In this document: in pieces, positions 1 to 64,000 of the stretch
How the letters are laid out: the number at the start of each line of letters is the position of its first letter
Position numbering within the stretch: position 1 is the stretch's first letter
Source: Collinsella sp. zg1085
GTDB taxonomy: Bacteria > Actinomycetota > Coriobacteriia > Coriobacteriales > Coriobacteriaceae
NCBI RefSeq assembly: GCF_018889955.1
Contig: NZ_CP076545.1
Location: 930,001-994,000 of the forward strand
DNA length: 64,000 nt
Direction of reading: 5' to 3'
Translations under genes and position numbers: made by a program
The notes under the pieces: generated by a model
Told to the model about the DNA's origin: nothing
The model's input: only the letters and a program-made list of their open reading frames with translations
The model's database searches: none

Positions 1-22
1 TTCAAGCTCGGTTCAGCAGATT

Positions 23-526
23 TTGGATATGTCACTTCCCCGCTTTGAAGAATTGCCTGATATAGGCCTGTATCGAGAGCAAGTGGTAAGCTACATTGAA
101 TCAGCTTTAGCACCACTTTCAACGCCTGCACATGAGGCATGGATTACACCTGCCATGATTAACAACTATGTAAAGGCACAACTTGTGCAAGCTCCTACAA
201 AAAAGCTGTATCATCGCCGTCAAATTGCCAGGTTCATTATCATTTGTCTTTTTAAGCAATTTATGCCTATTGCTGCTATTCATAAGATTTTTCGGATGCA
301 GCAAGTGAGTTACCCCGATCATGTTGCATATAACTATGTCATTCATGAATTGAAAGCAGCGCTCACCACAGCTTTTATACCGGGTAGCGCAATACCTGCT
401 GATAGTGCCACTATCATTACACGTGAGTCACTGCTTGTTCGCTCAGCCGTTGCAGCATTTGCATCACGCAGTTTTTTGATGACGTATTTGCAGTTTGCGG
501 GCTACGAAGGGGCAAAATCCTCATAA
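23..526 (+). CDS. DUF1836 family protein, 5' end uncertain
   Basis: The protein is at least 167 aa and resembles the DUF1836 family: an N-terminal LPRFEELPDI segment, then WITPAMINNYVK and a KKLYHRRQIARF segment. DUF1836 proteins are thought to carry a MerR-like helix-turn-helix, but their role is not established. The frame is open to the left edge, so the listed start (TTG at 23, with an ATG at 29) may be internal and the gene may begin outside the window. It is one of only two plus-strand genes here and converges on the dipeptidase gene. A DNA-binding function is inferred from the family only. Confidence 0.6.
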   Translation: MDMSLPRFEELPDIGLYREQVVSYIESALAPLSTPAHEAWITPAMINNYVKAQLVQAPTKKLYHRRQIARFIIICLFKQFMPIAAIHKIFRMQQVSYPDHVAYNYVIHELKAALTTAFIPGSAIPADSATIITRESLLVRSAVAAFASRSFLMTYLQFAGYEGAKSS

Positions 527-585
527 CGCAATGCTCAAATCAAGGACTCAAATACTATCGATATGCGAAAGCTTTTGCTGCTCAC

Positions 586-618
586 AAAAAAGGGAGCACT
601 CAGATTAGAGCACTCCCC
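586..618 (-). terminator. Rho-independent terminator after the dipeptidase gene
   Basis: Read on the minus strand, GGGAG (613-617) pairs with CTCCC (592-596) and CTC pairs with GAG across a 2x2 internal loop, and a run of six T follows (586-591). It lies between the convergent DUF1836 and dipeptidase genes and ends the leftward transcript. Confidence 0.7.
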
Positions 619-676
619 TTGTATGTGTCTTAAGCTAAGCTGATACAAGCATCATATACGCTCATGCAGCACATGC

Positions 677-2086
677 TTATGCGTAGTTAATTTCCATAAT
701 CTCTCGTATGCCTAAGATATAAATCTTGAGAGACTTCTTGAGCAACTCCTCAGATACTCCCTCATCATCGCCGTGCATAGGACCTACCCAATCAGGGTCT
801 TTAATCCAAGGCATCTCCGGGCCAAAGGCTGCAGCATTCTTAAACTCACGCGCATAGGTACCTCCACCAATGGTAAAAGGCTTGCGGTCATCGCCGGTTA
901 CTTCATTGTAGACGCGAATGAGACGTTGAATCTCCTCGCCTGATGGATCGATGTAGAACGGCTCCGTATCATTATCGGTTTCATAGCTTGCACCAAATCG
1001 CTTGGCAGCAAGGGAGAGCTGCTCTTCAAATTGAGCGCGTGAGAAAGTTGTAGGATAGCGTGAGTCAACCGACTGATGCAGGCGTCCATCTTCTAGCCAT
1101 GCCATGCCACCAATAATAGTGAGCTTACCAAAGAGTTCGTCCTCTGCTGCAACGCCAACACCAGCACCCGTATAGTCATCGATAAGCGTTTTTTGTAGCG
1201 TTAAGAATTGCTCCTCACCAGCGGAGACAAGGTGATTTGTTAGGAGATAATCTACCAGCATGCCAATAGCATTTTTTGTGCCAGCCGGTTGACTAGCATG
1301 TCCACCACGTCCCTTAGCTGCAATGCGAACATGCCCTGGTGCTTCCTGAGAAATAGTTAGACCCTCAGCAGCAGGCAACTTTTCTACTTCACCAGAGATG
1401 ATGATATGCGCATCGGTGGGAATTGCATTGAAAGCCTCGCCTGCATGCCACTCAATAATTTTGCCATCAACAATAGGGCCTGACGTAAAGACACCTTGAT
1501 AAATCCCCTTTTCACCATAACACACAGGAAACTCAGCGTCAGGGGTAAAGAGAAATGTTGGCTGGTCAAAATGCTCAAGATAATACTCAACATCTTTGAG
1601 TGAGGTTTCCTCGTTGGTACCAATAATCATACGCATGGTATAGGGAAACCTCACACCCTGTTCATGCCAAAAACGCATGGCATATAGACCAACAACAAAG
1701 GGACCTTTATCGTCAAGCGTTCCGCGCCCCATAAGATAGCCCTCACGGCGCGTCATAACATGCGGATCTTGAGTCCAACCAGGGCCGCAGGGTACGGTAT
1801 CAAGATGTGCAATTTGACAGATGGTCTTCGTTGGGTCTGCTCCTGGATAATCGGCAATACCGACATAACCTTCATGGTTTTCGGCATGCATGCCAAGGCG
1901 CTTGCATAGGTCTAATCCAGCATCAAGAGCCTTGCGAGGACCCGGTCCAAAGGGCATACCAGGGCCTGCATGCTCTAAATCCTCTTGGCTTGCAATACCA
2001 ACAAGCGTACCAATTTCTGAAACAATCGTTTCCCATCTAGCTTCAATCCACGCGTCAATGCGTTCAGTAAGTTCTGTGTCTACCAT
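677..2086 (-). CDS. pepV: M20 family dipeptidase (PepV/Sapep type)
   Basis: This is a 469 aa cytosolic metallopeptidase that probably cleaves dipeptides such as beta-Ala-His or D-Ala-containing substrates. Metal and catalytic residues are visible: H94 and D96 in AHLDTVP, D125/D126 in GTLDDKGP, and E159/E160 in GTNEETS. The length matches the PepV/Sapep family. I chose ATG 2086 because AAAGGAA lies just upstream; a TTG ten codons earlier has no ribosome site. It stands alone after apt and has its own terminator. Family assignment is firm; the exact substrate is inferred. Confidence 0.9.
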   Translation of the reverse strand: MVDTELTERIDAWIEARWETIVSEIGTLVGIASQEDLEHAGPGMPFGPGPRKALDAGLDLCKRLGMHAENHEGYVGIADYPGADPTKTICQIAHLDTVPCGPGWTQDPHVMTRREGYLMGRGTLDDKGPFVVGLYAMRFWHEQGVRFPYTMRMIIGTNEETSLKDVEYYLEHFDQPTFLFTPDAEFPVCYGEKGIYQGVFTSGPIVDGKIIEWHAGEAFNAIPTDAHIIISGEVEKLPAAEGLTISQEAPGHVRIAAKGRGGHASQPAGTKNAIGMLVDYLLTNHLVSAGEEQFLTLQKTLIDDYTGAGVGVAAEDELFGKLTIIGGMAWLEDGRLHQSVDSRYPTTFSRAQFEEQLSLAAKRFGASYETDNDTEPFYIDPSGEEIQRLIRVYNEVTGDDRKPFTIGGGTYAREFKNAAAFGPEMPWIKDPDWVGPMHGDDEGVSEELLKKSLKIYILGIREIMEINYA

Positions 2087-2240
2087 AGGAATTCCTTTCT
2101 CTTTCACCCTAGGCACCTTCTCTTAGCATATACATGATACGGATATATTCATGCAGTTTTAGGTAGACGTATCAAATAAGACGGGCAGCGGTTATTGAGA
2201 CTCGCCAGAAGGCCAATTGAGTTGATATTACACTGTGTAT

Positions 2241-2771
2241 CTACTGAACCTTCACAAGACTAAAGAGCTCATGGTCACCCGCAGTTTGCAATTGAATACG
2301 CGGATGTAAAAACTCTAGCTCAAGAATGCAGGCATAGCCCACGAGCTCTGCACCTAAATCTTGCACCAACTTACCGGTTGCAGCTGCCGTACCACCTGTT
2401 GCAACAAGGTCATCAACAATTAAAACTCGGTCGTCAGGGTCAATAGCATCAGCATGAATTTCAAGCGTGTCAGAACCATATTCAAGGTCATAACTTATTT
2501 GGCGCGTTTCACGAGGGAGCTTACCAGGCTTGCGTGCCGGCACAAAGCCCGCACCAAGCTCATATGCAACCGGTGTTCCGGTCATAAAACCCCGTGCTTC
2601 AGGGCCAACAACTTTAGTTACTCCTCTATCACGAAAATGATTAGCAATTTGTTGCACCAGTGAGCGCAAGCCTTCGGGGTCGGCAAACAATGGTGTAATG
2701 TCCTTAAAAATAACCCCAGGCTCTGGATAATCAGGAATATCTGCTATCAGAGAATCGATACGTGTAAGCAT
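2241..2771 (-). CDS. apt: adenine phosphoribosyltransferase
   Basis: Apt makes AMP from adenine and PRPP (purine salvage, cytosol). The 176 aa length is typical. The PRPP-binding loop VLIVDDLVATGGTAAAT is present near residues 115-131, and the N-terminus (DYPEPGVIFKDITPL) is characteristic. ATG 2771 has AAAGGA upstream. It follows the MerR-type gene by 24 bases and may share its transcript. A gap of about 150 bases separates it from the dipeptidase gene. Confidence 0.95.
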   Translation of the reverse strand: MLTRIDSLIADIPDYPEPGVIFKDITPLFADPEGLRSLVQQIANHFRDRGVTKVVGPEARGFMTGTPVAYELGAGFVPARKPGKLPRETRQISYDLEYGSDTLEIHADAIDPDDRVLIVDDLVATGGTAAATGKLVQDLGAELVGYACILELEFLHPRIQLQTAGDHELFSLVKVQ

Positions 2772-2795
2772 ACTGAGTTCCTTTGATTGTGTTTC

Positions 2796-3638
2796 TTAGG
2801 TATGACTGCGCTTTAAGGTGCTAGACGTGCTTTTTCTAATTACTTCTGGCTTAGATGCAGAGGCTGCTGCAACTGACTTAGCAGGTGCACTACGCTTGAG
2901 ATTGATTTCGAGCTCTTCATCGTTTATTTCGGCGTTCAGTGACTCAAAGACGCGATTACGAATCAGCGCGGTTCGCACTCCATCAGTGAGATCATGGAGC
3001 TTGGTAAATGCTCGCTCAAGCTTTGAGGCGCGATCTTCATCTGAGGTATCCATGCCGAGCATGCCTATGAGCACCTGTTCAAACATGGTTGATTCACGAT
3101 TTGCAGCTGATACATATTGGCGCAGGTTGCGCGGCTCAATATGAAAACGTGATAGTTCAGAGGCAAAGCGAATAATCTCAAACTCGCGCCCATCAATTAA
3201 CTCACGGTTTTGTGGGCTGCGGATAATACGAATCAAATCGTTATCGGCAAGGGAGCGCAAAAAAGAAATATCAACACCAAGCATATTAGGTAGGTCTTCA
3301 ATGGGATGAAGCTTTTGCTTGCTCTCGCGCGGAGCGGTTTTGAGCGGCGCATCTGAGAGTAAACCCACTTCAAAGGCAAGCATAGACAAATCTTGCGCGC
3401 GCTCAAGGCGGTCTTTAATGACATTGAGCGGCATATAGCGCGTCTTTTGAAGGTGCAAAATAACCTCAAGACGGTCAACGTCATCCTTTGAATACTGGCG
3501 ATAGCCTTTGGGCGTTCGATGCGGAGTAATAAGCCCTTCATCTTCAAGAAAGCGAATCTTTGAGTTTGAAAGATCTGGATAGGCTCCACGAAGAAGGTTT
3601 ACAACCTGACCGATGCTAAGATAACTGCGCTCAGCCAC
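2796..3638 (-). CDS. ftsR: MerR family regulator, FtsR-like
   Basis: This 280 aa protein has an N-terminal MerR winged-helix domain (about residues 5-75; LSIGQVVNLL, KIRFLEDEGLI and the wing TPKGYRQYS) and a long helical C-terminal part with an Ala/Ser/Lys-rich tail. Actinobacterial FtsR proteins of this type sit beside the FHA gene and, in Corynebacterium, regulate ftsZ. The same adjacency is seen here. The GTG start lies two bases after the FHA stop, and the SD GGGGAG overlaps the end of the FHA gene, so translation is probably coupled. Its target genes in this organism are unknown. Confidence 0.75.
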   Translation of the reverse strand: MAERSYLSIGQVVNLLRGAYPDLSNSKIRFLEDEGLITPHRTPKGYRQYSKDDVDRLEVILHLQKTRYMPLNVIKDRLERAQDLSMLAFEVGLLSDAPLKTAPRESKQKLHPIEDLPNMLGVDISFLRSLADNDLIRIIRSPQNRELIDGREFEIIRFASELSRFHIEPRNLRQYVSAANRESTMFEQVLIGMLGMDTSDEDRASKLERAFTKLHDLTDGVRTALIRNRVFESLNAEINDEELEINLKRSAPAKSVAAASASKPEVIRKSTSSTLKRSHT

Positions 3639-3640
3639 AA

Positions 3641-4072
3641 TTACTCCCCTACCTCAATGCGCACTGGGACACTTTCGTGGAAAATAAGCGTAAAGGTACC
3701 AATTTGGATGGACGAGCCATCATGAAGGGGTGCTGAGGTAATGATAGCACCATCTACCCATGTGCCGTTGAGGGAGCCGAGGTCTTCGATTATGAGTCCG
3801 TGCTTAGTTTTTACAATTTTTGCATGACTGCGCGAAACCGTCATATCGTTGAGAAAAATAGCGTTTGCTGGGTCACGACCAAGCGTGGTCTGCGTATCTT
3901 CAAGCGTAAACACATTACCCGATTGCGGCCCTTTGATAATGGAAAGTACCGGTGTTGTGACATGTGTACTTTTTAATAAATCAGGAGCGGTAGCATCATC
4001 GAGTGGAATTTGAAATACGCGCGTGGAATCTGCCGAATCCGTATCAGGATGTACCGTATTGAAATTAGACAT
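3641..4072 (-). CDS. FHA domain protein, GarA/OdhI-like
   Basis: This is a 143 aa cytosolic phosphothreonine-binding protein. The FHA domain spans about residues 42-135 with the expected GR (65-66), SRSH (80-83) and NGT (102-104). A short N-terminal tail contains S16-T17-R-V-F, which lines up with the phosphorylated TTSVF segment of mycobacterial GarA. GarA/OdhI proteins switch off 2-oxoglutarate metabolism when unphosphorylated. Here only the domain layout and the ftsR neighbour support that role. ATG 4072 has AAGGAG upstream. Confidence 0.8.
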   Translation of the reverse strand: MSNFNTVHPDTDSADSTRVFQIPLDDATAPDLLKSTHVTTPVLSIIKGPQSGNVFTLEDTQTTLGRDPANAIFLNDMTVSRSHAKIVKTKHGLIIEDLGSLNGTWVDGAIITSAPLHDGSSIQIGTFTLIFHESVPVRIEVGE

Positions 4073-4105
4073 ACCAGCTCCTTAGCGCATGTGTTGCATA
4101 TGCAC

Positions 4106-4819
4106 TTATTCTACCGTACTTGAATCAATAATCTCAGGATTAAGATAGTCTTCTTCAGCTTCGGGATGTTTTATGGCATACCGTCCGGCCTGATAGCCGC
4201 GTATGGTATAGATACATGCGGTAAGAAGCGAAAATGGTATGCCCAAATAAACAAAGAAAATACCGAGTGGTGCTGAAGCACCGTTAATGCCAGGAAATGC
4301 TGCATATCCTGGGAAAAGGTTAGGACCTGCAATAACAGGAACACCAAGTAGCATCAAGGTAAACCCAGCCATAAAGAGGGCGGTTGCAATTTTTCCCGTA
4401 AAGGTAACGTCGATAGGTCGTGAATGATAACGACGCACAATAAGCCCACCGAAAAAGAGATACACATCGCGTCCCATAATAATCCAACAGACCCATTCAG
4501 GGAGCTCACCGCGCATAACAAGACCAAGCACGCCCGTGAAAAGCAATGCTCTATCAACGAGCGGATCCATCATCTTACCAAGCCAGCTGACCGTACGTGT
4601 CATACGAGCAAGCTGACCATCAATCCAATCAGTTGAGGCGGCGAGCGCATAAATAACTAGAGCGACGGTGCGATCAAGCTGGTTGGTGAAGAGATATAAA
4701 AACACAAAGGTAAGAATGAGACGCGAAGCAGTAATGAAGTTTGAGATCGTGAAGATCTTGTTGGAGGGGTAATCAGATGTACCGATAAGCTCCTTTTTGA
4801 TCTTCTTTCGTAAACTCAC
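4106..4819 (-). CDS. pgsA: CDP-alcohol phosphatidyltransferase, PgsA-like
   Basis: This is a 237 aa integral membrane enzyme of the CDP-alcohol phosphatidyltransferase family, probably making phosphatidylglycerophosphate from CDP-diacylglycerol. The signature D-x2-D-G-x2-A-R-x8-G-x3-D-x3-D is complete (DWIDGQLAR then GKMMDPLVD), and several hydrophobic segments follow. I chose GTG 4819 because GAGGGGG lies four bases upstream; the ATG at 4861 has no visible SD. It precedes the FHA gene by 33 bases. A related head-group specificity cannot be excluded. Confidence 0.85.
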   Translation of the reverse strand: MSLRKKIKKELIGTSDYPSNKIFTISNFITASRLILTFVFLYLFTNQLDRTVALVIYALAASTDWIDGQLARMTRTVSWLGKMMDPLVDRALLFTGVLGLVMRGELPEWVCWIIMGRDVYLFFGGLIVRRYHSRPIDVTFTGKIATALFMAGFTLMLLGVPVIAGPNLFPGYAAFPGINGASAPLGIFFVYLGIPFSLLTACIYTIRGYQAGRYAIKHPEAEEDYLNPEIIDSSTVE

Positions 4820-5067
4820 AGTACCCCCTCGTGTTGTTAATACCCAAACGATTCTACCCATATTTGAAACTTCAAACTAGGATATGTTGAGGCTTATAAG
4901 AAAGTCTTTGTAATTGATGGGTTATACAAAACACCTCAATATCAAAACTCATGCTTGTGTAGTCATAGTCCCCTTATGTCGTGCAACCATGAGACACAAA
5001 GCCCGCTTAGAAAACAGCAGCTAAATAATCAAATTCAAATCTTTGAAGAAGATGCAATATAAAAAAA

Positions 5068-5144
<77 letters not shown>

Positions 5145-5171
5145 ACATTGTTGCTCTTTGCAACGGTGAAT

Positions 5172-5200
5172 ACTTTACTCAAGAACACATAGGAGTGCAA
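5172..5200 (-). promoter_or_regulatory. promoter for tRNA-Pro
   Basis: The minus strand reads TTGCAC (5195-5200), 17 bases, then TAAAGT (5172-5177), about 28 bases upstream of the tRNA. The short leader holds a small hairpin, GTTGC/GCAAC. Confidence 0.65.
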
Positions 5201-5275
5201 GCAAAATCTTTATAAGCGACAAACTCAATACGGCGCTTGGTAACAATCTCTTACCTCAAAGCTGCTGGATTCTCA

Positions 5276-6475
5276 TTATCTGTTTGCACTGTCTTTCCCT
5301 CGAAGTTCTGCCACACGCACGAGGATTTCGCGCGCCGCCTCCCGCTTTGTCATAATAGGTAACTCTTCAACGCATGCATGGCTTAGCCAAGCAATAGCTG
5401 TAGTATCACTGCCAAAACCTGAGTCTGTTCGCGAAACATCGTTTGCAACTATTGCATCACAGCCTTTGCGAGCAAGCTTCTCCCGCGCAAATTCAAGTGT
5501 ATGTTCTGTTTCTGCTGCAAAGCCAATAACGGTACGTCCGGCTTTACGCGCAGACATCGTCGCTAGAATATCAACGGTTTGTCTCAATTCAAGCGATTCA
5601 AGCGGTGCATACTCTTTTTTGAGCTTCTGTGTTGCAGTGTGTACAGGTGTATAGTCTGCAACTGCCGCAGCTGAAATAAAAACCGTCGCCTGATCAAAAT
5701 GAGCATCAACCGCTTCAAACATCTCTTGCGCCGATTGCACCGACACAAAATGAACGCCTGCAGGAACAGTGCAGCTACTTGGCCCTGAAACTAGTGTGAC
5801 ATCAGCGCCCATACTCCGCGCAACTTCGGCGAGCGCATAGCCAAATTTCCCCGATGAGCGGTTGCCAATATAGCGCACTGGATCTATTGCTTCTTGTGTG
5901 CCACCAGCACTTATTAGAATATGCTCACCCACTAGCTGCGATGACTGCGAAAGCATAGCTGCTGCCGTGAAGGCAATTTGTTCAACCGGTGCAAGTTTTC
6001 CTGTGCCTGTATCTCCACATGCTAAATATCCTGAGTCAGGCATAACAAACAAAACGCCGCGCTGCTGTAAGCGCCTGATATTATCCTGTGTTGCTGCTGC
6101 TTCCCACATACCTGTATTCATAGCAGGAGCAACAAGGATTGGTGCGCGAGTTGCAAGAAGGGTACTGCTCACTATATCGTCTGCAATGCCTGCTGCCATC
6201 TTTGCAATGCAGTTTGCAGTAGCAGGGGCTACAACAACTAAATCAGCTTCTTGAGCGAGCGAAATGTGATGAATGGGGTCAAACGGATTATCAAAGAGAT
6301 TAACAGCTACCGCTTCATGCGTGAGCGCTCGAAAGGTCGTTGCACCTACAAAAGACTCAGCGTGACGCGTCATCATAACCTTAACGCGATACCCTTTTTT
6401 CTGTAGGCATCGCACCAGCTCACAAGCCTTATATGCCGCAATACCTCCAGTGACCCCAACAAGTACAGTTTGCAT
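5276..6475 (-). CDS. coaBC: bifunctional phosphopantothenoylcysteine decarboxylase / phosphopantothenate-cysteine ligase
   Basis: CoaBC catalyses two steps of coenzyme A synthesis: ligation of cysteine to 4'-phosphopantothenate and FMN-dependent decarboxylation. The 399 aa protein has the CoaC half first (His70 in PIHHISL, PAMN at 117-120, and Cys153 in the GYLACGDTGTGKL flap). The CoaB half starts near residue 185 (GGTQEAIDPVR, RSSGKFGYALAE) and includes the conserved KLKK. The length is normal. It follows the zinc-ribbon gene by 11 bases. Confidence 0.97.
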   Translation of the reverse strand: MQTVLVGVTGGIAAYKACELVRCLQKKGYRVKVMMTRHAESFVGATTFRALTHEAVAVNLFDNPFDPIHHISLAQEADLVVVAPATANCIAKMAAGIADDIVSSTLLATRAPILVAPAMNTGMWEAAATQDNIRRLQQRGVLFVMPDSGYLACGDTGTGKLAPVEQIAFTAAAMLSQSSQLVGEHILISAGGTQEAIDPVRYIGNRSSGKFGYALAEVARSMGADVTLVSGPSSCTVPAGVHFVSVQSAQEMFEAVDAHFDQATVFISAAAVADYTPVHTATQKLKKEYAPLESLELRQTVDILATMSARKAGRTVIGFAAETEHTLEFAREKLARKGCDAIVANDVSRTDSGFGSDTTAIAWLSHACVEELPIMTKREAAREILVRVAELRGKDSANR

Positions 6476-6486
6476 AGCAAGCTCTC

Positions 6487-7206
6487 TTAACTCTCATTGC
6501 TTTCACGAGACACAACAAGCATACGATGGCAGTAGGGGCACTCCCCTATCTCAGACCCTCGATGAAGATCCTCTACTGCTGCATCAGCGAGCTTCATGCG
6601 ACAAAGAGAAGGCACACTTCCTTCAAGCAACTCAACTGCAAGTCCTGAGAACTGCTGAGACGCAGCTTGATACAGCTCCAGTAGGTCTGAGCTCAGAGAG
6701 GCTGCGAGTTTTTGATGCAATTGCTCTTCAGATTCAATCTGTAAAGTTAGCGTATCAGCATGATCACGTGCCACCTCAACCTGCGTGCGCAGAGCATGTT
6801 CTGCCTGCTGAAGCTTATCATTAAGTGCTGCCTCGCGCTCTTTTTGTATTTTGAGTTGCTCACATAGACTTGTGCGCTGGTGTTGAATTTTATCAAGCTG
6901 CTTAGCAAGTAAAGATAGCTTTACTTCAAGGTCTTGAACCGCTCGATAATCCAGCCCACTTGCTTCTCGTTGGGCATCATACACCGCCTGATTGCACGTA
7001 GTCTCTTGCTCATCAAGCTCGGCAAGTGAAGTCTCGATGTCTTTACGCTCGGCAAAGCATTGTGTTGTTTCAGCCTTGAGGCGCTTATAGAGATGGCGAA
7101 GCTGAGCCACCATTTTAAGTTCTGGCAGCTCGGCTAAGGTTTTTTTAGCACGGATACGAGCAAGATCAGATGCTTGTAAATCGAGTAAGGTTTGTCCCAT
7201 GCTCAT
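6487..7206 (-). CDS. coiled-coil zinc-ribbon protein (CT398-like), altered metal site
   Basis: The 239 aa protein is a long helical coiled coil (about residues 10-185) followed by a C-terminal zinc-ribbon segment. The second CxxC is intact (C223, C226). Of the usual first CxxC only C202 remains and position 199 is Pro. The family is widespread next to nif3, as here, but its role is poorly defined. ATG 7206 has AAGGAG seven bases upstream, directly after the nif3 stop; an upstream in-frame ATG at 7233 lacks a site. Confidence 0.75.
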   Translation of the reverse strand: MSMGQTLLDLQASDLARIRAKKTLAELPELKMVAQLRHLYKRLKAETTQCFAERKDIETSLAELDEQETTCNQAVYDAQREASGLDYRAVQDLEVKLSLLAKQLDKIQHQRTSLCEQLKIQKEREAALNDKLQQAEHALRTQVEVARDHADTLTLQIESEEQLHQKLAASLSSDLLELYQAASQQFSGLAVELLEGSVPSLCRMKLADAAVEDLHRGSEIGECPYCHRMLVVSRESNES

Positions 7207-7208
7207 GC

Positions 7209-8003
7209 TCAAACTCCTTGATAGGTCCACCATTGTTTGGAACCTTGTATTGTAACGACTGGAATATCCTCCACTATGCTCAGCGCCATATCTTGTAGGA
7301 TATTCACGAACGGCATCTCAGAACAATCATGTCCGAGCAATATGGCATCAATTCCGCGATAGTGTAAATCTTGTAAAACATGATAGCTCGCCTCACCGGT
7401 AATAATTAGCTCAGCAGGAGTAGCAGCAAGCATATCTTCTAAGTGCCCTAAAGAACCACCCATATACGCAATATGCGTGATACTGCGCTCAGGATTGCCC
7501 CATACACGCGGTTCGGTCTGAAATACCTGAGCTGTGTGAGCTGTTAGCTCAGCAATGCTTATAGGGGTGGTTTGCGCGAGTGTGCCAAAACCATTACGAC
7601 CAGGATCTAGGGGAAACTCTAAGGATGAAATGGCCTCAAGCCCCAAGAGCCCTGCCATACGCTCTCGCACCTCACGAGAGCGGTCAAGATTGGTATGAAG
7701 CGATATGACACTTATCCCCAACTGAACAGCCATACAGAGTGCACTTCCAGCAGAGGACGCATGTCGGCATTGAGGAACAAATTGGGTAGGCGTATCAATA
7801 TAGAGTGGATGATGCGTTAGCAACACATTAGCATGCTGCGCTGCCGCTGCCTGAATTGTTTCCAAGCACGCATCGAGCGCTATCGCGATACCACATACCT
7901 CATCGTCCGGGTGTCCAACAATCATACCAACACGGTCCCACACCTCAGCATCAACACGGGGAACATGCTGCAACAATTCTTGTTCAAGCTGCGAAACGTT
8001 CAT
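7209..8003 (-). CDS. Nif3-like dinuclear metal centre protein
   Basis: This 264 aa protein belongs to the Nif3/YqfO family, which forms hexameric toroids with a dinuclear metal site. Metal ligands are visible in LLTHHPLY (near residue 65), in the SLHTNLD segment, and in the GHDCSE/ITGEASYH segments toward the C-terminus. It has been annotated as GTP cyclohydrolase I type 2 in some species, but the function is not settled. Its ATG overlaps the upstream cysteine desulfurase stop (TGATG), so translation is coupled. Confidence 0.88.
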   Translation of the reverse strand: MNVSQLEQELLQHVPRVDAEVWDRVGMIVGHPDDEVCGIAIALDACLETIQAAAAQHANVLLTHHPLYIDTPTQFVPQCRHASSAGSALCMAVQLGISVISLHTNLDRSREVRERMAGLLGLEAISSLEFPLDPGRNGFGTLAQTTPISIAELTAHTAQVFQTEPRVWGNPERSITHIAYMGGSLGHLEDMLAATPAELIITGEASYHVLQDLHYRGIDAILLGHDCSEMPFVNILQDMALSIVEDIPVVTIQGSKQWWTYQGV

Positions 8004-9169
8004 CAGCGACTCACTATATCTTGTAGGGTACGAACAAAGACTTGCAAATCCTGCATGGAAACACGGTCATCGAAGGAAATGCGCAAGACGCCCTCAGATA
8101 GGTGTTTAGGCACCTGCATAGCGCGCAAAACGTGACTTGTTTCCGAGCTCGTAGCCGTGCATGCAGAGCCGGCAGATACGGCAAAACCTGCCTCATCAAG
8201 TTGCAAGATAAGGTCTTCGGACAAAGCCTGCTCAACCGTGACAGACACAATACCAGGCACCCTATCCATGTGCGCTATGTTTGGAACCGTGGCATCAATC
8301 CCAGGTATCAACATCAATTCATCATAGAGCCAATCTGAGATTTTCAATAGACGAGAATAATCTTGGCTCAAACTGTGATGAACGCTGCACGCCGCTGCAC
8401 AAAAAGCAGTTATCGTGCGCACATCTTGTGTACCCGAGCGAAGTCCCGCCTCTTGGCTTCCACGAGCAAGTAAAGGTTTAAGCGGTGTTTTTGCCTTGAG
8501 ATACAGCGCACCGCTCGCGACTGGCCCTCCAATTTTGTGGCCAGCAACGCTGAGTGCATCAACACCAAGTTCAAAAACATCAAAAGGATGATGAAGCCAC
8601 CCTTGAATAGCATCACAAAACATGAGCGCACCTGACTCATGAGCAATGCGCGCCAGCTCAGCAATAGGCTGTACGATGCCGGTTTCGTTATTAGCATACA
8701 TACATGCAACAAGTGCAAGCCTTTGGTTTGCAAGACGTGTCAGCATATCAGCGGATACCCTGCCATCACGTCCTGCCGAAAGCATGCTTACTTCAAAACC
8801 AAGTTCTTTCAAAAGTGGAACACAATGCAATACCGAGTCGTGTTCAAGCGCTGAGATAACAACATGGTTCCGCACAGCGTTTCGCTCACGTATAGCACGA
8901 GCAAGTCCAAATATAGCAAGACTGTTTGCTTCAGTTCCGCCACTGGTAAAGATGAGCTCACGAGCTTGAACGCGCGCACCAAAACATGTTGCAAGCTCTC
9001 GCTTTGAGCGCTCAAGCTTACGAGCTGCAGCTCTTCCCAAGCTATGCAAGGCATGTGGATTAGCACCGGCATAATCAGCTTGGTCATAGCGTGCTTGAGC
9101 AGCAATCGCTTCAGGTCTCAGCGGCGTTGACGCCGCAAAATCTAGGTTGATGAGATGCCTTGTGCTCAT
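8003..9169 (-). CDS. cysteine desulfurase (NifS/IscS-like)
   Basis: This 388 aa PLP enzyme removes sulfur from cysteine for Fe-S clusters and tRNA thiolation. The PLP lysine is K212 (SVAGHK) and the catalytic cysteine is C337 (GSACTA). TSGGTEANS near 75-83 and RSGTQDV near 244 are also present. I chose ATG 9169, which overlaps the rpe stop (ATGA) and has AAGGGG upstream. No scaffold gene such as iscU is adjacent. Whether it serves Fe-S assembly or tRNA modification is not resolved. Confidence 0.92.
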   Translation of the reverse strand: MSTRHLINLDFAASTPLRPEAIAAQARYDQADYAGANPHALHSLGRAAARKLERSKRELATCFGARVQARELIFTSGGTEANSLAIFGLARAIRERNAVRNHVVISALEHDSVLHCVPLLKELGFEVSMLSAGRDGRVSADMLTRLANQRLALVACMYANNETGIVQPIAELARIAHESGALMFCDAIQGWLHHPFDVFELGVDALSVAGHKIGGPVASGALYLKAKTPLKPLLARGSQEAGLRSGTQDVRTITAFCAAACSVHHSLSQDYSRLLKISDWLYDELMLIPGIDATVPNIAHMDRVPGIVSVTVEQALSEDLILQLDEAGFAVSAGSACTATSSETSHVLRAMQVPKHLSEGVLRISFDDRVSMQDLQVFVRTLQDIVSR

Positions 9170-9849
9170 GCACAAACCCCTTGATAGGCACGTGAGCCCA
9201 ACTCACGCAGCCGAACAATCTCAGCCGCGGGATCGCTCGATGAAAAGACCGCAGACCCAGCAACTAGCACATTTGCCCCAGCGCGCGCTACCTCTTCGGC
9301 ATTTGCAGCAGATATGCCACCATCCACCTCAATCAGGGGAGCAACGTTATGAGCTTGACAAAGTGATTTGAGAGAGCGAATCTTTGAAAGGGTATTGGGA
9401 ATAAAGCTTTGACCGCCAAAACCAGGATTGACACTCATCAACAAAACAATATCAAGGTCTTCGATAATATCTTCAAGCAATAAGACTGGTGTTGCTGGAT
9501 TTAGAACAACACCAGCTCTCACACCGCGCTTCTTGAGATGCTGAATAGTGCGATTAAGGTGAACCGAAGCCTCAAGATGAATTGTAATAATGTCTGCCCC
9601 TGCATCAACATACCAATCAGCCATGGTATCAGGGTCAGATACCATCATGTGTACATCAACCGGAATATCAGATACACGTTTTACCGCACGCAACACATCA
9701 GGTCCAAAGGTAAGGTTCTTTGTAAAATGACCATCCATCGTATCAAAATGAATGAGGTCTGCGGTATGAATACGCTCAAGATCACGTGCGAGATACGCCA
9801 TATCAGCAGACAAAATAGAGGGCGCTATAAGAACGGAAGAATGAGACAT
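9166..9849 (-). CDS. rpe: ribulose-phosphate 3-epimerase
   Basis: Rpe interconverts ribulose 5-phosphate and xylulose 5-phosphate in the pentose phosphate pathway. It is a 227 aa TIM-barrel protein with the usual markers: APSILSAD at the N-terminus, HFDTMDGHF (metal ligands), VHMMV, MSVNPGFGGQ and VDGGI. It starts eight bases after gpsA and overlaps the cysteine desulfurase start, so it belongs to the same operon. Confidence 0.97.
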   Translation of the reverse strand: MSHSSVLIAPSILSADMAYLARDLERIHTADLIHFDTMDGHFTKNLTFGPDVLRAVKRVSDIPVDVHMMVSDPDTMADWYVDAGADIITIHLEASVHLNRTIQHLKKRGVRAGVVLNPATPVLLLEDIIEDLDIVLLMSVNPGFGGQSFIPNTLSKIRSLKSLCQAHNVAPLIEVDGGISAANAEEVARAGANVLVAGSAVFSSSDPAAEIVRLRELGSRAYQGVCA

Positions 9850-9857
9850 ATAAACTC

Positions 9858-10862
9858 CTATGCAATTCCATAAAACTCAGAGGTGGGCAAACGTTCAAGT
9901 AGCTGAGCGAGGGCATCTTCGGGTGAGCCATCATTTATAAGAATATCGTGCAAGGCAAAGGTGAGCGGCGCGTCTACGTCCAACTGCTTTGCAAGTTCAG
10001 ACACACTTATCGCCGCTGCTGCCCCTTCAACAACCATATGACGCTTAGCCTGATACGCTTCAAGGCTCGTGCCTTGTGCAAATGCAACGCCAAACATACG
10101 ATTGCGCGAATGCTCAGAGGTGCACGTCGCAACAAGATCGCCCATGCCCGCAAGTCCCATGCAGGTCATAGCTTCTCCCCCACGCGCACAACTAAGGCGC
10201 GTAATTTCGGCTAGTCCGCGCGTCATTATGAGTGCCAAAGTATTATCACCAAGACCACTACCAGCAGCGATACCGCAGATAATCGCAATAACATTTTTAG
10301 CAGCCGCGCACATTTCAACACCTATGACATCATGACTAACATAGACGCGAAACTGAGGAGAGATGAGCGCGTTTCGAAAAAAGTATGCAATATCATCATG
10401 TTCAGCGGCAATCACGGCAGCAGAAAGTGAACCCAAACAAACCTCTTCTGCATGATTAGGACCAGAAAGCACTGCAATACGTTCATGATTTCCGAGCTCT
10501 TCAGCAATGACTTCTGTCATTAAGAGTCCACTTTTCTGTTCAATCCCCTTTGTCAGACACAGAATCGGACAGGTCGAAGGAATCCAAGCCTGAGCTGCAT
10601 GCAGCGTAGCGCGAAGATGTATTGAGGGAACCGCTATAATAACGCCATCAGCATCAACAAGCGCATTTTCAAGTGAGGCATGGGCACTAATATTGAGCGG
10701 CAGCTCGTAGGTAGAAAGATAGCTTGGATTTTTATGAAACTCATTGATACCAGCAGCAACCTCTGCCTCATGCGCCCATAAACTGACAGTATCGGCATGT
10801 CCTGCCGCGAGTCCAGCTACAGCCGTGCCCCATGATCCCGCTCCAATAATACTTAGCTTCAC
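9858..10862 (-). CDS. gpsA: NAD(P)H-dependent glycerol-3-phosphate dehydrogenase
   Basis: GpsA makes sn-glycerol 3-phosphate from dihydroxyacetone phosphate for phospholipid synthesis. The 334 aa protein has the N-terminal nucleotide-binding GAGSWGTAVA, then CLTKGIE and the catalytic-domain segment AAKNVIAIICG with its lysine. The start is a GTG in a GTGA overlap with the plsY stop. PlsY uses its product, so the pair forms one biosynthetic unit. Confidence 0.97.
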   Translation of the reverse strand: MKLSIIGAGSWGTAVAGLAAGHADTVSLWAHEAEVAAGINEFHKNPSYLSTYELPLNISAHASLENALVDADGVIIAVPSIHLRATLHAAQAWIPSTCPILCLTKGIEQKSGLLMTEVIAEELGNHERIAVLSGPNHAEEVCLGSLSAAVIAAEHDDIAYFFRNALISPQFRVYVSHDVIGVEMCAAAKNVIAIICGIAAGSGLGDNTLALIMTRGLAEITRLSCARGGEAMTCMGLAGMGDLVATCTSEHSRNRMFGVAFAQGTSLEAYQAKRHMVVEGAAAAISVSELAKQLDVDAPLTFALHDILINDGSPEDALAQLLERLPTSEFYGIA

Positions 10863-11533
10863 GATTTTGCTCCCTTATCTGTAAAGGAATGGACACCAAT
10901 CCGCGCTTCGCGATGCTGACTCAATCGCACGATATTACTGCGATGAGCCCACACAACACTCACGGATAACAGTATCCATATAGCACGCGCTTCAAGTGGC
11001 ATATCAGGAAAGAAGATGCTGAGGCTCAAGGGAAGACAAACGGCCGTTACGATAGAACCAAGCGATACAAAGCGGCTCACCAAAACAAGCACAGCAAAGA
11101 TTCCGAGATGTATAAGTGCCAGTGGCCACCAAAAGCCAAATAATATGCCAACACCCGTAGCAATGCCTTTGCCTCCCCGAAAACCCAAATAGGGGGAGAA
11201 AATATGCCCAAACAACGTAGCCAGTGCTACTGCTGCAAGCATAATATGAACATCATGAGAGGAAACGGGTAGCAGCGTTAAGAGCCAACGTGCACATATG
11301 ATGCAAAGGCTTCCTTTAACAAGGTCACCGATAAGCGTCAATACAGCAACAACAGGTCCAGCAACACGCAAGGCGTTCGTGGTGCCAATGTTTCCCGAGC
11401 CAGCACTCCGAATATCGCCTGCACCAAAAAGCTTTCCAAGTAAGACCCCAAACGGGATGCCCCCAATAAAGTAGCTGACTATCATGAGTGCAATACAAGC
11501 AATCCAGGGTTGTTCAAGCAGCATGTTTTGCAT
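10859..11533 (-). CDS. plsY: glycerol-3-phosphate acyltransferase PlsY
   Basis: This 224 aa membrane enzyme transfers an acyl group from acyl-phosphate to glycerol 3-phosphate. The family motifs are visible: GGIPFGVLLGK, DIRSAGSGNIGTTNALR (near 38-54), GGKGIATGVG, and about five hydrophobic segments. ATG 11533 has AAAGGG upstream. It is nine bases from der and overlaps gpsA. The PlsX partner is not in the window. Confidence 0.95.
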   Translation of the reverse strand: MQNMLLEQPWIACIALMIVSYFIGGIPFGVLLGKLFGAGDIRSAGSGNIGTTNALRVAGPVVAVLTLIGDLVKGSLCIICARWLLTLLPVSSHDVHIMLAAVALATLFGHIFSPYLGFRGGKGIATGVGILFGFWWPLALIHLGIFAVLVLVSRFVSLGSIVTAVCLPLSLSIFFPDMPLEARAIWILLSVSVVWAHRSNIVRLSQHREARIGVHSFTDKGAKS

Positions 11534-11542
11534 AGATGCCCT

Positions 11543-12886
11543 TTAAGAATCGCGCTTGTTACTATCGTGCTTTTTACGAAAATGAAGGCGGATAGGAGTT
11601 CCCGCCAGAGGAAAGCTCTCACGCAGACGGTTTTCAACATAACGGCGATAACTGTCGCTCACCAAATCGGTATGGTTAACAAAAAAGGCAAAGGTTGGTG
11701 GATTAATAGCAACTTGTGTGGCGTAGTGCATCTTTAGACGGCGTTTGCCATCAACTATGGTGTGCCCAAACTCACGGAGATTGAGCAAGAACTGGTTAAG
11801 TTTTGCGGTTGTAGTGCGCGAAGCTCGGGCAGCGGCGGCGTCATCGATGAGTGCCCAGATTTTCTCGATGGAGCGTCCTGTTAATGCCGAGACACGAAGT
11901 ATTGATGCCCAGGGTGCCAACGTTAAGCGGCGCTCAACCGTTTCCATGACCTCATCGCGTGCACGGTCGTCGTGAAGGAGGTCCCATTTATTGAGTAGTA
12001 CCACCAAGGCGCAACCACGCTCAATGGCCAAGTTGGCAACCTTTTGGTCTTGCTCGGTAACACCAGTTGTTGCATCAACCACTAAAAGCGCAACGTCCGC
12101 TCTATCAATTGAGCGCAAGCCGCGTACCATAGAGTAATACTCGATGTTTTCATATACCGTACTCTTTTTACGAATACCTGCAGTATCAACCAGTTTATAT
12201 GTCGTATTTCCACGCTCAACGATAGTGTCGATAGCATCGCGCGTGGTGCCTGCAATGTCAGAGACGATTGAGCGCTCAGAGCCAATAATTTTGTTAAAAA
12301 GTGAGGACTTACCCGCATTAGGGCGACCAATGATTGCAATCGACAATATATCAGATGCCGTCTCTTGCTCCTGGTCGGTCTGCTCATTGGGCAACAGAGC
12401 CACAATCTCATCAAGCAAATCGCCTGTTCCGTGTCCATGCAGCGCAGAAACAGCACGTGGCTCACCTATGCCAAGCGAATAAAACTCCCACAGGCGCTCC
12501 TCTTCCCTATCAGGGTTATCCAGTTTGTTAACGAGCAAGAATATGGGAATATCAGCGCGCTTGAGCATGCGAGCAACCGTCTCGTCCTCCTCAGTCACAC
12601 CCACCGAGCCATCAACCACAAAAAGAATGACGTGCGCCTCATTACATGCCGCGAGTGCCTGATCGCGAATAGCATCCGAGAATACATCATCACTTTTAAG
12701 CGGCTCGATGCCACCAGTATCAACCAGCGCAAAAGTGCGGCCATTCCAATCGGCCTCGTGATAAGAGCGGTCGCGCGTGACACCACGGCTCTCATGAACA
12801 ATTGCATCACGTGTTTGAGCAATACGGTTTACAAGAGTCGATTTGCCCACGTTGGGACGACCGACAATAGCTACAATGGGTTTCAC
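11543..12886 (-). CDS. der: ribosome biogenesis GTPase Der (EngA)
   Basis: Der is a double-GTPase needed for 50S subunit assembly. The 447 aa protein has two G domains, each with a P-loop (GRPNVGKST near 8 and GRPNAGKSS near 187), DTGG/DTAG switches and NKLD/NKWD motifs, followed by a KH-like C-terminal domain. The start is GTG with AGGAG upstream. It directly follows the DUF512 radical SAM gene, a neighbour arrangement known from other Gram-positive genomes. Confidence 0.97.
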   Translation of the reverse strand: MKPIVAIVGRPNVGKSTLVNRIAQTRDAIVHESRGVTRDRSYHEADWNGRTFALVDTGGIEPLKSDDVFSDAIRDQALAACNEAHVILFVVDGSVGVTEEDETVARMLKRADIPIFLLVNKLDNPDREEERLWEFYSLGIGEPRAVSALHGHGTGDLLDEIVALLPNEQTDQEQETASDILSIAIIGRPNAGKSSLFNKIIGSERSIVSDIAGTTRDAIDTIVERGNTTYKLVDTAGIRKKSTVYENIEYYSMVRGLRSIDRADVALLVVDATTGVTEQDQKVANLAIERGCALVVLLNKWDLLHDDRARDEVMETVERRLTLAPWASILRVSALTGRSIEKIWALIDDAAAARASRTTTAKLNQFLLNLREFGHTIVDGKRRLKMHYATQVAINPPTFAFFVNHTDLVSDSYRRYVENRLRESFPLAGTPIRLHFRKKHDSNKRDS

Positions 12887-12904
12887 AGCCAGAACTCCTG
12901 ATAC

Positions 12905-14332
12905 TTAGTGGTGGTCATCATGCGCAAGCTGCTGCTCAAGAAATTGCACCAGCTCATTTGGGGTTGTTGGCGCAACATAAGCCTGAGCACCACGCTGGCG
13001 CAGAGCTTGCAATATGTCCTTCTGATGATACCCATCTAAGGTGAGCCTATCAGCGTTGAACATAATGGAGGGCAGAATGAGCATAATCCCGCTCAGCGTC
13101 CGAGGCAGCTGGGCTAACAAGTCCTCAGCACAAATCAGTCCGGTAACATTCACATTGCCGCCAAAATAATCATTGCGAATAGCGAAAACCGTGCCGGTAA
13201 GAGGACGTACCTCAACTAAATCAGCTACCGTGCCCCGCGCTGCTTCACCGCTAATTACCATCAAATCAAGACCCCGCGCACGTAACATATGGGCAAGCGA
13301 TTCAAGACGGGAAAACTCATGATGAAGCAAGGCATATGAGTCGTCCATAAATGAGCGAATCATACCAATTCCATCGTAAAACTGAGGGTAGCCATCATAG
13401 AAATCTGATGGCGGTGGGTCCATATGCGCCGCAATATAAAACTCATCAGACAACTGAAAGGTATGGCGGCCAAAGCGCTCAAAGGCACGGTCCTGATACG
13501 GACGCACCAGTTTGACTATCTCACGAGCACGCTCAACATCATCTGAGTATGAAGAGCTAAAACGCTTTTGATGTTTGGTAAAACCAAGAGGAACGATGCC
13601 TAGGCTGGTAATTTCTTCATGCGCTTCGCAATAGCCAAGCGTTGCTCTAAGCTCTTCTCCATCATTCAAATCCGGGCACAAAACAATTTGGGCATGAATT
13701 TCTATGCCGGCGCTCATAAGCTGTTCAAGCACTTCAATGCCCCGTGCAGCGTTTTTGCCGATGAGTCGGGTACGAACCTCAGGACTAATGGCATGTATAG
13801 ACACGTTCATAGGGCTTAAGCCCTTTTCAATAACCTGTGCAACATCAGCGTCACTCATATTGGTAAGCGTGACAAAATTGCCTTGCAAAAATGACAGACG
13901 ATAGTCATCATCGCGAATCATAAGTGATTTGCGGCTTTCACGGGGAAGCATCGTCATAAAACAAAACACACATGTATTGACACAGGTGCGCATGCCATCA
14001 AAAACGGCATCGTTAAAGCTTAGACCCCAATCCTCCCCTGGATAGCGGTCAAGCGTACAGCTATTGAGGCTTTCGTCGCGCGGGTCAAAAACAACCAAAT
14101 CAATGGTTTCACCGTCCGCCTCCCAAAGCCAAACAACCATATCAGTAAGGCGCTCACCTGCAACCTGAACCACATACATGCCCGCTTCAATACCAGCATC
14201 ATCTGCAGGCGATTCTGGTCGAACCTGCGTAACAAGAGCGCCACGAAACTCACTCTCGCCTGTTGCACGACGTGTTTTGGCTCCATAGTCTGCAAAGACT
14301 TGTGCATAATCAGGAACAGTAGGCGCACTCAT
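12905..14332 (-). CDS. DUF512 radical SAM protein with N-terminal PDZ-like domain
   Basis: This 475 aa protein has an N-terminal PDZ-like segment (about residues 25-80; ESPADDAGIEAG), then a radical SAM cysteine motif C-x3-C-x2-C (CVNTCVFC near 115-122), and a C-terminal DUF512 region. The family probably binds a 4Fe-4S cluster, but no substrate has been proved. I chose ATG 14332 because it forms an ATGA overlap with the ispH stop; an in-frame ATG lies seven codons earlier. It sits between ispH and der. Confidence 0.88.
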   Translation of the reverse strand: MSAPTVPDYAQVFADYGAKTRRATGESEFRGALVTQVRPESPADDAGIEAGMYVVQVAGERLTDMVVWLWEADGETIDLVVFDPRDESLNSCTLDRYPGEDWGLSFNDAVFDGMRTCVNTCVFCFMTMLPRESRKSLMIRDDDYRLSFLQGNFVTLTNMSDADVAQVIEKGLSPMNVSIHAISPEVRTRLIGKNAARGIEVLEQLMSAGIEIHAQIVLCPDLNDGEELRATLGYCEAHEEITSLGIVPLGFTKHQKRFSSSYSDDVERAREIVKLVRPYQDRAFERFGRHTFQLSDEFYIAAHMDPPPSDFYDGYPQFYDGIGMIRSFMDDSYALLHHEFSRLESLAHMLRARGLDLMVISGEAARGTVADLVEVRPLTGTVFAIRNDYFGGNVNVTGLICAEDLLAQLPRTLSGIMLILPSIMFNADRLTLDGYHQKDILQALRQRGAQAYVAPTTPNELVQFLEQQLAHDDHH

Positions 14333-15213
14333 GCCAAAGGCATCCGATTCCATTTGAGTGTATACGGCCCTACAAGCTCAGTGAGAGCATCAAGCACTTC
14401 CTCAATATGTGCAGGTGGCGTTGAGGCGCCGGCGGTAATACCAATATGCAACGCATCTAAAAACCATGTTTTATCCAGCTCACCAGCAGATTCAATGTGG
14501 TAGCTTCTCGGTGCAACTTGGCTACAAAGCTCAAATAAACGACGCGTATTACCTGAGTTTTTACCGCCAATAACCAGCATGCAATCAGAGCGTTTAGCAA
14601 GCTCACATGCACTTGTTTGTCGCTCATGCGTAGCGGTGCAGATGGTATTCATCACGCGCAATTCATGTACCTGACACACCAAAGCCGCGCATATTGCCTC
14701 AACATGTTCTTTTGTTTGAGTTGTTTGAACAACAACACCAACCTTTTTTTGAAGCGTAAGTTTTTCTATATCGGCAGGTGAGCTAATCACGTAAGCACTC
14801 TTGCCCGCATGCCCTAAGATGCCTTCAACCTCAGGATGTCCTATCTCGCCAATAACAAGCACTTGATAGCCCTCATGCACGAGCTGAGCAGCTGCGCGCT
14901 GCACCGTATGAACGTAAGGACACGTTGCATCAACAACAGAAAGTCCGGTGGCATGAGCATCACGAATTATGTCCGGACTAACACCATGCGCCCGAATGAC
15001 AAGTGTGCCTTGTCGCGCATCCGCAATAGTTTTAGCAACGCCTACACCTTGTGCAACAAGCTCTGATACAACGCGGGGATTATGAATGAGCGGACCCAAG
15101 CTTGTAATATTGTCTGCGGTTTTAGCGGCTTCAGAAGTCATACGAAGTGCTCGTTCAACACCGTAGCAAACACCGGCATGCTCTGCAATTTCAACGCAAA
15201 TGGAAGCGCCCAT
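14329..15213 (-). CDS. ispH: 4-hydroxy-3-methylbut-2-enyl diphosphate reductase
   Basis: IspH is the last enzyme of the MEP pathway and yields isopentenyl and dimethylallyl diphosphate. The 294 aa protein shows the three cluster cysteines in HAGVCYGVERAL, DATCPYVH and ICTATHERQ, and also RAHGVSP and NSGNT. With dxr and ispG in the same window, the organism uses the MEP route. It follows plsC by two bases and overlaps the DUF512 gene. Confidence 0.97.
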   Translation of the reverse strand: MGASICVEIAEHAGVCYGVERALRMTSEAAKTADNITSLGPLIHNPRVVSELVAQGVGVAKTIADARQGTLVIRAHGVSPDIIRDAHATGLSVVDATCPYVHTVQRAAAQLVHEGYQVLVIGEIGHPEVEGILGHAGKSAYVISSPADIEKLTLQKKVGVVVQTTQTKEHVEAICAALVCQVHELRVMNTICTATHERQTSACELAKRSDCMLVIGGKNSGNTRRLFELCSQVAPRSYHIESAGELDKTWFLDALHIGITAGASTPPAHIEEVLDALTELVGPYTLKWNRMPLA

Positions 15214-15215
15214 GC

Positions 15216-15938
15216 TTATGACCGCCCCGGGTGCTGTGCGCGCAAGGTATCACGAAGTTCATAAACACGGCGCATAGCCTCTTTCTCAAGCCATGCCAAG
15301 CGCTCGCGCCGCCCAAGGCTCGCCGGAGCATCATTAAGGCTAAGCGAGCTACCTGCAGCAAGCCAGCAGGTACGTGGGAGTGAAATATGTGACCCCACCG
15401 GCGTTATGTCTCGAAAGCCACAAACCGCCATCGGCACCACCGGAGCTTTTGCCATCTGAGCAATAAGCGCAAATCCCCCATGAATTTCTACCGGCTGCGT
15501 ATCAGTTCTCACGCGCGTACCTTCTGGAAAGATAAGCAAATCCTCACCACGCATAAGTGCGCGCTGTGCACGACGCAGTGCCTTCATGTCAGCCGTACCG
15601 CGCTCTACCGGAAATGCACCGGCACGTGAAAAAGCCTGCGCCAAAAGGCCGTGTTTGAAAAACTCAGACTTAGCCATCGAGCGTACCGCGCGACCTTGCA
15701 TCATAAGATGTGCCACAATAACTGGAACCTCACCCATAGAGGTATGGTTGCATATAATGATGCGCCCAGAAGCATCTGAGCTTGCATTGAGATGTGTTGC
15801 ACCATCGATGCTCCAGCGCCATAAAAGTTTGGTTCCTAGCCACAATATCACGAGGGCGCAACGTAGCAATATGCGGCTCAAGAGCGGAAATTCACGCAGC
15901 GGTTTATCGTAAAACTCGTCGAGGGACCGGGTTGTCAT
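15216..15938 (-). CDS. plsC: 1-acyl-sn-glycerol-3-phosphate acyltransferase, HX4E variant
   Basis: PlsC makes phosphatidic acid from lysophosphatidic acid at the membrane. The 240 aa protein has an N-terminal hydrophobic segment (about 18-40), the catalytic block NHTSMGE with His65, and FPEGTR at 137-142. The usual HX4D motif reads HX4E here, with Glu70 in place of Asp. Its ATG overlaps the cmk stop (ATGA). The family is clear. Fully normal activity is not certain because of the Glu. Confidence 0.85.
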   Translation of the reverse strand: MTTRSLDEFYDKPLREFPLLSRILLRCALVILWLGTKLLWRWSIDGATHLNASSDASGRIIICNHTSMGEVPVIVAHLMMQGRAVRSMAKSEFFKHGLLAQAFSRAGAFPVERGTADMKALRRAQRALMRGEDLLIFPEGTRVRTDTQPVEIHGGFALIAQMAKAPVVPMAVCGFRDITPVGSHISLPRTCWLAAGSSLSLNDAPASLGRRERLAWLEKEAMRRVYELRDTLRAQHPGRS

Positions 15939-16612
15939 GCGCCTCTCTTTTCATTCATATACTCAATCAGCTCATCAACAATCTCTGTGATACCCATTTC
16001 TGTTGAATCAAGATGCACAGCATCAACAGATGGAATCATATTTTGAGCATCTTGCTCATCACGATACTGAATAGCGCGCAATACCTCAACGTATTCGAGA
16101 TTATATGCATCTTTATCAAGCGTTGTTATATCGTGTTCATGACGTTGTGCAACGCGGCGATGCGCTCGAACGCGTGCATCAGCGCTGAGATAGATTTTTA
16201 GCTCAGCATCAGGAAATACAACAGTACCAATGTCTCTTCCCTCAGCAACAATATCTTTTTTAGTAGCTAAGCTGCGCTGAATAGGCAGTAGCGCCGCACG
16301 CATCGAAGCATTAGTAGCAATATATGAAACAGCTCTATCAACTTCTGCCGTGCGAATATATTCACTCAAATCAATACCATCAGCAATAACCTGTGTTTGG
16401 GCTTGGCTCCCATCTAAATCAAGATTAAGTCGTTCAATGCGCTTGAGAATAGACTCCGTATCAGAAAAATCAATATTTTCACGAAGACATATTGCAGCAA
16501 CGCTTCGATATATAGCCCCCGTGTCTAACTTCTTAAAACCGGTTCGAGCAGCAAATTCACGGGCAATCGTTGACTTGCCAGAACCTGCAGGACCATCAAT
16601 TGCAACAATCAT
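15935..16612 (-). CDS. cmk: cytidylate kinase
   Basis: Cmk phosphorylates CMP and dCMP. The 225 aa length is standard. The P-loop GPAGSGKST (6-14), the substrate segment KLDTGAIYR, and AEGRDIGTVVFPDA are all present. It is joined by ATGA overlaps to both rluB upstream and plsC downstream. Confidence 0.97.
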   Translation of the reverse strand: MIVAIDGPAGSGKSTIAREFAARTGFKKLDTGAIYRSVAAICLRENIDFSDTESILKRIERLNLDLDGSQAQTQVIADGIDLSEYIRTAEVDRAVSYIATNASMRAALLPIQRSLATKKDIVAEGRDIGTVVFPDAELKIYLSADARVRAHRRVAQRHEHDITTLDKDAYNLEYVEVLRAIQYRDEQDAQNMIPSVDAVHLDSTEMGITEIVDELIEYMNEKRGA

Positions 16613-17358
16613 GACTGACCTTTCAAAGCATTATGTAAATCCACAAGTTCAGAATCACTCAGCAATCTCCACGCCCCTTGTGCCAATGAACCAAGCTCAA
16701 GAGGACCGAATGAAGGACGATGCAGCGTGAGAACCGGATGATGAATAGCAGAAAACATACGTTTTACCTGGTTCTTTCTTCCCTCACGGATATGTATACG
16801 CACCTGTGTGCACGATGAGGCTTTATACCCAACAAGCTCAACCTGAGCCGGTAAGCACGGGCCATCGTCGAGCATAATCCCTTGGCGCAACGGTTCTAGT
16901 TCGTGCTCCATCACATGACCATCAACAAGAGCCTCATAGCATTTCCAAACATGCCCAGAAGGGTGTAAGAGCTTCTGCGCAAGCTGACCGTCAGTCATAG
17001 CAAGCAAGAGCCCTGTGGTATCTGCGTCTAAGCGACCAACTGGAAAAAGCCCCGGAAATTCATCAACGGGCAAAAGTGAGGCAACACAGACCCGACCCTG
17101 AGGGTCGTGCATTGTGGTAAGAACACCTGATGGTTTATGCAACATAATATATGCAGGTTTATCCGCCAGTGCCACCGCAATTGAATCAACGCAGACTGCA
17201 TCACGCTCAGCATCTACCTTAGTGCCCAACTCGGTAACAATGATGCCATTCACTGAGACTCTACCAGCAGTTATGAGCGTCTCTGAACCACGTCTACTTG
17301 CTACACCTGCGCGCGCTAAAAACCGCTGTAAGCGCATGGTATGAGGATAGTTTTGCAT
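16609..17358 (-). CDS. rluB: rRNA pseudouridine synthase (RluB/RsuA family)
   Basis: This enzyme isomerises a uridine in ribosomal RNA. The roughly 249 aa protein has an N-terminal S4 RNA-binding domain (LQRFLARAGVASRRGSE) and a catalytic domain with the active-site Asp in GRLDADTTGLLL. The start is uncertain: ATG 17358 has a weak GGA upstream, ATG 17337 is closest to the conserved domain, and ATG 17412 overlaps the scpB end. It lies in the conserved scpA-scpB-rluB-cmk order. Confidence 0.9.
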   Translation of the reverse strand: MQNYPHTMRLQRFLARAGVASRRGSETLITAGRVSVNGIIVTELGTKVDAERDAVCVDSIAVALADKPAYIMLHKPSGVLTTMHDPQGRVCVASLLPVDEFPGLFPVGRLDADTTGLLLAMTDGQLAQKLLHPSGHVWKCYEALVDGHVMEHELEPLRQGIMLDDGPCLPAQVELVGYKASSCTQVRIHIREGRKNQVKRMFSAIHHPVLTLHRPSFGPLELGSLAQGAWRLLSDSELVDLHNALKGQS

Positions 17359-17398
17359 AGATGTAGATTCCAACGAGTCGCTATGTGATTGTATGTGC

Positions 17399-18103
17399 TT
17401 ATTCAAAGTCATCGCTTGCAGATCCAATAATCATAATATCGTCTTCAGAAGCAGAAGCATCTTCTAACAGCTCCTGTTCTTCTTGCATATCCTCCTCAGT
17501 TTCTTCAAGCGTTGATTGAAACGATCGGCCACTCAAACGTTCACGAATAAACTGACGTGCCTGTTCATCAGGGGCAAACTGCTCAAGGTCTGGAAGATCA
17601 CGGGTTGAGCGGAGGCCAAACTTTTCTAAAAACGTGTTGGTAGTGCCATAAATGATTGCTTGACCATGTGCAGCATCGCGTCCAAGCTCACGGATAAGCC
17701 CCTTATCTACCAGTGAAGATAAAACACCATCTGAGTTAACACCGCGTATACCTTTGATGGCCTCGCGGGTAACAGGCTGGTGATATGCCACAACGGCAAG
17801 TGTCTCAAGTGCCGCCTGCGACAGACGCTGTGTGTCCCAACTAAGCACAAACGCCTCAACGTGCTCATGATAAGCGGGATGGGTAAAGAGCCGCCATCCA
17901 CCAGCAACTTCTCGAAGCTGAATACCACGATTTGCATCACGATATTCTGCCTGAAGCTCTGCTAATAAAGACGCTGCCTCACCTGGTGCAATCTCTAAAA
18001 CTTGAGCGAGCGCAGATGCACTCACTGGGTCAGTTGCAACAAGCAAAAGTGACTCAAGAGCCGCTTTAGTGGTGTGAAAGTCAAGACTTTGTAGTGATTC
18101 CAT
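17399..18103 (-). CDS. scpB: segregation and condensation protein B
   Basis: ScpB forms the kleisin complex with ScpA and SMC that condenses and segregates chromosomes. The 234 aa protein has two winged-helix domains (SLLLVATDPVSASALAQVL, then ALETLAVVAYHQPVTREAI and GLIRELGRD) and a long acidic C-terminal tail rich in Glu. ATG 18103 has GAGGAG upstream, overlapping the region just before the scpA stop. Confidence 0.95.
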   Translation of the reverse strand: MESLQSLDFHTTKAALESLLLVATDPVSASALAQVLEIAPGEAASLLAELQAEYRDANRGIQLREVAGGWRLFTHPAYHEHVEAFVLSWDTQRLSQAALETLAVVAYHQPVTREAIKGIRGVNSDGVLSSLVDKGLIRELGRDAAHGQAIIYGTTNTFLEKFGLRSTRDLPDLEQFAPDEQARQFIRERLSGRSFQSTLEETEEDMQEEQELLEDASASEDDIMIIGSASDDFE

Positions 18104-18106
18104 CGA

Positions 18107-18907
18107 TTAGCGCTCCTCAGATTCATCTATGTCTCCTACTACATAAGCAGGAGCACCCGATACGCGAGAAATAGAAATGGTGCCAAATAGTTCAGCCTGA
18201 CTCAGTGTTATAGAGCCTCGTTTTGCAAGCTCAAGAACGGCTAAAAAGGTAACAACAATTTGTTCAGGCGTAGGCGTATGTTCAATAAGGTCAGCAAAGG
18301 TAGTATGTGGGCGCACCTGAGTAAGCCTATCCACCGAGGCAACGCTGAGCTCAAGAGGAATACGTCGCGGCGCTACATGCTCTGCCTCAAGTAAGAAATG
18401 TTGACGTTTACTATCAATATCAGCGCACAACACTGCAAGACCTCGAAGTGTTATGCCCGCCAGATAGTCAGGCATAAGATTCAAAAAGTTTGGATCTGGA
18501 CCTGCTACACGAGGATGCATGCGAGATTCGGCTTCCATACGTGCACCAAGTGCTGTAGCTGCTCCGCGAAATTGTTTATAGGCAATAAGACGCTGAATGA
18601 GCACCTCACGCAATGCCTCGCCTGATAGGTCAGAAAGCTCCGACTCATCATCTTCATCAAGTGCTGAGGAGGCCCTATCATCGGGTACAAGGCTTTGCGC
18701 TTTAATGTCTAACAAGGTAGCCGCTACCAATAGAAAATCACTTGCAATATCGAGGTCAAGCGATTCCAAGCGGTCAAGCTCAGACAAATATTGCTCGCTT
18801 ACCTCTGCGATAGAAATTGAGCCAATATCAACCTTTTGCTTCGAAACAAGCTGCAACAAAAGGTCAAAAGGACCTGAATAAGCGGCTGTCGTGACACGGT
18901 AACTCAG
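18107..18907 (-). CDS. scpA: segregation and condensation protein A, apparent CTG start
   Basis: ScpA is the kleisin bridging SMC and ScpB. ORF calling from ATG/GTG/TTG would begin at TTG 18859, which cuts off the conserved N-terminus. The reading frame upstream encodes SYRVTTAAYSGPFDLLL, matching the family start, and begins at CTG 18907 with AAAGGAG five bases before it. An in-frame TAG sits just upstream and no ATG, GTG or TTG lies between. The product is then 266 aa, with the C-terminal winged helix (FLAVLELAKRGSITLSQAELFG) intact. The stop is followed closely by scpB. Confidence 0.88.
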   Translation of the reverse strand: MSYRVTTAAYSGPFDLLLQLVSKQKVDIGSISIAEVSEQYLSELDRLESLDLDIASDFLLVAATLLDIKAQSLVPDDRASSALDEDDESELSDLSGEALREVLIQRLIAYKQFRGAATALGARMEAESRMHPRVAGPDPNFLNLMPDYLAGITLRGLAVLCADIDSKRQHFLLEAEHVAPRRIPLELSVASVDRLTQVRPHTTFADLIEHTPTPEQIVVTFLAVLELAKRGSITLSQAELFGTISISRVSGAPAYVVGDIDESEER

Positions 18908-18952
18908 AGCTACTCCTTTACCCTACTTCAATACCACCTAGTGTAGCGTACT

Positions 18953-19648
18953 CTACAGACCCAAAGCGATAGTAAAGAGCATGTCAGTTAAGGGATACAC
19001 GGTTGCACCAAAGTAGAGCTGTAGCAAATCGATATGCAAAAGCTCTGGAAGAATATACAAGATACCTAACAAGATTGGCATGGCATATTGCTGCATACGG
19101 TAATAAGCCAAAAGCGCCTTACCGCGCAAGAAAAAGACGAGCACTGATGAACCATCGAGCGGTGGAATGGGAATGAGATTAAAAAATGCGAGCGTAAGAT
19201 TGATAGTAATGCCATAGGTGCACAAGAGATACAACATGTTAGGACTAAGCTGCTGCACAATAAGAGAGCCTATAAATCCCTGCTGAACGAGTATGCGCAG
19301 GGCTAGAGTGGCAATGCCAGCTAAAACAAGGTTTGAGACAGGTCCTGCAAGCGAGACCAGAACTTCATCACGTTTAGGATGTTTAAGATTACCAAGATAT
19401 ACGGGAACCGGTTTTGCAAAAGCAAAAACAGGACCTCCAGTCATAAGCATAAGACCTGGTAAGATTATAGTGCCAAAATAATCTATATGATTTAGAGGGT
19501 TTAGCGAGATGCGCCCACGTGAGCGTGCGGTTTCATCTCCTAACATATATGCCACAAGGGCATGTGCGCTTTCGTGCACGGTAATACTTATGATTAAGAC
19601 AAGGACTTGGATAAGAAGAAGGGGTAGCCCTTCAGGCAGGATGTTCAT
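18953..19648 (-). CDS. site-2 protease family (M50) membrane protein
   Basis: This 231 aa polytopic membrane metalloprotease-like protein has the zinc motif HESAH (near residues 25-29) and the second ligand motif NLIPIPPLDGS (near 160). It is shorter than RseP and lacks a PDZ domain, as in the YwhC-like group. Substrates are unknown. Its SD (AGGAAGAGG) overlaps the end of the small membrane protein gene upstream, and it lies 45 bases before scpA. Confidence 0.85.
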   Translation of the reverse strand: MNILPEGLPLLLIQVLVLIISITVHESAHALVAYMLGDETARSRGRISLNPLNHIDYFGTIILPGLMLMTGGPVFAFAKPVPVYLGNLKHPKRDEVLVSLAGPVSNLVLAGIATLALRILVQQGFIGSLIVQQLSPNMLYLLCTYGITINLTLAFFNLIPIPPLDGSSVLVFFLRGKALLAYYRMQQYAMPILLGILYILPELLHIDLLQLYFGATVYPLTDMLFTIALGL

Positions 19649-19650
19649 AT

Positions 19651-19959
19651 CTAGTACGACCTCTTCCTAAGCTGTGCTGCAATACGCAAACACACATAAT
19701 CAATGAGACATAAGATAACAACAAGACAGGCTATATCGAAGCGAAACACACCGCCAAACGGTGTTGAAATGAGCCCGTACCCAGCTAAGAGCGGAGGCAG
19801 CGAGGCAGAGAGCTCAACAATAAAGCCAGCCAAGCCAAGCTTTACCGAAAGACCTGCAAAACACATAACAACAATCAGTGCGGCTGTAAGCTGGGCAAGT
19901 ATGCGGCAAATCCAAGCAATGCAAGCAAGCACCAAGGCTCCCGCTTTATAGGCATGCAC
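19651..19959 (-). CDS. small membrane protein, unknown function
   Basis: I do not recognise this 102 aa protein. It has about three hydrophobic stretches (roughly residues 6-40, 45-65 and 75-92) and a basic C-terminus (AAQLRKRSY), so it is probably an inner-membrane protein. I chose GTG 19959 because GAGGAG lies nearby upstream; it overlaps the end of the ABC-F gene by 14 bases. It is followed by the M50 gene two bases later, which suggests co-expression with that protease. Confidence 0.6.
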
Positions 19960-21979
19960 GTTGAGTCTCCTCTTCAATCTGCTCGGTGAGTTCAAGCCAC
20001 TCATCTTCAAGTTTTGGAAGCTCAGTTTTTAACTCAGTGTATTCACGCAGCGCCTCGTTAAATGCATTGCTATCAGCATAGAGTTGCTCATCGGCCATGA
20101 GCACCATAAGCTCCTCATAGCGCACACGCTTTTTCTCAAGCATTGATTCTATGCGCGCAAGCCGCTGTTTTGCTGGCTTAAGTTTTTGATTGAGTGCGTG
20201 GCGCACCTCAGCTTCACGACGACGCTGTTCACGCGTTTTATAACCACTTGATGGCGCAGCTTGAGGAGCATCTTGGGCGTGGCTTTGAGTGGATGAGGTA
20301 GCCCTCACAGCTGGCGTGCTCGCATTCTGTGATGCCTCAGCACGCGCACGCTGAGCAAGATCTTCACGCTTAAACAGATAGTAGTCATAGTCGCCATCAT
20401 ATACGGTGACCTTGCCATCGCGAATGTCTATGATTCTATTAGCAATAGCGCGAACCAGATGCTCATCGTGGCTAATGAGAACAATCGTTCCCGGAAAACG
20501 CTTAAGCGCGTCCTCTAGCATGTCAACCGAATCAATATCGAGATGGTTCGTTGGCTCGTCCAAACAAAGAAGCGCTTCTGGCGCAACAAGCATTTTAGCT
20601 AAGGCAAGACGTGCTCGCTCGCCACCTGAGAGCACGCGAACCGATTTCTCAAGGTCATCGTTACCAAACAAGAATGCGCCAAGTAGACTGCGAATTTGTG
20701 GCATAGTCCAAGCAGGGGCTACCTCATCAATTTCTTGTACCACACTATGCGCTTCATTGAGACCTTCAAGCTGATGCTGTGCATAATACGCAACACCAAC
20801 ATTAAGACCAAGCTCACGCTTACCGTCTGTAGGTATCTCTTGTCCAAGAAGCAATTTTAAGAGCGTAGATTTACCAGCACCATTAGGTCCTACTAAGGCT
20901 ACACGGTCACCGCGATACAGCGTGAAATTGACATTGTTATAAACCGACTGTGCGCCAAATTGTTTTGACACATCAACAAGCTTGGCAACCATATCGCCTG
21001 TGCGCGGCGGGTCAGGAAAATGAAAGGAAAGCTTCTTTCTGCCTTCAGGCAATATGACCAGTTCTTGCTTAATCTGCTCAATACGCCGCATACGTTCCTG
21101 TGCCTGCACTGCCTTAGTTGCCTTATAGCGAAATTTATCAACAAACACCTGCATATGAGCAATTTCGCGCTCTTGAGCTGCTCGCTTTGCACGCATTTGC
21201 TCAAGATTATCCTCACGCTGCTTAAGATAGGAAGAGTAATTACCGGTATAAACGGTAATACGCCGGTTTTCAAGAGCAGCAATATGATCACAGGTTGCAT
21301 CCATAAAACTGCGGTCATGTGAAACCATGAGAACCGCACCTTGATAGCTTGCAATAAAACTTTTCAACCACTGAACACTTTCAAGGTCAAGATGGTTGGT
21401 TGGTTCGTCAAGCAATAAAACATCGGGATGACGCAAGAACAGCTTGGCGAGTGAGATACGCATTTGCCAACCGCCCGAAAACTCAGAGCAGCGTTTTGAA
21501 AATGCGTTAACTGAAAAGCCAAGACCAGCAAGGATTTGACGAGCATTACTTTCAAGCTCATAACCACCAAGTTGCTCAAAGAGATGTTGAACCTGCCCAT
21601 ACTCTTGGAGCAGTTCTTCTACCCGAGCTGAACTTAAGCACCGTTTTTCTGCCTCAGCAATGTCGAGCTCAAGCTGGTGAGCACGCATGCCTAGATTTTG
21701 AATTTCAACAGCAGCAGAGATAACCTCATCAAGAATACTCTTATCTCCTGCTAGGTTAGACTCTTGCTCAAGGTAGCCAATACTGCTGTCTTTGGCGCGC
21801 GTGACAGCTCCTGCATCAGCATGCTCTGTGCCCATAATAATTTTTAGTAAGGTTGTTTTACCTGCACCATTAGGGCCAACCAAGGCATAGCGCTCCCCAG
21901 CATTAATCTGTAAGCTAGCAGCACTGAGAAGCTGTCGCGCACCAAAACTCTTTTCAATTTTGTCGAGACTGAGAATCAT
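19946..21979 (-). CDS. ABC-F family ATP-binding protein
   Basis: This 677 aa soluble protein has two ABC domains, with P-loops GPNGAGKTT near 36 and GPNGAGKST in the second half, and paired [10 protein letters not shown] and [10 protein letters not shown] Walker B motifs. A charged interdomain linker and a C-terminal coiled coil (about 590-670) follow the usual plan, and no transmembrane segments are present. ABC-F proteins act on the ribosome. Whether this one is housekeeping or antibiotic-protective cannot be decided from sequence alone. ATG 21979 has GGAGG upstream. The tRNA-Val terminator hairpin ends only about 20 bases before the start. Confidence 0.92.
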
Positions 21980-21999
21980 AAAAGCTCGACCTCCATACG

Positions 22000-22026
22000 A
22001 AAAAGGGACCCGTAAAATCGGGTCCC
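22000..22026 (-). terminator. terminator after tRNA-Val, in front of the ABC-F gene
   Basis: Perfect 8-bp stem GGGACCCG/CGGGTCCC with a six-base loop, then TTTTT on the minus strand. It separates tRNA-Val from the ABC-F ribosome site by only a few bases. Confidence 0.8.
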
Positions 22027-22037
22027 TGAACTGGTGA

Positions 22038-22112
22038 TGGTGGGCGTTACAAGATTTGAACTTGTGACCCCATCCGTGTGAAGGATGTGCTCTACCCCTG
22101 AGCCAAACGCCC
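22038..22112 (-). tRNA. tRNA-Val (anticodon CAC)
   Basis: The 75-base gene includes an encoded CCA. The acceptor GGGCGTT pairs with AACGCCC. The anticodon stem CATCC/GGATG holds the loop TTCACAC, giving anticodon CAC. The T arm has GTTCAAATC. Confidence 0.97.
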
Positions 22113-22131
22113 ATGCCTGAACGGCTCATAA

Positions 22132-22161
22132 ATACTAGCATAGGAAGCCGCGCCGATTCAA
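22132..22161 (-). promoter_or_regulatory. promoter for tRNA-Val
   Basis: The minus strand reads TTGAAT (22156-22161), 18 bases, TAGTAT (22132-22137), about 20 bases before the tRNA. The match is moderate. It may also drive the ABC-F gene by read-through. Confidence 0.45.
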
Positions 22162-22301
22162 TAAGAATTGCTTGAAGGCTAAAAATGGCATAGAGAAGAA
22201 CAGGTTTTGGGAGCACGTCTTAAAGCTCTATCAAAGAGAACTGCTTGTTATTAAAGACATTCTCATGTTTGTCAAATCTATTAAACATAGGCTCTATCAA
22301 C

Positions 22302-22329
22302 AAAATAGGGAGCCAAAATCGACTCCCTA
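22302..22329 (-). terminator. terminator after the CAT-anticodon tRNA
   Basis: Stem TAGGGAG/CTCCCTA with a ten-base loop, then TTTTG on the minus strand, just downstream of the tRNA at 22342-22417. Confidence 0.65.
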
Positions 22330-22341
22330 ACTGCTGCTATG

Positions 22342-22417
22342 TGGTGGGCCCAGTAGGATTCGAACCTACAACAAAGGGATTATGAGTCCCCTGCGCTGAC
22401 CGTTGCGCCATGAGCCC
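22342..22417 (-). tRNA. tRNA with CAT anticodon (elongator Met or Ile2)
   Basis: The 76-base gene includes an encoded CCA. The acceptor GGGCTCA pairs with TGGGCCC. The anticodon stem GGGGA/TCCCT holds the loop CTCATAA. CAT is shared by elongator Met and by Ile2 (lysidine-modified), and both commonly have this loop, so the amino acid is not settled. It lacks initiator features such as three G-C pairs at the base of the anticodon stem. Confidence 0.9.
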
Positions 22418-22422
22418 AATAT

Positions 22423-22448
22423 AAAAACAGCTCCTGAGCAAGGAGCTG
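22423..22448 (-). terminator. hairpin and T-run after tRNA-Ala
   Basis: Perfect 7-bp stem CAGCTCC/GGAGCTG, loop TTGCTCA on the minus strand, then TTTTTAT. It fills most of the 45 bases between tRNA-Ala and the next tRNA. Confidence 0.7.
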
Positions 22449-22462
22449 AGTTTGTACTTGGG

Positions 22463-22535
22463 TGGAGACGAGGGGGATCGAACCCCTGACCTCTTGACTG
22501 CCAGTCAAGCGCTCTCCCAGCTGAGCTACGCCCCC
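22463..22535 (-). tRNA. tRNA-Ala (anticodon GGC), no encoded CCA
   Basis: The 73-base gene has acceptor GGGGGCG paired with CGTCTCC (two G-T wobbles). The anticodon stem CTTGA/TCAAG holds the loop CTGGCAG, giving GGC. The T arm has GGTTCGATCC. The bases after the discriminator read CCC rather than CCA, so the end must be added after transcription. Confidence 0.95.
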
Positions 22536-22549
22536 AATCGGCAAAAAGT

Positions 22550-22578
22550 AATATAGGGGATGTGAGCCATTTGTGCAA
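22550..22578 (-). promoter_or_regulatory. promoter for tRNA-Ala
   Basis: The minus strand reads TTGCAC (22573-22578), 17 bases, TATATT (22550-22555), about 15 bases before the tRNA-Ala 5' end. It is a strong match to a housekeeping promoter. Confidence 0.75.
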
Positions 22579-22646
22579 GCATTTTTTCAAAACCCTACAA
22601 GCCACAACTCACAAAAGCAAGAATCACTCCCCCGTTCCCTTCTGAG

Positions 22647-24386
22647 CTATGCCATATCACGCTCCGCGCTCACCCGTTTTGTTATATATGCAACAAGCTC
22701 ATCTATCAAAACTTCTACTCGCTCGCCAGTGGCGCGTGTTTTTACCTCTACAACACCTCTTTCTAGCCCACGTCTACCAAGAATTACCTGATAAGGAAAG
22801 CCCATGAGGTCGTTATCGGCAAATTTCACACCAGGTCGCTCATCGCGGTCATCAAGAATTGTCTCGATACCCGCTTCGAGCAACGACTCAAAGAGTGTCT
22901 CAGTAGCGCTCAAACAAGGCTCTTTCTTGGGGTCAAGCGGAATCAGAGCTACCTCGTAAGGAGCAATTGCTACCGGCCACACAATACCGTACTCATCGTT
23001 ATATTGCTCAACTGCTGCAGCAAGGGTACGCGATACACCAATACCATAGCAGCCCATATAGAATGGCTTTTCTTTACCATCTTCATCCATAAAAGTGGCG
23101 CCCATTGCCTCAGAATACTTGGTGCCAAGCTGAAAAACCTGACTCACTTCAATGCCCCGCGCTCCAGCAAGCGAAGCGCCGCAATGAGGACAAGGGTCTC
23201 CTGCCACAACCGTAACAAGGTCAGCCCAAGTATCAGGCTCAAAATCACGACCAGGACATACTCCTGTTAGGTGATAATCAAGCTCGTTAGCACCACAAAC
23301 CCAGTGTGCTGAGCTCTTAAGACTTGTATCACAGACAATGCGTATACCATCTGGCAGATTAACCGGACCCATAAAGCCTTTATGCAGTTTATAGGCCTTA
23401 AGCTCATCATCGTCCATCAGATGATACGTTCCAAAGAGATGCTCTGCCTTAACCTCATTCAAATCATGGTCGCCCGGTAAGAAACAAACAACAGGGCTAC
23501 CAGCTTCATCAAGAAGAGCAAGCGCCTTAACAGTTGCGCGCTCAGCAATATCAAAAAACTGAGCAAGTGCTGCAATACTTGTGATATTTGGTGTATGAAC
23601 ACGAGTAACTTCATCATTTGCACTGAGCGCCTCTACAACAAGAGGCGACACGGCTGCCTCATCATCTGCTGCATAACCACAAGAATCGCAATATACAAGA
23701 CTTGCCTCACCAGCATCTGCCAGCGCCATATACTCAACCGAGGTATCGCCACCAATCTGGCCTGAGTCTGCAACAACAGGAAGTGCTTTGATATGGCAGC
23801 GCTCACAAATGCGGGCATAGGCATCTTTCATGGTATCGTAGCTTGCCTGCATACCAGCAGGATTTGCGTCAAAGCTATAGCCATCTTTCATGATGAAATC
23901 ACGTCCGCGCATAAGTCCAAAGCGGGGACGCATTTCATCGCGGAATTTATCCTGAATTTGATACAAGTTTACCGGCAGTTGCTTATAGCTTTTAAGCTCG
24001 TCTTTAACAAGGTCGGTGATAGTTTCTTCATGTGTGGGACCCAAAACAAACTCACGCCCATGACGGTCGCTAAATCGCATTAACTCAGGACCATAAGCAC
24101 CAAAACGCCCTGAAGCTTCCCACAGAGCCGCATCAACCATAATGGGCATTTGCAGCTCTTGAGCGCCTGATGCGTTCATTTCATCACGAATAATCTCTTC
24201 AATTTTTTGCAGCGAACGCCATGCAAGCGGCAAATACGTGTATAAGCCAGCAGCTTGTTTGCGGATAAAGCCTGCGCGTAAAAGCAGGCGATGGCTATTG
24301 AGCTCTGCTTCTGCTGGGTCTTCTTTAAGCGTTGGGGCAAAAAGTGATGACATGCGCATATGGGCGGTTTTTGTTGTTCGTGTCAT
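22647..24386 (-). CDS. proS: prolyl-tRNA synthetase
   Basis: ProS charges tRNA-Pro. The 579 aa length and the layout fit the bacterial type. Class II motif 1 is near 60-90, the GPTHEETIT loop is near 115, and RDEMRPRFGLMRGRDFIMKD follows. An editing insertion domain spans about 225-400 and contains HWVCGANELDYH. The C-terminal anticodon domain completes it. ATG 24386 has GGGAG upstream. Two good promoters lie in the gap after ispG, so it can be expressed on its own. Confidence 0.97.
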   Translation of the reverse strand: MTRTTKTAHMRMSSLFAPTLKEDPAEAELNSHRLLLRAGFIRKQAAGLYTYLPLAWRSLQKIEEIIRDEMNASGAQELQMPIMVDAALWEASGRFGAYGPELMRFSDRHGREFVLGPTHEETITDLVKDELKSYKQLPVNLYQIQDKFRDEMRPRFGLMRGRDFIMKDGYSFDANPAGMQASYDTMKDAYARICERCHIKALPVVADSGQIGGDTSVEYMALADAGEASLVYCDSCGYAADDEAAVSPLVVEALSANDEVTRVHTPNITSIAALAQFFDIAERATVKALALLDEAGSPVVCFLPGDHDLNEVKAEHLFGTYHLMDDDELKAYKLHKGFMGPVNLPDGIRIVCDTSLKSSAHWVCGANELDYHLTGVCPGRDFEPDTWADLVTVVAGDPCPHCGASLAGARGIEVSQVFQLGTKYSEAMGATFMDEDGKEKPFYMGCYGIGVSRTLAAAVEQYNDEYGIVWPVAIAPYEVALIPLDPKKEPCLSATETLFESLLEAGIETILDDRDERPGVKFADNDLMGFPYQVILGRRGLERGVVEVKTRATGERVEVLIDELVAYITKRVSAERDMA

Positions 24387-24405
24387 AACGCTCCCTTATA
24401 GATAC

Positions 24406-24448
24406 TCTATACAATAAGCAGCATAATAGCGCAAATAGTGCGCGCCAA
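24406..24448 (-). promoter_or_regulatory. two overlapping promoters for proS
   Basis: On the minus strand, TTGGCG (24443-24448), 17 bases, TATGCT (24420-24425); and TTGCGC (24429-24434), 17 bases, TATAGA (24406-24411). Both face proS. One or both may be used. Confidence 0.5.
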
Positions 24449-24527
24449 AAGAGATAAGCTCCTGAAGTGGATACATATAGACAGTAACTGAGGGCTATTC
24501 GCGTGACGGTAGGTCAACATTTCTAAC

Positions 24528-25598
24528 TTACATCTGCTCAATCTCTGCCATGAGTCGCTCAACGAGATTGTCTTCAGAAACCTTAGCAATAACTTTTCCA
24601 CTGCGAAAAAGAAGCGCTTGCCCTGACCCGCAAGCAATACCTACATCGGCCTCTGAGGCCTCACCCGGACCATTGACCGCACAACCCATGACTGCAACTG
24701 ATAGGGGCTTGTTACTTTGTTCAAGTCGCCGCTCTACTTCTTGAGCAATGGGAATCATATCGACCTGGCAGCGTGCACAGGTGGGACAACTAATCATTTC
24801 TGGCCCGCGACGGCGCACGCCCACTGCAGCAAGGATGCCCCATGCAACAGGAACCTCTTCAAGCGGGTCTGCAGTAAGCGAAACACGCAATGTGTCTCCA
24901 ATGCCTTCAGCCAAGAGCGCACCAAGCGCAATAGAGCTTTTTATAGTACCTGAACGTATGCCGCCTGCTTCGGTCACACCCAAATGCAGGGGTATCTCAG
25001 GCAGTTCTTGCGACAAACGTCGATAGGTATCAAGCGTGGTTAAAACACTATGTGCCTTAGCGGAGAGTACAATACTTTGAAACCCGCGCTGCTCAAAATG
25101 TTCAACGCATGAAAGGGCTGACAAGGTAAGTTTTTCAGACTGACTTATATCTTGGCGCTCAGCAATTGATTGAGGCAAGGACCCAGCGTTCACTCCAATA
25201 CGAATTGCACACCCTGCCTCACCAGCAGCATCAATCACTGCATCAACCTTATCCCATGAGCCAATATTACCTGGATTGATGCGCAGTTTTGCCGCGCCAG
25301 CTTGAGCGGCGCTCACAGCAAGTCGGTAATCAAAATGAATATCAGCAATGATGGGCACGGGACTTACCTGGCACAATTCTCTAAATGCTGCAAGGCATTT
25401 TTTATGAGGAACACTGACACGCACGACATCACAGCCGGCATGCGCCAATGCCCTGACCTGCTTGAGCGTTTCGACCAGATTAGCCGTATCGGTGGTTGTC
25501 ATAGACTGAACAGCTACGGGCGCTCCCCCACCGATAGTGATAGAACCAACGGGAACAGCACGCGTATGTATACGAGGTATGTGAGAAGCTGTGGTCAT
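24528..25598 (-). CDS. ispG: 4-hydroxy-3-methylbut-2-enyl diphosphate synthase
   Basis: IspG is the penultimate MEP-pathway enzyme, an Fe-S protein. The 356 aa protein has the N-terminal barrel (VAVQSMTTTDT, RVSVPHKKC, LRINPGNIG) and the cluster cysteines in SCPTCARC and in VMGCAVNGPGEA. It follows rseP by 45 bases, continuing the dxr-rseP-ispG order common in bacteria. Confidence 0.97.
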   Translation of the reverse strand: MTTASHIPRIHTRAVPVGSITIGGGAPVAVQSMTTTDTANLVETLKQVRALAHAGCDVVRVSVPHKKCLAAFRELCQVSPVPIIADIHFDYRLAVSAAQAGAAKLRINPGNIGSWDKVDAVIDAAGEAGCAIRIGVNAGSLPQSIAERQDISQSEKLTLSALSCVEHFEQRGFQSIVLSAKAHSVLTTLDTYRRLSQELPEIPLHLGVTEAGGIRSGTIKSSIALGALLAEGIGDTLRVSLTADPLEEVPVAWGILAAVGVRRRGPEMISCPTCARCQVDMIPIAQEVERRLEQSNKPLSVAVMGCAVNGPGEASEADVGIACGSGQALLFRSGKVIAKVSEDNLVERLMAEIEQM

Positions 25599-25643
25599 AA
25601 GAAATCACCCTGTTTTTAATCGAGGCGTGAGCGCAGGCGCGTG

Positions 25644-27011
25644 CTAGCCAAAAAATCGCAGAATATCACTACGAAGCATATAGACAAACAACAGTGCAAA
25701 CACTCCAATACCCACATAGCTCACAATTGATTGCACGCGCAACGAAATTGTGCGTCCGCTCACAGCTTGGATTATCTCAAAGACGAGCTTTCCCCCATCA
25801 AGTGGCGGAATAGGGAGCAGGTTCATAAAGCCTAGAGAAAATGAAATCAAAGCCATAAATTGCAGCAGTGCTGCAGGACCTAGGGCGGCTGCTTGAGCAG
25901 ACATAGCCGAGATACCAACAATTGATGAAGACTGCTCAAGCACCTGTAAGGTATGCTGAGGCTGGATTAACTGTATGACATGTTGTGCTGTTTGAATAAG
26001 CAGTTTTGTACCAAAAACTACTGAATCAATCGGGTTGAGCCGAAGTGTTGCATACGATGCCTCAATGCCCAAGCGCCTATCTTGACCAAGCTGAGCTGTG
26101 GTATCGCTTTTAGCTCCTGCGCGCTCATAGCGAATACGAATATCTGTATCCACGCTCTCATGCTGGAGAGCCTTAACAAGGTCTTCCCATGTGTTGGTTG
26201 GTGTGTCGTTAATAGACAAGATACGATCATGTGCTTGTAAACCTGCTTTTTCAGCAGGTGACTGAGCTTGAATAGCACCAATAAGGTTTTCATTTTGGGG
26301 CACAGAAAAACCAAAAACAGAATACGCGAGCACCAAAAATATAATCCCGGTTATTAAATTAACAGCGATGCCTGCAAGTAGCATGAGAGCGCGTCGCCAG
26401 AATCCCACACCCGCATAGGTGCGGCGGCGCTCTTGCTCATAGAGTTCCTCATCTGAACACTCATACAACCAAGGCTCTCCCTCGTTGTTAGCCTCTGTAC
26501 GTGTATAAGCGCGCCCATCAAACATTGTGTTGCCCGCTCGATCGCGCGCTAGAGCAGCATATTTCAGCGGCAACAGCTTTCCTCCAGGTACAATACCTGC
26601 AGCTTCATCATAGATTGGCGCAATTGAACACCAATTCGTAAGTGAAAGACACGCTTCAAGCGCTTCATCTTCTGTGCAGGCAAGCGCTTCAGCAAGCTCT
26701 TCAATATCAGCTTGTCCCTTTGCATGAATGAATGCAAGCACTCGAGGCGCTAACGCAGCATCTTCAGGCTCCATACCAGAAATTGCTGCATATCCGCCTA
26801 ATAAAATGGGGGTCACGCCAAATGTGGTTCCTATGCGTTTGCTTGCAAAACTGAATCGAAAACGTGAAGGCAAGCCAAGAAAGAACTCACGTACGCGTAC
26901 GCCACAGACACGCGCCGCTAAAAAATGCCCACCTTCATGCAAAAAAACCAAAATAGATAAAACGATAAGACCCCAAAAAACTGCCGATACAACGCTTACC
27001 ACATTCTCCAT
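25644..27011 (-). CDS. rseP: RIP metalloprotease RseP with large internal insertion
   Basis: This 455 aa membrane site-2 protease cleaves transmembrane substrates such as anti-sigma factors or signal peptides. The zinc motif HEGGH is at 25-29, a PDZ domain spans about 240-310 (SPAEKAGLQAHDRIL), and the second ligand motif LLPIPPLDGGK is near 400. Between the GGYAAISG element (72-79) and the next membrane segment (about 205) lies an extra stretch of about 110 residues. Part of it (88-135) looks helical and winged-helix-like. The extra part is unusual for RseP. Confidence 0.9.
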   Translation of the reverse strand: MENVVSVVSAVFWGLIVLSILVFLHEGGHFLAARVCGVRVREFFLGLPSRFRFSFASKRIGTTFGVTPILLGGYAAISGMEPEDAALAPRVLAFIHAKGQADIEELAEALACTEDEALEACLSLTNWCSIAPIYDEAAGIVPGGKLLPLKYAALARDRAGNTMFDGRAYTRTEANNEGEPWLYECSDEELYEQERRRTYAGVGFWRRALMLLAGIAVNLITGIIFLVLAYSVFGFSVPQNENLIGAIQAQSPAEKAGLQAHDRILSINDTPTNTWEDLVKALQHESVDTDIRIRYERAGAKSDTTAQLGQDRRLGIEASYATLRLNPIDSVVFGTKLLIQTAQHVIQLIQPQHTLQVLEQSSSIVGISAMSAQAAALGPAALLQFMALISFSLGFMNLLPIPPLDGGKLVFEIIQAVSGRTISLRVQSIVSYVGIGVFALLFVYMLRSDILRFFG

Positions 27012-27023
27012 GAAAACCCATCT

Positions 27024-28190
27024 CTATGAGCTATACCTTCGTATGACCTGCCGTGCATAGCTGCGCGACCACGCGTCAACTTCTAACAGATGCTCAAGCG
27101 ACTCAACCGGACGCGCAACATGCATGTCCATACACCGCTCAACCGTCTCATCAATGGCGGTAAAACCGATGCTGCCATCTAAGAACGCATAGACTGCAAT
27201 CTCATTAGCCGCATTGAGCACACAAGGCATCGTACCCCTTGCGCGCGCCGCTCGCTCAGCAAGCTGCAAGCACCTAAAGCTTTCCATATCGGGTGCATCA
27301 AAGCTACATGCTTGAAGTTCAAAAAAGTTTAGGCGCGGCGCAGGCGTTTCCCAGCGCTCAGGATATGAAAGTGCATACTGAATAGGAATACGCATGTCAG
27401 AGATGCCAATATGAGCAAGTATTGACCCGTCGCAGTACTCCACCATTGAATGAATCTTCGACTCAGGGTGAATCAGAATTTCAATCTGGTTGAGGTCTGC
27501 ATGAAACAGATGCATGGCTTCAATGCGTTCAAGACCTTTATTCATGAGAGTTGCCGAATCGATGCTAATCTTGGCACCCATGTTCCAGGTAGGATGTGCA
27601 AGAGCATCGGAGGGTGTTTTGTGCATCAATTCTTGGCGCGAAAGACCACGAAAAGGGCCACCAGAACAGGTGAGCCAAATTTTATGGGTAGCTCGCGCAT
27701 CTTCGCCTTGGTAACATTGAAAAATTGCAGCATGCTCTGAATCAACCGGTAAGAGCTGGTCTGCAGCTACCATAGGCATGATTAGGTCGCCGCCCACAAC
27801 AAGCGACTCTTTATTGGCGAGTGCAACAGTTTTTCCTGCTTTAATAAGCTCGTAGCAAGCAGTAAGACCTGCAGCTCCAACAACACTTAGCACAACAATA
27901 TCAATATCTGAATCTTTGCACGCTTCAATTGCATCATGCATACCTACGAGCAACTTCGTTGTTGAAGAAAGCTCAGATAACACCGCATCATGGCTATGAC
28001 GCTCATCAGTCACTGCAACCGTTGGCACCGATAAACGCTGTGCTACATCGACAAGTGTCTTGGTTTGCGTATGCACCGATATAAACTTAAGCGCAAGTTT
28101 ATCGGTGTGTTGAGCAATAACATCGATGGTTTGTGTGCCCACAGAACCGCTTGCCCCAAGAATAGCAACGGTTTTAATACAATCACTCAC
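27024..28190 (-). CDS. dxr: 1-deoxy-D-xylulose 5-phosphate reductoisomerase
   Basis: Dxr makes 2-C-methylerythritol 4-phosphate, the committed MEP-pathway step. The 388 aa protein shows the NADPH motif GASGSVGTQT, ANKESLVVGG, the metal segment PVDSEHAAIFQCYQG, and LTCSGGPFRG. I chose the GTG at 28190, which forms a GTGA overlap with the cdsA stop; the frame runs 14 codons further into cdsA but without support. Confidence 0.97.
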   Translation of the reverse strand: MSDCIKTVAILGASGSVGTQTIDVIAQHTDKLALKFISVHTQTKTLVDVAQRLSVPTVAVTDERHSHDAVLSELSSTTKLLVGMHDAIEACKDSDIDIVVLSVVGAAGLTACYELIKAGKTVALANKESLVVGGDLIMPMVAADQLLPVDSEHAAIFQCYQGEDARATHKIWLTCSGGPFRGLSRQELMHKTPSDALAHPTWNMGAKISIDSATLMNKGLERIEAMHLFHADLNQIEILIHPESKIHSMVEYCDGSILAHIGISDMRIPIQYALSYPERWETPAPRLNFFELQACSFDAPDMESFRCLQLAERAARARGTMPCVLNAANEIAVYAFLDGSIGFTAIDETVERCMDMHVARPVESLEHLLEVDAWSRSYARQVIRRYSS

Positions 28191-29044
28191 AATACGCCGC
28201 CCAAACTCAACATAAGATGCGCCGTAATACATCCAAAAATAAGCGAGTCCATGCGATCAAGCATGCCGCCATGACCAGGAATAATGTCACCTGAATCTTT
28301 AACTCCTACCGCACGTTTAATGCGGCTTTCAATAAGGTCGCCAAAAACACCCATGACAGATACAACAAGCCCACATATAACGGCATAGCTTATATCAAGT
28401 TTATAAAAGCCTGTCGCAGCAAGAATAAGCCAAATGAGCACCGAACCAACAAGGCCTGCAACAAAACCTTCCCAACTCTTCTTTGGGCTAATTTTGGGCA
28501 CCATCTTATGTTTGCCAAAACGTGTACCAAACATATAGGCAAACGAGTCAGAGAGCCAAAGTGAGGCGCATACTCCCACGCTTAAAAGTGCACCTTGCCA
28601 TCCATCTATACTTGTGCGGGTAAGCACAATTGCCGAGAGCATAAACCCTGTGTAGAGCGGTCCAAAAACGGTTGTAGCAATATCAGCAATACGGGTACGA
28701 GGCGAATAGACGTACCATAAGCCAACTGATAAAAAGAGCACAAAAATTGTAGCAAGCAAATATGCCTGACGACCTAGCGCGGAAAGAGGAAATAAAACAC
28801 TTGTTATGAGGCCGAGCACTACATTGGGCACCTTGCCATCACGGCGCACCATGCGGAAAAACTCAAAACAGCAAAGTCCTGAGACTATAGCAATATAGAT
28901 TGCCGTTGTGTAGCGCCCTACAAATAATGAAGCTATAAAGGTGCCCGCATAGAGCAAGCCCCAAATGGCTCGTGTTAAAAAACGCTCAACCCATCCAACG
29001 CGCGATTCGGGCTGCTCAGGTGTTGTAGCTTTTGAAGTGGACAC
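28187..29044 (-). CDS. cdsA: phosphatidate cytidylyltransferase
   Basis: CdsA makes CDP-diacylglycerol from phosphatidate, the substrate for the PgsA-like enzyme also encoded here. The 285 aa membrane protein has about seven to eight hydrophobic segments, KKSWEGFVAG, and the C-terminal signature KDSGDIIPGHGGMLDRMDS. I chose GTG 29044, which follows GGGAGG with short spacing; upstream sequence in this frame overlaps uppS and does not look like CdsA. Confidence 0.92.
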   Translation of the reverse strand: MSTSKATTPEQPESRVGWVERFLTRAIWGLLYAGTFIASLFVGRYTTAIYIAIVSGLCCFEFFRMVRRDGKVPNVVLGLITSVLFPLSALGRQAYLLATIFVLFLSVGLWYVYSPRTRIADIATTVFGPLYTGFMLSAIVLTRTSIDGWQGALLSVGVCASLWLSDSFAYMFGTRFGKHKMVPKISPKKSWEGFVAGLVGSVLIWLILAATGFYKLDISYAVICGLVVSVMGVFGDLIESRIKRAVGVKDSGDIIPGHGGMLDRMDSLIFGCITAHLMLSLGGVL

Positions 29045-29063
29045 GATCCTCCCTACATACTCG

Positions 29064-29864
29064 TTAAGCAGGAGTATTCGATACAGAAACAAGACCCCCA
29101 AAGCGCCGCTGTCGCTGTTGGTAGGCATAGATTGCCTCGAGTAGTTCCCAGCGATCAAAATCAGGCCAATAGGTATCGGTGATATAGAACTCGCTGTAAG
29201 CAATCTGATAAAGCAGATAGTTTGAAACGCGCATTTCACCTGAGGTGCGAATGACCAGCTCAGGATCTGGAAGATTTGCGGTATACAGATGCTCAGCAAG
29301 ATGCGCTTCACTAATATCTTCAGGTCTCATATCGCCGCTTTGAACGAGTTGCGCTAAATCTTGTACCGCGCGCACCAGCTCTGCTCGGCCACCATAGTTG
29401 ACCGCAAGGGCTAGCACCATGCCGGTGTGCTGCCTACATTCAGCAAGACCCATTTCAAAGACATCACGTGTTTTCTTAGGCAAAGCACCTATATCACCTA
29501 AGAACCGTACCTGTACGTTTTCACGCTTGAGCAGCGGCAACTCATCAATAAAGGTTTTCGCAAATAAATGCATCAAGAGATTCACTTCATGCTGCGGGCG
29601 ATTCCAATTTTCCGTCGAGAACGCATAGGCACTTAGTACATCTATACCAAGACGCACTGCAGTGGTTATTATCTCGCGCAAGGCAACAATGCCTTGCTTA
29701 TGACCCTCAGCACGCATCAGGCCGCGCGCTTCTGCCCAACGACCATTACCATCCATAATGCAAGAGATATGACGCGGAATACGCGTCATATCAAGAGCAT
29801 CTAAGCTGTGTAAGCCGCTTGAATCAGCAAAGTGTTCTTTAAGTGCATCAAAATCGCTTAACAC
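29064..29864 (-). CDS. uppS: isoprenyl transferase (undecaprenyl diphosphate synthase)
   Basis: UppS extends farnesyl diphosphate to the C55 lipid carrier precursor for cell-wall synthesis. The 266 aa protein has the substrate motif MDGNGRWAEARG (near 37-48), AFSTENWNRP, and the C-terminal LVIRTSGEMRVSNYLL and YWPDFD. The GTG start directly follows the frr stop with GGAG six bases upstream. It links the MEP pathway to wall synthesis. Confidence 0.96.
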   Translation of the reverse strand: MLSDFDALKEHFADSSGLHSLDALDMTRIPRHISCIMDGNGRWAEARGLMRAEGHKQGIVALREIITTAVRLGIDVLSAYAFSTENWNRPQHEVNLLMHLFAKTFIDELPLLKRENVQVRFLGDIGALPKKTRDVFEMGLAECRQHTGMVLALAVNYGGRAELVRAVQDLAQLVQSGDMRPEDISEAHLAEHLYTANLPDPELVIRTSGEMRVSNYLLYQIAYSEFYITDTYWPDFDRWELLEAIYAYQQRQRRFGGLVSVSNTPA

Positions 29865-30398
29865 CTAAATCTCCATGACCTCAGCTTCTTTGGCGCGCAG
29901 AAGTTCATCAACTTTGGCAACATATGCATCGGTATGTTTTTGCACCTTTGCCTGCTCACGGCGTACCTCATCCTCAGAGAGCTCTTCATCGCGATCAAGC
30001 TTATTGTTGTAATCACGCCGAATGTTTCTAATAGAAACTTTTGCCTGCTCAGCAAGGTCGCGGCATTCCTTAACCAATTCACGACGACGCTCCTCGGTTG
30101 GAGCAGGGAACGGAAGGCGCACAATTGAACCATCAGTGTTAGGCGTAATGCCCAAATCGCTACCTGAAATAGCTTTCACAATGGCATTGACCAAAGCCTT
30201 ATCCCATGGCTCAACCACGAGCAAATGTGCCTCAGGTGTTTTGATAGCAGCTACCTGTGTAATAGGTGTTGCAACGCCGTAATAATCAACGGTGATATCT
30301 GATAGCACATTTGCATTTGCGCGACCCGTTCTGACCTTTGCAAAGTTATGCTTCAATGCCTCAAGGGACTTATCCATATTTTGAGTAATGCCGTCCAT
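29865..30398 (-). CDS. frr: ribosome recycling factor
   Basis: Frr splits post-termination ribosomes together with EF-G. The 177 aa protein is slightly shorter at the N-terminus than many homologues. It keeps ALKHNFAKVRTGRANANVL, the PFPAPTEERRRELVK segment, and RNIRRDYNNKLD. ATG 30398 has AGGAGG upstream. It sits two bases after pyrH, the usual order. Confidence 0.97.
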   Translation of the reverse strand: MDGITQNMDKSLEALKHNFAKVRTGRANANVLSDITVDYYGVATPITQVAAIKTPEAHLLVVEPWDKALVNAIVKAISGSDLGITPNTDGSIVRLPFPAPTEERRRELVKECRDLAEQAKVSIRNIRRDYNNKLDRDEELSEDEVRREQAKVQKHTDAYVAKVDELLRAKEAEVMEI

Positions 30399-30400
30399 TA

Positions 30401-31120
30401 TTAGTCCTCCTGATATACGACAGTACCAACCGGCTCACCTGAGAGGGCACGCTTGATAGTATCGGTGCCTTCAATATTAAGTACGATAATTGGCATCTTA
30501 TTATCCTGGCAAAGTGCTGTCGCAGTAGCATCCATCACCTGCAAACCACGCACTAAGACCTCGTGATAACTAATGCTCTCAAAACGTACTGCATCATCAT
30601 TGTTTATAGGGTCTCGATCATATATTCCATCAACTTTAGTTGCCTTGAGCAGGCAATCGGCACCAATTTCACAGGCTCGAAGTGCCGCTGCGGTATCGGT
30701 AGTGAAATAAGGATTACCAGAACCCGCTGCAAAAATAACGATGTCACCTTTTGCTAGATGATTCATCGCCCGACGACGAATATAGGGCTCACAAACCTCA
30801 TTCATCTGAATAGCACTCATAACACGACAGCTTACTTGCTGCTTTTCAAAGGCGTCTTGAAGCGCTAAGGCATTCATGATGGTTGCAAGCATGCCCATAT
30901 AATCTGCCTGAGCACGATCCATACCCTTTGCAGAGCCTGCAAGCCCACGGAAGATATTGCCACCGCCAACAACAATACCCACTTCAACGCCATCCTGAGC
31001 TATTGAGGTGATTTGCTTGGCAAGTCGTTCGGTAACATGGGGGTCAATGCCATAACCCCCCTCCCCCATGAGGGCTTCACCAGACAGTTTGAGCAAGACG
31101 CGTTTATATTGATACGTCAT
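30401..31120 (-). CDS. pyrH: UMP kinase
   Basis: PyrH phosphorylates UMP, the first kinase step of pyrimidine triphosphate synthesis. The 239 aa protein has KLSGEALMG near 10-18, GGGNIFRG near 52-59, and the C-terminal [18 protein letters not shown] 31120 has AAGGAGG upstream. It is the first gene after a clear terminator and so starts the pyrH-frr-uppS-cdsA-dxr-rseP-ispG transcript. Confidence 0.97.
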
Positions 31121-31148
31121 TCAATGGCCTCCTTATATGGTCTGATTC

Positions 31149-31157
31149 ATTTTATCA
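31149..31157 (-). promoter_or_regulatory. extended -10 promoter for pyrH
   Basis: The minus strand reads TGATAAAAT, an extended -10 (TGn then TAAAAT), about 30 bases before the pyrH ATG and just after the tsf terminator. No good -35 is seen. Confidence 0.4.
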
Positions 31158-31179
31158 GTATTCTGAGGTCTTTATACAC

Positions 31180-31215
31180 AAAAGCAGGCTATGAGCACGA
31201 AGCCCATAGCCTGCT
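31180..31215 (-). terminator. terminator after tsf
   Basis: Perfect 11-bp stem AGCAGGCTATG/CATAGCCTGCT with an 11-base loop, then TTTG on the minus strand. The T-run is short but the stem is strong. Confidence 0.75.
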
Positions 31216-31237
31216 AATACCTCACGAGAAAACAGCG

Positions 31238-32107
31238 CTACTCACCGCGGGTAAGATGCTCAAATCCAACTACTGTGATAGCGTCATCAACAGTCTTTGA
31301 GACCTGAGCAGCATACTCCTTAACAGTAATGCTGCTATCCTTAATAAACTCTTGCTCACACAAAACAGAACCCTTGAAGAATTTTTCAAGGCGACCAATA
31401 GCCATCTTCTCTTGAATGGCCTCAGGCTTGCCAGACTCTGCAGCTTGAGCCATATAGATGGACTTCTCATGCTCGACAGTCTCAGCCGGAACATCCTCAC
31501 GAACAGCGCAAATAGGTGAGGTTGCGGCAATTTGCATAGCTACATCATGAGCAAAGGTCTTGAATGCCTCAGAAGTAGCTGTCTCAGGATTTGTAAAGCC
31601 AAACTCAGCAAGAACACCAATCTTGCCACCCATATGGAGATAGCTCGAAAGTGCACCAGCCTCAGTTGAACGACGAGCAAAACGAGCAATTTTCATATTC
31701 TCGCCGATAACGTGAATGAGCTCAGTCAAAGCAGCCTCAACGGTCTCATCACCCATAGACGTCGCAAGCAAAGCATCGAGGTCTGCAGGATTTTCACGCA
31801 CAACAAGCTCGGCTACTGCTATTGCAAAGTTGGTAAACTTAGGATTAGAGGCTACAAAGTCAGTCTCGCAGGAAATCTCAACCAATGCGCCTGTTTGACC
31901 GTCTTCAGAAATAAAAGCACCAATCGTGCCTTCGTTTGTTGCACGACCAGCCTTTTTAGCAGCAGCAGCAAGACCATTTTTGCGCATAATATCAACAGCG
32001 GCCTGAATGTCACCATCAGCCTCTACAAGCGCCTTCTTGCACTCCATCATTGGTGAGTCAGTGAGCTCACGGAGCTCCTTTACCATGGCGGCGGTAATCT
32101 GTGCCAT
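31238..32107 (-). CDS. tsf: translation elongation factor Ts
   Basis: EF-Ts recycles GDP from EF-Tu. The 289 aa protein has the N-terminal UBA-like domain (MAQITAAMVKELRELTDSPMM... CKKAL), KKAGRATNEG, and the core ALVEISCETDFVASN. ATG 32107 has AAAGGA six bases upstream; an earlier in-frame TTG has no support. It is co-transcribed with rpsB, 43 bases upstream. Confidence 0.97.
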   Translation of the reverse strand: MAQITAAMVKELRELTDSPMMECKKALVEADGDIQAAVDIMRKNGLAAAAKKAGRATNEGTIGAFISEDGQTGALVEISCETDFVASNPKFTNFAIAVAELVVRENPADLDALLATSMGDETVEAALTELIHVIGENMKIARFARRSTEAGALSSYLHMGGKIGVLAEFGFTNPETATSEAFKTFAHDVAMQIAATSPICAVREDVPAETVEHEKSIYMAQAAESGKPEAIQEKMAIGRLEKFFKGSVLCEQEFIKDSSITVKEYAAQVSKTVDDAITVVGFEHLTRGE

Positions 32108-32150
32108 AGATAGTCCTTTCAATCACGTAGACAGTAAAGCTACGGTTTAT

Positions 32151-32909
32151 TTACTCTGCAGCTACTTCAGCGCTTGCAGGCTCAGCCGCGGGTGCACCAG
32201 CCATTTCAGCCTCAGAAATCTGCTCTTTGCCAGTGCCAGCCAAGCATGCATCAGCAAAAAGCTCGCACATAAGAGAAACTGCAGAAATAGCGTCATCGTT
32301 GCAGGGAACGCCATACTCAATCTCGTCTGGATCAGAGTTGGTATCGATAAGAGCAACTACCGGAATACCCAAACGCTGTGCCTCTTTAATAGCGTTTTCT
32401 TCGCGCTTGGTATCAATAACAAAGAGAGCCTGGGGCAGAGCCTTAAGATCGCGTGCACCACCAAGGTTGGTTTGAAGCTTAGCAAGCTCTTTACCTAAAA
32501 CAGCCTGCTCCTTCTTAACGCGCAAAGCCATTGAGCCATCTTCAACCATAGTTTCAAGCTCTTCCATGCGGTTAATACGCGAACGGATAGTTACAAAGTT
32601 GGTGAGCATACCGCCCAACCAGCGCTGGTTGATATAGGGCATGCCAGCACGCTCGGCAGCACTCTTAACGGCCTCTTGAGCCTGCTTTTTGGTACCAACA
32701 AAAAGAACTTTACCGCCACCTGAGCAAATGTTGCGCAGGAACGAGTAAGCGCGGTCTGCCTCAAGAACGGTCTGCTTAAGGTCTAAGATATAGATGCCGT
32801 TACGCTCACCAAAGATGAATGGCTTCATCTTTGGGTTCCAGCGGCGTGTCTGGTGACCAAAGTGGCAGCCAGCCTCAAGCAGTGTACGAATGTTAATCTT
32901 GGTAGCCAT
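32151..32909 (-). CDS. rpsB: 30S ribosomal protein S2
   Basis: RpsB is a structural protein of the small subunit and a docking point for S1. The 252 aa protein carries LLEAGCHFGHQTRRWNPKMKPFIFGERN and the usual core, with an Ala/Glu-rich C-terminal tail. ATG 32909 has AGGAGG upstream. A promoter and a leader of about 130 bases lie in front (33049-33076). Confidence 0.98.
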   Translation of the reverse strand: MATKINIRTLLEAGCHFGHQTRRWNPKMKPFIFGERNGIYILDLKQTVLEADRAYSFLRNICSGGGKVLFVGTKKQAQEAVKSAAERAGMPYINQRWLGGMLTNFVTIRSRINRMEELETMVEDGSMALRVKKEQAVLGKELAKLQTNLGGARDLKALPQALFVIDTKREENAIKEAQRLGIPVVALIDTNSDPDEIEYGVPCNDDAISAVSLMCELFADACLAGTGKEQISEAEMAGAPAAEPASAEVAAE

Positions 32910-33048
32910 ATAAACCTCCTGTGGTTTGCCTCCGCGCGAGGTCAACCTCGTATGCCACCTGATCAATAGCTACCAAAGATTCAGGCACCACGGCACGTGA
33001 GTAGTCGCGCGTGTGAGATGGATGCTGCGCTTCTGCGCAACCTGAAAA

Positions 33049-33076
33049 ATAATAGCAGCTTCTATACTCTGTGCAA
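33049..33076 (-). promoter_or_regulatory. promoter for rpsB-tsf
   Basis: The minus strand reads TTGCAC (33071-33076), 16 bases, TATTAT (33049-33054). The leader to the rpsB start is about 130 bases and contains a small GCGC/GCGC hairpin. S2 autoregulation through this leader is possible but not shown. Confidence 0.6.
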
Positions 33077-33094
33077 GTTGGGACATAGAAGATG

Positions 33095-34036
33095 TTAAGA
33101 AGCTGTGGGATTGCGCGTATCTATAGGTATATCTTCAGCTCGCGGATGCGCCTGGAGCATGACATGGCGTAGATGCTCAGGATGTATGTGAGTGTAGATT
33201 TGCGTAGTTGAAAGTGAAGCATGTCCTAGTAGTTCTTGTACCACCCGCAAATCAGCGCCTCCTTCAAGCAGGTCAGTTGCAAAGGTATGCCGCATTGCAT
33301 GGGGCGATATATCAGCAGGTAAACCAAGGGTACGGCAGAGCTTTTTGAAGCGATAGCGAAGTGCTGCAGCATCCATTGCGCGTCCATGACCAGAAATAAA
33401 AAGAGCGCTCGTCTGCTCCTTTCGAGAGCTCTTATCAAGTAAGACAGAGCGCGCAGAATGGATATAGGTCTGAACCGCGGTTTGTGCCCGCGTATAAAGC
33501 GGAACAATGCGCTCTTTTGAGCCCTTTCCAAACAGATGAACCGTCTGCATATCTGTCTCAAATGAATCAAGCGTAAGTCCAGCAAGCTCCGATATTCGAG
33601 CCCCTGTTGCATACAACAACTCAAGCATGCACTGATCGCGTATATCCTCAGGCTCATTGCCTCGAGGAAGAGCAAGAAGTTCTTCCATTTGAGCATGAGT
33701 AAGTGTATGCGGAAGTGTATGTGGAATTTGAGGTGCACTCATAACAGCTGTAGGGTCCTCATCAATCAGGCCTTGCTTAAGCAACCAGCGATGAAAAGAC
33801 TTAAGTGCTGACACATGTGCAGCAATGGTGCGCGGCGCATACCCCGCTTGCACGAGGCTTCCTACATAGCTTCGTATAGAACGCATACTTGGATTAAAAC
33901 CGCTCAGTTGCTTTCGCTCACACCAACGTGCATAGGCCTCTAAGTGAGAGCGATAGGCTTTGAGCGTCTCAGGTGAAACACCAACTTGCACCCGTAGATA
34001 CTCAAGCATTGCATCAATATGTTCGTAAAGTTCCAT
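33095..34036 (-). CDS. xerC: tyrosine recombinase XerC-like
   Basis: This 313 aa recombinase probably resolves chromosome dimers at dif with a partner. The N-terminal SAM-like core-binding domain (about 1-95) is followed by the catalytic domain with R147 (TGAR), K171, H246 and R249 (HAMRH), H272 (LGHAS) and Y281 (IYTHIH). It lies next to trmFO in the dprA-trmFO-xerC order, which favours a host XerC over a phage integrase. Confidence 0.93.
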
Positions 34037-34045
34037 GGATTTAAC

Positions 34046-35374
34046 TTAATGAAGCATAAGCTCAGGACGTTTTGCCAGATATTGTGCCAAATCGGCATCA
34101 GAGCGCTCGGCATAGGCTTGATAGCGGTCTCGTTTTGAACGGGGACGTATGCCTTTAAGCGCTGGTAGTAAGCCAAAGTTTCCGTGCATCGGCTGATAGT
34201 TAGAGGTTTCTGGATTGGTTGCATAGGCTATCAATGAGCCAAGTACGGTTGTTTCAGGAAGTGATACCGCTTGCATATCATTAAGCTCAGCGTAGGTTTG
34301 AAGTGCAGCAACGAGTCCGGAGGCTATCGCTTCAACATAGCCCTCAGTACCGGTAATTTGTCCTGCAAGCCGAATGGGGCTTCCCGGTATTTTGAATGTT
34401 TTATCAAGTACATGAGGCGAATCTACAAAGGTATTGCGGTGCATGACGCCAAAACGAAAAAACTCTGCCGATTCAAGACCCGGAATCATCCGAAAAACCC
34501 GTTGTTGTTCGCCAAAACTAAGATTTGTTTGAAAACCAACTAGATTATAGGCACTACCTTCACGCTGTTCAGCGCGCAGCTGAACTGCCGCCCAGGGGCG
34601 CTTGCCAGTACGTGGGTCAATAAGACCAACAGGCTTCATAGCACCAAAGCGAAGCGCATCAAGACCAGTGCGCGCAACTTCCTCAGCTGGTTGACAAGCC
34701 TGAAATAACTCACGACGCTCAAAATCTTTGAGAATGACTCGCTTTGCATGTATCAATGCATCAATGAAACGCTCATATTCTTCTTTGTTGAGTGGTGCAT
34801 TAAGGTAATCACCTCTCCCCTCATTGTCCCAACGCGACTGCCGAAATAACACATCATAGTTAAGCGTACTTGCATCAACAATGGGAGCCGCTGCATCATA
34901 AAACGAAAGTGCCTTAGAACCTATACGGTCAAGAAGCTTTTGCGTAAGCGTTGGTGCGCATAAAGGTCCCGCTGCAAGAATAACTATACCTTGCGGAAAG
35001 TCTTGTACTTCTTCACGAATGACATGTATGTTTTCGCAGGCAGCAATAGCCTTATCAACAAGACGTGAAAACTCACGTCGATCAACCGCCAAAGCGCCAC
35101 CAGCTGCAACGCGTGCCTGTTCAGCATAGGCTAGAAGTTTTGACCCAAGTACCTTAAGTTCGCGTTTAAGCGTACCTGCCGCTGAATCATAGCGGGTTGA
35201 TTTCAGTGAATTAGAACAGACCAGCTCAGCCAGGCTATCCGTGTGATGAGCCGGAGAAGAGAGAGCTGGCCTCATCTCATAGAGCTGAACACTACACCCG
35301 CGAGCAGCAAGCTGTAGAGCACACTCACAACCTGCAAGTCCACCTCCAATGATGTGTACGATATGCTGACTCAT
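34046..35374 (-). CDS. trmFO: methylenetetrahydrofolate-tRNA (uracil-5-)-methyltransferase
   Basis: TrmFO makes T54 in tRNA using methylene-THF and FAD. The 442 aa protein has the N-terminal FAD motif HIIGGGLAGCECALQLA, then LYEMRP, CSNSLKS, and the C-terminal GFQTNLSFGEQQRVFRMIPGLE. I chose ATG 35374, which follows GAGGAG. The gene sits between dprA and xerC; topA, found here in Bacillus, is absent. Confidence 0.96.
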   Translation of the reverse strand: MSQHIVHIIGGGLAGCECALQLAARGCSVQLYEMRPALSSPAHHTDSLAELVCSNSLKSTRYDSAAGTLKRELKVLGSKLLAYAEQARVAAGGALAVDRREFSRLVDKAIAACENIHVIREEVQDFPQGIVILAAGPLCAPTLTQKLLDRIGSKALSFYDAAAPIVDASTLNYDVLFRQSRWDNEGRGDYLNAPLNKEEYERFIDALIHAKRVILKDFERRELFQACQPAEEVARTGLDALRFGAMKPVGLIDPRTGKRPWAAVQLRAEQREGSAYNLVGFQTNLSFGEQQRVFRMIPGLESAEFFRFGVMHRNTFVDSPHVLDKTFKIPGSPIRLAGQITGTEGYVEAIASGLVAALQTYAELNDMQAVSLPETTVLGSLIAYATNPETSNYQPMHGNFGLLPALKGIRPRSKRDRYQAYAERSDADLAQYLAKRPELMLH

Positions 35375-35396
35375 GTCTATCTCCTCATGTTCTTGT

Positions 35397-36329
35397 TCAC
35401 TTAAAACTATTGTGACTGATGTGTCCCTGCGCGTGAAGAGCACACGTTGTAAGCGATATACGTCCATCAAGCAGACGCTCGCACACGCCTTGCACCATAA
35501 GCTCAGATACTACCAATAAACTTGCTTGTACATCTTGAGATAGTATCTGAGCAACTTCTTCTATATGCAAAGGACTTGCAATAAGAGCCTCCATGAGCCG
35601 ATGTATTGCTTGTGTACCCTGTGCAGTTGTTTGAGATGTGGGACGAGAAAAGCGAAGCACCTCAAAAATACGCGAAATGGCCATCTCAAGGTCATCTTCA
35701 TCGGCTATGCAGGTAGCACCAGTTGCAATAAGATAATTGCTACCTCGTGACAGTTTTGACAAAATCGAACCTGGAACTGCAAGCAATTCACGCTCTAGCT
35801 CAATAGCTGCTTCAGCAGTGGTAAACGTGCCCGAAGGCATACCAGCCTCAGTAACAAGCAGTGCTTTTGCAAGTGCAGCAATTATTCTATTTCGCCGAGG
35901 AAAAGCCCAACGTCGTGGTTCTTGCCCCCACGGGTCAAGTGACACAATGGCGCCACCTTGCTCAAGTGTTTGGTCAAAGAGTCTGCGCGACGAACGTGGA
36001 TACACAACATCTGCCCCACATCCCAACACTGCAATGTGCTTTCCTCCTGCTTTAAGCGCTGCTAATCCAGCAGCGCAGTCACACCCACGGGCACCACCTG
36101 AGATTACAACTATGTTTGATTCTGCAGCTACACGTGCCGCCATTTCAGCAATAGCAATACCATAGGGCGTTGCCAGTCGTGCGCCTACAATAGCAAGTCC
36201 TGCCTCGTGCAAAACATCAACATTACCACGTACATACAAGACAGGCGGGGCGTCCATAAGGTCGCGTACTGAGCTTGGATAGGTTTCATCACTGATAGCT
36301 AACTCATGGCGTGGATAGTCAGATGACAT
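35397..36329 (-). CDS. dprA: DNA-processing protein DprA
   Basis: DprA loads RecA on incoming single-stranded DNA during natural transformation. The 310 aa protein has the Rossmann-like core (AIVGARLATPYG, VISGGARGCDCAAG, VLGCGADVVYP, FPRRNRIIAAL, TEAGMPSGTFTTA, VPGS) and a short C-terminal winged-helix segment. ATG 36329 overlaps the comM stop by 11 bases and has AAGGAAGG upstream. Together with comM it suggests DNA uptake or general DNA handling. Confidence 0.95.
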   Translation of the reverse strand: MSSDYPRHELAISDETYPSSVRDLMDAPPVLYVRGNVDVLHEAGLAIVGARLATPYGIAIAEMAARVAAESNIVVISGGARGCDCAAGLAALKAGGKHIAVLGCGADVVYPRSSRRLFDQTLEQGGAIVSLDPWGQEPRRWAFPRRNRIIAALAKALLVTEAGMPSGTFTTAEAAIELERELLAVPGSILSKLSRGSNYLIATGATCIADEDDLEMAISRIFEVLRFSRPTSQTTAQGTQAIHRLMEALIASPLHIEEVAQILSQDVQASLLVVSELMVQGVCERLLDGRISLTTCALHAQGHISHNSFK

Positions 36330-37845
36330 TGCCCATCCTTCCTTGATACATTGCACTTTCCAGAAGATGTTGAGTTGAAACTGCCTCTGATTCATCCATA
36401 TCAGCTATAGTTCGTGCCACCCGGCAAAGGCGCATAATCCCGCGCCCTGTTAGGTGATTGCGAGAAGCAACGCCAACAAGCGCCTGTGTGCCATCTCTAT
36501 CAAGTTGAAATGCTTTTGCAAGCCCATCGATACCAGGTCTTTTCGTTAGTACTTCCGCCTCAGGATTATGGGCTTTTCGCCAAGCGGCAAAATAAACAGC
36601 TCTCTCAACTAACATAGACAAATCATGAGTTGAAAGCCCCTCTGCCCCTTCAACAATAAGCTGAGGATTGGGTCGATGAATATCAAGCGTGATGTCAATA
36701 CGGTCAATAAGAGGTCCTGCAAGCTTTGCTTGATAGCGCTCAACAGCATGATGCTGACATGAGCAGGGAACATCGCGATCACCTAAATAACCGCAAGGAC
36801 ACGGATTGCTGGCTGCCAAAAGCTGAAAACGAGCAGGAAAGCTAAAGACACCATCGACACGAACAATTCTGAGACAACCTTCTTCAAGCGGTTGGCGGAG
36901 TAACTGAAGAATAGACTGAGGAAACTCGGCAAGTTCATCTAAAAAGAGCACGCCACCGTGTGCCAGGCTCACCTCACCGGGGCGCACTGGTCGCCCACCG
37001 CCCACGAGGCCTGCCGATGAAATACTATGATGAGGACTGCGAAAAGGTCGAATGCCCGCGATAATCCCCGCAGTATTTTCTCCCACAACCGAATGAATAC
37101 GCAGGGCTTCCCAATACGCTGATGCCTGTATAGGAGGCAGCAAGGATGTCATGCGGCGTGCAAGCATGGTCTTTCCAGCTCCTGGGGGACCTACCATGAG
37201 CATGCCGTGATTGCCAGCAGCCGCAATGGCTAGACACCGTTTAGCCATTTCCTGTCCAATGACCTCAGAAAAATCCGGAACAGGCGCAGATGTGGCAGAG
37301 GCTTGTGTGTGCATTATCGGACGAATTGCCTCAGTAATCCCCTCTCGAAGTGATGCAATATGATGTATTTCCGCACACGGTAACTCGTCAATATCAACGT
37401 GGTCGCTCCCCTGCCCACGCACCAGCTGAAGCCCCATATCACGTGCGAGTAAAGCATAGGCAATATCACCTTTAACCGAATGTACGCTTCCATCAAGCGC
37501 AAGCTCACCGCAGAACATCTTTTCATCCAGAGCTTCTCGCGGGATTTGATGAGTAATTGCCAGAATCGCAATGAGAATCGGGAGGTCAAAACCAGTTCCC
37601 GTTTTTCGCACATCACCAGGAGACAAGTTGATGGTGATATTTTTTCGAGGCATGTCATAGCCGCCTGCGCGCAATGCAGAACGAATACGCACCCGTGCAT
37701 CTAAAACAGCAGCATCGCCGAGCCCCACAATACACATACCCGGTATTCCACCTGAAAGCGAAACTTCAACGGTCACAGGCACTGCATCAATTCCTCTTAA
37801 ACAAGCAGCGTGCACAGCAAAGGAAATCTCCTGAGTGCAACTCAT
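36319..37845 (-). CDS. comM: ComM/YifB-type Mg-chelatase-like AAA+ ATPase
   Basis: ComM is a hexameric helicase that promotes branch migration during transformation. The 508 aa protein has an N-terminal Lon-protease-like domain (VEVSLSGGIPGMCIVGLGD, NLSPGDVRKTG), the Walker A VGPPGAGKTML near 215, Walker B GGVLFLDELAEFP, and a zinc-finger-like CPCGYLGD...CSC segment. ATG 37845 overlaps the yraN stop (ATGA). Confidence 0.95.
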   Translation of the reverse strand: MSCTQEISFAVHAACLRGIDAVPVTVEVSLSGGIPGMCIVGLGDAAVLDARVRIRSALRAGGYDMPRKNITINLSPGDVRKTGTGFDLPILIAILAITHQIPREALDEKMFCGELALDGSVHSVKGDIAYALLARDMGLQLVRGQGSDHVDIDELPCAEIHHIASLREGITEAIRPIMHTQASATSAPVPDFSEVIGQEMAKRCLAIAAAGNHGMLMVGPPGAGKTMLARRMTSLLPPIQASAYWEALRIHSVVGENTAGIIAGIRPFRSPHHSISSAGLVGGGRPVRPGEVSLAHGGVLFLDELAEFPQSILQLLRQPLEEGCLRIVRVDGVFSFPARFQLLAASNPCPCGYLGDRDVPCSCQHHAVERYQAKLAGPLIDRIDITLDIHRPNPQLIVEGAEGLSTHDLSMLVERAVYFAAWRKAHNPEAEVLTKRPGIDGLAKAFQLDRDGTQALVGVASRNHLTGRGIMRLCRVARTIADMDESEAVSTQHLLESAMYQGRMGNVI

Positions 37846-38321
37846 ATCTCTGCATCCCATCCAAAGGCTTGAGGAATATAATGAACGTCGTAGGTGCCAT
37901 CTGGAGTAATGCTAACGCCAATAACATCAAAACGAATAGCAGGTATGGGGTAATGCTCCATCATGTAACACCCAGCAATCCTGCGATACCGCCTGCGTTT
38001 TTGTGCAGTAACACTTTCTTCGGCATAGATTTCATCTTGTTGTATACAACGACGCGTCTTAACCTCAACAAGGACAACAAGCTCATCAGCTGGGTCGAAA
38101 GCAACAATATCTGCCTCACCCTCGCTGCATCGATAATTGCGCTCAATTATCTCCATACCTTGGCTTATAAGATGAGCGGCAGCAATATCTTCCCCGAGTA
38201 CGCCTAATTCTTTTCGCGTAAGACTCGCATATAAACTGGGGCAAGACGGCTTGTCAGCTGATGCAGCTGTCTCGTGTATGAGTTCTGAATAATACAGCTG
38301 GGTGTGTCGTGTCGGGCTCAT
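37842..38321 (-). CDS. yraN: YraN family (UPF0102) endonuclease-like protein
   Basis: This 159 aa protein has a nuclease-like fold segment with GEDIAAAHLISQGMEIIERNYRC, then EADIVAFDPADELVVLVEVKTR, the E-VKxR pattern of Holliday-junction-type nucleases. The function is uncertain. The usual domain begins about residue 38, so the N-terminus carries about 35 extra residues. ATG 38321 follows GAGGAG. It opens the yraN-comM-dprA run. Confidence 0.88.
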   Translation of the reverse strand: MSPTRHTQLYYSELIHETAASADKPSCPSLYASLTRKELGVLGEDIAAAHLISQGMEIIERNYRCSEGEADIVAFDPADELVVLVEVKTRRCIQQDEIYAEESVTAQKRRRYRRIAGCYMMEHYPIPAIRFDVIGVSITPDGTYDVHYIPQAFGWDAEI

Positions 38322-38486
38322 AGAATCTCCTCTCAACTTAGGTGAGCGGAGTATCCATCATGATTTCTAGCCCAAATCTCGTATTATCTGCAACATGTCT
38401 TGCTTGAAACTCATACAAAACTCTTCGTTTTCTACTTTCCCCAGCTCATAAGCATCATCGCTAGACGCTCACTACAAAAGCTCTCC

Positions 38487-39266
38487 TCAGAATAACGACA
38501 GGTTTTGAAGAAAGTTTCCACAGAAACTTACACGGTGCAGAGGGCTTAAACCCTTCTCTTGAATTGCCTTGATATGTTGGGGTGACGCATAACCCTTGGA
38601 TTCTGCTAAGAAATAGCCCGGATACACCTTATCCAGTTCAATCATGAGCTCATCACGAGCAACTTTTGCAACAATGCTTGCCGCAGCAATACAAGCAACT
38701 CGAGCGTCCCCATGAACCACATTACGCTCGCGCTCATGGGCGCCGAGCGGGTTGCCATCCATAAGCACACAGTCGGGATTGACACCAGTATCTGCAATTG
38801 CGCCAACAACTGCACGGCGCAAAGATTGCGTGATACCCTGCGCATCAATATCTGCAGGCTCAATATGACATATCCCAACTGCATCAGCTAATTCAAGGAT
38901 TTGCGCCGATAAAACGCTTCGTTGTTGTGGACTCAGTTTTTTTGAATCGTTTAAGCCTTGAATCTCAGGAGCGTGTGGAAGTTGCAGAGCACACACGGTA
39001 AGAGGTCCTGCAAGTGAGCCGCGTCCAACCTCATCAACACCCAAAACGATACCTTCACCACCAAGCTCAAGCATATCGAGATAGAGTCCATGAACACGTT
39101 CTGACTCAAGCTGTGCGCGCTCGATTCGACGCAGAGCACGCTGGCAGGCCTTTTGCACTGAGCTTCTCGGATCATCTCTAAACAGGGCAACAAGCTCAGG
39201 AACTACCTCAAGGGGTGCCGAATTAAGCTCGGCGATTACTGCTGATGCTGTGTGCGTATGTGCCAT
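38487..39266 (-). CDS. rnhB: ribonuclease HII
   Basis: RNase HII nicks RNA in RNA-DNA hybrids and removes single ribonucleotides. The 259 aa protein has the catalytic residues in GVDEVGRGSLAGPL (Asp, Glu near 78-79) and DSKKLS, plus a later VLMDGNPLG. An N-terminal helical domain of about 70 residues precedes the core, as in the Bacillus enzyme. ATG 39266 has GAGG upstream. It lies 22 bases after the rplS terminator. Confidence 0.95.
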   Translation of the reverse strand: MAHTHTASAVIAELNSAPLEVVPELVALFRDDPRSSVQKACQRALRRIERAQLESERVHGLYLDMLELGGEGIVLGVDEVGRGSLAGPLTVCALQLPHAPEIQGLNDSKKLSPQQRSVLSAQILELADAVGICHIEPADIDAQGITQSLRRAVVGAIADTGVNPDCVLMDGNPLGAHERERNVVHGDARVACIAAASIVAKVARDELMIELDKVYPGYFLAESKGYASPQHIKAIQEKGLSPLHRVSFCGNFLQNLSLF

Positions 39267-39288
39267 GATTACCTCATTTTTAGCTCAC

Positions 39289-39314
39289 AAAAAAGGGCCG
39301 CACACGGCGACCCT
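39289..39314 (-). terminator. terminator between rplS and rnhB
   Basis: Stem GGGTCGC/GCGGCCC (with one G-T pair), loop CGTGT, then TTTTTT on the minus strand. It lies about 22 bases before the rnhB start. Confidence 0.75.
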
Positions 39315-39339
39315 CAAGATTTTCAGTAAGCAAATGTCT

Positions 39340-39681
39340 TTAGCGCTTCTCGGGAATACGAGCTGCCTTACCCACCTTATCACGAAGATAGTAAAGCTTA
39401 GCACGACGTACACGACCATGACGCACAACCTGCAACTCAGCAATCTTAGGGCTATGCAGCGGGAAGGTACGCTCAACACCAACACCAAAAGAAAGCTTAC
39501 GAACCGTAAAGGTCTCGCGGGCACCAGCACCACTCATGCGGATAACGTCACCCTGAAATACCTGGATACGCTCGCGCTCGCCCTCCTTAATGCGATAGTG
39601 CACTTTGACATTGTCGCCAACACGAACCTGGGGAATGTCTTCCCGGATTTGCTGACGCTCAATTGCGCGGATGAAGTCCAT
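39340..39681 (-). CDS. rplS: 50S ribosomal protein L19
   Basis: L19 sits at the subunit interface. The 113 aa protein has the standard core ([57 protein letters not shown]). ATG 39681 has GAGGAA upstream; earlier in-frame sequence is unlike L19. It has its own promoter (39750-39779) and terminator, so it is mainly a single-gene transcript. Confidence 0.98.
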
Positions 39682-39749
39682 GTATAGTTCCTCACTCTTC
39701 CAGAGGTGCCGCACGCGTACGCCGGCACATAGTTTGAACAAACGTTGCT

Positions 39750-39779
39750 ATTATAGGGATGTGCTGGTGCATGGGTCAA
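39750..39779 (-). promoter_or_regulatory. promoter for rplS
   Basis: The minus strand reads TTGACC (39774-39779), 18 bases, TATAAT (39750-39755). The -10 is a perfect match. The leader to rplS is about 60 bases. Confidence 0.75.
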
Positions 39780-39804
39780 GAATCAGATTCGTTCATGCAA
39801 AATA

Positions 39805-42567
39805 TCACGACTTCTCCGCAGTGAACGTGCCCGCACGCTGAAGCACCGCCTGTGCAGCCGCTAGTCTTGCTACCGGCACACGATACGGTGAACAACTTAC
39901 GTAGTCAAGCTGCGCCTCATTAAAGAACTGCACAATACTTGCTGGGTCACCACCATGCTCGCCGCAGACTCCAGTATGTATATGAGGATTTACATCTATC
40001 CCCTGCTCATGCGCCATCTCAACCAAGTTCAACACAACCTCATCAATGTGCTCAAAAGGATTTGTATCCATCAAGCCCTGTTGAAGATAGAGGGGAATAA
40101 ATTTACCTTCTGCATCATCACGTGAAAAACCAAAGCTCGTTTGCGTGAGGTCATTTGTACCAAAGCAGAAAAAGTCAGCGTAGCGAGCAATATCTCCTGC
40201 AATAAAACATGCGCGCGGAAGCTCAATCATGGTACCAATAGGAATATCAAGAGAAATGCCACGCTGTTGCTCTATGGTAGCTATGAGCTCTTCTATAACA
40301 CGGCGCATGTGAACGTGCTCACTCAAGAGCGAAACGAGTGGAATCATAATTTCGGGTTTGGGGTCAAAACCTTCCTGAACCAGCCGAGCCGTTGCCTCAA
40401 CAATAGCGCGCACCTGCATGTGCGCCAAATCTGGATAGACAAATGACAGACGCACCCCGCGAAGACCGAGCATGGGGTTAACCTCACTCAAGCTATCAAT
40501 GCGGCGAAGCCGCGTTTGCATAGCAGCAATTTCTTCTGAGTGTCCACCCTCACCTTCAAGCGCCGCAAGTTGAAGTGCAAGCATTCGGGGGTCATCGACA
40601 AATTCGTGAAGCGGCGGGTCAATGAGGCGAATGACAACAGGGCGTCCATTCATAATTTTTAGCATGTGATAAAAATCGTCAGTTTGCACAGCTAACAGCT
40701 GCTTGAGAGCCTGAGCTTGTGCGTGAGGAGAATCATTCACAATAAAGGTCTGAATGATTTCTTTGCGCTCCCCTAAAAACATATGCTCTGTTCGACATAG
40801 TCCTATCGCTTCTGCTCCAAACTTTAGTGCCAGCGCCCCATCAGCTGGAGTATCAGCATTTGCTCGTACATGAGCCGGCTTACCTGAAGGCGGCGATAAA
40901 CGAATTTCATCTGCCCAGCGAAGTACCTCAATCAGCTCAGGAGTCATAGTGCTTTCGATAAGAGGCAGAGGACCTTGAACCACAGCTCCGCTATTTCCAT
41001 CAATGGAGATAACATCTCCCTCATGAAGTTCAATAGACGTTCCCGCAACACGAATAAGCTTATTGTCAATATCAATATGCAATGCCTCAGCGCCACACAC
41101 GCAAGGCGTACCCATGCCTCGAGCGATAACAGCAGCGTGGCTCGTCTTACCGCCATGACTCGTTAGAATACCCTCCGCAACACTCATACCGCAAAAATCG
41201 TCTGGATTGGTTTCTGGGCGCACCAGTATTGTTTTGTAACCCGCTTTAACACGTGCTACTGCGTCATCAGAGCTAAAGACAATCTCGCCCACTGCAGCAC
41301 CAGGGGATGCATTAAGGCCATACGCCAGCGCCGCAATTTGGTGGCTAGGGTCAAAATGCGGATGGAGAACTTGGTCAAGCTGTTGAGGTTCAAGACGAAG
41401 GATGGCCTCCTCACGCGTAAGTATGCCTTCTTGCACCATATCAACTGCAATCTTTAAGGCAGCTTGAGCACTACGTTTACCAATACGCGTTTGAAGCATC
41501 CATAGTTTTTTGCACTCAATGGTAAATTCAATATCACACATATCTCGATAGTGTTGTTCTAACACGTCAAGTGTTTGATAGAGCTCACGCGCGGGCTTTG
41601 CAAGTTCTGGTACGTTTTTAAGATTGGAGATTGAACAGGTATTACGAATCCCTGCAACCACATCTTCACCTTGGGCATTAATGAGATAATCACCATAGGG
41701 CTCATGTATGCCTGTTGCAGGATTGCGTGTAAAGGCAACACCAGTTGCAGAGTGCATACCTCGATTGCCAAAGACCATCGCCTGTACATTTACAGCGGTA
41801 CCGAGTGCATCAGAAATATTGTATTGCTTGCGATAGAGACGTGCTCGCTCATTATCCCAGCTTGCAAATACCGCCTGAATAGCCAAAAGCACCTGGTCAG
41901 TAGCTGAGGTGGGAAATGATGCTGACCCTGTTTGTGTCTCAAGGTATGCACGTGTTTGATATGAGATTGCCTGATCAAAAATCTCGAGATAGCGCACAAC
42001 AAGCGCCTGCAACTGCTCAGTTTTGAGCTCAGCATCAGAGGCGACACCTGCTTGTTCGCGGGCATCCGCAAGAGCGTCTTCAAAAAGATTAAGCGGTATG
42101 CCCAACACAACATTGGAAAACATTTGTATAAAGCGACGATAGGAATCCCATGCAAAGCGCAAATTATTGGTGAGCGTTGCCAAACCCGCTACAGTCTCAG
42201 GGTTAAGCCCCACATTAAGAACGGTATCCATCATCCCTGGCATAGAAATAGGAGCTCCTGAGCGCACTGACACAAGCAGAGGGTTTTCTGGGTTACCCAA
42301 GCGCTTTTGACTCCGCCGTTCAAGGTCGGTGATAGCAGCTTGTATTTCATCTAACGAGCCAGCTGGCCATACTCCCTGTTCTGAATATGAAACGCAGGTT
42401 TGACAGGTGATTGTAAAACCAGCAGGTACCGGAAGCCCCATGCGTGCCATTTCGGCAAGATTGGCACCTTTTCCTCCAAGACACCACGCATCATCTGCCC
42501 CTCCTTCAGTACAATCAACTCCGTGCTCATCAGGTCCAAATCGATACACATATTGCTTGGCGGCCAT
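39805..42567 (-). CDS. ppdK: pyruvate, phosphate dikinase
   Basis: PPDK interconverts pyruvate, ATP and phosphate with PEP, AMP and PPi, giving glycolytic or gluconeogenic flexibility. The 920 aa protein has the N-terminal ATP-binding domain (GGKGANLAEM, SVRSGAPISMPGMMDTVLN), the phospho-His domain (GGKTSHAAVIARG, catalytic His in TSHAA), and the C-terminal PEP barrel (GVCGEHGGDP with the catalytic Cys). ATG 42567 is six bases after AAGGAG; an ATG directly before it is an alternative. No PPDK regulatory kinase gene is adjacent. The leader has several inverted repeats. Confidence 0.96.
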   Translation of the reverse strand: MAAKQYVYRFGPDEHGVDCTEGGADDAWCLGGKGANLAEMARMGLPVPAGFTITCQTCVSYSEQGVWPAGSLDEIQAAITDLERRSQKRLGNPENPLLVSVRSGAPISMPGMMDTVLNVGLNPETVAGLATLTNNLRFAWDSYRRFIQMFSNVVLGIPLNLFEDALADAREQAGVASDAELKTEQLQALVVRYLEIFDQAISYQTRAYLETQTGSASFPTSATDQVLLAIQAVFASWDNERARLYRKQYNISDALGTAVNVQAMVFGNRGMHSATGVAFTRNPATGIHEPYGDYLINAQGEDVVAGIRNTCSISNLKNVPELAKPARELYQTLDVLEQHYRDMCDIEFTIECKKLWMLQTRIGKRSAQAALKIAVDMVQEGILTREEAILRLEPQQLDQVLHPHFDPSHQIAALAYGLNASPGAAVGEIVFSSDDAVARVKAGYKTILVRPETNPDDFCGMSVAEGILTSHGGKTSHAAVIARGMGTPCVCGAEALHIDIDNKLIRVAGTSIELHEGDVISIDGNSGAVVQGPLPLIESTMTPELIEVLRWADEIRLSPPSGKPAHVRANADTPADGALALKFGAEAIGLCRTEHMFLGERKEIIQTFIVNDSPHAQAQALKQLLAVQTDDFYHMLKIMNGRPVVIRLIDPPLHEFVDDPRMLALQLAALEGEGGHSEEIAAMQTRLRRIDSLSEVNPMLGLRGVRLSFVYPDLAHMQVRAIVEATARLVQEGFDPKPEIMIPLVSLLSEHVHMRRVIEELIATIEQQRGISLDIPIGTMIELPRACFIAGDIARYADFFCFGTNDLTQTSFGFSRDDAEGKFIPLYLQQGLMDTNPFEHIDEVVLNLVEMAHEQGIDVNPHIHTGVCGEHGGDPASIVQFFNEAQLDYVSCSPYRVPVARLAAAQAVLQRAGTFTAEKS

Positions 42568-42618
42568 CATGGTCTCCTTCCGTGTGAAGATGTGCACTTC
42601 ACCTCAGAAATGTATAAA

Positions 42619-42636
42619 AGCTCGCAAATACGAGCT
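42619..42636 (-). promoter_or_regulatory. hairpin in ppdK leader
   Basis: Perfect 6-bp inverted repeat AGCTCG/CGAGCT with a six-base loop, followed by TTT on the minus strand. It lies about 50 bases before the ppdK start and resembles a weak attenuator. Confidence 0.35.
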
Positions 42637-42659
42637 CTGATGGCACTATATAAAGAATG

Positions 42660-42675
42660 AACAATAATAATTGTT
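42660..42675. promoter_or_regulatory. inverted repeat AACAAT-n4-ATTGTT, possible operator
   Basis: Perfect 6-bp arms. It falls at the likely transcription start downstream of the -10 candidate (42681-42686), a common place for repressor sites. The regulator is unknown. Confidence 0.35.
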
Positions 42676-42680
42676 TGCAT

Positions 42681-42727
42681 TTTATAGATAGTATGTGACC
42701 GGTTAAAAATCGCCCGTGAGCGGTCAC
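42681..42727 (-). promoter_or_regulatory. probable ppdK promoter with flanking inverted repeat
   Basis: The minus strand has TATAAA at 42681-42686 but only a poor -35 near 42704-42709. An inverted repeat, GTGACCG (42695-42701) and CGGTCAC (42721-42727), spans the -35 region. A weak -35 within a repeat suggests an activator-dependent promoter. This is inference. Confidence 0.4.
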
Positions 42728-42855
42728 GTATGTGGTTACCTTATGTAGATACCAGTTCTCACAAAGTGCAGCTAGAGCTCTATGCACTAGCTGCATTTAT
42801 ACGCCATACACAAAACAATATTTATCCTCAAGCCTTCAAAGAGGCTCTAGGAGCT

Positions 42856-44949
42856 TTAGGCTCGTTTTCCCATCTCGGCAAGATTAGCAATGCCGGTAAA
42901 AAGTGAGGTAAAGCGATTAAGAAGACGCAAACGGTTAGAACGTATCGCCTCGTCTTCATCCATAACCATGACCGCATCAAAGAAGGCATCAATGGGTTCG
43001 CGAAGCTCTGAGAGGCAGCTGAGAGCTGCCACATAATCCTTGGCATGAAGACACTCGTTAAGCCTCGTCTCAGCGCCCTCAATTGCTTGCATAAGCGCGT
43101 GCTCGGCAGGGGTGCACAGCTGCATATCAACGTTAATGCCAAGGTCTGCATTTGCAAGATGTGCGGCACGCGCAAAAGCTGTAGCCAAATCATTGAAACC
43201 CTGGCCATCGTGTGCACGCGCATCTTCAAGCGCATGCGCACGTGCAAAATAGTCTTGAGGATTTAGCAGGCTAATTGTAGACACTGCTGCAACGGTATCA
43301 GCAGCAATTCCCTCATCGCGGGCAATTTGTTGCATACGACCCAAGAAAAACTGCATGAGCTCAGCCTCTGTTGCAGCAATATCACAGGTAATGCCTTGAG
43401 CACTATAGGATTCAAGCGATGCCTGAATGAGCGGTTTCAAGTCAATGGCAAAACGCTCACGCATAATATGGATGACACCAATAGCTGCACGGCGTAATGC
43501 ATATGGGTCCTTAGAGCCAGTGGGAGGCTCACCGATGACAAACATTCCCACAATGGTGTCTAGCTTATCGGCAACAGCAACAAGTGCCCCGCAAAGTCCT
43601 GCTGGCAGCTCATCTCCTGCAAAACGAGGCCGATACTGATCACGTATGCCCTCAGCTACGTCCTCGCCCTCCCCTGCAGCCAAAGCATAATATGCGCCCA
43701 TGACACCTTGCTGACTCGTAAATTCAACAACCGCATTACTCACCAAATCTGCTTTGCACAAATGCGCAGCACGCGCTGCTGCGGCAGCAACTTTGGCACC
43801 CACACGTGCTTCATGTGTAAGCGCAAGCGTAAGGTCTTCAATACGCTCAGACTTTGCCAACACACTACCAAGCTTTTGATGGAATCCCACGCGATGTAGG
43901 CGCTCGCGAAAACTATCAAGCGATACTTTGAGGTCCTCTTCATAGAAGAACTGCGCGTCTGAGAGTCGGGCACGTACTACGCGCTCATTTCCATCGATAA
44001 CCGTAGGTGCAACTGTGGGGTCAGCATTCGATACAATAACAAAGGCAGAGCTTAGATTTCCGTCTAAGTCATAGCACGGAAAATAGCGCTGGTTAGATAA
44101 CATGGATTCGCAAATAATCTCATGTGGAACTTCAAGAAAACTCTCATCGAAATGCCCTACTAACACATCAGGACACTCACAAAGATTAACAACCTCATCA
44201 AAAACACGCTGAGGCGTATCAACACGCACCTGGAGCGCGCGCTCAATCTCAGCAATGCCTGCGCGTATACGTTCTGCACGCACAGAAGCCGGATATACCG
44301 ATGCAGCTTCAAGTACGGAAAGGTATGCCTCCGGAGAGCTAACCTTATGCGCACCTGGTCCCAACACACGGTGTCCATAGGTAACATCACCTGCACAAAG
44401 CCCTGCAAACTCAACAGGGATAATTTCTGCGCCCAAAAGCGCACAAATCCAGCGCACTGGGCGAACAAAGCTTTCCTTTGTGGTACCCCAGCGCTGAGAG
44501 CGATAATTAGGCCATTCAAGCTGGTGAATTGTTTGCTCAAATAGCTCTTTAAGCAAAGGGAGCGCAGGACGAGCAGCAAGATGACGCTCAGCAAAAACAT
44601 ACTCATGTCCATCGCTATCGCAACGCCGCACAAGCTCATCTGCACGTAAACCAAGTTTTTTTGCAAAGCCTTGAGCGGCTCGGGTAGGATTTCCTGCTTC
44701 GTCAAAGGCGATACTGGTCTTTGGCCCCCGAAGCGTTTCATGAACTTCAGGGGTGCTCGTTGCAAGGTTTTGAATAAGAATCGCAAGGCGACGCGGGCTT
44801 GAAATCACCTCAAGCGCATCAAAGGTCAAGCTAAGCTGCTTTAGACCTTCTTCGATAAGTTTTGCAAACTGGCGCTCGGCGTTTATAAGAGGAGCCGATG
44901 GCATTTCTTCAACGCCAAGTTCAAAAAGAACCGGTTTTGTCTCTACCAT
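42856..44949 (-). CDS. glyS: glycyl-tRNA synthetase beta subunit
   Basis: GlyS is the tRNA-binding subunit of the tetrameric glycyl-tRNA synthetase. The 697 aa protein has the B-subunit start (LFELGVEEMPSAPL), SSPRRLAI, the central HD-like region and a C-terminal anticodon-binding domain. ATG 44949 has AAGG upstream and follows glyQ by 17 bases. No T-box leader is visible in front of glyQ. Confidence 0.97.
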   Translation of the reverse strand: MVETKPVLFELGVEEMPSAPLINAERQFAKLIEEGLKQLSLTFDALEVISSPRRLAILIQNLATSTPEVHETLRGPKTSIAFDEAGNPTRAAQGFAKKLGLRADELVRRCDSDGHEYVFAERHLAARPALPLLKELFEQTIHQLEWPNYRSQRWGTTKESFVRPVRWICALLGAEIIPVEFAGLCAGDVTYGHRVLGPGAHKVSSPEAYLSVLEAASVYPASVRAERIRAGIAEIERALQVRVDTPQRVFDEVVNLCECPDVLVGHFDESFLEVPHEIICESMLSNQRYFPCYDLDGNLSSAFVIVSNADPTVAPTVIDGNERVVRARLSDAQFFYEEDLKVSLDSFRERLHRVGFHQKLGSVLAKSERIEDLTLALTHEARVGAKVAAAAARAAHLCKADLVSNAVVEFTSQQGVMGAYYALAAGEGEDVAEGIRDQYRPRFAGDELPAGLCGALVAVADKLDTIVGMFVIGEPPTGSKDPYALRRAAIGVIHIMRERFAIDLKPLIQASLESYSAQGITCDIAATEAELMQFFLGRMQQIARDEGIAADTVAAVSTISLLNPQDYFARAHALEDARAHDGQGFNDLATAFARAAHLANADLGINVDMQLCTPAEHALMQAIEGAETRLNECLHAKDYVAALSCLSELREPIDAFFDAVMVMDEDEAIRSNRLRLLNRFTSLFTGIANLAEMGKRA

Positions 44950-44966
44950 AGTCTAACCTTACGTCT

Positions 44967-45860
44967 CTATTGTTGGCTGGTGCTAGCATGAGCTACGTGC
45001 TCAAGGTAGCTTTCGCAGGCGGCCTTTGCGAGAGTGCGCACGCGAAGAATATAGGCCGCGCGCTCTGTTGCAGAAAGTGCTCCACGGCTGTCAAGCAAAT
45101 TAAATGCATGGCTACACTTAAGCACGCAATCATATCCCGGCAACGGGAGCCCCGCATCAAGACATGCATGACATTCGCGCTCGTAATCGTCAAATTTATT
45201 GCGCATCATATCAATGTTGGCAAGCTCAAAATTGTAGGCTGAAAACTCACGTTCATTCTCAAGAAACACATCTCCGTAGGTCATTACCGTGCCGTCAGGA
45301 GCGGTTGACCAAACTAGATCATATACGCTGGTAACATTTTGCGCATACATTGCAATACGCTCGAGGCCATATGTAATCTCAACAGGAATTGGGTCACACT
45401 CAATGCCACCTACTTGCTGAAAATAGGTAAACTGAGTGACCTCCATACCATCAAGCCAAACCTCCCAACCAAGGCCCCAAGCACCAAGTGTTGGGCTTTC
45501 CCAGTCATCTTCAACAAAACGTACATCGTGTTGAGCAGGGTCAAGACCAAGCGCTGCAAGTGAGCCTAAATAGAGCTCTTGGGCGTTTTTAGGACTAGGT
45601 TTGATTAAGACCTGAAACTGATAATAGTGTTGCAAACGATTAGGATTTTCGCCATAGCGACCATCAGCCGGGCGACGTGAAGGTTGTGGGTAGCAAGCTG
45701 CCCATGCTTTGGGACCCAATGAGCGAAGAAGCGTTGCCGTATGAAACGTACCTGCACCTACCTCAGAATCGTAGGGCTGCATAACCGTGCAGCCTTGCGC
45801 AGACCAGTAGTGTTCGAGGGCTAAAATCATATCTTGAAAACTCAAAGGCGATGCTGCCAT
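44967..45860 (-). CDS. glyQ: glycyl-tRNA synthetase alpha subunit
   Basis: GlyQ is the catalytic class II subunit. The 297 aa protein has [18 protein letters not shown], the motif region [36 protein letters not shown], and [10 protein letters not shown]. It pairs with glyS just downstream. ATG 45860 has AAAGG upstream at somewhat long spacing. Confidence 0.97.
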
Positions 45861-45929
45861 AGGGGTGCAACCTTTCTCATATCAATCGTTCTCACAAGGA
45901 TTCATACTACCGCATTTGTTTTTGTGTAC

Positions 45930-46493
45930 CTAGAGAAGTCCCGCCCGATTAAGAGGCCAATAACGAAAAACGGCAAGCCCGATAAGGTTTTCTGTGGCAA
46001 CCGGTCCAAAATAGCGTGAATCGGCTGAATCTTCACGGTTATCCCCCATCATCCAAACATGTCCTTGAGGGACGGTATATGGGTAGCTTATAGCAATACC
46101 AGGGGTAGTTTGTGCCAGCGGAAAACTGAGTCCTTGAGTGTAGTGTTCGCTAGATTCTTTGCCATCAATGAGGAGTTTGCCATCTTGAAAATCAATAGTC
46201 TGACCTGCAACTGCAATAACACGCTTTACAAGAATTTCATGGTCAGAGCTCATATTAGGATTTTTGAACACCGCAATATCTCCCGGTGTTACCGCCTGTC
46301 CCAATTCAAGAGATAGTTTTTGAGCAAAGATATTGTCACCGATTTGAATGGTTGGAATCATTGAGCCAGTAGGAACGGTAAAAGGGGTCACCACAAACTC
46401 GCGAATAAGCAAGGCTGCAAGCAACCCAATAGCAATAACAATAAACCACTCTAGGATATTTTTGAAAAGTGTTTTGTCTTGTGATGTTGACAT
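45930..46493 (-). CDS. lepB: signal peptidase I
   Basis: LepB removes signal peptides on the outer face of the membrane. The 187 aa protein has one N-terminal membrane segment (about 12-32), the catalytic Ser44 (PTGSMIPT), the general base Lys90 (LVKRVIA), and GDNREDSADSR near the C-terminus. It is the Gram-positive size class. It follows trmD by three bases in the conserved rpsP-rimM-trmD-lepB run. Confidence 0.96.
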   Translation of the reverse strand: MSTSQDKTLFKNILEWFIVIAIGLLAALLIREFVVTPFTVPTGSMIPTIQIGDNIFAQKLSLELGQAVTPGDIAVFKNPNMSSDHEILVKRVIAVAGQTIDFQDGKLLIDGKESSEHYTQGLSFPLAQTTPGIAISYPYTVPQGHVWMMGDNREDSADSRYFGPVATENLIGLAVFRYWPLNRAGLL

Positions 46494-46496
46494 AGC

Positions 46497-47267
46497 TTAT
46501 TCACGTTCCTTACGCTCGGGTTGGTGCGACAAATAATACTCTCTTATATAGCGGCGCTCCTCATCAGAAAGCTCAGCATGTTCAAGTAAGTCAGGCCGCC
46601 AACGAAGCGTGCGCTCAAGCGCATTTTGCCGCCGCCAAGCACGTATATGAGCATGATTACCACTAAGTAAAACCTCAGGCACAGCTTGACCCTCAAAATC
46701 TGCTGGGCGCGTATATTGCTCATATTCAAGCAAACCGCCTGCATTCTCAGGAGAAAAAGACTCATCCACCGAACTCATATCATCACCAAGTACACCTGGC
46801 AATAATCGAACAACCGCATCACTCACCACAAGCGCCGCCAGCTCTCCTCCGGTCAAAACATAATCTCCCAAAGAAATAAGCTCATCAGCAAAGCTAAATG
46901 CGCGCTCATCAATGCCCTCATAGCGCCCACAAACCATAAGGAGCCGCTTTTTTGTAGCAAGTCGGGCGGCGCTTGCTTGACAAAAAGGCGTACCCGTTGG
47001 GGTGAAAAAAATAACATGAGGACGAGGGAGTTCAGGCTCTGATGAAAGTGAACGAATAGCTTCTGCAAGTGGTTCAACTTTCATAAGCATACCAGCACCA
47101 CCACCATAGGGTTCATCATCAACACTATGATGGCGATCATAGGTCCACCTTCGCAAATCAAAGCTCCGAAAACGGAGATGCCCCTGAGCCTGTGCGCGAC
47201 CCATGATAGAGGCATCCATATATGAGTTAAATACCTCAGGAAAGACCGAAAGTGCATCAATTAACAT
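46497..47267 (-). CDS. trmD: tRNA (guanine-N1)-methyltransferase
   Basis: TrmD makes m1G37 in tRNA, preventing frameshifts. The 256 aa knotted SPOUT enzyme has the N-terminal DALSVFPEVFNSYM, MKVEPL, MVCGRYEGIDER, and SLGDYVLTGGELAALV. Its ATG overlaps the rimM stop by seven bases. Confidence 0.97.
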   Translation of the reverse strand: MLIDALSVFPEVFNSYMDASIMGRAQAQGHLRFRSFDLRRWTYDRHHSVDDEPYGGGAGMLMKVEPLAEAIRSLSSEPELPRPHVIFFTPTGTPFCQASAARLATKKRLLMVCGRYEGIDERAFSFADELISLGDYVLTGGELAALVVSDAVVRLLPGVLGDDMSSVDESFSPENAGGLLEYEQYTRPADFEGQAVPEVLLSGNHAHIRAWRRQNALERTLRWRPDLLEHAELSDEERRYIREYYLSHQPERKERE

Positions 47268-47791
47268 GAGCCATCATCTGCCATCAGGCCAGCTGGAACA
47301 TGCACAGAAATCGGACCGGCTACAGGAATATGTGGAACAAAAGCATCAACTTGCGGCAGTAACAACTCTTGGCCTCCCTCTTGAAAAATAACCCAAATGG
47401 GATGAGCAGGGCTTTCAAGAATCTCGGTTATCTGACCTATTTCAGTACCAGACCTATCCTGAACGCTGCGTCCAATGAGCTGCTCAAAGGCAAACTGTGT
47501 ATCAGAGATATGGATGTCTGAGCGGGCAACTAATATCGTCTTGTTTACCAGAACGCTTGCACCTTGTATTGAGTCAACACCTTGCAGTAAAACGATTGCC
47601 TCACTGTCTTGCTGACCACGTATTCGGTCAAGCACAAACCAACGCGGTACATCAAACGAAGGTGGTGTCAGAGCAATTGTCATGCCTTCAAATAAGCAAA
47701 AAGGAAGTCCTCGTAGTGGTGCTACGACAACTTCCCCTTTCGTGCCATGTGTGCGCATGACGCGGGCAACATTTTGATAGCGTGCCGACAA
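47261..47791 (-). CDS. rimM: 16S rRNA maturation protein RimM
   Basis: RimM assists assembly of the 30S head and binds S19. The 176 aa protein has the N-terminal barrel (VARVMRTHGTKGEVVVAPL) and the C-terminal PRC-type domain (QIGQITEILESPAHPIWVI, LLLPQVDAFV). The start appears to be TTG 47791, four bases after the khpA stop, with only a weak SD. The next ATG is 11 codons in and would cut the conserved start. Confidence 0.92.
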   Translation of the reverse strand: MSARYQNVARVMRTHGTKGEVVVAPLRGLPFCLFEGMTIALTPPSFDVPRWFVLDRIRGQQDSEAIVLLQGVDSIQGASVLVNKTILVARSDIHISDTQFAFEQLIGRSVQDRSGTEIGQITEILESPAHPIWVIFQEGGQELLLPQVDAFVPHIPVAGPISVHVPAGLMADDGSC

Positions 47792-47795
47792 GAAA

Positions 47796-48089
47796 CTAGC
47801 CCAAAACCTCTACCTCGACCGTGGTGCCCAAGCGGGCGGCAAGTGCACGGGCAAGGGTACGAATAGCTTTGATAGTACGACCCTGACGACCAATGAGTTT
47901 AGCAATGTCATCTTCTGCAACACTAATCTCAATCGTAGAAGACTGTGCTTCATCGATAACCTCAAGGCGTAGTGCATCTACATCATCAACAATGCTCACA
48001 ACCAAGTACTCAACCAAATCTGCAATGCGATCTGATAAGAGTACCTCCTCGCCAGTAGCGTCGATATCAATGATGGGTTCTGAAGACAC
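47796..48089 (-). CDS. khpA: KH-domain RNA-binding protein KhpA
   Basis: This 97 aa protein has one KH domain with the GxxG loop in IGRQGRTIKAIR. An N-terminal acidic stretch of about 20 residues precedes the domain. KhpA works with KhpB in RNA regulation and cell elongation in other Gram-positives. GTG 48089 has GAGGAG upstream, and that SD overlaps the rpsP stop, so the two are coupled. Confidence 0.9.
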   Translation of the reverse strand: MSSEPIIDIDATGEEVLLSDRIADLVEYLVVSIVDDVDALRLEVIDEAQSSTIEISVAEDDIAKLIGRQGRTIKAIRTLARALAARLGTTVEVEVLG

Positions 48090-48094
48090 GAGAA

Positions 48095-48442
48095 CTACTC
48101 CTCAGCACCCTCAGACGCAGCAGCTTCGGCAGCAGCCTTGGCAGCCTCAGCCTCTTTTGCAAGCTGCTTCTTTGATTTCTTAGGCTCCACAGAAGCCTTC
48201 TCGCCTGCTTGAGCAGCGCGTACCAATGCAGCTACAGCATCGGTAAGTTGTGCGCCCTTACCCTGCCAAGCCTCAATCTTTTCGAGGTCAAGGTCAATAG
48301 TTTTAGGGGTGGTTAGCGGATTATAGCGGCCAACCTCCTCAATCAGACGACCATCGCGCGGTGAACGAGCGTCTGCAACAACAACACGATAATACGGACG
48401 CTTCTTTGAGCCATGACGGGCAAGGCGAATCTTTACTGCCAA
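48095..48442 (-). CDS. rpsP: 30S ribosomal protein S16
   Basis: S16 is an early 30S assembly protein. The 115 aa product has the core [25 protein letters not shown] and [10 protein letters not shown], plus a C-terminal Lys/Ala/Glu-rich extension of about 35 residues, common in actinobacteria. I chose TTG 48442 because GGAGGAG sits six bases upstream; longer frames run into the leader. Its promoter is at 48570-48598. Confidence 0.97.
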
Positions 48443-48514
48443 TGCAAACTCCTCCATCTTGACAGCATGCTGCTGCACGGATAAACAAACATCGAACCAT
48501 AATACGCTATCGGC

Positions 48515-48533
48515 TGGGACAGGTGAAGTCCCA
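48515..48533 (-). promoter_or_regulatory. hairpin in rpsP leader
   Basis: Inverted repeat TGGGAC/GTCCCA with a seven-base loop inside the roughly 120-base rpsP leader. No T-run follows. It may be an S16 or transcript-stability element; this is only a possibility. Confidence 0.3.
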
Positions 48534-48569
48534 CGGGAGCAGAAAATGAGTGAACCGAGCGCAGCACAC

Positions 48570-48598
48570 ATCTTAGTCATGATTTTCATAAAGGTCAA
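48570..48598 (-). promoter_or_regulatory. promoter for rpsP-khpA-rimM-trmD-lepB
   Basis: The minus strand reads TTGACC (48593-48598), 17 bases, TAAGAT (48570-48575). It is back to back with the dinB promoter, with only about eight bases between the two -35 elements. Confidence 0.65.
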
Positions 48599-48606
48599 CG
48601 ATTATA

Positions 48607-48636
48607 TTTACCTATGTCTAGGCTCTTCGCTATACT
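48607..48636 (+). promoter_or_regulatory. promoter for dinB
   Basis: The plus strand reads TTTACC (48607-48612), 18 bases, TATACT (48631-48636). The -10 ends six bases before the dinB ATG, so transcription would begin near the start codon. No LexA-type box is evident. Confidence 0.5.
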
Positions 48637-48642
48637 GAAATC

Positions 48643-49914
48643 ATGAAAAGCGAACATACATACGATTTACAGCATGTGCTTGATGCCTTTTTTGGTGAAT
48701 GGAACGGTCCTGCCATAGGTTTATTAGACCTTGATGCTTTTTTTGCAAGTGTGGAGCAACTTGACCATCCGGAATGGCGCGGCAAGCCTGTTATCGTGGG
48801 TGGAAATCCACAGATGCACGGTGTTGTCTCAACTGCCTCATACGAGGCACGAGCTTTTGGCGTTCATTCTGCCATGCCAAGCGCACAAGCAAAACGCTTG
48901 TGTCCGCATGCCATCTGGACGCACGGCCATTTTGAGAGGTATCGCGCACTTAGTCGGCAGGTGATGAGTATCGTGGCCGATGAAACACCATATCTTGAAC
49001 AAGTGTCTATTGACGAGGCGTTTTTTGACATAAGCCCTGGTCGCTTTTCGTCAGAAAACCCCGTTGAGATTGTTAAGCGTATCTCGCGACGCGTCGCAGA
49101 GCTAGGAATTAGTTGCTCGATTGGACTTGGAACCTCAAAAACTATTGCAAAAATTGCAAGCGAGCGCGACAAACCAAACGGCATCACACTCGTAGCTCCA
49201 GGTACCGAGCAAAGTTTTCTCGAACCCCTACCTGTGCGTGCTCTCAGCGGCATTGGATCGTCGTCGTATCGCTCGCTCAGACAGCTTGGTATTACTACGC
49301 TTGGCCAACTTGGAAGAGCAGATGTGCGTGATTTGGTACCAATCTTTGGGAGTTCTGCCAAGCGCATGCAAAACCGAGCACGCGGCGTGGAACAAAGTCA
49401 GGTCAGAGCGCTGGACGATTATGCACCGGTAAAATCAGTGAGTTGTGAGCGCACCTATGCACAAGACCTTACTACCGAAGTTGAGCTTCATGCTGCCCTC
49501 GAGATACTTGGAGCTGAGCTCGGTCGTCGTCTGCGAAAAAAGTGCCTCTGTGGCACCACCATTACCCTCAAGCTAAAATGGGGCAATCGAGACCTTCATA
49601 CCGCAAGCATGCAACTAAGCGCACCCAGCGACAATGAGCATGAGTTTATGCCAGAGGTCCTAAAACTGCTTTCAAAACTCTGGATACCAGGCACACCTGT
49701 CAGGCTGGCAGGTATTGGTATGACCCATTTTGACCATAGGCTTGAGCAGCAAAACATACTCAACAGCCTCGATAGCGCCACTCCTGGCAAGAATCAACGA
49801 AACCTCAGCCTTGCTATTGATGCGCTCCATGAACGCTTTGGTAACCACGTGCTTGGGTATGGACGCGAGCGGCATTTTACTCATCCAGACAAACACACAC
49901 CATCAGATAAATAA
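48643..49914 (+). CDS. dinB: DNA polymerase IV (Y family)
   Basis: This low-fidelity translesion polymerase is 423 aa. Catalytic residues are in LDLDAFFASVEQ (Asp29) and QVSIDEAFFDIS (Asp/Glu near 123); thumb and little-finger domains follow. No obvious beta-clamp motif stands out at the C-terminus. About 25 residues precede the usual family start. ATG 48643 has no SD. It is the only plus-strand gene in the interior of the window, divergent from rpsP and convergent with rsfS. Confidence 0.95.
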   Translation: MKSEHTYDLQHVLDAFFGEWNGPAIGLLDLDAFFASVEQLDHPEWRGKPVIVGGNPQMHGVVSTASYEARAFGVHSAMPSAQAKRLCPHAIWTHGHFERYRALSRQVMSIVADETPYLEQVSIDEAFFDISPGRFSSENPVEIVKRISRRVAELGISCSIGLGTSKTIAKIASERDKPNGITLVAPGTEQSFLEPLPVRALSGIGSSSYRSLRQLGITTLGQLGRADVRDLVPIFGSSAKRMQNRARGVEQSQVRALDDYAPVKSVSCERTYAQDLTTEVELHAALEILGAELGRRLRKKCLCGTTITLKLKWGNRDLHTASMQLSAPSDNEHEFMPEVLKLLSKLWIPGTPVRLAGIGMTHFDHRLEQQNILNSLDSATPGKNQRNLSLAIDALHERFGNHVLGYGRERHFTHPDKHTPSDK

Positions 49915-49933
49915 CATATGCTCAACATATGTT
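49913..49933. terminator. weak AT-rich inverted repeat between dinB and rsfS
   Basis: 8-bp stem AACATATG/CATATGTT with a five-base loop between convergent genes. No clear T-run on either side, so termination is uncertain. Confidence 0.3.
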
Positions 49934-49941
49934 TCAATCAG

Positions 49942-50367
49942 CTAAAGCGCTAAACGCTCAGCATCTCCCCAAAGCGCCTCAAGCTGATAGTACTCGCGTG
50001 TCTCAGGAGTAAAGATATGAATGAGAACCGAGCCATAGTCAAGTAATACCCAGGTGCCCTCAGCACGTCCTTCAATAGCAAGGGGATGTTCCCCAAGCTC
50101 TTGTTTAATAACTTCTTCAGTCTCATCAATCATAGCATCGAGCTGGCGAGAATTAAGACCGGTAGCAATAACAAAGTAGTCACAAACATCAGATAGTTGC
50201 GTGAGATTGAGCACACAAATATCTTCAGCCTTTTTGTTTGAAAGAGCCTCGGCTGCGGTGCGCGCAAGTGTCTCGGCAGAAATTCCAGCCTGCGAAGTTG
50301 AGGCTGGTAATCTATCCATAGATGTATTTTCGTCGTTATCAAGTTGTTCTTGCATGAAGGTATCCAT
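49942..50367 (-). CDS. rsfS: ribosome silencing factor RsfS
   Basis: RsfS binds L14 and blocks subunit joining in stationary phase. The 141 aa protein has the family core (AAEALSNKKAEDICVLNL, VCDYFVIATGLNSRQLDAM, EGTWVLLDYGSVLIHIF) after about 25 variable residues. ATG 50367 has AAAGG upstream. It ends the obg-nadD-yqeK-rsfS run, whose order is conserved. Confidence 0.95.
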   Translation of the reverse strand: MDTFMQEQLDNDENTSMDRLPASTSQAGISAETLARTAAEALSNKKAEDICVLNLTQLSDVCDYFVIATGLNSRQLDAMIDETEEVIKQELGEHPLAIEGRAEGTWVLLDYGSVLIHIFTPETREYYQLEALWGDAERLAL

Positions 50368-50379
50368 ATAATCCTTTCG

Positions 50380-51003
50380 CTAGCTATCTAATCTTTGCAG
50401 CTGATTAACGTAATGATTATAAATGCTAATGGCATCAGAATAGAGATAGCGTCGGCTTTGTATAACATAGCTAATACCTACAGCAAAACAATCAAAAAAT
50501 AACTTATTTAGCGAGCTTATACCCACCTGTGTTCGCAGCTCATGAATAAAATCTCCCTGACGAGCCGGCTCGAGAGCATCGGCACAAAAAAGTACCATAT
50601 CAAGCTCAGACATATCAGTATCCGCAATCGTGTGTCGAGCAATTGCTTTAAAAATAGCTGCGTCTAGCTCTGGATAGCGGCTTGGCATCTCAAGTGCCGC
50701 AAGCGGCCCGTGCAAAAGCGGTATTGCATGAGTGAGTGAGCCTTTCCAGGGGAGCTCGTGCTGCTCTGCGCGCAAAAGCAACTCTTCTGCCGGAAGCGCC
50801 TTATATATGTCATGTAACAAGCCAGCAGCCACAGCCTGAAATGTATCCACTTGATAGGTTTCAGCAAGCTTATAGGCAGTTTTTGCCACACGAACCGAAT
50901 GCTCATAGCGGCGTGGTAGTTGTTGCAATGCACAAGCTACATCAGTGTCTATCTGATTGAGAATAGCCACTTGCTGCTGAGTGAAACAGGCGTTATCAAA
51001 CAT
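50380..51003 (-). CDS. yqeK: YqeK-type HD-domain diadenosine tetraphosphatase
   Basis: This roughly 207 aa HD-domain protein probably hydrolyses Ap4A symmetrically. HD-type ligands are visible in EHSVRVAKTA and GLLHDIYKALP, and ARHTIADTDM follows. The start is uncertain: ATG 51003 is the first after the nadD stop, but no strong SD is seen. An in-frame ATG at 51054 would overlap nadD. Confidence 0.88.
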   Translation of the reverse strand: MFDNACFTQQQVAILNQIDTDVACALQQLPRRYEHSVRVAKTAYKLAETYQVDTFQAVAAGLLHDIYKALPAEELLLRAEQHELPWKGSLTHAIPLLHGPLAALEMPSRYPELDAAIFKAIARHTIADTDMSELDMVLFCADALEPARQGDFIHELRTQVGISSLNKLFFDCFAVGISYVIQSRRYLYSDAISIYNHYVNQLQRLDS

Positions 51004-51019
51004 ATCTATCAACAAACTC

Positions 51020-53103
<2,084 letters not shown>

Positions 53104-53150
53104 TTAAGCAACAAGCTTAGTGCCTTTTATCTATAGACTAGCAGCATATC

Positions 53151-53180
53151 AAAAGAGACCCCCGGATATCCGAGGGTCTC
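53151..53180 (-). terminator. terminator after rpmA
   Basis: Stem GAGACCC/GGGTCTC extended by further pairs to a GGATATCC core, then TTTTG on the minus strand. It separates rplU-rpmA from obg. Confidence 0.8.
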
Positions 53181-53213
53181 CAGCATAAGTATGCAGATGA
53201 AGGGATTGAAAAC

Positions 53214-53468
53214 CTAAGCCTCAGTAGGATAGACATTTACACGATGCTTAAGCCCACGTGTAAATTTAACCTTGCCCGCCACGAGAGCAAACAGGGTATC
53301 ATCCTTGCCGCGACCAACATTTGCGCCCGGATGAATGTGAGTACCGTTTTGACGAACAAGTACTTCTCCGGCCTTTACGGTCTGACCATCATAGCGCTTG
53401 GTGCCCAGTCGCTGTCCACGGGAGTCACGGCCATTGCGGGAGGAACCCAGACCTTTCTTATGTGCCAT
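53214..53468 (-). CDS. rpmA: 50S ribosomal protein L27
   Basis: L27 reaches the peptidyl transferase centre. The 84 aa protein has [38 protein letters not shown] and [17 protein letters not shown]. It begins directly with the mature-type MAHKKG start, so no N-terminal cleavage extension is present. It follows rplU. Confidence 0.98.
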
Positions 53469-53493
53469 CGGAAAACCTCTTTTCTATGGTCGC

Positions 53494-53862
53494 TTATTCG
53501 GCGGCAGGAGCTGCTTGCTCCGCGTCACTTACGGTCTTTTTTGAAGCACGGCTGCTTGCCTGTACCTTCGTAATCTTAATGGAGGTCAAGTTCTGACGAT
53601 GACCATTAAGCTTATGATAGCGCTTGCGCTTCTTAAACTTGTAGACGAGCTGCTTCTCGCCCTTGAAATGCTTGACGATCTCAGCAGTAACCTTAGCCTT
53701 TGCAAGCTTGGCAGGATCTGCGACGATCTTCTTGCCGTCATTTAAGAAAAGAACGGGAAGCTCTACAGAAGCGCCAACCTCGCCCTCAAGCTTTTCGACG
53801 GTGAGAACATCATCGGCGGCGACTTTATACTGCTTGCCGCCAGTTTGAACGATTGCGTACAT
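53494..53862 (-). CDS. rplU: 50S ribosomal protein L21
   Basis: L21 is a large-subunit protein that binds 23S rRNA. The 122 aa protein has MYAIVQTGGKQYKV, LPVLFLNDG, and KFKKRKRYHKLNGHRQ, plus an Ala/Ser-rich tail of about 20 residues. ATG 53862 has AGGG seven bases upstream; an ATG five codons earlier is less likely. A promoter with an internal palindrome precedes it. Confidence 0.97.
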   Translation of the reverse strand: MYAIVQTGGKQYKVAADDVLTVEKLEGEVGASVELPVLFLNDGKKIVADPAKLAKAKVTAEIVKHFKGEKQLVYKFKKRKRYHKLNGHRQNLTSIKITKVQASSRASKKTVSDAEQAAPAAE

Positions 53863-53902
53863 GTCTTTGCCCTTCATGCATCAGGTAGTGCAACAGCCGA
53901 AC

Positions 53903-53932
53903 ATGGTAACAGTATGCAGGTACCTGCGTCAA
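53903..53932 (-). promoter_or_regulatory. promoter for rplU-rpmA with internal palindrome
   Basis: The minus strand reads TTGACG (53927-53932), 18 bases, TACCAT (53903-53908). The spacer contains the 12-bp perfect palindrome GCAGGTACCTGC (53916-53927), which could be a binding site. Confidence 0.5.
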
Positions 53933-53990
53933 CACCTAATTCATGAGTTTTCGCTGCGTGCGCACAACATCTGCGAATTAGCAGGATGGA

Positions 53991-54776
53991 TTATATGTCA
54001 AGAGACGCATCAAGCGGGTCGATAAGCCCTCCATCAGCAGCTTCAATATACTGTTCTGTTCGCATGGGCCAGTATGTTTCAAATGAAGATAATTGCTGAA
54101 TAGCACTTGATATAATCGGTTTATCACCGTCATCAAGCTCATTATCAAGGGCCGCCACAACAAGCTCAGGTCTGAGCGAGCCTTCATTATCGGCATGACA
54201 GTCAAGGCTAAGAAGCAGGTGCTGGGCATTGAGCCTATCAAATTCAAATGAAATAAGTGTGCGTTCAAGACTGAGCGTCTTTATTTTGGCACCACGTTGA
54301 TAGACAAGCTCCTTGCGCGCGCAAACTTTCTTAAACGCCTCATCAAGCTGCTCTATCGAATAAGACATATTACTATGCTCACGAATACGAATCTCGTAGC
54401 GCATGCGTGTAAGAGATGCACCAAGATTGGGAGTTTTCATTGCGATGTATGCCGCACGACTCGGTGCTAAATCAGGATGACATGATGCTTTTAGTAGGCG
54501 CAGTACCTCGTCAAGCTTACGATATTCTGTAAGCACGACATCATAGTACTCTTTTTTTGAAGCAGTTCCCACCGGCAAGGCGCTTGAAAAACCAATGCGC
54601 ATATGAGGTGAATAACCCTGTGTAACCGCATAAGGCAAACCTGCCCGACGAATGACACGATCAAGCGTATTAATAACTTCAAGATGCCCGAGATAGGATA
54701 GGCGTCCCATTTTTTGATAGCAGACACGCAACTTAAATAATCCAGTTTTGTTATTCATTGATGCTGGCTCACTCAT
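53991..54776 (-). CDS. TIGR03936-type radical SAM-associated protein (DUF2344)
   Basis: The 261 aa protein matches the family by its N-terminal LRVCYQKMGRLSYLGHLEVINTLDR and GYSPHMRIGFSSALPVGTASKKEYYD segments. The family nearly always accompanies the TIGR03960 radical SAM protein. Function unknown; a tRNA or ribosome role is often suspected because of the neighbours. The start overlaps the TIGR03960 stop (ATGA). Confidence 0.88.
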   Translation of the reverse strand: MSEPASMNNKTGLFKLRVCYQKMGRLSYLGHLEVINTLDRVIRRAGLPYAVTQGYSPHMRIGFSSALPVGTASKKEYYDVVLTEYRKLDEVLRLLKASCHPDLAPSRAAYIAMKTPNLGASLTRMRYEIRIREHSNMSYSIEQLDEAFKKVCARKELVYQRGAKIKTLSLERTLISFEFDRLNAQHLLLSLDCHADNEGSLRPELVVAALDNELDDGDKPIISSAIQQLSSFETYWPMRTEQYIEAADGGLIDPLDASLDI

Positions 54777-56653
54777 GCACGCTCACCCACCAAGACATTG
54801 TCAACACCCAGTTTTTGACAAATTCCACACCCAGTGCACGACGTCATGGTGCAGTCATCGGTTGTTATGCCTGCTAGAGCTCGACGATACTCCCGCTTGA
54901 GAAAACCTGCCGATACCCCTGGGCTCACGTGTTCCCACGGAAGTCGGGCATCAAGTGGAAATGGGGTATGTGCAATTGCATACAAATCAAGACCTAACTC
55001 ACGCGCAGCCCGCTCCCATACATCCAAATGAAAATGCTCAGACCAAGCATCAAAGCGTTGGCCAAGCTCCCAGGCACGCTCAATGAGTGGAGCTGCATCG
55101 CGTCCCATACGCGAAACAACCGCTTCAATAAGAGAGGTCGAAGCATCGTGATAATGAACACGCACCGCACGGTTCTTAACACTTGTTACCAACAACTTTT
55201 GACGGCGGCGCACCTCATCATAGTCTAGCTGGGCACACCACTGAAAAGGTGTATGTGATTTAGGTATAAAAACCGATACCGAAATGGAGACCGAGATACT
55301 ACCGCGCCGCGCTTTCTCAACACATGCTCGCCCGCGCTCTAACACTTCATCGGCAAGCTTTGCAATGGCAACTACATCCTCATCAGTCTCGGTGGGAAGC
55401 CCCATCATAAAATAGAGCTTCATACGATTCCAGCCTGCCTGATAAGCCGCTTCAGCAGCGCGAAATAAGTCCTCTTCTGAAACATTTTTGTTGATGACAT
55501 CGCGAAGGCGCTGGCTACCTGCTTCAGGAGCAAAGGTGAGACCGCCTTTTTTATCGCCCGCCACTTCAAGCGCCATATCAACACCAAAAGAATCAAGACG
55601 TTGCGAAGGGATTGACACCGACGTGCCGGTGCCCTCAAGACGACGATTCAGACGGCGCAAAATATGCCGACACTGTGAGTGATCAGTTGTAGAAAGCGAT
55701 GTAAGCGAGATTTCATCGTAGCCCATGCGTGTAAGGCCCTGGGAGGCAGCAGCGACAATTTGGTCAGGCGTACGCTCACGCACGGGACGATAGGTAATAC
55801 CTGCCTGGCAGAAGCGACAGCCACGTGCGCAACCACGCAAGATTTCAATTGACAGCCTATCATGGATTAGCTGCGCATAAGGCACAACCGACTGAGTAAG
55901 AGCCTCGGTAGCACCAAAATCCTTAACGACACGCTTATAGACACGGCGAGGCACATCAACACCAGAGCGTGGAACAACATAGCCATGTACAGTAGAAGAT
56001 TCATCATGGACAACTTCATACAGACTCGGAACATAAGTGCCAGGTACATCTGCTAAAGCGCGCAACATCTCTTTTCGACTTACGCCAGCATCACGAAGCC
56101 TCTGATGTGCGCGGCACACTTCAACGATGGACTCCTCCCCCTCGCCTATCAAAAAGGCATCGATAAAAGGAACCAGCGGCTCTGGGTTATAAACAGATGG
56201 ACCCCCTGCAATAATTAAGGGGTCATCGAGGGTACGCTCATCTGCATGCAAAGGAATACCAGCAAGGTCAAGCAATTCCAAGAAGTTAGTCATAGCCATT
56301 TCATGAGGAATATGAAGACCAACTATATCAAACGATGCAACAGGTGCGGCGCCCTCAAGCGAAAGCAGCGGAACCCCTGATGCGCGCATAGCGTCTGCCA
56401 TATCAACCCAGGGAACATAGCTGCGCTCACAAGAAATGCCTTCCTGTTGATTGAGAATGTTATACAAAATAGCGATGCCCTGGTTGGGTAGACCCACCTC
56501 ATAGACATCAGGGTAGATAAGACAACACCGATAATCAGCCTCAGCTTTGCTCAAACAGCCCCACTCATGGTTAATGTAGCGACTCGGTTTTTCAATCAGA
56601 GCTAACAAAGGCTCAAGATCGGCAAAGCAATCTTCATAGACTACACGCGACAT
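54773..56653 (-). CDS. TIGR03960 family radical SAM protein with B12-binding-like domain
   Basis: This 626 aa protein has an N-terminal B12-binding-like domain (about 45-190) and a radical SAM domain with the cysteine motif in GCARGCRFCQAG near 275-286. A C-terminal Cys cluster (C-x3-C-x2-C-x2-C, in CTMTSCTGCGIC) suggests another Fe-S site. It probably modifies an RNA or protein substrate, but the reaction is not known. It is joined to the DUF2344 gene by an ATGA overlap. Confidence 0.9.
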   Translation of the reverse strand: MSRVVYEDCFADLEPLLALIEKPSRYINHEWGCLSKAEADYRCCLIYPDVYEVGLPNQGIAILYNILNQQEGISCERSYVPWVDMADAMRASGVPLLSLEGAAPVASFDIVGLHIPHEMAMTNFLELLDLAGIPLHADERTLDDPLIIAGGPSVYNPEPLVPFIDAFLIGEGEESIVEVCRAHQRLRDAGVSRKEMLRALADVPGTYVPSLYEVVHDESSTVHGYVVPRSGVDVPRRVYKRVVKDFGATEALTQSVVPYAQLIHDRLSIEILRGCARGCRFCQAGITYRPVRERTPDQIVAAASQGLTRMGYDEISLTSLSTTDHSQCRHILRRLNRRLEGTGTSVSIPSQRLDSFGVDMALEVAGDKKGGLTFAPEAGSQRLRDVINKNVSEEDLFRAAEAAYQAGWNRMKLYFMMGLPTETDEDVVAIAKLADEVLERGRACVEKARRGSISVSISVSVFIPKSHTPFQWCAQLDYDEVRRRQKLLVTSVKNRAVRVHYHDASTSLIEAVVSRMGRDAAPLIERAWELGQRFDAWSEHFHLDVWERAARELGLDLYAIAHTPFPLDARLPWEHVSPGVSAGFLKREYRRALAGITTDDCTMTSCTGCGICQKLGVDNVLVGERA

Positions 56654-56657
56654 ATTG

Positions 56658-57545
56658 CTAGTGCACCTGCTCAGAACGCGCTATCAAGAGATGCCTTGTT
56701 TGTTTAGCTAGTGATCCAAGCGCTTGGTTTGCGCGGCTATAATCAAGGTCTCGACGGTAGACAAAACATATAAGCTCGCCTATCAGAAGCGTACCTATCC
56801 CGCCGCCAAGTCCTTTGAGCACAAAGCTTGCTTTGCCGGCATACGGTTTGAATTGCCGTATAATCATACGAATTATAAAACCACTCAATACAACAAAAGC
56901 AGCCTCGTATCCGCGCTCGGCGTGCAAGGGTTTATTGTGAATCATGGCAAGTTGCAAAAGCATACTCAGCTGCGCCGCTGTCATTACAGGAAAGTCTGCT
57001 CCCGGAATAAAGACGAGGGCACCAGTTGCAACATTTGCCAAGGCGGTTTGCTGAATCAGGTGCTGAGAAGCAGCCGAGCGCATAAAAGAAAAGTTTGCCG
57101 CAAAAGCCGCTGGTTTATCGGTGCGCGCCTGTATCCAGTGTGCTAAGGGAGCAATGAGTTGCTGAGGGTCTTCATGAGCACGAAGACCCAGCACAGGTGT
57201 ATCCCCATGAATAAACGGAACTTGATTGGCATGCGTGGCAAGTACCATAAGAGGTGCTCCACAAATTACAAGTTTTTGCACGACCTCCTCAAGCTCTTCT
57301 GAGCCGCCAGTGAGCACCAAAACTAAATCGGTATCGGTTTTGAGCGATATATCACTACGTAAGCGCTCAACACGAACGAGCCCTGAGATTGTCTCAGGAA
57401 CCAATATACGGCGCATACATTGAACTAGTGCTTCATCAGCGCTGGTGTCAACAACAACACTAATGCGCACAGAACTATCCGCCTCTTTTTTGGCAGAAAA
57501 TCCAAGCTTAATGAGCTTGGTCAAACTATTGAGCGGAAATCCCAT
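56658..57545 (-). CDS. DUF697-like protein of unknown function
   Basis: This 295 aa protein has an N-terminal alpha/beta half (VRISVVVDTSADEALV, TDLVLVLTGGSEELEE) and a C-terminal hydrophobic half that resembles DUF697 (FIPGADFPVMTAAQLSMLLQ, then two or three possible membrane helices and VLKGLGGGIGTLLIGELICF). No GTPase P-loop is visible, although DUF697 is often fused to one. I chose ATG 57545, with AAAGGA five bases upstream. It sits between rodA and the radical SAM pair. No function can be assigned. Confidence 0.7.
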   Translation of the reverse strand: MGFPLNSLTKLIKLGFSAKKEADSSVRISVVVDTSADEALVQCMRRILVPETISGLVRVERLRSDISLKTDTDLVLVLTGGSEELEEVVQKLVICGAPLMVLATHANQVPFIHGDTPVLGLRAHEDPQQLIAPLAHWIQARTDKPAAFAANFSFMRSAASQHLIQQTALANVATGALVFIPGADFPVMTAAQLSMLLQLAMIHNKPLHAERGYEAAFVVLSGFIIRMIIRQFKPYAGKASFVLKGLGGGIGTLLIGELICFVYRRDLDYSRANQALGSLAKQTRHLLIARSEQVH

Positions 57546-57582
57546 AGCCATCCTTTCAAAGCTGTCAAAAATAGTGCACATG

Positions 57583-58770
57583 CTAGGCGGGCTTACTTTT
57601 ATGACGCCAGATTGATTGCATAATACCAACAGTTGCACACTGCATAATCATTGAACTTGAACCAAAACTGATAAATGGAAGCGGGATACCCGTGATTGGC
57701 ATAAGTCCAATACACATGCCTATATTTTCAAAAATCTGAAAGGTCCACATGCCTATGATGCCAGAACCCACCAGCTTGAGAAAAAGATTATCGCTCTTAT
57801 GAACAATACGAATAGCGGAGAAGATGAGGAGTGCATAGAGCAAGATAAGCAAGCTTGCGCCCATAAAGCCAAAGGTCTCTGAAAGGAGCGCAAAGATAAA
57901 GTCGGTCTGCGCTTCAGGCAAAAAGCCGTGACCCGACTGCGATGCACTACCGATACCTTTTCCAAAAAAGCCCCCAGAACCTACCGCAATTAAGGACTGT
58001 TTGAGGTTATATCCTGCTCCAGAACTATCAGCATCAGGATTAAGAAAGACAAGCAAGCGATTCATCTGATACTGTTTAAGCAACACATCATGACCAAGCA
58101 GACCGTCTAACACCGAATCAAGGGACAAAAGCAAAGACACGAGACCGATGATAAGAGCAATTGTTGCCAAGACCCATTCTTTTTTAGGTCCACTCATACA
58201 GATAATAACAACCCCGCCGACAAAGACGACAAGTCCGCTACCAAGGTCACCCGCCGCAATAATGGCGAAAAAAGGCATCGCAAGCATCGCACAAAGGCGA
58301 ATATAGTCACGAATTGATTCAATCTTGCCATGGAATTGCGCAGCTAAACCTGCCATAAATATGGCAGTTATAAGTTTTGCCAGCTCGACCGGCTGATAGG
58401 TAAGACCAATACCCGGGATTTTAATCCATCCTGTTAAGCCATTCGCGCGATACGAAAGACCAGGTATATAAGGTGAAAAAATAACAATGAGGTCAATAAC
58501 GAGCAGCATTGTTGATAGGTTTTCAAATCGCCGGTAGTCGACACGCGCTGTGAAGGTACCAGCAATCAAACCAAGAGCAATACCCAAGAGCTGACGTGGG
58601 AATGAGGCTTCAGCAATGGAGAGTGAGGCGGTCCAAACGGTTAATGCTCCATAAGCAATCAGCATCAAGGCCGCCATAAGCAACGGTATATTGATAATAG
58701 CGTTCAATCCCGTCTGCGCTGAGCTACGTTTTTTATTGACCTGCTGTATGCGTCGTGCATCTTGTTTCAT
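57583..58770 (-). CDS. rodA: SEDS glycosyltransferase RodA
   Basis: RodA polymerises glycan strands during elongation with PBP2. The 395 aa protein has about ten membrane segments, with RANGLTGWIKIPGIGLTYQPVELAK near 110-134 and the C-terminal GLMPITGIPLPFISFGSSSM. ATG 58770 has a strong G-rich SD. It follows mrdA by 19 bases. A short cytosolic N-terminus of about 25 residues precedes the first helix. Confidence 0.95.
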   Translation of the reverse strand: MKQDARRIQQVNKKRSSAQTGLNAIINIPLLMAALMLIAYGALTVWTASLSIAEASFPRQLLGIALGLIAGTFTARVDYRRFENLSTMLLVIDLIVIFSPYIPGLSYRANGLTGWIKIPGIGLTYQPVELAKLITAIFMAGLAAQFHGKIESIRDYIRLCAMLAMPFFAIIAAGDLGSGLVVFVGGVVIICMSGPKKEWVLATIALIIGLVSLLLSLDSVLDGLLGHDVLLKQYQMNRLLVFLNPDADSSGAGYNLKQSLIAVGSGGFFGKGIGSASQSGHGFLPEAQTDFIFALLSETFGFMGASLLILLYALLIFSAIRIVHKSDNLFLKLVGSGIIGMWTFQIFENIGMCIGLMPITGIPLPFISFGSSSMIMQCATVGIMQSIWRHKSKPA

Positions 58771-58789
58771 ATTCTAACCCCCCCTCTCT

Positions 58790-60844
58790 CTAACGTGTAC
58801 GGTCGGAGCCTTCATAACTTGCCGTATCTTCTTCATCATACAGCGCACCCAGCACATGGCGAAGCGCTGGAAGCGCAGCTACACCACCAAAGCCACCCTG
58901 TTCAATAAGGACTGCTACTACGTATTTGGGGTCTTCAACCGGGGCATAGGCAACAAACCAAGCAAAGTCATCTTTGCCATTTTTTTGTCCGGTTCCCGTT
59001 TTTCCTGCAACTGTTACACTCATATTACGAAAATGCTTTGCAATTGATTCGGTTTCTTCGTAAATAACTCCTTGAAGAGCATCTTGTATAAAGCTCAAAT
59101 CATCTGGGTCATGAAGATTAGCTCTAATATGTTCTTTGGGCGTATAGCGTACAGCATCTTGCCCGCTGTCCTGCGAGATGGCCGAGTGGAAGATATGAGG
59201 CACAAATTGTGTGCCACCACGAGCAATACCTGCATATACGCTTGCCATTTGAAGAGGCGTTACCAAGATGTCACCCTGCCCAATTATGATATTGAGTATA
59301 TCGCCTGGATTCCATGCACGGTCACCATCAGACCAATTACTAAAGTAGTCATGTTTCCACTCAGGCGTTGGAACACGACCCTCAGCCTCGCCCGGCAAGT
59401 CGATGCCCGTTTTTACTCCCAGCCCCCACCGACTGAACAGCGTTTGCAAGCCTTCGGAGTTTTTTTCGTCATAGTAAAAGGCCTTGCCAATGTCATAAAA
59501 AACTGAGTCGCATGAGTTAACAATACCCTGACGTAAGTTTTGGACGCCATGGCCATCATGGTTGTAGCACCACTTTCCTGAGCTTTCACCCAAACCTGTC
59601 CACCAGCCCACACAGTTTGTTGATTGACCGCGTGAATAAGTGCCATATTCAAGGGCTGCAAGAGCTGAGAGTGCCTTAATGGTTGATGCGGACATATATT
59701 GACCAGAAATTGCCCGGTTTACCATGGGTGTTCCAGAATTATCTCCGTTTAAGCGCTCCCAATCTGCCTGAGATACGCCTCCGATGAAAACAGAAGGGTC
59801 AAACGACGGGTAGCTAGCTAAACCCAAAATCTCACCATTCGTGCAATCCATACACAGCACGGCACCAGCATCTGCAGCATTGCCTGTTGCGATTCCTGTT
59901 TTGATACCCAACTGTATTGCTTCTTCGCATGCCTGCTGAATCTTGAGTGAGATGGTGAGTTTAATATCAGACCCTGCCTGTCCGGGCACTTCCCCTGCTA
60001 AAGCTATAACCGAACCTGTTGAATCAACGCGTACAGTCTGCTCACCGCGCACACCTTGTAAGAGGTTTTCGTACTGATACTCAACGCCTGCCTGACCAAC
60101 AATATCGCCCGACATATATATCAGCTTGCCTTCTTGGTTCTCCTCCGCCTCTTGACGCTCTTTCTGGGCTTTGAGCTGTTCTTGGGTAACGGTGCCGGTA
60201 TAACCCAGCACATGGCTCGCAAGGCTGCCAAAAGGATACGAGCGTACCGTACCCTCCACAACCTCAACACCCTCAAACTCAAGTCCATGCTCTTGAATAT
60301 AGGCAACCGTTGAACGTCTTACATCGTGTGCAATCGTGTGAAGGCTTTGAGCGCTCTGCGCATAATCTTGAATGGAACGCGTGACAACAATCGCAGGAAC
60401 ACCTAAAAGATTAGCGAGATGGCGCACAATCAGGGTATCGTTTGCAAGGTCTCGATAAGCGGCAAGTTGCAGCGTAGCACGATTGGTTACCAGAGGCACA
60501 CCATCTCTATCAAGAATTCGACCACGCGGTGCCGGTGTGGTTACCGTTCGTGTTCGGTTTTCTTCTGCAAGCTTCTCGTAGTAGTCGCTCGATACCATCT
60601 GCATAGACCAGAGCTTAGCCACCAGCGCACTCAGCGCTACAGCCACACCTCCAGTTAATAGCGTTAATCGACCCTTGAGCGATACATCAGTGCTATTTGA
60701 ACTACCACCACTTGCACGAGGTCGTGTACCACTTTTAGTATCAAAGGTAAAACGCCCCGAATAGCCGCGCATAAACATCAAAGAGCCTATGATAGCAAGC
60801 ACTAAAAGAGCGCCTGCAATGATAACAACCAGCTGGGCATCCAT
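58790..60844 (-). CDS. mrdA: penicillin-binding protein 2 (class B), two N-terminal membrane segments
   Basis: This is the elongasome transpeptidase, 684 aa. Catalytic S387 and K390 lie in SASTIK; SCD is at 444-446 and GKTGTGQ is near 620. The PBP dimerisation domain begins near 105 (APRGRILDRDG). Two hydrophobic segments occur at the N-terminus (about 5-25 and 58-78), with a Gly/Ser/Arg-rich linker between them; class B PBPs normally have one. It follows mreD by six bases. Confidence 0.93.
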   Translation of the reverse strand: MDAQLVVIIAGALLVLAIIGSLMFMRGYSGRFTFDTKSGTRPRASGGSSNSTDVSLKGRLTLLTGGVAVALSALVAKLWSMQMVSSDYYEKLAEENRTRTVTTPAPRGRILDRDGVPLVTNRATLQLAAYRDLANDTLIVRHLANLLGVPAIVVTRSIQDYAQSAQSLHTIAHDVRRSTVAYIQEHGLEFEGVEVVEGTVRSYPFGSLASHVLGYTGTVTQEQLKAQKERQEAEENQEGKLIYMSGDIVGQAGVEYQYENLLQGVRGEQTVRVDSTGSVIALAGEVPGQAGSDIKLTISLKIQQACEEAIQLGIKTGIATGNAADAGAVLCMDCTNGEILGLASYPSFDPSVFIGGVSQADWERLNGDNSGTPMVNRAISGQYMSASTIKALSALAALEYGTYSRGQSTNCVGWWTGLGESSGKWCYNHDGHGVQNLRQGIVNSCDSVFYDIGKAFYYDEKNSEGLQTLFSRWGLGVKTGIDLPGEAEGRVPTPEWKHDYFSNWSDGDRAWNPGDILNIIIGQGDILVTPLQMASVYAGIARGGTQFVPHIFHSAISQDSGQDAVRYTPKEHIRANLHDPDDLSFIQDALQGVIYEETESIAKHFRNMSVTVAGKTGTGQKNGKDDFAWFVAYAPVEDPKYVVAVLIEQGGFGGVAALPALRHVLGALYDEEDTASYEGSDRTR

Positions 60845-60850
60845 ACTGGC

Positions 60851-61405
60851 TTACCTTAAAACCTTATAGCGTTTTGCCACACCAGATGTGCCAGAGAAAC
60901 TCCGCCCACGCTCAAAACTGTGTCCTAATGCCAGAGCTGGCAAGCAAAGTATCAACGTAAACGCAGCGGACAAAACACCAGAGATTAACAGGGAATTCAC
61001 GATGTTTAACTCGATGCGAAGAATTACTAAGGCAAGTGCATATATGAGCGTTATCGAGAATATCGTAATGGCACTGAGACGAATATTGTGCTGAGTTACA
61101 CCACGTTGCATAGATTTGCTTACACTTGAAATAGCAAAGCAGCCAATCGATAAGATGCCTGTCATAAGCCCTATAGGCAAACTAGATGTCAAGTCAAATA
61201 CTAGTCCAGCTCCAAAGCCAAGAAGCACTGCGTTACCCGGCTGCATACCGAGCGACATACCAACGGCTAAGGCCATCATGCAGTTGGGACGCGCACCAAA
61301 AAGTGAAATATGCGGAACAAGACCTATTTGCAACACCAGCGCAACAACAATCACAGCAATTGGTAAACCACGGCGGCGAGGGTGGGTATCGGCTGACGAT
61401 AGCAT
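60851..61405 (-). CDS. mreD: rod shape-determining protein MreD
   Basis: The 184 aa membrane protein has about five hydrophobic segments and the MreD-like segments HISLFGARPNCMMALAVGM and GNAVLLGFGAGLVFDLTSSLPIG. MreD links MreC to RodA/PBP2. ATG 61405 has GGGGGAA upstream and follows mreC directly. Sequence is only weakly conserved in this family, so position in mreBCD supports the call. Confidence 0.88.
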   Translation of the reverse strand: MLSSADTHPRRRGLPIAVIVVALVLQIGLVPHISLFGARPNCMMALAVGMSLGMQPGNAVLLGFGAGLVFDLTSSLPIGLMTGILSIGCFAISSVSKSMQRGVTQHNIRLSAITIFSITLIYALALVILRIELNIVNSLLISGVLSAAFTLILCLPALALGHSFERGRSFSGTSGVAKRYKVLR

Positions 61406-61407
61406 GT

Positions 61408-62391
61408 TTATTCCCCCGTCGATTCTTCAGCGGAAGCATCAGGCGCGTTTGCGGTATTTGCATTCTCAGCTTGCGCTGCCGCGCCACCCGCAGGTGTTGA
61501 ATTGGCTGAGCTAACTTCATCAGCAGTTGGTGTGTGCTCTTGGCTCAGAGCCGTGATAACCAGTACTTCCTCATTATTCTCGGCACTCGACTGCGGGCGA
61601 ACAACAATTGTGTAATAGATTGCATTAGCGGTCTTTTCAACTGAGCTCACCGTTCCCAAAGGCAATCCTTTAGGAAAAACACCGCCAAGTCCAGAGCTAA
61701 TAACAATATCTCCTGCCTTTACCTCAGCCTCAGCCGGAACATAGCTTAGACGCAAGCTGCCATCGGGCTGTCCTTTGAGTGTTCCTTGTGCACGAGAGTT
61801 TTGAATCATGGCTGATACCCCTGATTGTTCATCGGTAATAAGACGAACAACGGAGCTTGTTGGTGACACCTCAATAATCTGGCCCAACACACCACCTGCA
61901 TTGCAAACGGGCATTCCCAGTGCAAAACCATCACGAGAGCCTTTATCAAGAGTTACCGTCTGCGTCCACGAGTCGTTTGCACACCCAATAATTCGAGCGG
62001 CGGTGCTGGTAAGCTTATAATTTGATTGCAAAGAAACTAAGGCTTCAAGGCGACGTGCTGTCGCTTCAGCCTCTTTAAGCTTTGCAATCTCAGCAGTTAA
62101 GCGTTCGTTTTCTGCTTTAAGTTCACTCAGCGTAGCCTCAGATGCCCCCAAATTAAACGCAGTGTTTGCCAGCGCATCAAACGGAGTAGCAAGTGCGGAG
62201 CCTACCACGCGAAGAGGGGTAGCGATAACAGCCACACCTTGGCGTACAAGATGTAAGGGTCCCTCACTGCCTTCACGGAGATACAGCGTAAGCATCAACA
62301 TAGCACAGATGCAACACACAATAAGCCGTCGAAAACCAGTTTCGGGACGCCTACTTTTTAGTTGAGCCGCCTTTTTGGGAGAACGCGCCAA
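61408..62391 (-). CDS. mreC: rod shape-determining protein MreC
   Basis: The 327 aa protein has one N-terminal membrane segment (about 22-40), a coiled coil (about 83-115) and the beta-rich MreC domain (IGCANDSWTQTVTLDKGSRDG, GVLGQIIEVSPTSSVVRLITD, SGLGGVFPKGLPLGTV). A low-complexity Ala/Asn/Glu-rich tail of about 45 residues ends it. The start is TTG 62391 with AAGGAGG upstream. It scaffolds PBP2 activation outside the membrane. Confidence 0.95.
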   Translation of the reverse strand: MARSPKKAAQLKSRRPETGFRRLIVCCICAMLMLTLYLREGSEGPLHLVRQGVAVIATPLRVVGSALATPFDALANTAFNLGASEATLSELKAENERLTAEIAKLKEAEATARRLEALVSLQSNYKLTSTAARIIGCANDSWTQTVTLDKGSRDGFALGMPVCNAGGVLGQIIEVSPTSSVVRLITDEQSGVSAMIQNSRAQGTLKGQPDGSLRLSYVPAEAEVKAGDIVISSGLGGVFPKGLPLGTVSSVEKTANAIYYTIVVRPQSSAENNEEVLVITALSQEHTPTADEVSSANSTPAGGAAAQAENANTANAPDASAEESTGE

Positions 62392-62406
62392 GGTATCGGC
62401 GCCTCC

Positions 62407-63450
62407 TTAAGCATTACTCTGAACAAAGGTACCGTCAAAAGCATTTGCCTCAAGTACCCTCGCACAACCATTAACTACATTATCAAGTGCTGTTGGACTT
62501 ACATTAACAGACACACCGGTTTCATCGCGCAAACGAACATCTAATCCACGTAGCATAGCGCCGCCGCCAGTCAGCAAAATGCCATAATACATAAGGTCGG
62601 AAGCTAAATCGGGCGGAGTTGCGTCCAGTGCATCTTTAACGGCTTTTGTCATCTCATCAAGTGGTTTATTTAGCGCGCGGCGAATCTCTTCGCTTTCAAT
62701 GCGTACTGTTTTTGGCAAACCAGAAATGACATCGCGCCCATTAACTTCAACGTCAAGCTCATCTTTTAGAGGAACTGCCGAGCCAACCTTTATCTTAATG
62801 TCTTCTGCGGTGCGCTCACCAATGGCAAGGTTATAGGCATCGCGTACATGAGTTAAGATGGCCTGGTCAAATTCATCGCCAGCAATACGAATTGACTGCG
62901 AAACGACGATGCCGCCCATAGCAATCACCGCAACCTCAGTGGTGCCGCCGCCAATATCAATTACCATCGAACCAGTGGGCTCCTCAACAGGCAAATCAGC
63001 GCCAATTGCTGCTGCCATAGGCTCTTCAATAAGATAGGCCTGACGAGCGCCTGCAGAAATTGTAGCCTCAAAAACCGCACGCTTTTCAACCGAGGTAACA
63101 CCAGATGGCACGCACACAACAACGCGTGGTCGTGGTGTCCAGGGGTAGCGCTTTTCGCTTGCTTTATCAATGAAATAGCGAAGCATGGCCTCGGTGACAT
63201 CAAAGTCTGCAATCACACCATCTTTTAGAGGGCGAACAGCAACGATATTACCGGGAGTTCTTCCCAGCATACGTTTAGCCTCTATACCTACCGCAAGAAT
63301 GCGTTCGTCATTCTTATCAATAGCAACAACAGAAGGCTCACGCAAAACAATACCTTTGCCACGCACAGAGACAAGCGTATTTGCTGTGCCCAAATCAATT
63401 GCTAAATCTCCGTCATACTGACCAAAGAGCATATCCATGAACGAAAACAA
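62407..63450 (-). CDS. mreB: rod shape-determining protein MreB
   Basis: MreB is the actin-like filament protein guiding wall synthesis. The 347 aa protein has the phosphate motifs AIDLGTANTLV and VIDIGGGTTEVAVIA, LIEEPMAAAIGA, and the C-terminal LLTGGGAMLRGLD. TTG 63450 has AGGGG six bases upstream; an in-frame ATG lies four codons later. It leads the mreBCD-mrdA-rodA run. Confidence 0.97.
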   Translation of the reverse strand: MFSFMDMLFGQYDGDLAIDLGTANTLVSVRGKGIVLREPSVVAIDKNDERILAVGIEAKRMLGRTPGNIVAVRPLKDGVIADFDVTEAMLRYFIDKASEKRYPWTPRPRVVVCVPSGVTSVEKRAVFEATISAGARQAYLIEEPMAAAIGADLPVEEPTGSMVIDIGGGTTEVAVIAMGGIVVSQSIRIAGDEFDQAILTHVRDAYNLAIGERTAEDIKIKVGSAVPLKDELDVEVNGRDVISGLPKTVRIESEEIRRALNKPLDEMTKAVKDALDATPPDLASDLMYYGILLTGGGAMLRGLDVRLRDETGVSVNVSPTALDNVVNGCARVLEANAFDGTFVQSNA

Positions 63451-63473
63451 GGTAATCCCCTATCCAAACTGAC

Positions 63474-64000
63474 TTAGTTAGTGTGCGGAGTATCAGCTGT
63501 CTCAGACGTAGATGAGGCAGTATCTGGACTGGTGGGCGCAGCTGTGGAGCTGCTCATGTCTGTGGTGGGCGTAGCCTCGGTAGTAGCCGCATGAGCTGGA
63601 GCTGAATTAGGCTCAGTGCTTGTTGATGTGCCCTCACTGCTCAAAGTTGAACCCGACGATGCTGGAGTAGCGTTGGTATCACCAAAATCAAGAATAATGT
63701 TTGAAACTGTCCAGCCAATGCCCGAACGGACAAAGTCAACGCGATAATTTTGAGTTCCACCGCGCGACAGCGTGGCTTTGACCGTAGCTGTTGAACTTGT
63801 CATAGAACGGTCAAGTCCCTCAATGCTTGGGGTAGCTCCCACAGGAATACTCGATACAAGAACACGCTTAGCTTCTTCAGTGAGCCCCGGTGCTAGATAT
63901 GCATTGGTATCTGTTCCATCGGTTACCGCATTAAATAAGTTGCTCACAACATCTTGCTGGCTGGGATAGCCAATTCCTTGTGTATAGGCAAATGCTAAAC
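63474..64000 (-). CDS. unknown protein with Ser/Thr-rich tail, 5' end beyond window
   Basis: The frame is open to the right edge, so at least 175 residues are seen and the N-terminus is missing. A folded-looking part (NLFNAVTDGTDTNAYLAPGL, NYRVDFVRSGIGWTVSNIIL) is followed by a tail of about 65 residues rich in Ser, Thr, Ala and Pro. I do not recognise it. The tail resembles extracellular linkers or spacers, so a membrane-anchored or secreted protein is possible. It lies 24 bases before mreB and may be in the same transcript. Confidence 0.65.
   Translation of the reverse strand, partial: LAFAYTQGIGYPSQQDVVSNLFNAVTDGTDTNAYLAPGLTEEAKRVLVSSIPVGATPSIEGLDRSMTSSTATVKATLSRGGTQNYRVDFVRSGIGWTVSNIILDFGDTNATPASSGSTLSSEGTSTSTEPNSAPAHAATTEATPTTDMSSSTAAPTSPDTASSTSETADTPHTN

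Follow-up and report, generated by a model that had tools for sequence, protein, structure and literature searches.

The window considered here is a 64,000-nucleotide stretch of the Collinsella sp. zg1085 genome (NZ_CP076545.1, positions 930,001 to 994,000), and it carries scpA and scpB in immediate succession on the minus strand (Table 1). The scpA product is matched by the Pfam SMC_ScpA profile (PF02616, E 3.7e-30) along the length of the profile (profile positions 1-230 of 232). Five NCBIfam models (four PRK00104 and one PRK00478) also match this protein, with scores below their curated cut-offs. Furthermore, the adjacent scpB provides the operon-like arrangement expected of an scpA gene. 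The beginning of the gene is more unusual, and an earlier note on this DNA had proposed that it appears to start at a CTG codon.

Table 1. Features of the scpA start region and its neighbors, in window coordinates
Feature	Position	Strand	Remarks and basis
scpA, kleisin subunit of the SMC-ScpAB complex	18107..18907	minus	266 codons from CTG, plus TAA stop; PF02616, NCBIfam, homologues
CTG, proposed start codon	18905..18907	minus	Homologues have ATG, GTG or TTG in this column; no canonical codon separates it from the in-frame stop above
AAAGGAG Shine-Dalgarno site	18913..18919	minus	5 bases 5' of CTG; pairs with the genome's own 16S tail
In-frame TAG closing the scpA frame upstream	18923..18925	minus	Frame reading
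Further in-frame TAGs upstream of scpA	18938-18940, 18953-18955	minus	The latter is the stop of the preceding gene
TTG, first in-frame canonical start	18857..18859	minus	Codon 17; a start there would remove (L)SYRVTTAAYSGPFDLL
scpB	17399..18103	minus	ATG 3 bases past the scpA stop; TIGR00281, E 6.5e-40
Preceding gene, M50-like intramembrane protease	18953..19648	minus	Named from sequence and a weak NCBIfam metalloprotease match

The stop codon of the preceding gene (18955-18953) lies 45 bases from the scpA CTG. From the TAG at 18925-18923, the scpA frame passes through GGT AAA GGA GTA GCT to the CTG (18907-18905) and then through 15 codons (AGT TAC CGT GTC ACG ACA GCC GCT TAT TCA GGT CCT TTT GAC CTT) to the TTG at 18859; this region translates to LSYRVTTAAYSGPFDLLL. 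From the TAG at 18925 up to the TTG at 18859, the scpA frame contains no ATG, GTG or TTG, and the CTG is the sole NTG codon that this open part holds ahead of 18859. Just one further codon within it differs from ATG by a single base, an ACG (18892-18890), which has no suitably spaced Shine-Dalgarno site. Readings of the frame and of the motif therefore agree with the earlier note that the CTG is the sole start-like codon with a good ribosome site, five bases past AAAGGAG, and that an in-frame TAG closes the frame just upstream, with two more TAGs beyond it. Read-through from the preceding gene was rejected in view of these three in-frame stops. A product initiated at the CTG is predicted to begin (M)SYRVTTAAYSGPFDLLLQ...

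Both copies of the 16S rRNA gene in this genome end in GGATCACCTCCTTTCT, which makes AAAGGAG a perfect seven-base partner. Like natural CTG-start genes, scpA has a Shine-Dalgarno site that is complementary to its own 16S tail and lies at a working distance, and downstream of the in-frame stop no ATG, GTG or TTG of its frame precedes the CTG. The arrangement AAAGGAG-N5-CTG occurs once in the window when both strands are counted, against a mean of 0.11 in shuffled sequences. Because at least one occurrence was present in 10 of 100 shuffles, the motif alone is mildly unusual and constitutes weak evidence. RNA structure at the scpA start was considered and rejected, the predicted fold being no stronger than those of shuffles (z 1.03). 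The weight for a CTG start, as judged from sequence, comes instead from homology.

Homologues of ScpA were found in 57 of 58 relatives, in all 43 genomes of the genus, in all 65 of the family, and, with a distant ScpA (L131) as query, in 378 of 395 genomes of the order. Start regions were read at 236 of 251 loci and yielded 178 distinct sequences, the window included; the order-level regions are a sample from among the matches listed, and the 15 loci without a match were expected, since 15 of the 20 syntenic stretches do not contain scpA. The codon aligned with CTG 18907 is ATG in 95 of the distinct N-termini, GTG in 57, TTG in 15 and CTG in 2. The remaining nine, among them a distant Zixibacteriota match (L067), have another codon at this column and a canonical one in frame 1-4 codons upstream. 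Thus, 176 of 178 N-termini have a canonical codon at the column or at most four codons before it, and the other two are the CTG cases. Ordinary ScpA genes of the Coriobacteriales encode the same protein with the same start column and the same scpA-scpB order, and differ from scpA of the window in this canonical codon. The earlier note had called for a look at the N-termini of relatives and had counted a different start in them against the CTG; in the relatives an ATG, GTG or TTG sits at the CTG codon, so that the codon differs and the position is the same.

Within the genus sample, CTG is present in the window alone, which implies that it has not been kept over long times. The second CTG case is a metagenome-assembled genome (MAG) of another family (L131, identical to L144; 78% complete), where the codon occupies the same column (L131:408-410), follows GGGAGG by 8 bases, and has no in-frame canonical codon for the 61 codons up to the stop. 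This is a weaker case than that of the window, because a GTG at codon 5 offers a possible alternative start. Among named matches, the closest ScpA proteins are those of Collinsella species and a Coriobacteriaceae MAG. The relative with the highest similarity (L002/L031, 79% identity) has a TTG at the column behind AAGGAG, and the five syntenic relatives start scpA with TTG in four cases and ATG in one. A single base change in such a TTG would yield CTG. A quick protein tree (73 rows) puts the window on a long branch whose placement it does not resolve, and no ancestral codon is therefore claimed from it; a change from TTG to CTG nonetheless would be the simplest path of origin, with the ancestor unproven.

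The pattern of substitutions provides another line of evidence. Codons 2-16 were compared with 91 entries from relatives, chosen at 70% identity or more over the stretch available and including near-identical species and N-terminal-only stretches. There were 872 synonymous and 230 non-synonymous changes, or 79% synonymous, when 26% would be expected from random single changes. The synonymous share is 66% in codons 18-60 and again 66% in codons 61-250. Furthermore, base differences at codon positions 1, 2 and 3 number 284, 272 and 1065 after the CTG, compared to 503, 529 and 595 over a 24-base stretch ahead of it. The third-position pattern is thus present after the CTG and absent before it, which indicates that protein-level conservation begins right after the CTG and not at TTG 18859. 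As in natural CTG-start genes, the start position is shared with homologues, and conservation of the protein extends as far as the CTG. A start at the out-of-frame GTG 18897 followed by a frameshift was also considered and rejected, because the ScpA frame shows its third-position pattern from as early as codon 2.

These data bear directly on whether translation might begin at TTG 18859, or at 18856, in which case ScpA would lose 16 or 17 residues. That TTG is the first canonical start of the frame, and the 250-residue form fits PF02616 as well as the long form does (106.4 and 106.1 bits, respectively); the profile match begins at residue 20 and is neutral on the start. However, the TTG lacks any AGGA, GGAG or GAGG at a working distance on its 5' side, and the residues that would be lost (SYRV...SGPFDLL) are conserved under strong synonymous constraint. 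The same residues can be aligned to ScpA N-terminal domains of solved structure (3w6j, beginning at query residue 1, and 3zgx, beginning at residue 3), and removing them lowers all five NCBIfam scores by 15-22 bits. A downstream start accordingly seems scarcely credible. The anatomy agrees with that of the earlier note, in which the stretch above the TTG restores the conserved ScpA N-terminus, including SGPFDLLL. The strong constraint on the 15 codons after the CTG, together with the start column of the homologues, supports the interpretation that scpA appears to start at CTG.

The initiation machinery of this organism looks normal. Among the 30 of 45 tRNA matches that were scanned is a CAU tRNA (L285) with a CCGGG/CCCGG anticodon stem; a G-C rich anticodon stem marks initiators, and L285 looks to be of initiator type. 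Altered machinery, in the form of a changed anticodon or a changed 16S tail, was rejected as an explanation on finding that this tRNA and the anti-Shine-Dalgarno sequence both have an ordinary appearance. The genome also starts smc, like scpB, with ATG.

To place the CTG among its neighbors, 66 open reading frames (ORFs) of the window with reciprocal matches in at least two of five syntenic relatives were surveyed automatically, and 17 were flagged, scpA included. On reading, a canonical start lies at the N-terminus or close to it in 13 of the other 16. The three outside this resolved group are 2-523 at the left window edge, 63477-63998 at the right edge, and 48622-49911 on the plus strand, where the flagged column is internal and the ORF overlaps minus-strand ORFs. 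The automatically chosen column is often an internal Met, and for this reason 16 further rows were read by hand, 14 of which have a canonical start near the N-terminus. The other two, 5024-5209 and 22383-22586, overlap tRNA matches and are probably tRNA genes that were read as ORFs. The remaining, unflagged rows were judged automatically, with a canonical codon occupying the column selected. Overall, no second CTG start was seen among the resolvable rows of this largely hand-read survey. Separately, ORF 19946-22216 (ATP-binding-cassette-like, as named from sequence) opens upstream at a GTG, but its relatives place the start column at ATG 21979, and its first 79 codons are therefore probably untranslated.

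An error in base calling or consensus could also create an apparent CTG, in which case the true codon would be TTG (or ATG or GTG) and the gene ordinary. The most similar relative has TTG at this codon, a single base away; within the genus sample, CTG is confined to this species; and a search for a second assembly of the species found none. Against this, the genome is a single contig of 1,720,218 bases with 99.93% completeness, the survey of window ORFs gave no other missing start among its resolvable rows, and a second, distant lineage (L131) also has CTG at this position with no in-frame canonical codon upstream. Such an error is considered improbable, and of the three competing accounts weighed here it is the least unlikely.

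Natural CTG starts have precedents. One is the FIB rep gene of F-like plasmids in E. coli, for which a CTG start has been demonstrated and a CTG to CTC change abolished replication (PMC11983097). Like scpA, FIB rep has its CTG behind a good ribosome site, and low expression has been proposed for it, as is proposed for scpA; it is mostly misannotated at a GTG 14 codons downstream, akin to the scpA TTG 16 codons downstream (PMC11983097). The two differ in that FIB rep is a plasmid replication gene characterized by N-terminal analysis and mutation (PMC11983097), whereas the CTG start of the chromosomal scpA is proposed from sequence. CTG starts are thus already known, and the scpA case adds another member to a rare but familiar kind and reveals no new mechanism. 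In a search of a partial literature collection, no published report of a CTG start for scpA in Coriobacteria or Collinsella was found among the papers listed.

Other studies illustrate how rarely such codons are used. An analysis cited by PMC11983097 counted CTG as the annotated start of 20 genes out of nearly 85,000, and across 36 prokaryote genome groups CUG was gained from only 2 of 61,358 AUG, 1 of 5,080 GUG and 1 of 2,468 UUG ancestral starts (PMC5622118). CUG forms less stable initiation complexes than do AUG, GUG or UUG (PMC11497404). Two reports count against a CTG start in scpA: CTG was not enriched in a selection of start codons in mycobacteria (PMC4633059), and an upstream CUG of Caulobacter dnaA was toeprinted and yet is unused in vivo (PMC8443254). 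Also, CTG output is about 10-fold below that of TTG (Hecht et al., as cited by PMC11983097), which could mean that the codon is a start-loss mutation and that scpA is barely translated and decaying. However, the 266-codon frame is intact with no stop, codon differences are mostly synonymous in all three parts of the gene compared above, and the scpB behind it is intact with its ATG. Decay of scpA is therefore very unlikely, if slightly less so than a downstream start.

A second group of precedents concerns regulated genes. The sigR gene of Streptomyces has a GTC start that is repressed by initiation factor IF3 and keeps the first protein of its operon below the second (PMC5472188). Its likeness to scpA lies in an actinobacterial operon whose first gene has a non-canonical start, which sets the ratio of two partner proteins for sigR and may do so for scpA; sigR is misannotated in databases, and scpA is easily misannotated too. 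It differs in the GTC codon and in demonstrated IF3 control (PMC5472188), and the CTG of scpA is not conserved in relatives. Further conserved non-canonical starts with extended Shine-Dalgarno sites, including the AUA of infC, are described for S. aureus (PMC13009471). The infC gene starts with ATT in E. coli, ATC in Streptomyces and AUA in S. aureus, non-canonical in each case behind a strong Shine-Dalgarno site, as in scpA, but the infC starts are conserved and autoregulatory whereas the scpA CTG is singular in its genus. Regulatory starts of the infC or sigR type keep their codon across relatives, and the scpA CTG does not. On the FIB rep and sigR precedents, most gene callers would probably truncate scpA, as the earlier note had anticipated.

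The gene for IF3 itself was read in this genus as well. In this genome (position 536393) and at all 30 genus loci read, the infC start column holds ATA behind GGAGG; 40 of 42 genus genomes were matched, many of them near-identical. Two loci (L294 and L295) have no in-frame canonical codon upstream and the other 28 have one, which in a large near-identical group is an ATG five codons upstream that overlaps the Shine-Dalgarno site. By analogy with the AUA of S. aureus infC, the ATA in this genus appears to be the known type of autoregulatory start.

Overall, translation of scpA from CTG 18907 is very probable. One base change might have turned a canonical start into CTG; the most similar relative has TTG. 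The ordinary CAU-anticodon fMet-tRNA would be set on the CUG by the strong AAAGGAG site at its spacing of 5 nt, and the product would be a full-length ScpA beginning (f)Met-SYRV. The CTG start is probably weak and helped by the strong Shine-Dalgarno site, and such weakness might be tolerated because small amounts of ScpA probably suffice. We infer initiation at the CTG itself, the lowered output and the tolerance through low demand from the features of the sequence, by which the CTG start is well supported.

A broader reading is that the weakness of the scpA start serves as a dosage device. If the kleisin ScpA is needed below the level of ScpB and SMC, its start might drift to GTG or TTG, and here and perhaps in one other lineage to CTG, while scpB, and in this genome also smc, keeps ATG. 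Among 92 scpA-scpB pairs from across the order, the weaker start codon belongs to scpA in 40 and to scpB in 5, with 47 equal. An initial set of 99 pairs was reduced to these by removing 5 in which scpB has no start close to the end of scpA and 2 whose scpA column holds a codon that is neither canonical nor CTG. For scpB, the canonical codon in frame and closest to the scpA stop counted as the start, and relatedness was only partly corrected. Counted by genus group, scpA is weaker in 19, scpB in 4, and the two are equal in 10, although these groups overlap between named and unnamed sources and are not independent. The bias would be in keeping with a lower demand for the kleisin than for its partners, and the dosage reading is offered as a speculative one, with the odds presently against it. 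If IF3 gates the CTG, the level of ScpA would track that of IF3, which is itself apparently started at ATA in this genus.

The CTG of scpA alone leaves the picture of initiation unchanged. Annotated CTG starts are very uncommon, and callers that expect ATG, GTG or TTG easily miss them, so that a well-supported chromosomal case is useful for annotation. It also suggests a route to more cases, namely homologous start columns that hold CTG behind a strong Shine-Dalgarno site. The scpA CTG would also serve to test what degree of start weakness is tolerated in an SMC kleisin.
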